NCBI GenBank assembly: GCA_010031635.1 | Contig: RGZI01000010.1 | Coordinates: 1 to 32,887 of the forward strand | Direction of reading: 5' to 3' | From: Actinomycetota bacterium | GTDB taxonomy: Bacteria > Actinomycetota > Actinomycetes > Nanopelagicales > Nanopelagicaceae | Length of the DNA: 32,887 bases | Shown: positions 1 to 32,887 of the stretch, piece after piece | Layout: the number at the start of each line of letters is the position of its first letter | How positions within the stretch are numbered: position 1 is the first letter of the stretch | Notes under the pieces: model-generated | Told to the model about the DNA's origin: nothing | The model's database searches: none | Seen by the model: only the letters and a program-made list of their open reading frames with translations | Program-made: the position numbers and the translations under genes

Positions 1-1
1 C

Positions 2-2011
2 GCTGAGTTAACTCAGCGATTACTGAATAAAGAAAAAGATGTTGTGCTCCTAGGTGCTACCGGAACTGGAAAATCTGCGACAGCCGCCTGGCTGATCGAA
101 AAATTACAACGCCCAACCCTGGTGCTTGCGCCAAATAAAACCCTTGCAGCGCAATTAACACATGAGTTCAGAGAATTACTTCCCGAAGCAGCAGTTGAAT
201 ACTTCGTTTCTTACTATGACTATTACCAGCCAGAGGCATATGTGCCGCAGACCGATACATTTATTGAAAAAGATTCATCTATAAACTCGGAAGTTGAACG
301 ATTGCGATATTCGGCAACTCATTCCTTACTCACCCGCAGAGATGTAATAGTCGTTTCGACTGTCTCATGCATTTACGGATTAGGTACGCCGCAAGAGTAT
401 GTAGATGCGATGCTAGAGCTAAATGTTGGAGATACTTTTGAGCGCAATAAACTTTTACGCCGATTTGTGGATATGCAGTATGCGCGAAATGACGTGGCTT
501 TTGAGCGTGGCACTTTTCGGGTGAGAGGCGACACAATTGAGATTATTCCGGTGTACCAAGAGACCGCTTTACGTATAGAGATGTTCGGGGATGAGATTGA
601 AAGAATTTTAACTCTTCACCCGATTACCGGAGAAGTTTTAGCCGAAGATACGCAAGCTTTCATTTTTCCAGCATCACACTACGCAGCTAGTAAAGAAACA
701 ATGGAGCGGGCGATTTCTGAGATAGAGATTGAGCTTGCGGAACAATTAGCACTATTTGAAAAACAGGGCAAACTTTTAGAAGCCCAGCGGCTTCGAATGC
801 GCACAACTTTTGATATAGAAATGATAAGGCAACTGGGTTATTGCTCTGGGATTGAAAATTATTCTAGGCAGATCGATGGACGAGTACCAGGCTCAGCACC
901 TAACTGCTTATTAGATTATTTTCCAGAGGATTTTCTATGCATCATTGATGAGTCACATGTAACTGTTCCGCAGATAGGCGCAATGTTTGAGGGAGATTCA
1001 TCTAGAAAACGCACATTAGTTGAACATGGTTTCAGATTGCCAAGTGCAATGGATAACAGACCATTGAAGTGGGCAGAATTTTTAGAAAGAGTTGACCAAA
1101 AAGTTTACCTTTCAGCAACTCCAGGAAAATATGAAATGGGAGTAACTGCTGGTGTTGTTGAACAGGTGATCAGACCAACAGGATTAATTGATCCAAAAAT
1201 TGTTCTAAAACCAACAACCGGTCAAGTTGATGATTTAATTGCACAAATAAGAATTAGAAGCGAAAAAAACGAGAGAGTGCTAGTTACAACTTTAACTAAA
1301 AAAATGTCAGAAGATTTAACAGATTATTTGTTAGAGATGGATATTCGGGTTAGATACTTACATTCAGAGGTTGATACTTTGCGACGAGTTGAACTCTTGA
1401 GAGAATTACGATTGGGTGAATATGACGTCTTAATTGGCATTAACTTATTACGTGAAGGGTTGGACTTACCTGAAGTATCACTTGTGGCAATTTTGGATGC
1501 AGATAAAGAGGGATTCTTAAGATCTACAACTTCGCTTATTCAGACGATAGGTAGAGCCGCAAGAAACGTTTCCGGTGAAGTTCATATGTATGCCGATAAA
1601 GTTACAGATTCCATGCAAAGAGCAATCGATGAGACCAATAGGCGTAGGGAAAAACAAGTCGCATACAACACTGAAAGAGGATTGGATCCACAACCACTGC
1701 GTAAGCGCATAGCTGACATCACCGATTCAATAACAAGGGAAGAGGAGGATTCTGAGCAGTTAATGGCCAAAGCGGGCCGGAATAATCGAAGCTCAGATCC
1801 TTCAATAGGAGGATTCAAGAGCAAGAATATTCTCGCTGGGAAAGGGGGAGCCGCATTACCTAAGATGGAGTTATTGGACCTTATTGAATCCTTGACCGCT
1901 CAAATGCGTTCAGCTGCTGAAAACCTACATTTTGAGTTAGCTGCGCGTTTACGAGATGAGATTCATGAATTAAAACGGGAATTACGCGGAATGGAGACGG
2001 CCGGATTATGA
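2..2011 (+). CDS. uvrB: Excinuclease ABC subunit UvrB (5' end truncated by window start)
   Basis: In-frame codons run to the window edge ([34 protein letters not shown]). Walker [35 protein letters not shown] and a C-terminal UVR-like region are present. The GTG at 44 lies inside the conserved N-terminus, so the true start is upstream of the window. Confidence 0.97.
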
Positions 2012-4860
2012 GCGACCACCTGATTGTACGCGGAGCGCGGGAGCATAATCTAAAGAATATTTCAATTGAAATTCCGCGAAACTCACTTGTGGTTTTTACC
2101 GGCTTATCTGGCTCTGGTAAATCAAGTTTAGCTTTCGATACTATTTTCGCCGAAGGCCAGCGGCGATATGTTGAATCTTTAAGTGCATATGCGAGACAAT
2201 TTTTGGGCCAATTGGATAAACCTGATGTTGATTTTATAGAAGGGCTTTCACCGGCTGTTTCAATCGATCAAAAGTCAACAAACCGAAACCCAAGATCAAC
2301 TGTTGGAACAATTACTGAAGTTTATGATTATTTTAGATTGCTTTATGCGCGAGCAGGTAAACCTCATTGTCCTAAGTGTGGAGAAGAAGTCTCTCGTCAA
2401 TCACCCCAACAGATAGTTGACCAGATTTTGACGCTTCCAGATGAAACAAAGTTTCATGTTCTTGCACCAATCGTGCGCGCACGTAAAGGCGAATTCGTAG
2501 ATCTATTTAAAGATTTAACTTTACAAGGATTCTCAAGAGCAAGAGTAGACGGAAAAGTATTTACGTTAGATGAGATTCCAGAACTTAAGAAGCAAGAAAA
2601 ACACACAATTGAAGTGGTAGTTGATAGATTAAGCGCAAAAGCTAGCTCACAACAAAGATTAACTGATTCAGTAGAAACTGCATTGAAACTTGCTAATGGA
2701 ATTGTGATTCTTGAATTTGTTGACGAACCAGTCAAATCTCCAAATCGGGAAAAAAGTTTTAGTGAAAAAATGGCATGTATGAACTGTGAGATATCAATCG
2801 AGGAGTTTGAACCAAGATCCTTTTCTTTTAACTCACCTTTTGGTGCTTGTGGAGAATGCGATGGAATCGGAACGCGGCTAGTAGTAGATGAGGAGTTGGT
2901 GATTCCAGATGATTCGATTTCAATCGCTGAAGGAGCCATTGCACCTTGGTCTATTGGTACCAGTTCTGAATATTTTGAAAGGTTATTAGAAGGTTTAGGC
3001 AAGGAACTTACTTTTTCTATGGATGCGCCTTGGAAAAAATTAAGCGCTAAAGTAAAAGATGCAATTCTTAATGGTTATGACTTCGAAGTTCATGTTAAAT
3101 ATCGGAATCGTTATGGTCGAACTCGCCAATACACAACTGGATTTGAAGGCGTACTACCATTTCTGGAACGCCGTCATGGTGAAACCGATAGCGACCAAAG
3201 TAGAGATCGACTTGAAGCCTTCATGCGTCAAACACCTTGCGCGGTGTGTAAAGGCGCAAGACTCAAAAGTGAAATTTTGGCGGTAACACTGGATGGTTTA
3301 AATATTGCCCAACTTTGCGCATTGCCGATAAATGAATGTGCTAAATTTTTACAGAAACTTACTCTAGGTAAAAGAGAGCGCCAAATCGCTGAACGAGTAT
3401 TAAAAGAAGTTAATGCCCGTTTAGGTTTTCTCTTAGATGTGGGACTTGATTATTTATCTTTAGATCGACCAGCAGGATCATTATCAGGTGGTGAAGCTCA
3501 GCGCATTCGGTTGGCAACCCAAATTGGCTCAGGCTTGGTAGGAGTCCTTTATGTTCTAGATGAACCAAGCATCGGTTTGCATCAACGCGATAATGTGAGA
3601 TTAATTGAAACTCTGACCAGGTTGCGGGATCTTGGAAATACTTTAATTGTCGTTGAACATGATGAAGAAACTATTAGAGCAGCAGATTGGATTGTAGATA
3701 TTGGACCCGGCGCAGGGGAGCACGGTGGGGAAGTAGTTGTTTCGGGAGATTATAAATCTTTGCTTGCAGAGAAAAAATCAATAACCGGAGCATATCTTTC
3801 AGGTAGAAGAAATATCGATATCCCCAAAAAGCGCAGAGCCATAGATCCAAAAAGGCAACTGGTTGTTAAAGCTGCACGAGAGAACAATTTGCAAAATATT
3901 GACGTATCTTTTCCTTTGTCTACTTTTATCGCAGTAACTGGAGTAAGTGGATCTGGTAAATCAACGTTAGTAAATGAAATTTTATATACATCTTTAGCAA
4001 ATAAATTAAACGGTGCTCGAATGGTCCCGGGACGACATCGAACAATTACTGGGGTGGATCAATTAGATAAAATTGTTCATGTTGATCAATCGCCTATTGG
4101 ACGAACACCGCGGTCAAATGCCGCAACATACACCGGGTTGTTTGACAAGGTCAGAGCCTTATTTGCGGAAACAAATGAAGCCAAGGTCCGTGGGTACCAA
4201 CAAGGAAGATTTTCCTTTAACGTCAAAGGTGGACGTTGTGAAAATTGTTCTGGGGATGGAACTATCACTATTGAGATGAATTTCTTGCCAGATGTTTACG
4301 TACCGTGTGAAGTTTGCCATGGTGCCAGATATAACCGCGAAACTCTAGAAGTGCATTACAAGGGTAAAACGATCGCAGACGTTTTAAATATGCCTATAGA
4401 GCAAGCAAATGATTTCTTTGAAGCAGTCCCAGCTATTTCAAGGTACCTGAAAACATTATGTGATGTTGGACTTGGTTATGTTCGACTAGGTCAATCGGCA
4501 CCAACTCTTTCTGGTGGAGAAGCACAGCGCGTCAAACTGGCTACTGAACTCCAACGCCGGTCAACCGGTAGAACTATCTATGTCTTAGATGAACCAACCA
4601 CGGGGCTTCATTTCGAAGATGTAAGTAAATTGCTAGTAGTTTTAAACCGATTAGTAGATGCTGGAAATACCGTGGTTGTTATTGAACATAATCTGGATGT
4701 TATTAAGTGTGCAGATTGGGTGATCGATCTTGGTCCTGAAGGAGGCTCAAGGGGAGGCAGTGTTATTGCCGTAGGCACTCCTGAGGATGTAGCTAAAGAT
4801 AAGAAAAGCTTCACTGGAGTATTTCTAAAACAAGTCTTGAGTGGGAGAAGTGGTGGCTGA
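2008..4860 (+). CDS. uvrA: Excinuclease ABC subunit UvrA
   Basis: Two ABC ATPase halves ([27 protein letters not shown]), two [18 protein letters not shown] signatures and CxxC zinc motifs; ATGA overlap with uvrB. Confidence 0.98.
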
Positions 4861-6790
4861 TCCGCTTTCCTATCGACCTGAAAATATTCCAACAGACCCA
4901 GGCGTTTATAGGTTTAGAAATCCAGTGGGAAAAATTATATATGTTGGAAAAGCAAAAAATTTACGTTCAAGACTGAGTTCATATTTCCAAAAAAACTTAC
5001 CAGAAAAAACAAAACAAATGGTTTGGACGGCCTCTAGTGTTGATTGGACAATAGTAAAGAACGAGATAGAGGCGCTGCAATTAGAATTTACCTGGATCCG
5101 GAGTGAATCTCCAAGATTTAACGTAATTTTCCGTGATGATAAGTCATACCCGTATTTAGCTGTATCTAGTAAAGATAAGTATCCAAGATTATTTATCACC
5201 AGAAAAGAAAAACAAAAAGATGTTAAATATTTTGGTCCATATCCGCATGCTTGGGCATTGCGTGAACTTTACGATTTAGTACAATCATCTTTCCCGATCA
5301 GATCATGCAGTGCTGGAGTTTTTAATTCAGCAAAGAGATCCGGGCGACCATGCTTGCTTGGGTTTATCGATAAATGCGCAGCTCCATGCGTGGGAAAAAT
5401 TTCAGAGCCAGATCATGTTCAACTTACAAAAGAGCTAATTAATTTTCTCTCTGAAGACCCAAGTAAATTAATGGCAACGTTAACAAAAGAAATGGAATCT
5501 TTATCGGCAAACGAAGAATTCGAAAAAGCCGCCCGAATTAGAGATCGAGTTTCAGCTTTAGAAAAGATTTCCACTACAAATACTGTGGTTTTACCCGATC
5601 AAACTGATGCAGATATTTTTGGCCTTCATTTAGAAGAGATTGATGCAGCAGTCACTCTCTTCTTGGTTCGTAAAGGCAGAATCCTGGGTGCCCGTTCGTG
5701 GATTGTCGAACGACCAGATGAGTCAACGGCGGAAGAGATTATGGAAAAAATTCTCCTAAATCATTACTTGGTGGAAGGGTTAGAGGATTTTCCAAAAGAA
5801 GTCCTGGTTTCCTATTTGCCAGAATCAAGCAAGTCAGTCGAGGAGATCATTTCTGAACGATGTGGGCATCGTATGGAAATCAGAGTCCCTCAAAGAGGTG
5901 AGAAAAAAGAATTACATGAAACAGTTATTAGAAACTCTCAGGATGCACTGAATCGCTACCGCTTAAAAAGAACTAGCGATTTAGGCACTAGGACTCAAGC
6001 TTTAGCGCAATTGCAAGAATCTCTTGAAATGAAAGAAGCACCACTGAGAATTGAGTGTTTTGATATTTCCAATTTACAAGGCACTCAAATGGTGGCCTCA
6101 ATGGTGGTCTTCGAGGATGGAGTTCCAAAAAAATCCGAATATCGTAGATTTGAAATCAATCTCCCAGATGACGGCACTCTTGATGACACCGCAGCAATAA
6201 ATCAAGTGTTAACTCGCAGGTTAAATAGATTGAAGATCGAGAATGATTTAGAAAAAAACGAAACAGATGAGAAGTTAATTAAAAAATTTACCTACAAACC
6301 TCAACTAATTATTGTTGATGGAGGTAAGCCTCAGGTGAGTGCTGCCGCCAGAGCGTTAGCGGGTTTTGATATTACATTTTGTGGAATAGCTAAAAGGCTA
6401 GAAGAGGTCTGGCTGCCAAACCAAAAAGATCCAATCATTTTTCCACGCAATAGTGAGGCGATGTATTTAATTCAACGGATTCGCGACGAAGCCCATCGTT
6501 TTGCGATTACTTATCACCGCTCCAAACGGTCTAAAGCAATGTTGGAATCTACATTGGAAGACATCCCAGGATTGGGTCAAGCAAGAGCCCGTTCTCTCAT
6601 TACCCATTTTGGATCTGTCACAAAGTTAAGAGGGGCATCAGAGGAGCAGATTGCCCAGATTCCTGGAATTGGCAGTAAATTGGCAAAAACAATTGTGGGA
6701 TATTTGGGAGATTCTGGATTGACTGGAAAAACCCCAGCAGCGTCAGGGATCGATATGGCAACCGGGGAGATACTTGACAGCCGAGGATGA
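4853..6790 (+). CDS. uvrC: Excinuclease ABC subunit UvrC
   Basis: GIY-YIG start ([23 protein letters not shown]...[18 protein letters not shown]), UVR domain, RNase H-like region and C-terminal HhH ([18 protein letters not shown]). The GTG at 4853 gives the conserved N-terminus; the track start at 4841 is a longer alternative. Confidence 0.95.
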
Positions 6791-6852
6791 TAGTCAAGTG
6801 AGTTAGATCTGAGATTTGGACTTATCTGCCAAAACACATTTGAGGAGGGGTC

Positions 6853-7695
6853 GTGGAAGTAGTAGTTATTACCGGGATGTCAGGTGCCGGCAGATCTACA
6901 GCGGCGCATGTGCTCGAAGATAGCAATTGGTATGTCGTTGATAATTTACCTCCTGCGATGTTACTTCCACTTATTAAAGAGGTAGAAGGCGATCATCAAA
7001 AAGTTGCAGTTGTAATTGATGTACGCAGCAGAGCCTTTTTTGAAGAATTCGCTCAATCTCTTTCGGCACTTCGACAGATGGAAGTAAATGTCAGAATTTT
7101 ATTTTTAGATTCGGCTGATGAGATTTTAGTGAGAAGGTATGAAGCCACTCGTCGCCCACACCCATTGCAATCTGGAGATCGAATTTTTGATGGGGTAACT
7201 AGAGAGCGCAAATTACTCGGCGACTTAAGAGCAACAGCAGAAATTGTGTTGGACTCCAGCGCCTTAAATGTGCATCAACTTGGAAATAAGATCATCGAGG
7301 TTTTCTCGCAGATAAGTGATAGAGGAATTCATTTGTCACTACTTTCCTTCGGTTACAAATATGGAATTCCTTATGACGCTGATTTCATTTTGGATTGCCG
7401 ATTCATTCCAAATCCGCATTGGGTCCCAGAATTGCAACCTTTGTCAGGCAAAGATGGTGCCGTGGCAAAGATGGTTTTGGATAATCCAGCGACCAAAGAG
7501 TTCATTAATAACTTTTTACAACTATTTAAAGGGACTCAAGATGGTTTTTTACAAGAGGGTAAAAGGTATTTAACAATCGCAATAGGTTGCACCGGTGGGC
7601 GACATCGCAGCGTTGCTGTAGGAGAGTTCTTGGCTAATGAGTTTAAAAATCAGAAAATAGATACATCATTGAATCATCGGGATTTGGACAGATAG
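6853..7695 (+). CDS. rapZ: RNase adapter / nucleotide-binding protein RapZ
   Basis: GMSGAGRSTAAHVLED, NLPP, GCTGGRHRSVAV; strong SD GAGGAGGGG upstream of a GTG start; sits in a conserved rapZ-yvcK-whiA cluster. Confidence 0.95.
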   Translation: MEVVVITGMSGAGRSTAAHVLEDSNWYVVDNLPPAMLLPLIKEVEGDHQKVAVVIDVRSRAFFEEFAQSLSALRQMEVNVRILFLDSADEILVRRYEATRRPHPLQSGDRIFDGVTRERKLLGDLRATAEIVLDSSALNVHQLGNKIIEVFSQISDRGIHLSLLSFGYKYGIPYDADFILDCRFIPNPHWVPELQPLSGKDGAVAKMVLDNPATKEFINNFLQLFKGTQDGFLQEGKRYLTIAIGCTGGRHRSVAVGEFLANEFKNQKIDTSLNHRDLDR

Positions 7696-8624
7696 TGAAC
7701 TCTCGAATAGTTGCATTTGGTGGCGGTCATGGGTTGGCCGCAACTTTAAGTGCTTTGCGGGAAATTAGTAATGAGATTACGGCCGTTGTCACAGTGGCCG
7801 ACAATGGCGGATCGAGTGGTCAACTTCGCGCTGAATTTGGAATCATGCCACCTGGGGATTTGCGAATGGCGTTAACTGCACTTTGTGCGGATGATGAGTG
7901 GGGTAGTGGATGGGCCGAGGCATTGCAACACCGGTTTGAAAGCGAAGGAGCGTTAAATGGTCACGCTTTAGGGAATTTATTATTAACAGCGCTTTGGAAT
8001 TTAAATAATGACCCGGTTGTTGGTTTAGACAAAGTAGGGGAACTTTTAAGAATTGTCGGACGAGTACTTCCAATGGCTGCGATCCCAATTGAGATCGAAG
8101 CTACTTTGAAACCACTTTCAATTGGTCAGGAAGCAAGAGTGATACGTGGACAAGTTCAAGTTGCAGCGGCAGCTGGTGAAGTTACCAGCGTCCGCTTAAT
8201 CCCGGATTCTCCACCAGTTTTACCAGAGGTACTCAAAGCAATTGAGAAGGCTGATTGGGTAACTCTTGGACCTGGTTCTTGGTACTCCAGCGTGCTACCG
8301 CACCTACTTGTTCCACAAATTCGGACCGCCTTGGCTGATTCAAAAGCCAAGGTAATTGTATTTTTAAATCTTGATGCTCGATCAATTAAAGATGAAGCCA
8401 GTGCTCTTTCACCTGAAGTTCAATTTGAATTTCTGAAAACTCATGCACCAGAGGTGAAAATCGACTACCTTGTCGCTGACAACTCAATAAATACTCCTGG
8501 ATTAGAGGCGATTGCGCAAAAGTATGGTGCGCAGTTGGTACTAAGTGATTTAGCCCACCATCCAGGAAGCGATCAACATGATCGTTTCAAGGTACTTTCC
8601 ACCCTAAAGAAATTGATTGGATAG
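7695..8624 (+). CDS. yvcK: YvcK family gluconeogenesis factor (CofD-like)
   Basis: AFGGGHGLAATLSALR, TVADNGGSSGQLR, PPGDLRMAL, NGHALGNLLL, LGPGSWYSSVLPHLLV; conserved neighbourhood. Confidence 0.94.
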   Translation: MNSRIVAFGGGHGLAATLSALREISNEITAVVTVADNGGSSGQLRAEFGIMPPGDLRMALTALCADDEWGSGWAEALQHRFESEGALNGHALGNLLLTALWNLNNDPVVGLDKVGELLRIVGRVLPMAAIPIEIEATLKPLSIGQEARVIRGQVQVAAAAGEVTSVRLIPDSPPVLPEVLKAIEKADWVTLGPGSWYSSVLPHLLVPQIRTALADSKAKVIVFLNLDARSIKDEASALSPEVQFEFLKTHAPEVKIDYLVADNSINTPGLEAIAQKYGAQLVLSDLAHHPGSDQHDRFKVLSTLKKLIG

Positions 8625-8639
8625 TTGAATGGCAATTAA

Positions 8640-9629
8640 ATGGCAATGACAGCAGCAGTGAAAGATGAGTTGAGCCGTTTGGCGGTTTCAAAGCCATGCT
8701 GTCGAAAAGCAGAAGTTTCGGCATTACTTAGATTTGCCGGGGGATTGCATTTAACAGGTGGGAAAGTTGTTGTTGAGGTTGAATTAGATACTGCGCAAAG
8801 TGCCAGGCGGCTTAGAAAAGAAATTTCCGAAGTTTATGGACATGAAAGTGATTTAACTGTTGTGTCACCGGGTGGAATGCGTAAAGCAAGTCGTTACATG
8901 GTGCGAGTTGCCGATACAGGTGAGGCTCTTGCCAGACAGACCGGTTTAATTGATTCAAATGGCAGACCAATTCGAGGACTTCCACCACAAGTTGTTTCGG
9001 CTGCTAAATGCGATGCAGAAGCGGCTTGGCGAGGTGCATTTCTTGCACACGGTTCATTAACTGAACCAGGAAGATCTTCGGCATTAGAGATAACTGCACC
9101 AGGACCAGAAGCGGCATTGGCTTTGGTCGGTGCAGCAAGAAGATTGGGAATTACCGCAAAAGCTCGTGAAGTTAGAGGCGTAGATCGAGTCGTACTTCGT
9201 GATGGAGATGCAATTGGTGCCCTACTTACATTAATGGGCGCACATGAAAGTGTTCTTGCATGGGAAGAACGCAGAATGCGCCGTGAAGTGCGTGCTACTG
9301 CAAATCGATTAGCCAATTTCGATGATGCAAATTTACGTAGGTCGGCTAGGGCTGCAGTTGCTGCCGCTGCAAGAGTTGCTCGTGCGATTGAAATATTGGG
9401 TGAGGATATTCCGCAACATCTACTGGAAGCCGGTCAACTTCGGATAGAACATGGTCAAGCAAGTCTTGAAGAACTTGGATCGTTGGCAACCCCACCAATG
9501 ACAAAGGATGCAATCGCTGGTCGGATTCGACGTTTATTGGCCATGGCAGATAAACGGGCCACTGAATTGGGAATTGCAGATACAGAGGCTGGAATACCAG
9601 CAGAATTGCTAGAAGATTCTCAGGATTGA
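8640..9629 (+). CDS. whiA: Sporulation/cell-division regulator WhiA
   Basis: [83 protein letters not shown]; highly conserved with actinobacterial WhiA. Confidence 0.97.
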
Positions 9630-9693
9630 GCGTAATGCGCGATTTGTTGAAATGCTAAGATTGGAAAATCTACATAGAAGTTAAAAGAAGTAA

Positions 9694-10740
<1,047 letters not shown>

Positions 10741-10753
10741 GTAACTATTGAAA

Positions 10754-11929
10754 ATGAGAACTCTTACTGATTTAGACTACGCAGGCAAATCAGTAATTTT
10801 GCGTTGTGATTTAAATGTGCCGCTAGAAGGAAATGTAATTACAGATGACGGTCGAATCAAGGCATCCTTACCTACGATTCAATATCTATTAAATGCTGGT
10901 GCAAAAATTACAATTTTGGCCCATTTAGGACGTCCGAAAAATGGTTTTGAAGCAGCATTTTCGCTTGCTCCAGTTGCAAAGAGATTAAGTGAATTATTAA
11001 ATGAACCAGTTGGGCTAGCCAAGGACTTGGTTGAGTTAAGCGCTACCCCAAAAGAAATACATAAAGTACGGATGCTAGAAAATATTCGGTTTTTCTCCCA
11101 AGAAACAAGTAAGGACGAGAAAGAGCGAGTACTTTTTGCAACTCATTTAGCAGAGTTTGGTGAGATATACGTTGGAGATGGATTTGGAGCGGTGCACCGT
11201 AAACACGCATCTGTTTATGAATTGCCAAATTTGTTACCAAATGTTGCGGGCAGGTTGATCGTGGCGGAAGTTGAGGTGCTAAAAAAATTAACGGTAGATC
11301 CAGTCAGACCTTATGCAGTTGTGCTCGGTGGAGCCAAAGTCGCAGACAAAATCGGTGTAATTTCAAACTTACTCGAAAAAGTAGATTTGCTGGCGGTAGG
11401 TGGAGGCATGGTTTTCACATTCATCAGCGCACTTGGCCATGAGATCGGCAAAAGTATGGTGGATTTAGAGTTAATTAACGATGTAAAGGCCATCATTAAA
11501 CGCGCAAATGATCTTAATGTTAAATTATTGCTACCAACAGATGTAGTTGTAGCACCAGATTTTTCAAAAGATTCTCCTGCGTCAATTGTTTCCATCAGCA
11601 ATATTCCAGTAGATCAAATCGGACTCGATATCGGACCAGATTCGGCAAAAGCTTATGCTTTAGCATTGCAAGGTTGCGAAACTGTTTTTTGGAATGGCCC
11701 TATGGGCGTTTTTGAATTTCCAGCTTTTGCCAATGGCACAAAAGCAGTTGCGCAGGCACTTAGTGAAATATCTGGCTTTTGTGTCGTGGGTGGTGGAGAT
11801 TCTGCGGCAGCTATCCGTACGATGGGCTTTGATGATGCACAATTTGGTTACATATCAACCGGAGGCGGAGCCTCATTGGAATACCTCGAAGGAAAACTCC
11901 TTCCTGGATTAGTTGCACTGGAGTCTTGA
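10754..11929 (+). CDS. pgk: Phosphoglycerate kinase
   Basis: VILRCDLNVPL, LAHLGRPK, VLGGAKVADKIGVI, WNGPMGVFE, GGGDSAAAI. A TTG at 10748 is an alternative start. Confidence 0.97.
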   Translation: MRTLTDLDYAGKSVILRCDLNVPLEGNVITDDGRIKASLPTIQYLLNAGAKITILAHLGRPKNGFEAAFSLAPVAKRLSELLNEPVGLAKDLVELSATPKEIHKVRMLENIRFFSQETSKDEKERVLFATHLAEFGEIYVGDGFGAVHRKHASVYELPNLLPNVAGRLIVAEVEVLKKLTVDPVRPYAVVLGGAKVADKIGVISNLLEKVDLLAVGGGMVFTFISALGHEIGKSMVDLELINDVKAIIKRANDLNVKLLLPTDVVVAPDFSKDSPASIVSISNIPVDQIGLDIGPDSAKAYALALQGCETVFWNGPMGVFEFPAFANGTKAVAQALSEISGFCVVGGGDSAAAIRTMGFDDAQFGYISTGGGASLEYLEGKLLPGLVALES

Positions 11930-12699
11930 TGTCGCGTAAGCCTTTGATAGCTGGTAACTGGAAGATGAATCTAAATCATCTTGAAGCGATCGCCGTTGTG
12001 CAAAAACTGGCATTCATGATTGACGACAAAGATTTTGATGCTGTTGATGTTGCTGTAATTCCACCATTTACCGACATCCGTTCAGTGCAGACTTTGATTG
12101 ACGGAGATCGTTTACGTCTACTTTTTGGGGCACAGGACTTATCTCCTAAAAATTCAGGTGCATTTACTGGTGATATTTCTGGAGTAATGCTGGCAAAACT
12201 TGGCTGTACATTTGTAATTGTTGGACATAGTGAAAGACGTGAGCATCACAATGAGGATGATTCGATGGTCAACAGTAAAGTTAAAGCAGCATTAGCAAAT
12301 GGAATTTCGCCAATTTTGTGTGTGGGGGAAAGCGCTGCGATACGAGCCGAAAATGGAGAAGTTGCACATGTAATTTCACAATTAAAGGCAGCGTTAAGTG
12401 GGATAACACCGGCACAAGTTAAAAAGATTGTGATTGCGTATGAGCCGATCTGGGCTATTGGGACCGGGACTGTGGCAACGTCAGAAGATGCGCAAAATAT
12501 GGCTCAAGCCATCAGGGCTCAAATATCAAAATCAGCCGGAGCTGAAATCGGGGAAAGCATGCGGATTCTCTACGGGGGATCAGTTAAATCTGGAACTATT
12601 CGCGAGATTATGGTCGGAGCCGACGTGGATGGCGCATTAGTTGGGGGAGCCAGCCTTGAACCTGAGGAGTTTGCCCGGATCGCTAAATTTCACCGGTAG
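11929..12699 (+). CDS. tpiA: Triosephosphate isomerase
   Basis: PLIAGNWKMN, VIVGHSERRE, AYEPIWAIGTG, YGGSVK; start overlaps the pgk stop. Confidence 0.97.
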   Translation: MSRKPLIAGNWKMNLNHLEAIAVVQKLAFMIDDKDFDAVDVAVIPPFTDIRSVQTLIDGDRLRLLFGAQDLSPKNSGAFTGDISGVMLAKLGCTFVIVGHSERREHHNEDDSMVNSKVKAALANGISPILCVGESAAIRAENGEVAHVISQLKAALSGITPAQVKKIVIAYEPIWAIGTGTVATSEDAQNMAQAIRAQISKSAGAEIGESMRILYGGSVKSGTIREIMVGADVDGALVGGASLEPEEFARIAKFHR

Positions 12700-12761
12700 A
12701 CTCTTACCATTGCCTGGCTGAGGGTCTAAAGCCAACGGATGAAGAAAATTAGGGAGTTGCA

Positions 12762-12992
12762 ATGGTCTTGGGATTATCTATATTTTTGATGGCCTTGAGC
12801 GCATTGATGATTTTGTTGGTATTGCTTCATAAGGGCAAAGGCAGCGGATTATCTGATCTATTTGGTGGGGGAGTCTCCTCAAATTACGGTGGGTCATCTG
12901 TAGTTGAACGCAACCTTGATCGCATCACAATCGTTGCTGGTGGTTTGTGGTTTGCTTCTATCGTGGCATTAAGTTTGTTATTAAAAAAGTAA
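12762..12992 (+). CDS. secG: Preprotein translocase subunit SecG
   Basis: Two TM helices flanking LLHKGKGSGLSDLFGGG; conserved tpiA-secG order. Confidence 0.93.
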   Translation: MVLGLSIFLMALSALMILLVLLHKGKGSGLSDLFGGGVSSNYGGSSVVERNLDRITIVAGGLWFASIVALSLLLKK

Positions 12993-13037
12993 GTAACTTT
13001 TAATTAAGTTAATTAGAGAAAGCAAAAGGAGCAGTAA

Positions 13038-13382
13038 ATGGCTGGTGGAAGCGCAATTCGCGGAAGTCGCGTCGGAGCAGGCCCAATGGGTGAAGCAGAA
13101 CGTGGCGATGCAATAGCTAGATTTCGCATCTCGTATTGGTGTGCAAATGACCATGAAACCAGACCATCTTTTGCCGACGATGGTTCAGTAACTCCACCAG
13201 AAGAGTGGGATTGCCCTCGTTGTGGATTTCCAGCCGGCCGTGATCGCAGTGCTCCGCCAAAGCCAATTAAAAATGAACCTTATAAAACTCATTTGGCTTA
13301 TGTGAAAGAGCGCAGAACAGATACCGAAGGCGCTGCTTTGCTAGAGGAAGCTCTTAAAAGACTTCGCGGAGAGATTGATTAA
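13038..13382 (+). CDS. rbpA: RNA polymerase-binding protein RbpA
   Basis: MAGGSAIRGSRVGAGPMGEAERGDAIARFRISYWCANDHETRPSFA...WDCPRCGFPAGRD...KTHLAYVKERRT; actinobacteria-specific family. Confidence 0.95.
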   Translation: MAGGSAIRGSRVGAGPMGEAERGDAIARFRISYWCANDHETRPSFADDGSVTPPEEWDCPRCGFPAGRDRSAPPKPIKNEPYKTHLAYVKERRTDTEGAALLEEALKRLRGEID

Positions 13383-14859
13383 TTTTATTAAAAGTTAAAT
13401 CCTTCGACAAAGTCAAATGTAATACATTTAATTTACTTTCAGTTAGCGCCGCAAGATCTCCCAAAGCCTGAGCTTTTTGTAATTGTGCGAAAGAATAATT
13501 CTCCCCTGGAATACTCAAATCCGGCTCACCTTCATGGGTAAGAATTAGAAATGAACCAGTAGGAACTCCACCTTTATGGAATTGACCAGTTGAATGTAGA
13601 TATCTCGGACCCCATCCAACAGTTATTGGAATGTTGACTAACCTTTTAAATTCAGTGGAGAGTTCATTAATTTGTGATTCAAATGTTCGAGGCAAGAAAG
13701 CAAGTATTCCGAGATAACCAACAGGTTCAATTTTTGAAATGAAATCTTTAAGAAAAGTCGGAACTTCATTTTTAGTAATTGGTGCAACGGAAAATCCTTT
13801 GTCTGCTAAAACCGAATTCGCCCGTTCTTTCGCAAGAGTCACATTTGGTTGATCAAAGGGATTAACTTCAAGAAGGTAACAGAGGAGAGCGGTGGCCCAC
13901 TCCCAAATAAGAAATTGCCCGCCAAGAGAGGTATTTAAGTGAATCTCTTTACTTTGGCTTTTATCTGTTAGGGGAGTGAAATTAACTCTAAGAATTTTTG
14001 AGTTTTCAGGTTGGTGATTTTCAACAACTGGCAAAACACCCTTTCCTTCTTTCCCAGTTGATTCGGCTATCAATTGTTCAATCCATTGACTCAATGGCGA
14101 ATCAGGCAAGGAGATAAACGGGGTACCGCTTTCAAAGATTGCCAACGCAAGTAAAACTGCAGGGTTATTTGGCTTAGCTAATTCAAGAAGAACATCTTGT
14201 GCTTCGTCTAGCAAAATTGATACGTCAATTCCGCAAATAGCCGCGGGAGCGAGACCAAAAGCAGATAACGCACTAAAACGCCCACCGACATCAGAGAACC
14301 CATTTAAAACTGGCACTCCATTATCTTTTGCCCAGATTTCCAGTGACGAGTCGGGGTCAGTTATCACTATCAGATGATCACTAACTACTAAATTTTGCTT
14401 GCCTAATTCACTGTGAAAGAGCGCGCGATGTGAGTTTGTTTCGATTGTGGTTCCAGATTTAGATGCGAGGATAAATAAGGTTGTGCTTAAATCTGAATGG
14501 AGAATCGGAAGCAGATCTGCTGGATCAGTTGAATCGATAATAATCAAAGGAAGTTCTGATTCGAGATTTGAGGCTGCAATAACTTCAGGTGCTAGGGAGG
14601 AACCACCCATACCGCAAAGAACTATTTGATTGATCGAGTTCTTACGACGCAGTGCAGCGATGGCATCAAATTTAGGTAAGAGTTGAGTGGATTTTGTCGG
14701 TAAATCAATCCAGCCCAAGCGATTGAGTGCTTCTGCTTTCGCTTCGTGGCCCCAAAGCAGCACATCTCTATTTTGTAATCTTTGGTTGGCTAAGTTTAAT
14801 TTCTCAAGAAGGCCACTGTTCATTGCAGAATCAATTGGAGAACCCGATATAGATATCAC
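13354..14859 (-). CDS. pgi: Glucose-6-phosphate isomerase
   Basis: FILASKSGTTIETNSHRALF, GGRFSALSAFGLAPAAICG, YLHSTGQFHKGG; GTGA overlap with upstream tal. Confidence 0.93.
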   Translation of the reverse strand: MISISGSPIDSAMNSGLLEKLNLANQRLQNRDVLLWGHEAKAEALNRLGWIDLPTKSTQLLPKFDAIAALRRKNSINQIVLCGMGGSSLAPEVIAASNLESELPLIIIDSTDPADLLPILHSDLSTTLFILASKSGTTIETNSHRALFHSELGKQNLVVSDHLIVITDPDSSLEIWAKDNGVPVLNGFSDVGGRFSALSAFGLAPAAICGIDVSILLDEAQDVLLELAKPNNPAVLLALAIFESGTPFISLPDSPLSQWIEQLIAESTGKEGKGVLPVVENHQPENSKILRVNFTPLTDKSQSKEIHLNTSLGGQFLIWEWATALLCYLLEVNPFDQPNVTLAKERANSVLADKGFSVAPITKNEVPTFLKDFISKIEPVGYLGILAFLPRTFESQINELSTEFKRLVNIPITVGWGPRYLHSTGQFHKGGVPTGSFLILTHEGEPDLSIPGENYSFAQLQKAQALGDLAALTESKLNVLHLTLSKDLTFNKINQSLREVF

Positions 14860-15965
14860 GCGAGAGCTTGTTTAACTGTCTGGAGTAGATGTTGCCAAGA
14901 CTCTTCAAACTTCTTAATCCCATCAACTTCAAGATCAGCAACAACTTTATTGTAATCAATTCCAAGGGCGGCTAGATCTTTCAAAATTTTATGAGCATTT
15001 ATTACCTCACTTGATATTGCATCTTGAATTTTTGGGTTCAGATCACGGACTGCTCGCAAAGTTTGCTCAGGCATCGTATTTACTGTCCACGGAGCCGCTA
15101 GTTCAGTTACATATTTATCCTTTAGATATATTGGATCTTTTACACCAGTAGATGCCCAAAGCAAACGTTGTGGCGATGCGCCTGAATCTGCCAATTTTTT
15201 CCACCGATCACTTTGGATAAAATTTAGAAAAATTTCATATGCTAAATGCGCATTAGCCACTGCGGCTTTTCCTCGCAGCAGAGCTCCGTCATCAGTTTGC
15301 ATTAAATCTAATATTGGATCAATTGCGGTATCAACCCGACTTACAAAAAATGAAGCCACAGATTGGATTTGCGAAATATTTGCGCCAGTTGCGAGTCGTT
15401 TTTCAATTCCAGATGCATAAGCAAGTAAGACTTCCTCATACCTTTGGATTGAAAATATTAAAGTGACATTGACGCTTATTCCTTCAGAGATTAAAAGTTC
15501 TATTGCCGGTAACCCTGCCAAAGTGGCTGGCACTTTAATGAAAAGGTTCTCTCGCCCAACTTCATTCCATAGCTCACGACCTTGGATAATAGTCTCCTGC
15601 GTGTTGTGCGCCAATCTTGGATCTACTTCAATACTAACGCGTCCATCAACGCCTTTAGATCTTTGGTAAGTATCAATAAATAAATCGCAAGCATCACGCA
15701 CATCGGTTGTGGTTACTTTTCTAATGGCTTGATCTACTGAGGCTCCATCTTTTTTTAATGCAGCAAAAGTTTCAGCATAGGTTTGCGAATCTTTTAAAGC
15801 GTTATCAAAAATAGAAGGATTAGTTGTTACTCCTACAACTGAGTAATTTTCAATTAAGTTTTTTAGCGAATTATCATTTTCAGGGTTTGTAAGCCGTGAT
15901 CTAGACAAGTCATCTAGCCAAATGGAAGTTCCAAGAGCAGATAATCTCTGTAACGCATTTGTCAT
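14856..15965 (-). CDS. tal: Transaldolase
   Basis: GTSIWLDDLSRSRL, GVTTNPSIFDNAL, VSIEVDPRLAHNT, LFIKVPAT, LLWASTGVKDP. ATG at 15965 overlaps the tkt stop; GTG at 15968 is an alternative. Confidence 0.95.
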   Translation of the reverse strand: MTNALQRLSALGTSIWLDDLSRSRLTNPENDNSLKNLIENYSVVGVTTNPSIFDNALKDSQTYAETFAALKKDGASVDQAIRKVTTTDVRDACDLFIDTYQRSKGVDGRVSIEVDPRLAHNTQETIIQGRELWNEVGRENLFIKVPATLAGLPAIELLISEGISVNVTLIFSIQRYEEVLLAYASGIEKRLATGANISQIQSVASFFVSRVDTAIDPILDLMQTDDGALLRGKAAVANAHLAYEIFLNFIQSDRWKKLADSGASPQRLLWASTGVKDPIYLKDKYVTELAAPWTVNTMPEQTLRAVRDLNPKIQDAISSEVINAHKILKDLAALGIDYNKVVADLEVDGIKKFEESWQHLLQTVKQALA

Positions 15966-18031
15966 CACAAAATCTCTTCGACGGCGGCAGTTACTCGTTC
16001 AACGGTAAATCCAAATGCGGCAAACAACTCCTTCGCTGATGCCGATGCCCCAAAGTGTTCAAGCGAAATTGATTTACCTGAACTGCCGGTAAATTCAGTC
16101 CAACCCATTGCTATGCCAGCTTCAATACTTACTCGCGCACTTAGATTTTTCGGCAATACACTCTCTTGATAAGCAGAGCTTTGAGCGCGGAACCATTCCC
16201 AGCAAGGCATACTTACAACTCTTACTGGAATTTGTTTCGCTGCTAACGCATCTTGCGCAGATAGCGCCAAGGAGACTTCGGAGCCAGTAGCAATTAATAT
16301 CGCTTTCGGTTTTTCCCCTGATAATGGTTCTCTTAAAATGTAAGCTCCTTTTGTAGCTCCTGCTGCGGAGTTACTTTTACTGCGGTCAAAAACTGGCAAA
16401 TTTTGTCTCGAGAGTAATAAACCAGCAGGTCTGGCATTTTCTATGATCTGACCCCAGCATTGAGCAACTTCATTGGCATCTGCAGGTCTAATTACATCTA
16501 ATCCAGGAATAGCGCGAAGAGCGGCGATATGTTCAACTGGTTGATGAGTTGGGCCATCCTCTCCTAAACCAATTGAATCGTGGCTCCAAATATAGGTAAC
16601 TGGTAATTTCATTAGAGCTGCTAAGCGAACTGAAGGTCGCATGTAATCACTAAAAACTAAAAATGTCCCACCAAAAGGCTTAGTTCCACCATGTAGCGCT
16701 ATCCCATTCATGATTGCGCCCATTGCATGTTCGCGAATTCCAAAATGTATGACTCGTCCATAAGGATCAGCCGAAGATGAAGATAATGGTAGGAAAGATT
16801 TTGCGCCTTCGATCGTAGTGTTATTACTTTCTGCTAAATCAGCAGAGCCACCCCACATTTCAGGCAGAACAGCCGCTAATTTTTGGATTACATCGCCAGA
16901 GGCTTTGCGTGTTGAGATCTCTTTATCACTAGAAAATTCAGGTAGTGAAGAACGCCAATTTTTTGGTAATTCTTTACTTGCCAATCGATCAGATAATTCG
17001 GCAGCTTCCTTATTCTCATTGCGCCAATTCTTGAATTTCTGATCCCATTCATTCCGCAAAGTTGCTGCTCGGTCTAATACTTTTCTTGCATGAGCAAGCA
17101 CCTCTGCTGGCATTGCAAAATCTTCTTTTGGATCTAGCCCAAGGGCAACTTTAGTTGCTGCGACTTCTTCAACACCTAGTGCAGAACCATGCGATTTAGA
17201 ACTGCCTTGCAGTTTTGGTGCGGGCCAAGCGATCACAGTTTTTAATCGAATAAGAGTTGGAGCAATAGTTTGAGATTTGGCTTGATTAATTGCAGCGTTT
17301 AATGAAACTAGATCAACTTCACCGCTTGGTAAAGTTCCAACTTCAATTACATTCCAATGATATGAACGATATCTTGCACTTACATCCTCGGTAAATGAAA
17401 GTTCTATATCTCCTTCAATCGTGATTTTATTGTCGTCATAAATTACAATTAAATTACTGAGTTTTTGTAATCCAGCTATAGAAGAAGCTTCAGCACTGAT
17501 TCCTTCTTGTAGATCTCCATCGGATGCAAGTACATAGATGTGGTGATCAAAAATTGATTGATTGTGGGCGGCCTTCGGATCAAAAAGCCCACGTTCAAAA
17601 CGAGCGGCCATTGCCATTCCAACAGCATTTCCAATTCCTTGACCAAGTGGACCGGTAGTTGTTTCCACTCCGGCTGTATGACCATATTCAGGATGTCCTG
17701 GAGTAGCCGAATCTTTTTTGCGGAACTCTTTTAAATCATCAAGAGTTAATCCATAGCCGGAGTAAAAAAGTTGGGTATACAAAGTTAATGAAGAGTGACC
17801 ACACGAGAGGATGAATCGATCTCGCCCGATCCACTTAGGATCCCGAGGGTCATGCCGTAGATGGTGTTGAAACAAAAGATAAGCAACGGGGGCTAAAGCC
17901 ATCGCAGTTCCTGGGTGACCATTTCCAGCCCGTTGCACCGCATCGGCAGCAAGGGCACGAGCATATGAAATGGCCTGATCATCTAGATCATTCCAACCGA
18001 GAATCTCTGTATTAACTGGACTGGGCGCCAT
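15965..18031 (-). CDS. tkt: Transketolase
   Basis: AGNGHPGTAMALAP, DRFILSCGHSS, TTGPLGQGIGNAVGMA, HDSIGLGEDGPTHQPVEH. Confidence 0.97.
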   Translation of the reverse strand: MAPSPVNTEILGWNDLDDQAISYARALAADAVQRAGNGHPGTAMALAPVAYLLFQHHLRHDPRDPKWIGRDRFILSCGHSSLTLYTQLFYSGYGLTLDDLKEFRKKDSATPGHPEYGHTAGVETTTGPLGQGIGNAVGMAMAARFERGLFDPKAAHNQSIFDHHIYVLASDGDLQEGISAEASSIAGLQKLSNLIVIYDDNKITIEGDIELSFTEDVSARYRSYHWNVIEVGTLPSGEVDLVSLNAAINQAKSQTIAPTLIRLKTVIAWPAPKLQGSSKSHGSALGVEEVAATKVALGLDPKEDFAMPAEVLAHARKVLDRAATLRNEWDQKFKNWRNENKEAAELSDRLASKELPKNWRSSLPEFSSDKEISTRKASGDVIQKLAAVLPEMWGGSADLAESNNTTIEGAKSFLPLSSSSADPYGRVIHFGIREHAMGAIMNGIALHGGTKPFGGTFLVFSDYMRPSVRLAALMKLPVTYIWSHDSIGLGEDGPTHQPVEHIAALRAIPGLDVIRPADANEVAQCWGQIIENARPAGLLLSRQNLPVFDRSKSNSAAGATKGAYILREPLSGEKPKAILIATGSEVSLALSAQDALAAKQIPVRVVSMPCWEWFRAQSSAYQESVLPKNLSARVSIEAGIAMGWTEFTGSSGKSISLEHFGASASAKELFAAFGFTVERVTAAVEEIL

Positions 18032-18077
18032 ATTTGAAGCCTATCTAACCCAAAGAGCAAGGTGGGTTAATTTGGAT

Positions 18078-18986
18078 TTAGGAGAGTTTTGCGTGGCGTT
18101 TAGTACTGGCGCGAACGCTAGTACGGATTAGCAATTTGCAGGCGGTCAGCCAAACCAATGACAACCCAAGTAGGTGCAGTCCGACCAAAATAATCGGGAC
18201 CCCGGTGAAATATTGGAGGTACCCGATACTCCCTTGAATCAGCACCAAAAATATAAAAGTTTTCATCAATTTAAGATGATTGTCTCGAGCTTCAGATGAA
18301 GAAGATATTGGCGCTAGCTTTAGAAGTAAGTACAGCGCAAAGATCGCACCACAAAGAGCAATAACTAAATCAGCATGCAGCCAAGTGACCATGCGAAGAT
18401 CAAAATTGTAACGAGGAGCAGCTTTGTCGCCTGCGTGCGGACCGGACCCCGTAACAACACTCCCAACAATTATCACCAATAAAGTCAGTGCGAAAACAAC
18501 ACGGACTATTAAAACTCCGGCATAAGTCAATTGCGCTGCTTTTGGATAATTCTGGGAACGTTCATTTAGCACTACTGCCCCATAAATTAAGCCGATCGAT
18601 AAGAGTAGATGGCTAGCAACAGCAGCAGGATTTAATTTTGTTAATACGGTAATGCCACCTAAAACAGCTTGACCAAAAATTCCTAAAATTTGCAAAAAAG
18701 CCAGCAGCCGTAAATTTTTGCGGCGACTTTTTAATACCCAGCCAACAGTCGCGATAGCCAATGCCACCAAAACAAAGGTCAGCATTCGATTTATAAATTC
18801 AATCCAAATGTTGATGAGCGGTTCAACTTGATCTTCTGAAGGGGTGTATGAACCTTTTGCGCATTCAGGCCAAGTTGGGCACCCTAAGCCAGATTTTGTG
18901 AGCCGGACCGCTCCGCCGGTGATAATCAAGGCGATCTGCGCCCCCAGGAGTAACGCAGGAAGGCGGGTTAACCTAATTTTGAGCAC
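18078..18986 (-). CDS. ctaA: Heme A synthase, COX15/CtaA family
   Basis: Multi-TM protein with GGAVRLTKSGLGCPTWPEC, EFINRMLTF, VVTGSGPHAGD, LHADLVIA, GLHLLGLSLVW; GTG start. Confidence 0.93.
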   Translation of the reverse strand: MLKIRLTRLPALLLGAQIALIITGGAVRLTKSGLGCPTWPECAKGSYTPSEDQVEPLINIWIEFINRMLTFVLVALAIATVGWVLKSRRKNLRLLAFLQILGIFGQAVLGGITVLTKLNPAAVASHLLLSIGLIYGAVVLNERSQNYPKAAQLTYAGVLIVRVVFALTLLVIIVGSVVTGSGPHAGDKAAPRYNFDLRMVTWLHADLVIALCGAIFALYLLLKLAPISSSSEARDNHLKLMKTFIFLVLIQGSIGYLQYFTGVPIILVGLHLLGLSLVWLTACKLLIRTSVRASTKRHAKLS

Positions 18987-19032
18987 CTTCTAACCCTACT
19001 GCGGTTCAAGTTGCAACGAGCAGTGAATTACG

Positions 19033-19046
19033 CAACACTATCGTTG
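19033..19046. promoter_or_regulatory. Putative SufR operator CAAC-N6-GTTG
   Basis: Exact CAAC ACTATC GTTG; the last G is the first base of the sufR GTG start codon. Matches the SufR site consensus as I recall it. Confidence 0.7.
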
Positions 19047-19690
19047 TGAAAAACGAGGAGATTAGAACCCGCGAAATCATCGCCCGTGCCATCCTCGAAA
19101 ATGGCCCGGCGACCGCTACTGCGCTGGCCACTCGTCTTGGAATTACTCCAGCCGGTATTCGGCGCCATCTAGATTCACTAGAGGCTGAAGGAACGCTAGA
19201 AGCCAGAGAGCCAAAGATCGGAAGTAGCGCAATTGGTCGCGGCCGGCCGGCAAAAGTTTTTGTAATGACAGATTTTGGTCGATCTCAATTTGAACACTCT
19301 TATGATGATTTAGCGATTTCTGCCCTTAGATTTATGGCAACTGCATCTGGCACATCTGGAAGCGTTGCGCCTTTCGCAAAACATCGCGCACAAGAGATGG
19401 AAAGAAAACTTGCGAGTGATGATCAAGTTTCTGTGAATGATTTAGTTACATTTTTGAATGATGAAGGCTATGCGGCTAGTTCTCATCAGATGGGTGCGGG
19501 GATTGAACTTTGCCAACATCATTGTCCGATCGCTCACGTTGCTTCTGAATTTCCCGAAATCTGTGAAGCTGAGACTGAATTATTTTCAAAACTACTTGGC
19601 ACTCATGTTCAGAGATTGGCAACTATTGCTCATGGCGATGGGGTTTGCACGACCTTTGTTCCATTAACTTTAACCAGCACATCCAAGTAA
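19046..19690 (+). CDS. sufR: SufR-family Fe-S responsive transcriptional repressor
   Basis: N-terminal winged HTH (ATALATRLGITPAGIRRHLDSLEAEGTLEARE) and C-terminal Cys set CQHHCPIAHVASEFPEIC...GDGVC; immediately upstream of sufB. Confidence 0.9.
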   Translation: MKNEEIRTREIIARAILENGPATATALATRLGITPAGIRRHLDSLEAEGTLEAREPKIGSSAIGRGRPAKVFVMTDFGRSQFEHSYDDLAISALRFMATASGTSGSVAPFAKHRAQEMERKLASDDQVSVNDLVTFLNDEGYAASSHQMGAGIELCQHHCPIAHVASEFPEICEAETELFSKLLGTHVQRLATIAHGDGVCTTFVPLTLTSTSK

Positions 19691-19714
19691 CTAAGTAACT
19701 AGGAGAGAGAAAAA

Positions 19715-21127
19715 ATGACATCAATCGCGCACCCAGAGCTAGACGGTATCGGAAATTACGAATTTGGATGGTCAGATAAGAGCGATGCGGGAACAAACGC
19801 AAAACGTGGATTGAATGAAGATGTAGTGCGCGATATCTCCGCTAAAAAAAGCGAACCACAGTGGATGCTTGATCTGAGATTAAAGGGATTAAAACTCTTC
19901 GAAAAGAAGCCGATGCCAACTTTTGGATCTGATCTCTCCGGCATATTCTTTGATCAAATTAAATACTTCGTCAGGTCAACAGAAAAGCAGGCAACGACTT
20001 GGGAAGACCTTCCCGATGAAATCAAAAATACATATGACCGTCTTGGAATTCCTGAAGCAGAAAAACAGAGATTAGTTTCTGGAGTTGCTGCGCAATATGA
20101 ATCTGAAGTGGTTTACCACTCAATCCGCGAAGATTTAGAAGCCCAAGGCGTGCTCTTTTTAGATACAGATACAGCACTGCGTGAGCATGAAGATATCTTC
20201 AAAGAGTATTTCGGTAGCGTAATTCCGGTTGGCGATAACAAATTCGCAGCGTTAAATACATCTGTCTGGTCTGGTGGCTCTTTTGTTTACATTCCCAAGG
20301 GAGTTCATGTTGAGATTCCTTTGCAAGCGTACTTCCGAATCAACACTGAAAACATGGGACAGTTTGAACGGACTTTGATCATCGCTGATGAAGGCTCTTA
20401 TGTTCATTATGTAGAAGGCTGTACCGCTCCGATCTACTCTTCCGATTCTCTTCATTCTGCTGTTGTAGAAATTATTGTGAAAAAAGATGCACGTGTGCGT
20501 TACACAACAATTCAGAACTGGTCTAACAACGTTTACAACTTAGTGACCAAGCGCGCTGTTTGTCACGAGGGTGCAACCATGGAATGGATCGATGGAAATA
20601 TTGGATCTAAAGTCACCATGAAATATCCCGCAGTTTTTATGATGGGTGCGCATTCAAAGGGTGAAACACTTTCGATCGCATTCGCTGGAGAAGGACAACA
20701 TCAAGATGCAGGCGCAAAGATGGTCCACGCTGCGCCGTACACATCTTCGACAATTATTTCAAAATCAGTAGCACGTGGTGGAGGACGTACCTCTTACCGT
20801 GGGTTGGTACAAGTGCAAGAAGGTGCACACCATTCCAAGAGCACAGTCAAATGTGATGCACTATTAATTGACACCATTTCAAGATCAGATACCTATCCTT
20901 ATGTGGATGTGCGAGAAGATGATGTGGAGATGGGACATGAAGCAACAGTTTCACGAATTAGTGATGACCAACTCTTCTATCTAATGTCTCGTGGACTTGG
21001 TGAAGATGAAGCTATGGCGATGATCGTCCGTGGATTTATTGAGCCAATTGCCCGTGAATTACCAATGGAGTACGCGCTTGAATTAAATCGCTTAATTGAA
21101 ATGCAAATGGAAGGGGCTGTTGGTTAA
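19715..21127 (+). CDS. sufB: Fe-S cluster assembly protein SufB
   Basis: [62 protein letters not shown]. Confidence 0.97.
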
Positions 21128-22209
21128 TGACAGCGCTAGCCTCAAATTATTTAACTCCAGGAGCACGTGATGAGGATTGGCGCTTTACTCCACTTAACCG
21201 TTTAGCAGGTTTGCATGATGGAAGTGCGATTGCTGGAACGCCGATGGTACGAAATATCTCGGAGAACAGTGGGGTTTTGGTTTCAACAATCCCTAACAAT
21301 GTTCCGGCGAAAATTGTTCCAACGGATGTAGTGGCTTTGCGTACTATTGAAAATGCTGCAGATATTTTAAAGATAGAGATTCCAAAGGATCTATCTGTAA
21401 CCGAACCAATCTTTATTGATCGCACCGGCTCTTCCGCTAACGGGGCCACTTACGAACGAATCGTTATCTCAGTTGGAGCCTTTTCGAAAGCCACAGTGAT
21501 TATTCAAAATAGTGGTTCAGCAAATTTGGCTGAAGATATTGAAATGGAATTAGGAGCAAGTAGCGATTTAACTTTTATTTCTCTACAAGAGTGGTCAAAT
21601 GACTCTGTTCACCTGGGACGGCATCAAGCAATCGTGGGTCCAGATTCTCACTTAACTTCAATTGAAGTCTCCCTTGGCGGCTCATTAGTGCGTTTACTTC
21701 CACGCGTAGATTTCGAAGGTAGTGGTGGAGGCGTAGATCTTTATGGACTTTACTTTGCGGGAAGCGAGCAACATCTAGAACATCGAGTGCATGTAGAACA
21801 CTCAACTCCAAATTGTCGTTCTCGAGTTAGTTATAAAGGTGCATTGCTGGGAGAAAATGCGCGAACTGTTTGGTTTGGTGATGTTGCTATTCGTGCAAAA
21901 GCAGAAGGCACAGACACCTATGAAGTTAATCGGAATTTACTACTTTCAGATGGTGCGCGAGCTGACTCTGTTCCGAATTTAGAGATTGAAACTGGTGAGA
22001 TTGTCGGAGCAGGGCACGCCAGCACTACCGGACGTTTTGATGATGAGCAATTGTTTTACTTGATGGCTCGTGGCATTGACGAGACTGAAGCGCGACGTCT
22101 GGTTATTCGTGGATTTTTTGCTGAACTATTACGTAATATAAAAAATGAAGTAATTGAGACCAGGTTGATTGACCATATCGACCGGGAACTTGGGAAAGTC
22201 TCCCCATGA
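21127..22209 (+). CDS. sufD: Fe-S cluster assembly protein SufD
   Basis: EDWRFTPLNRLAGL, GGVDLYGLYFAGSEQHLEHRVHVEHSTPNCRSRVSYKGAL, GHASTTGRFDDEQLFYLMARGI. Confidence 0.95.
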   Translation: MTALASNYLTPGARDEDWRFTPLNRLAGLHDGSAIAGTPMVRNISENSGVLVSTIPNNVPAKIVPTDVVALRTIENAADILKIEIPKDLSVTEPIFIDRTGSSANGATYERIVISVGAFSKATVIIQNSGSANLAEDIEMELGASSDLTFISLQEWSNDSVHLGRHQAIVGPDSHLTSIEVSLGGSLVRLLPRVDFEGSGGGVDLYGLYFAGSEQHLEHRVHVEHSTPNCRSRVSYKGALLGENARTVWFGDVAIRAKAEGTDTYEVNRNLLLSDGARADSVPNLEIETGEIVGAGHASTTGRFDDEQLFYLMARGIDETEARRLVIRGFFAELLRNIKNEVIETRLIDHIDRELGKVSP

Positions 22210-22535
22210 GTGCACTAGAAATTGATTTCAATACCTTAATTGAAGGAAAGCCCATGAAAGTCATGGTCGATACCACTCCTGTCTGTTTAGTGAAGATAAA
22301 AGAAGAAGTTTTCGCTGTGGAAGATACATGTTCTCACTCAGATGCCTCACTTAGCGAAGGTGAGTTAAATGGCTATCGGATTGAATGTTGGCTTCATGGC
22401 GCAGAGTTTGATCTGAGGACAGGAGAGGCTGTTGTTCCTCCAGCAGTTGCTCCACTTAAGCGTTTTATTGTGGAAAGAAATTCTGATCAATTATTAATTC
22501 ATCATCCAAATAGCCAAGTTAAGGAAAATAAATGA
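22206..22535 (+). CDS. Rieske-type ferredoxin (non-heme iron dioxygenase ferredoxin subunit family) in suf operon
   Basis: Rieske motifs CSH...CWLH; ATGA overlaps with sufD and sufC. Confidence 0.93.
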   Translation: MSALEIDFNTLIEGKPMKVMVDTTPVCLVKIKEEVFAVEDTCSHSDASLSEGELNGYRIECWLHGAEFDLRTGEAVVPPAVAPLKRFIVERNSDQLLIHHPNSQVKENK

Positions 22536-23284
22536 CAGCCCTAGTTATTAAGAATTTACAAGTTTCAGTAAACGCAGATGGTGGAATGCGGGAAATTTTG
22601 CGTGGCGTTGACTTGACTATAAAGAGCGGTGAAACGCATGCGATCATGGGTCCCAACGGCTCTGGAAAATCCACACTTGCATACTCAATCGCCGGACACC
22701 CTAAATACACGATTACCGGTGGCGAAGTAACCCTTGATGGGGCAAATGTTTTAGAGATGACCGTTGATGAACGAGCCCGAGCTGGCCTCTTCTTAGCTAT
22801 GCAATATCCAGTAGAAGTCCCAGGAGTTTCTGTGTCTAATTTTCTGAGAACTGCTGCAACTGCTATTCGTGGCGAAGCCCCAAAAGTGCGCACCTGGATT
22901 GGTGAAGTTAAGGATGCCATGACCCAACTTGGGATGGATCCAGCCTTTTCCGAACGTAGCGTCAATGAAGGTTTCTCTGGAGGAGAGAAGAAGCGTCATG
23001 AAATTTTGCAACTTGAATTACTAAAACCAAAAATAGCAATCTTGGATGAAACTGATTCAGGTTTAGATGTCGATGCATTGCGGATCGTTTCAGAAGGCGT
23101 AAACCGGATTCGTGAGAAAAATGAGATGGGTGTAATGCTTATTACTCACTACACCAGAATCTTAAAATACATCAAACCTGATTTTGTGCATGTATTTGCA
23201 GGCGGAAAAATCGTCGAACAAGGTGGCGCTGATCTTGCTGATCGGCTTGAAGCAAATGGTTACGCCGAATATACGACTGCGTAA
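22532..23284 (+). CDS. sufC: Fe-S cluster assembly ATPase SufC
   Basis: Walker A GPNGSGKST, NEGFSGGEKKRHEILQLELLKPKIAILDETDSGLDVDAL. Confidence 0.97.
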   Translation: MTALVIKNLQVSVNADGGMREILRGVDLTIKSGETHAIMGPNGSGKSTLAYSIAGHPKYTITGGEVTLDGANVLEMTVDERARAGLFLAMQYPVEVPGVSVSNFLRTAATAIRGEAPKVRTWIGEVKDAMTQLGMDPAFSERSVNEGFSGGEKKRHEILQLELLKPKIAILDETDSGLDVDALRIVSEGVNRIREKNEMGVMLITHYTRILKYIKPDFVHVFAGGKIVEQGGADLADRLEANGYAEYTTA

Positions 23285-23295
23285 AGGTTAATTAA

Positions 23296-24549
23296 ATGGC
23301 GCTACTAGATACGAATTTAATTCGGCAAGATTTCCCAATACTGAGCAGAACTGTCCGCAATGGGAAGAAATTGGTGTATCTAGATAACGCTGCAACAAGC
23401 CAGAAACCATTAGTGGTTCTCGATGCGGAACGTAATTTTTATTTAAATCACAATGCCGCCGCGCACAGAGGCGCCCATCTGTTAGCAGAAGAAGCTACCG
23501 ATGCATTTGAAGGAGCTCGTGCAATAGTTGCAGATTTCATTTCTGCGCAAAGTTCAGAAATTATTTTCACGAAAAGTGCAACTGAATCAATAAATGTTGT
23601 TTCATATGGTTTTTCAAATCACCTTTCAAAAAGTGATCCATTCTTCATCGGCGCTGAGCACAATATTGTGGTCACGCAATTAGAGCATCATGCAAATCTT
23701 TTACCTTGGCAGCAGTTGGCTAAAAGAAGTGGTGCGAAGTTATCTTGGCTAGGAATTACTGCAGATGTCGCAATAGATATTTCTAAAATCGATTCAATAA
23801 TCAATGATAAAACTAAGATCGTAGCTTTTACCCATCAATCAAATGTTTCAGGCGCGATCACTCAACTAGAACCGATTATTAAACGAGCGCGCGAAGTTGG
23901 CGCAATGGTTTTGTTAGATGCTTGCCAATCAGTCCCACACATGCCCGTTGAGGTGAATAAATTAAATGTGGATTTCTTGACATATTCTGGCCACAAAGCG
24001 GTAGGACCAACTGGTGTTGGAGTCCTTTGGGGAAGAAGTGAATTATTGGAGAAAATGGAACCCATGATCACCGGTGGTTCCATGATTGACAGCGCCACTA
24101 TCGAAAGTGCAACATGGGCAAAAGCGCCAAAGAAATTTGAAGCAGGCGTTCCAAATATGGCACAGGCGGTTGGGTTAGGTACAGCGTTAAATTATTTAAC
24201 AAAAATTGGTATGGAAAAGATCTATCAACATGAAGAATTACTCACAGCGAGAGCGCTAAAAGGCTTACAGGATATTTCGGGTGTAGAAATCATAGGATCA
24301 AAAAGTTCACAAAATCGTGGCAGTGCAATCTCTTTCACTCTAGAAGGAGTGCACCCGCATGATGTTGGGCAAGTTTTAGATGATTCAGGGATCGCGGTCC
24401 GAACTGGCCATCATTGCGCTTGGCCACTTATGCAAGAGTTGAAGTTGAATGCGACAACTAGAGCTTCATTTTATTTGTATAACACTCCAGAAGAAGTAGA
24501 TATATTTCTTGATGGCGTGCGCGAAGTAAAGAAATTTTTCAAGGTATAG
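23296..24549 (+). CDS. sufS: Cysteine desulfurase SufS
   Basis: LVYLDNAATSQKP, TQLEHHANLLPW, FLTYSGHKAVGPTGVGVLWG (PLP Lys), VRTGHHCAWPLM. Confidence 0.97.
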   Translation: MALLDTNLIRQDFPILSRTVRNGKKLVYLDNAATSQKPLVVLDAERNFYLNHNAAAHRGAHLLAEEATDAFEGARAIVADFISAQSSEIIFTKSATESINVVSYGFSNHLSKSDPFFIGAEHNIVVTQLEHHANLLPWQQLAKRSGAKLSWLGITADVAIDISKIDSIINDKTKIVAFTHQSNVSGAITQLEPIIKRAREVGAMVLLDACQSVPHMPVEVNKLNVDFLTYSGHKAVGPTGVGVLWGRSELLEKMEPMITGGSMIDSATIESATWAKAPKKFEAGVPNMAQAVGLGTALNYLTKIGMEKIYQHEELLTARALKGLQDISGVEIIGSKSSQNRGSAISFTLEGVHPHDVGQVLDDSGIAVRTGHHCAWPLMQELKLNATTRASFYLYNTPEEVDIFLDGVREVKKFFKV

Positions 24550-24551
24550 CG

Positions 24552-24992
24552 ATGAGTCTAGAATCCTTATATCAAGAAATTATCCTTGATCATTACAAAC
24601 GTCCTAAAAATAAAGTACTGCAAGATAAATATTCTGTTGAAGTTCATCATAACAATCCCAGTTGTGGCGATGAGGTAACGCTTCGAGTCCAAGTAGAAAA
24701 TCAAATTGTTACCGAACTTTCATGGGATGGTGTTGGTTGTTCTATTTCCCAAGCGAGTTCATCTGTAATGAGTGAGTTGACACAGGGGATTCCAGTGGAG
24801 AAAGCCTTGCAATTAGAAGAGTCTTTTCTGGAATTGATGCAAGGCAAAGGCGAAGTCGTAGCGGATGAAGAAGAGTTAGAAGACGCAATTGCATTTTCTG
24901 GAGTTGCACGCTACCCGGCTCGGGTAAAGTGTGCGTTGCTAGGTTGGATGGCGCTGAAAGATGCGCTCTTGAGAGCTGGAGGAAGTAAATGA
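24552..24992 (+). CDS. sufU: Fe-S cluster assembly sulfurtransferase SufU (NifU-like)
   Basis: LYQEIILDHYKRPKN, NPSCGDEVTLRV, GVGCSISQASSSVMSE, ARYPARVKCALLGW. Confidence 0.95.
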   Translation: MSLESLYQEIILDHYKRPKNKVLQDKYSVEVHHNNPSCGDEVTLRVQVENQIVTELSWDGVGCSISQASSSVMSELTQGIPVEKALQLEESFLELMQGKGEVVADEEELEDAIAFSGVARYPARVKCALLGWMALKDALLRAGGSK

Positions 24993-25300
24993 CCGCATCT
25001 GTAGAAGATCTAACTGAAGCAATGAAAGATGTTGTGGATCCAGAATTAGGAATAAATGTAGTAGATCTTGGATTGGTTTATGGTGTGAGCATCGATGATG
25101 CCAATATCTGCACCTTAGATATGACACTTACCTCAGCAGCATGTCCACTTACCGATGTGATCGAAGATCAAACAAGACGGGCATTAGATGGCTTGTCTGA
25201 CGATGTGCGAATCAATTGGGTATGGATGCCACCATGGGGACCAGACAAAATAACTGATTCAGGAAGAGAGCAATTACGCGCTCTAGGATTCACCGTATAG
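24989..25300 (+). CDS. Metal-sulfur cluster assembly factor (SufT/MIP18, DUF59)
   Basis: VVDPELGINVVDLGLVYGV, MTLTSAACPLTDVIEDQ; ATGA overlap with sufU. Confidence 0.92.
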   Translation: MTASVEDLTEAMKDVVDPELGINVVDLGLVYGVSIDDANICTLDMTLTSAACPLTDVIEDQTRRALDGLSDDVRINWVWMPPWGPDKITDSGREQLRALGFTV

Positions 25301-25310
25301 GGTTAACTAA

Positions 25311-27170
25311 ATGTCGATGCATGCACCTTGGATGACCTTGCGTGCAATGACGCAAGATCAATCTGTTAAAAATGCGTCTTTAAAACCTGGCACGATCAAA
25401 AGAATTTTCAAGTTCGCAAAGCCGTACCAAAAACAAATTTTGTTCTTTATCCTTACAGTCGTAATTGATGCTGTGCTTGTAATCGCAACGCCTTTATTAT
25501 TTGCGAGATTGATAGACAAAGGCGTTTTGCTACAAAATGGAAAATTAGTCACTTCTCTGGCATTGGTGATCGCCGCTTTAGCTTTACTTGAATCCGCCGT
25601 GAGTTTAATTGGCCGTTATTTGAGTTCGCAAGTAGGTGAAGGGTTAATTTATGATTTACGCTCTCAAGTCTTTGACCATGTACAGCGCCAATCAATAGCC
25701 TTTTTTACCCGCACGCAAACAGGTGCCTTAATTTCGCGCATCAATTCAGATGTAATGGGAGCGCAGCAAGCATTCACCTCAACACTTTCGGGCGTAGTTT
25801 CAAATGGTTTAAGTGTTGTGTTGGTCCTGGGGGCGATGTTTTTTCTATCTTGGAAAATCACCGTTATATCTCTTGTTTTGGTACCACTCTTTCTAATTCC
25901 ATCTCGTTGGATCGGAAAGAAAATTCAAGGATTGGCAAGGGATGCCATGTCAGGAAATGCTGACATGGGCGCAACAATGAATGAAAGATTTAATGTATCT
26001 GGCGCTTTATTAGTCATGTTGTATGGCAGTTATGACAAAGAATCTAAAACATTTCGCAAAAAGGCACGAAGAGTTGCTGACATAGGAATAAAGATGGCTT
26101 TTCTAAACAGATTATTTTTTGTTGGATTAATGACTGTTGCGTCAATTGCTACTGCTATTACTTATGGAGTCGGTGGGCAATTTGTTATTTCAAAAAACAT
26201 TTCAGTAGGAACATTGCTGGCACTTTCGGCGCTTCTCGCCCGTCTATATGGCCCGTTAACTGCCTTAGCAAATGTTCGTGTTGACGTCATGACTGCGCTT
26301 GTCTCATTTGAGCGAGTTTTTGAAGTTTTAGATTTGGAACCTATGGTCCGCGATGGCAGAAATCCCAAAGTACTTCCAACTACTTCACCGAAAATTATTT
26401 TCGATAAAGTTGCATTCACTTATCCAAGAGCAGAAGAGATTTCACTTGCATCACTTGAGAGTGCTGCGAAGAGTGAGGCCATTGGATCGGGTGAGGTGTT
26501 GAAAGAAATCTCATTTACTGTGGAACCTGGACAGATGGTGGCTTTGGTTGGCCCATCCGGTGCTGGCAAGACAACGATAATTTCATTGCTACCAAGATTG
26601 TTCGATGTTTCTAGCGGCTCCATATCGGTAAATGGAATAGATGTACGGGATTTAAAATTGGACTCTTTGCGTCATGCTATTGGTTCTGTTATGCAAGATC
26701 CGCATTTGTTTCATGACACAATTGATGAAAATCTAAAATATGCAAAACCGGATGCAACAGCTGGTGAAATCGAAGCGGCTTGTCGTGCGGCTCAAATCTG
26801 GGATCTAATTTTATCTCTGCCAAATGGCGTAGACACGATGGTTGGTGAACGTGGATACAGATTGTCAGGTGGGGAAAAGGCGAGATTGGCAATAGCAAGG
26901 TTGTTATTAAAAAATCCGCAGATAGTTTTGTTGGATGAAGCCACCGCCCACCTTGATTCTGAAAATGAAGCGTTGGTGCAAAGTGCTATACGAGAAGTTT
27001 TAAAAGATCGAACCAGTTTGGTAATCGCTCATCGGCTTTCAACAATTATCTCAGCTGATCAAATCTTGGTTGTTGAGGAAGGTAAAATTGCACAACGTGG
27101 TACACATGAGCAGTTAATTAGTGCCGGTGGTTTGTATTCCGAACTATACGCCCGACAGTTTACTTCGTAA
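25311..27170 (+). CDS. ABC exporter half-transporter (TMD-NBD fusion)
   Basis: N-terminal multi-TM region, Walker A GPSGAGKTT, signature LSGGEKARLAIARLLLKNP, Walker B IVLLDEATAHLD. Begins 10 bp after the SufT-like gene. Substrate unknown. Confidence 0.93.
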   Translation: MSMHAPWMTLRAMTQDQSVKNASLKPGTIKRIFKFAKPYQKQILFFILTVVIDAVLVIATPLLFARLIDKGVLLQNGKLVTSLALVIAALALLESAVSLIGRYLSSQVGEGLIYDLRSQVFDHVQRQSIAFFTRTQTGALISRINSDVMGAQQAFTSTLSGVVSNGLSVVLVLGAMFFLSWKITVISLVLVPLFLIPSRWIGKKIQGLARDAMSGNADMGATMNERFNVSGALLVMLYGSYDKESKTFRKKARRVADIGIKMAFLNRLFFVGLMTVASIATAITYGVGGQFVISKNISVGTLLALSALLARLYGPLTALANVRVDVMTALVSFERVFEVLDLEPMVRDGRNPKVLPTTSPKIIFDKVAFTYPRAEEISLASLESAAKSEAIGSGEVLKEISFTVEPGQMVALVGPSGAGKTTIISLLPRLFDVSSGSISVNGIDVRDLKLDSLRHAIGSVMQDPHLFHDTIDENLKYAKPDATAGEIEAACRAAQIWDLILSLPNGVDTMVGERGYRLSGGEKARLAIARLLLKNPQIVLLDEATAHLDSENEALVQSAIREVLKDRTSLVIAHRLSTIISADQILVVEEGKIAQRGTHEQLISAGGLYSELYARQFTS

Positions 27171-27863
27171 CTCTTCACGGGCTATTAAAACTCTTCCGGC
27201 CAAAATCAAAAGCACAAAAAAAGACCATTGCAACGTATACGCATAATGTGGGCCATCGCTAAAAATTGGAAGATCAGCAGGTATTGGTGACTCTCCAAGA
27301 TCACTAGTTAACTGTAGATAGTTATCAAAACGCCTTTCATTAAAGTTTTCGTTTAATTCAGAAAGTTGGATTTTGCCGACTTTTGGTGCCGGTAATGCGA
27401 TCAAAGAACCGGTCGTAGTACTACTTTGATTAAAGGATCTGAGTAATCCAATGATTTCAACTCTTCCCTTAGGAGCAGGAGGAGGAATCGGAGTTTCCGT
27501 CGCATCCCCAACCGCTGCTACCCAACCACGATTTACCCAAATCGGTTTGGAATTTATGGGCCGAAAAAGAGTTAGCACATCAAAACCATACTTATCTGCG
27601 CGATATCTTCCGCGAACTAAAACTTCGTGAGTGCCATCGAAACTGCCATTCAATTTAACTTTGCTCCACGTTGGAAAAACGTCTTTTTCATTTAATTCAA
27701 TCGGGCTTTGAGTGAGTAATTGCTTAACCCTTACATTCTCAGCATGACGATTTTGACCCCGATGAAATTGCCATTGGGCTGCGCTAACACAGATATACAT
27801 TCCGAAAATTGCCAGTAAGGTGATTGCTATTGATTTAGGGTGGAAAAATATCTTAATCTTCAT
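27144..27863 (-). CDS. SURF1 family cytochrome oxidase biogenesis protein
   Basis: N-terminal TM followed by AAQWQFHRGQNRHAEN, VLVRGRYRADKYGFDVLTLFRP, IWVNRGWVAA, YAYTLQWSFF. Internal ATG at 27863 preferred over the track start at 27938. Confidence 0.88.
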   Translation of the reverse strand: MKIKIFFHPKSIAITLLAIFGMYICVSAAQWQFHRGQNRHAENVRVKQLLTQSPIELNEKDVFPTWSKVKLNGSFDGTHEVLVRGRYRADKYGFDVLTLFRPINSKPIWVNRGWVAAVGDATETPIPPPAPKGRVEIIGLLRSFNQSSTTTGSLIALPAPKVGKIQLSELNENFNERRFDNYLQLTSDLGESPIPADLPIFSDGPHYAYTLQWSFFVLLILAGRVLIAREELRSKLSGV

Positions 27864-28140
27864 TATTTGAAATTGCTCGTCGTTTAACAATTCGCAAAGA
27901 TTGTGGTTTTCTAATTCCTTCTCGCCCGGCATTTGCAATCACTACCGCAATGTAAGGCAAAAAGATGGCCCCGGCTAAAGTAAACCATCGGTACGGATTT
28001 GGTAATACTAGGGTTAACAAAAAGCAGACAGTTCGAATGATCATTGAGAATAGGTACCTACGTTGGCGTCCGGATTGATCCTCGGCTAACCCTTTTTGGG
28101 CATTTGTGATTGAGAAGATTTCTTCACTTGAGGAGTCCAT
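27853..28140 (-). CDS. DUF3099-like small membrane protein
   Basis: FSITNAQKGLAEDQSGRQRRYLFSMIIRTVCFLL...LPYIAVVIANAG; resembles actinobacterial DUF3099; overlaps surf1 by 11 nt. Confidence 0.8.
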   Translation of the reverse strand: MDSSSEEIFSITNAQKGLAEDQSGRQRRYLFSMIIRTVCFLLTLVLPNPYRWFTLAGAIFLPYIAVVIANAGREGIRKPQSLRIVKRRAISNNED

Positions 28141-28221
28141 AGAGGTAACGCTAGAGAGTTTTTACGCATGACGCACCTTTAGATGCCTATTTACGCACCA
28201 GTAACGAGTAAGTTTTCTGCC

Positions 28222-28938
28222 ATGAGTCGAGTAGTCCTAGTTACAGGCGCAAATCGTGGCATTGGAGCAGCGATCGCTCAAGCTTTCGCATCTGAAGGTG
28301 ATGTTGTGATCGCCGGTCATAGGAGCGCTGAGCGTCCCAGCGGGATGCCAAGTGAATTAAAAAATGTACAAATTGATGTGAAAGATTCAAAAAGTGTCGA
28401 TACTGCTTTTGATTTGATTGAGAAGGAGTGGGGAACGGTTGAAGTTCTTGTAGCCAATGCCGGAATTACCAAAGATAATTTAATGTTGCGAATGAGCAAT
28501 GAGGATTTTAAAGATGTCGTGTCAACAAATCTGGAAGGTGCATTTTATTGCGCCAAACGCGCATCAAAAGGAATGCTAAAACTTAAAAAGGGAAGAATTA
28601 TTTTTATTGGCTCAGTCGTAGGCTCAATTGGATCAGCTGGCCAGGTTAACTACGCGGCGACTAAAGCCGGATTAGTTGGCATGGCGCGATCAATTGCTCG
28701 CGAGTTAGGTTCAAGATCAATTACTGCAAATGTCATAGCACCTGGATTTGTTGAAACCGAAATGACCGGAGATTTAACTGCTGATAGACGTGCTGAGATT
28801 TCAAATGCGGTCGCATTAAATCGTTTTGCATCTGTTGATGAAATTGGGGGAGTTGCTGTTTTTTTAGCATCTCCAGCGGCGGCTTACATTACTGGAGCAA
28901 TAATTCCAGTTGATGGTGGTTTAGGAATGGGGCATTAA
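28222..28938 (+). CDS. fabG: 3-oxoacyl-ACP reductase FabG
   Basis: SRVVLVTGANRGIGAAIAQAF, NAGITKDNLMLRM, YAATKAGLVGMARS, GGLGMGH. ATG at 28222 matches the family N-terminus; the track start at 28183 is longer. Confidence 0.93.
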   Translation: MSRVVLVTGANRGIGAAIAQAFASEGDVVIAGHRSAERPSGMPSELKNVQIDVKDSKSVDTAFDLIEKEWGTVEVLVANAGITKDNLMLRMSNEDFKDVVSTNLEGAFYCAKRASKGMLKLKKGRIIFIGSVVGSIGSAGQVNYAATKAGLVGMARSIARELGSRSITANVIAPGFVETEMTGDLTADRRAEISNAVALNRFASVDEIGGVAVFLASPAAAYITGAIIPVDGGLGMGH

Positions 28939-28942
28939 TAAA

Positions 28943-29710
28943 ATGGGAATATTGGCTGGAAAACGGATTCTAGTAACTGGCGTACTGACGGACTCTTCAA
29001 TTGCTTTTCATATCGCAAAAATCGCTCAAGAAGAAGGTGCAGAGATTGTGCTTTCATCTTTTGGGCGAGCGATGAGCATTACCCAAAGAATTGCAACGAG
29101 ATTGCCTAAAACTGCTCCGGTGATTGAGTTGGATGTTTCAAATAAAGAACATTTAGCAAATTTAGCAAGCGAAGTTAAGAAACATCTTTCTGGTTTAGAT
29201 GGTTTAGTGCATTCAATCGGTTTTGCGCCAGAGGCCGCGCTAGGCGGAAATTTCTTAAACACTGAATGGGAAGATGTAGCCACAGCACTCCACGTTTCGG
29301 CTTACTCATTTAAATCTTTATCTATGGCTGCTCTGCCGCTATTTGGTGAAAGTGGCTCAATTGTCGGTTTGGATTTCGATGCCACCGTAGCTTGGCCTAA
29401 GTACGATTGGATGGGTGTTGCAAAGGCGGCTCTTGAATCAACTAGCCGCTATCTAGCAAGAGATCTTGGTCCAAAAAATATTAGAGTTAACTTGGTCGCC
29501 GCGGGCCCAATCAAAACTATGGCCGCTAAATCAATTCCGGGATTTGAAGAGTTTGAAACAGTTTGGAATGACAGGGCTCCACTTAAATGGGATGTATCTG
29601 ATCCAACCCCAGCAGCTCAGGCCACAGTTGCGCTGCTTTCAGATTGGTTCCCGAAGACCACTGCGGAAATTATTCACGTAGATGGCGGCGTTCATGGAAT
29701 GGGTGCATAA
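28943..29710 (+). CDS. fabI: Enoyl-ACP reductase FabI/InhA
   Basis: GILAGKRILVTGVLTDSSIAFHIAKIAQEEGAEIVLSSFG, LVHSIGFAP, YDWMGVAKAALESTSRYLARDLG, VAAGPIKTMAAKSIPGF; directly follows fabG. Confidence 0.95.
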   Translation: MGILAGKRILVTGVLTDSSIAFHIAKIAQEEGAEIVLSSFGRAMSITQRIATRLPKTAPVIELDVSNKEHLANLASEVKKHLSGLDGLVHSIGFAPEAALGGNFLNTEWEDVATALHVSAYSFKSLSMAALPLFGESGSIVGLDFDATVAWPKYDWMGVAKAALESTSRYLARDLGPKNIRVNLVAAGPIKTMAAKSIPGFEEFETVWNDRAPLKWDVSDPTPAAQATVALLSDWFPKTTAEIIHVDGGVHGMGA

Positions 29711-29714
29711 CATA

Positions 29715-29736
29715 GGTAGGGATCTCCCTACCTTTT
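29715..29736 (+). terminator. Rho-independent terminator after fabG-fabI
   Basis: GGTAGGG ATCT CCCTACC perfect 7-bp stem plus TTTT, 5 bp after the fabI stop. Confidence 0.85.
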
Positions 29737-29743
29737 ACCGCAT

Positions 29744-29763
29744 AAAGGACAATATAGGACAAC
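29744..29763. repeat. 10-bp tandem direct repeat (AAAGGACAAT / ATAGGACAAC)
   Basis: AGGACAA occurs twice with exact 10-bp spacing upstream of the repeat-protein gene. Confidence 0.5.
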
Positions 29764-29836
29764 TTTTTATCGAAACGGTGCGAGAATCTTCCCTTAATAG
29801 CTTGGACTAGCTCAAGTTATAACTAGGGGAGTTTTT

Positions 29837-31798
29837 TTGAAATTTCAAAATACCAGGAAACGATCTCGCACTAATTGCGTCAGGATATTCTCTTCCCTAC
29901 TAATTTTTCTTTCTTTTATTCTCCCAACTTCACCAGTTGCATATGCGGTTTGTCCGGGCCCAACAGCAGAAACCTGGTTGCCTGATGGGACTTTAAATCC
30001 AGCGCTTCCTCCCCAAATTGACGCATATGTAGCCTGCGTAGAGGCGGAGAACCGAGCAAGGTATGCAGAAAACGCAGCAGCTGATGCTGCAGCAGCGGCC
30101 TCATACCAGGCGCAAACCCAAGCGGCTGCACAAGCGGAAGCGCAAGCAGCAGCACAAGCAGCTGCTGCAAAGGAAGCAGCTTCGCACAACGCAAAAGATG
30201 TCGCTCAAATTGCTTCACTAACAGACGAGGTCAAAAAATTAAGCGAGGAATTATCGGCTCTGAAATCCAAACTGGCAGAACAAACAATTATCGCTGAGAA
30301 AACTAAATCTCAGGCAGCCGAAATCGAAAAACTGCAACAATCTTCAAAAAGTAATGATGAAAAATTTACTGAAGCTAATACAAGGTTAACTGAGGCAAGT
30401 AAAAAGATTACTGAGTTGCTTTCAAAAGTTACCTCTACAGAGGCCGAAAAGCAGGAGTTGATCACTGCAAAATCTAAAGAAGCCACAGTTGCTAATATCG
30501 CCAAAATAGCTGATGTGAGCGCAACAGTTGAGGATTCCAAAGGTGTCAAAGTTAGTGCTATCTCCGCTGTCGATTCATCAGGTAAAGATGTTAAAGATGG
30601 AGACGGAAAGGTTGTTTTGCTTGCACCAATAGTAGGCAATGATGGACGAGCCATCAGAACTGCAGATGGGCAAGTGGCTCGTGCTTCCCTGGCAACAACT
30701 TCAAGTGGAGAAGTATTAATAGCGAGTAGCAAGAAAAAAAGTTCAGCCCCGGTAATTGTGATGAATGTTCTATCTGGAGATAATCAGTTACTACTAGGAC
30801 CAGATGGAAAACCTTTAACCACCGCACCAGTTATTAAATCTGGAAATCTTGTTTTCGTTGATGGCAATGGAACTCCAATTATGGTTAAGCCAGTTCTTGG
30901 ACCAAACGGTCAACCAGTTTTGCATGATGGCAAAATTTTGATGACACAGTTGTTAACGACCGGGTCAAATGAAGCATTATTAGATTCATCAGGGGCTCCC
31001 TTGATGATGGTTCCACTTTTGGAATCAAATGGGGTTCCGGTAAAAGCCGGAAATGGAAAAGTTGTTTACGTGCCACCAGTTCTAAATTCAAAAGGAGTAG
31101 TCATCATCGAAGCAAATGGTTCACCAAAATTGGCGCAGCCATTAGCAGATAATGTTGGAAGCATTGCTCTAACTCCAGATGGACAACCATTTGTTGGTCA
31201 ACCACTTGTCACGGATTCAGGTGCAGAGATTCAATTTAAAGGAGCAAATATATTTGTCGGCGCAGTGGGTATGCCGGTCGTGAGTTTCACGGGCAAATCA
31301 GTGAAAAGTGTTGAGGGGTCCAATCTGCAATTTAGTTACAACGGAACAATTGTTGATCAAGATGGCAAGAAATTTTTGGGAACAGACGGACGCGAGATAT
31401 TAATCAACAGTCGTGGGCTGCTATTGAATCCAGCTGGCGATCTTTTGCTCGATCGTAAAGGTAAAGCCGTACGGGTTTCTGAAACTGGAATAATCGTCGA
31501 TGGAAATAGCAAAGAGATTCAATCTTTAGCGGGAAAAGCTTTGACCATTAGTTCAAATAATAAAGTTATTGCTATCAAAATAGCCAGCAAAGAAATTTTT
31601 GCTCCTAATGGTAAAGCTGTCCGAGTTGCACTGAATGGACAATTATTTGATGCAGATGGGTTCCAAATTTTGGCTAGTAATGGAAATCCGATTTACGTGG
31701 ATTCAGTTAAGAAATCATTGGTAGATAGTGCTGGCGGGGCAATCAAGGTAGGGACTGGACAGAAACTTGTTGGCAAGATCGGGAAGGCCACAAACTAA
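29837..31798 (+). CDS. Secreted Ala/Gln-rich coiled-coil protein with Gly/Asn-turn beta-type repeats; function unknown
   Basis: TTG start with SD AGGGGAG; signal peptide (RKRSRTNCVRIFSSLLIFLSFILPTSPVAYA|VC); Ala/Gln/Lys/Glu helical region aa ~68-215; periodic DGK/NGQ-type turns aa ~249-635. Confidence 0.9.
   Translation: MKFQNTRKRSRTNCVRIFSSLLIFLSFILPTSPVAYAVCPGPTAETWLPDGTLNPALPPQIDAYVACVEAENRARYAENAAADAAAAASYQAQTQAAAQAEAQAAAQAAAAKEAASHNAKDVAQIASLTDEVKKLSEELSALKSKLAEQTIIAEKTKSQAAEIEKLQQSSKSNDEKFTEANTRLTEASKKITELLSKVTSTEAEKQELITAKSKEATVANIAKIADVSATVEDSKGVKVSAISAVDSSGKDVKDGDGKVVLLAPIVGNDGRAIRTADGQVARASLATTSSGEVLIASSKKKSSAPVIVMNVLSGDNQLLLGPDGKPLTTAPVIKSGNLVFVDGNGTPIMVKPVLGPNGQPVLHDGKILMTQLLTTGSNEALLDSSGAPLMMVPLLESNGVPVKAGNGKVVYVPPVLNSKGVVIIEANGSPKLAQPLADNVGSIALTPDGQPFVGQPLVTDSGAEIQFKGANIFVGAVGMPVVSFTGKSVKSVEGSNLQFSYNGTIVDQDGKKFLGTDGREILINSRGLLLNPAGDLLLDRKGKAVRVSETGIIVDGNSKEIQSLAGKALTISSNNKVIAIKIASKEIFAPNGKAVRVALNGQLFDADGFQILASNGNPIYVDSVKKSLVDSAGGAIKVGTGQKLVGKIGKATN
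30038..30481 (+). repeat. Low-complexity region encoding Ala/Gln-rich helix and coiled coil
   Basis: AENAAADAAAAASYQAQTQAAAQAEAQAAAQAAAAKEAA encoded by repeated CAAGC/GCAGC units, then heptad-like LTDEVKKLSEELSALKSKLAEQ. Confidence 0.75.
30581..31243 (+). repeat. Protein-level 21-residue repeat block (13+8 turn spacing), ~10 units
   Basis: Turn glycines at aa 249, 257, 270, 278, 291 and 345, 358, 366, then 386, 399, 407, 420, 428, 441, 449, 462, 469, mostly alternating 13 and 8. Confidence 0.75.
31316..31744 (+). repeat. Protein-level ~24-residue repeat block (9+7+8 turn spacing), ~5 units
   Basis: Turns at aa 494, 503, 510, 518, 527, 534, 542, 551, 566, 575, 592, 601, 608, 615 (NGTIVDQDGKKFLGTDGREILIN / SRGLLLNPAGDLLLDRKGKAVRVS / ETGIIVDGNSKEIQSLAGKALTISS ...). 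Confidence 0.65.
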
Positions 31799-31839
31799 TC
31801 AATTCTCTGCTAATTCAGGCTCAAATTGGATTAAAGGGT

Positions 31840-31987
31840 GTGCTCAGGTAGGATTCAATAAGTCCGGGTTACCCCCTGGGCTCATAGCAAGTGGAGTTCA
31901 CTCCCACCGTCTGGCCTCAAGGCATAGCGGTTTGAATGGGTCTCCTCCTGCTTTGCATTCACAGTAGCAAGGGACAGAGGAGCACTT
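31840..31987 (+). promoter_or_regulatory. Putative structured RNA leader of infC-rpmI-rplT
   Basis: Closing helix GTGCTC(31840-31845)/GAGCAC(31980-31985); hairpins CCGGG/CCTGG, GTGGAG-TTCA-CTC(C)CAC and CCG..GCC-TCAA-GGC..CGG; alternative CTCCTC(31942-31947)/GAGGAG(31977-31982) masking the SD. Confidence 0.5.
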
Positions 31988-32584
31988 ATCAGCGCAGAAC
32001 CCCGCATCAACGATCAAATCCGAGTTGCTGCTGTTCGATTAATTGGACCAAATAGCGAACAGATCGGAATCGTCGCAATAGCTGAGGCGATTCAAATGGC
32101 AATTGATGCAGATCTAGATTTAGTCGAGATCGCACCGGAAGCTGATCCACCTGTTTGCAAAATTATGGACTTTGGAAAATTCAAGTACGAGATCGCTCAA
32201 AAAGCGAGAAGTGCGCGAAAGAACCAAACACATGTTTTGATTAAAGAGATGAAGATGCGTCCAAAGATTGATACGCACGATTATGAGACCAAGAAAGCTC
32301 ATATCGAACGTTTCCTTCGCGGCGGGGACAAGGTCAAAGTGACGATGATGTTTCGCGGTCGTGAGCAAGCTCGTCCGGATACCGGTTATCGCTTATTGGT
32401 GAAACTGGCAGAGGATGTAGTTGATTGCGCAACTGTTGAGTTTGCACCAAAACTTGATGGCCGCAACATGGTGATGGTTCTAGCGCCTACAAAGCGCAAG
32501 AACGAAGCAGTTGCTGAAGCAAGAGCAGCTAGACAAGCCGCTCAAAGTTCAGTCGAGAATTCAACCCAGAATTCACCGGAATAG
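31988..32584 (+). CDS. infC: Translation initiation factor IF-3 with ATC start codon
   Basis: ATC at 31988 opens (M)[67 protein letters not shown], the full IF3-N domain, 5 nt after SD AGAGGAG. The track ATG at 32096 would delete much of IF3-N. Confidence 0.92.
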
Positions 32585-32611
32585 ATTTAAGTAGAAAGCA
32601 GGAGAGTAGAA

Positions 32612-32809
32612 ATGCCAAAGATGAAAACCCACAGTGGGGCAAAGAAGCGGTTCAAGGTAACTGGAACCGGAAAAATTATGCGCGAGCGCGCTGGAAAGCG
32701 CCACCTTCTAGAAGGTAAGAGCTCACGTCGTACACGTCGTCTCTCCGGTGATGTTGTTGCTAACGATGCAACTACAAATACCGCCAAGCGTCTACTCCGT
32801 TTGAAGTAA
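32612..32809 (+). CDS. rpmI: 50S ribosomal protein L35
   Basis: [44 protein letters not shown]. Confidence 0.97.
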
Positions 32810-32825
32810 GGGAAGGGTGATCTAG

Positions 32826-32887
32826 ATGGCAAGAGTTAAGCGCGGTGTTCATGCCGCAAAGAAGCGTCGTACAACTCTCGAGCGTGC
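32826..32887 (+). CDS. rplT: 50S ribosomal protein L20 (3' truncated by window end)
   Basis: MARVKRGVHAAKKRRTTLER; canonical infC-rpmI-rplT order. Confidence 0.95.
   Translation, partial: MARVKRGVHAAKKRRTTLER

Follow-up and report, generated by a model that had tools for sequence, protein, structure and literature searches.

A predicted secreted protein of acI actinobacteria that joins a constant C-terminal repeat domain to varying N-terminal parts

Our analysis of a 32,887-nucleotide stretch of DNA (the window, a contig from a draft genome of the Nanopelagicaceae) reveals that a gene lying between fabI and infC encodes a selected, lineage-restricted and modular protein, exported as judged from its sequence, which carries a constant repeat domain. 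The C-terminal repeat domain was previously undescribed, and related bacteria join it to different front ends. A paralog in the same genome, and the conserved secreted neighbor of that long paralog, extend the picture beyond what a first reading of the sequence alone (the sequence-only reading) could see. We favor, with moderate confidence, a modular secreted fiber in which the constant C-terminal rod would either assemble the protein or hold it non-covalently on the envelope, with the N terminus displayed.

A selected gene inserted between fabI and infC

The coordinates, TTG start, and final residues given by the sequence-only reading all match the sequence. The following features define the gene and its surroundings.

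29837-31798, + strand: open reading frame of 653 aa with a TTG start, ending in KLVGKIGKATN
29826..29831, + strand: Shine-Dalgarno-like GGGGAG, 5 bases 5' of the TTG start (from sequence; identical in congeners G002 and G003)
29711..31815, no strand: approximate extent of the segment missing from the empty site of congener G004 (fabI-infC comparison)
29716..29731, no strand: perfect inverted repeat with arms GTAGGGA and TCCCTAC around TC (GTAGGGATCTCCCTAC), then CTTTT, lying after fabI and before the gene, within the inserted segment

The open reading frame is a real gene under purifying selection. Its coding status is supported by a whole-gene dN/dS of ~0.07 (dN 0.081, dS 1.15) between the window (genome G000) and the orthologous gene of the congener G002, and an alignment of the start region shows that G002 and G003 share this start and the GGGGAG. 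The same pair of orthologs shows a fast-evolving signal peptide (dN 0.46), a constrained coil and first repeats (dN ~0.04), and a distal C-terminal part that is the fastest-evolving portion of the mature protein (dN 0.11). Identity is 93% in the head (aa 38-68), 92% in the coil, and 81% in the distal C-terminal part.

The gene had been described as sitting among housekeeping operons, and the suggested inspection of the fabI-infC locus shows it to be a clean insertion that separates two genes which otherwise adjoin, with presence and absence varying within the window's genus. The congener G004 lacks the gene: its fabI stop lies almost directly before the infC leader, and over 320 bases that leader shares 97% identity with the window's. 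The junction is also empty in genera g4, g10, and g16, where fabI is directly 5' of infC. Hence, the gene and its upstream inverted repeat represent an insertion at a conserved junction. The inverted repeat could be aligned in four gene-carrying congeners and is absent from the empty site of G004; it may be the terminator of the fab transcript, and a scan for consensus terminators did not list it. Downstream, the infC leader is nearly identical in congeners and matched no Rfam family, and the probable start of infC itself is an ATC codon (ATCAGCGCAGAACCCCGCATC) that follows GAGGAG and lies 5' of the listed ATG at 32096 (window positions 31990-32100).

Such clean presence and absence at one site within a genus could reflect a fiber derived from a phage or mobile element and carried as cargo at the junction. 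We regard this origin as very remote, since searches of viral contigs and phage records found no relative of the domain, the PHROGs matches are weak and of coiled-coil type only, no integrase or phage gene was seen among the neighbors, and the position of the long paralog is conserved within genera.

A predicted export signal, a small head, and a helical segment

29837..29947, + strand: signal peptide, aa 1-37, predicted cleavage between AYA and VC (from sequence; fast-evolving, with the remainder constrained)
29948..30040, + strand: small head, aa 38-68, with cysteines C39 and C67 (from sequence)
30041..30190, + strand: Ala/Gln-rich segment, aa 69-118, probably helical, without a heptad signal (from sequence and periodicity)
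30191..30502, + strand: heptad coiled-coil-like segment, aa 119-222 (period 3.45)

The sequence-only reading had proposed secretion and a helical stalk, and both proposals are borne out. The predicted signal peptide has a recognizable basic n-region, a hydrophobic core (IFSSLLIFLSFILP), and a c-region (SPVAYA, followed by VC). In the short head that follows, C39 and C67 could form a disulfide. Residues 69-222 include no Gly and no Pro, and Ala accounts for 26 of the 50 residues of aa 69-118. The heptad-like periodicity of aa 119-222 (period 3.45) was equaled by none of 1,000 shuffled sequences, whereas 743 of 1,000 were as strong as the Ala/Gln part (aa 69-118), where the signal is not significant. 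Of the earlier description of an Ala/Gln helix with heptads, the helix remains probable throughout and the heptads stand only in aa 119-222. The end of the coil (NTRL.EA.KKITEL) is recognizable in other genera. Matches of the protein to Tropomyosin and SMC were set aside as reflecting the coiled coil.

A repeat domain confined to four genera

30509..30739, + strand: first beta repeats, aa 225-301, found in the short paralog type (alignment A2, AF2 model)
30740..31276, + strand: core of the conserved domain, aa 302-480, about eight 21-residue repeats (alignment, periodicity, AF2)
31277..31795, + strand: distal conserved domain, aa 481-653, with a turn spacing of ~8 residues (alignment, periodicity, profile match)

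The core (aa 302-480) follows the consensus xP(V/L)LxxxGxPVLxxxGxPhhh. In aa 301-480, the 21-residue period lies above the 95% level set by 500 shuffles for Gly, hydrophobic residues, and Pro, and beats all 500 for the first two. The relative L061 has periodicity peaks at 21, 42, 63, and 84 residues and an extra tandem duplication of 84 aa (4 x 21) in its domain. The regular repeats noticed at first sight are therefore upheld; their extent is 429 aa (225-653) rather than the ~390 first estimated.

About 350 aa of this C-terminal domain align with few gaps across 22 sequences from several genera (alignment A2), with 35 invariant columns and conserved Gly, Asp, and Pro positions. By its sequence the domain is an undescribed family, to which the window protein belongs by the ~350-aa alignment and the conserved Gly, Pro, and Asp. 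The protein, left without a family by the sequence-only reading, has no match above cut-off in Pfam, NCBIfam, or PHROGs, and the C-terminal domain likewise has no curated hit in any of the three. Our literature search found no paper on it.

An initial search recovered homologs in three genera of Nanopelagicaceae, and a profile search then found the domain in four genera (g1, g4, g6, and g10), in 15 of the 201 genomes searched for the order. The same search over 396 genomes of the class and 398 of the phylum returned only members already known. Among the genomes searched, the domain is confined by these sequence matches to four genera of the window's own family (acI, Nanopelagicaceae). A GTDB scan gave 21 loci, with the complete genome of strain IMCC26077, described as acI-C1 (PMC5301498), represented among them. 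One candidate relative (G055) was dismissed as a chance match; its sequence reads as a prolyl-oligopeptidase-type protein. Two records that carry the same Nanopelagicaceae genes have titles that are probably misassigned: Bifidobacterium breve (LE-05nov19-349; L047/L055) and Candidatus Fonsibacter lacus (WB5_2A_028; L050/L053).

The predicted fold of the repeat domain

The AlphaFold and Foldseek checks suggested in the sequence-only reading were both run, and the AlphaFold2 (AF2) model agrees with its beta-rich repeat domain. AF2 modeled aa 225-653 (429 aa) confidently as an elongated beta structure (pLDDT 89.9, pTM 0.84; pLDDT 92.3 for a 105-aa piece), with very short strands recurring every 21 residues; we call the model elongated because of this strand pattern and because it overlaps with no compact fold. 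A disordered tail without orthologs, which would have spoken against a structured domain, does not fit this confidence or the selection on the orthologs. In the PDB, Foldseek turned up no solved structure whose overall fold is comparable (TM ≤ ~0.2), and no significant match for the 105-aa piece (best TMq ~0.22, E >0.2); a search of viral models also returned no significant match. Hence, the structure gives no functional analogy.

The beta rod could also be an artifact of the prediction, the region being a flexible low-complexity tail or having another fold, such as a beta-propeller, a scenario that we find quite improbable. The domain profile matches designed Cake repeat proteins in the PDB (E ~1e-8), which we take to be beta-propellers, and a period of 42 is twice 21. 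The match is driven by repeats, and we rejected a propeller because the model has a TM of 0.12 to the PQQ propeller 3hxj. AF2 also has a documented bias toward beta-solenoids for repeat sequences (PMC11795689), and the beta-rod fold is thus provisional. The repeat units average just 20% identity to one another, so the model is independent of near-perfect repeats and the bias is a smaller, yet remaining, concern. The strong conservation across genera, with invariant Gly, Asp, and Pro, and the low dN/dS argue further against a flexible tail. The most specific version of our proposal, a beta-rod fold new to the PDB that would serve sortase-less acI as a non-covalent envelope module with exchangeable displayed N termini, seems to us unlikely to hold in all its parts.

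Exchange of N-terminal parts and orientation of the protein

Comparison of the relatives shows a constant C-terminal domain and an N-terminal part of four kinds. The coiled-coil kind occurs in the window, L024, and L048; the long paralogs have Cys/Thr/Pro-rich arrays with 24-38 Cys before the domain; L061 and L062 have collagen-like GXY stretches of 10-13 triplets; and the giant gene of L031 has Vgb/NHL propeller repeats and Ig domains, then the coil. In G001, at the fabI locus itself, the gene's upstream DNA, signal peptide, and head are unlike the window's, and the two sequences start to match again inside the Ala/Gln coil; this 5' replacement looks like an N-terminal exchange. In G003, the contigs of two loci (L030 and L031) both run out at one and the same domain residue and share 149 identical bases, which suggests near-identical paralogs collapsed in assembly, or gene conversion. 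As a consequence, the L031 gene is visible only up to where the domain core begins. The window's own genome has a long paralog as well (G000:C142, L023). Directly upstream of the long paralog in g1 lies a PF06241 gene, Castor/Pollux-like and ion-channel-related (L023:4986-6938), and in g10 an open reading frame similar to it in size and N terminus precedes the long paralog (L035:5625-7637).

The modular swapping and the elongated model are consistent with a fiber or envelope protein. The opposite polarity, in which the C-terminal beta rod would be the exposed ligand-binding or adhesive tip of the fiber and the N-terminal helix would hold the protein to the envelope, must be taken seriously as a rival, since between orthologs the coil changes more slowly than the distal C-terminal part. 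That pattern counts against C-terminal anchoring and fits an exposed tip, and tandem duplications such as the 84-aa one of L061 are frequent in adhesive repeat arrays. Among paralogs, however, it is the C-terminal domain that is constant and the N terminus that is swapped, the usual pattern of anchor or assembly domains, and we consider the opposite polarity doubtful.

A secreted neighbor of the long paralogs

All 13 long-paralog loci (13/13; genera g1, g6, and g10) adjoin a gene for a secreted protein of ~550 aa that matches neither Pfam nor NCBIfam. In g1 and g10 the two genes converge and their stops are separated by 0-10 bp; in g6 they overlap and run in the same direction; and in G001:C36 the neighbor lies 140 bp downstream. 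Next to the giant gene of L031 there is likewise a relative, and next to the copy at G001:C18 a fragment of one. No such gene adjoins the short-type gene of the window. The wider family of ~550-600-aa secreted proteins (e.g., L023:9939-11585) is strikingly expanded for genomes so streamlined: several Nanopelagicaceae genomes, 1.3-1.9 Mb in size, each carry ~20 copies, with 21 counted in the complete IMCC26077. At its C terminus the neighbor protein has a conserved Cys tail, ..C.KGK..KKV....PKCPAGFKKK (e.g., L023:9939-10043). This tail occurs in ~17 proteins of the window's genome (G000), is common to many secreted proteins of differing length, and is possibly a sorting or wall-binding tag.

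A partner that abuts the long paralogs at every one of these loci, in either orientation, together with a signal peptide and no anchor motif, raises the possibility of a released matrix or scaffold protein of the extracellular space that is paired, at least in its long form, with the ~550-aa protein. But the short-type genes, including that of the window, have no adjacent partner, and planktonic cells with small genomes would presumably profit little from releasing a large protein. Release as a scaffold is, in our judgment, improbable.

A proposed fiber with a constant rod and a displayed front end

In the fiber that we favor, the protein would be exported by Sec and begin with a short, cysteine-paired head; the helical stalk may oligomerize it, and the C-terminal part is predicted to form a rod of ~21-residue beta repeats. 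Evolution would keep this rod constant and swap the parts N-terminal to it. By analogy with the choline-binding array of wall-binding repeats, the rod could serve for assembly or non-covalent attachment to the envelope, and the variable N-terminal part could be displayed outward, mediating interactions with cells, particles, or phages. The protein may be an adhesin or lie at the surface, although it has no anchor motif and no characterized homolog.

The acI actinobacteria, with their very small genomes, rank among the most abundant bacteria of fresh water, and their surface coat is little known. A selected, lineage-restricted, module-swapping secreted domain is a candidate for their contact with phages, grazers, and particles, and the second large Pfam-less secreted family beside the long form is a further candidate for such contacts.

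Comparison with known systems

The protein does not resemble the LPXTG class of sortase-anchored proteins, as neither the C-terminal motif, nor a hydrophobic helix, nor a sortase was found; on the first two the sequence agrees with the sequence-only reading, which saw no C-terminal transmembrane helix and no LPXTG. Sortase (PF04203) had no match in the window's draft genome, with control genomes positive, which is weak evidence as the draft is 85% complete. A genome without sortase would make the missing LPXTG uninformative and would point to another route of retention, if any.

A flagellar identity was also considered. All 22 members (22/22) match FlgF (TIGR02490) below its curated cut-off (best 1.4e-14). 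In the window the match (6.8e-7; 29 bits, where the cut-off is 178.5) covers a weak FlgF-like stretch of ~70 aa near the C terminus (aa ~578-647, within the distal part). We rejected FlgF/FlgG because the rest of FlgF is absent and a profile built from the C-terminal 94-104 aa retrieves no flagellar structure from the PDB.

Trimeric autotransporters and the Scl/Bcl proteins are surface fibers with coiled-coil or collagen-like stalks. The likeness lies in a beta-structured domain that carries exchangeable stalks, either coiled coils or GXY stretches; the window protein differs in having no YadA anchor, LPXTG, or known head domain, and C-terminal homology was not detected. The features that bear on a trimeric assembly are the heptad signal of aa 119-222 and the collagen-like stretches of the relatives. 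The RHS/YD repeats, found also in teneurins and TcC shells, share with our domain repeats of ~20 residues, Gly turns, and successive short strands. RHS-repeat proteins were found by Foldseek through local 3Di similarity, with the best E of 2e-7 but a TM of 0.08; no closed shell is implied, and no RHS/YD profile of Pfam or NCBIfam matched the window protein or the 22 relatives.

The choline-binding proteins (LytA/CbpA type) are modular and secreted: their N termini vary, their C termini hold a constant array of beta-hairpin repeats of ~20 residues each, and they need no covalent anchor. A beta-solenoid built of hairpin repeats is also described in PMC4471590. The repeats of the window protein differ, being 21 aa long with two xxxG turns and, unlike choline-binding repeats, without a conserved Trp/Tyr in their consensus; the choline- and cell-wall-binding repeat profiles of Pfam matched neither the window protein nor its 22 relatives. 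What the window protein has in common with choline-binding proteins is the overall plan: constant C-terminal repeats, variable N-terminal parts, and no covalent anchor motif.
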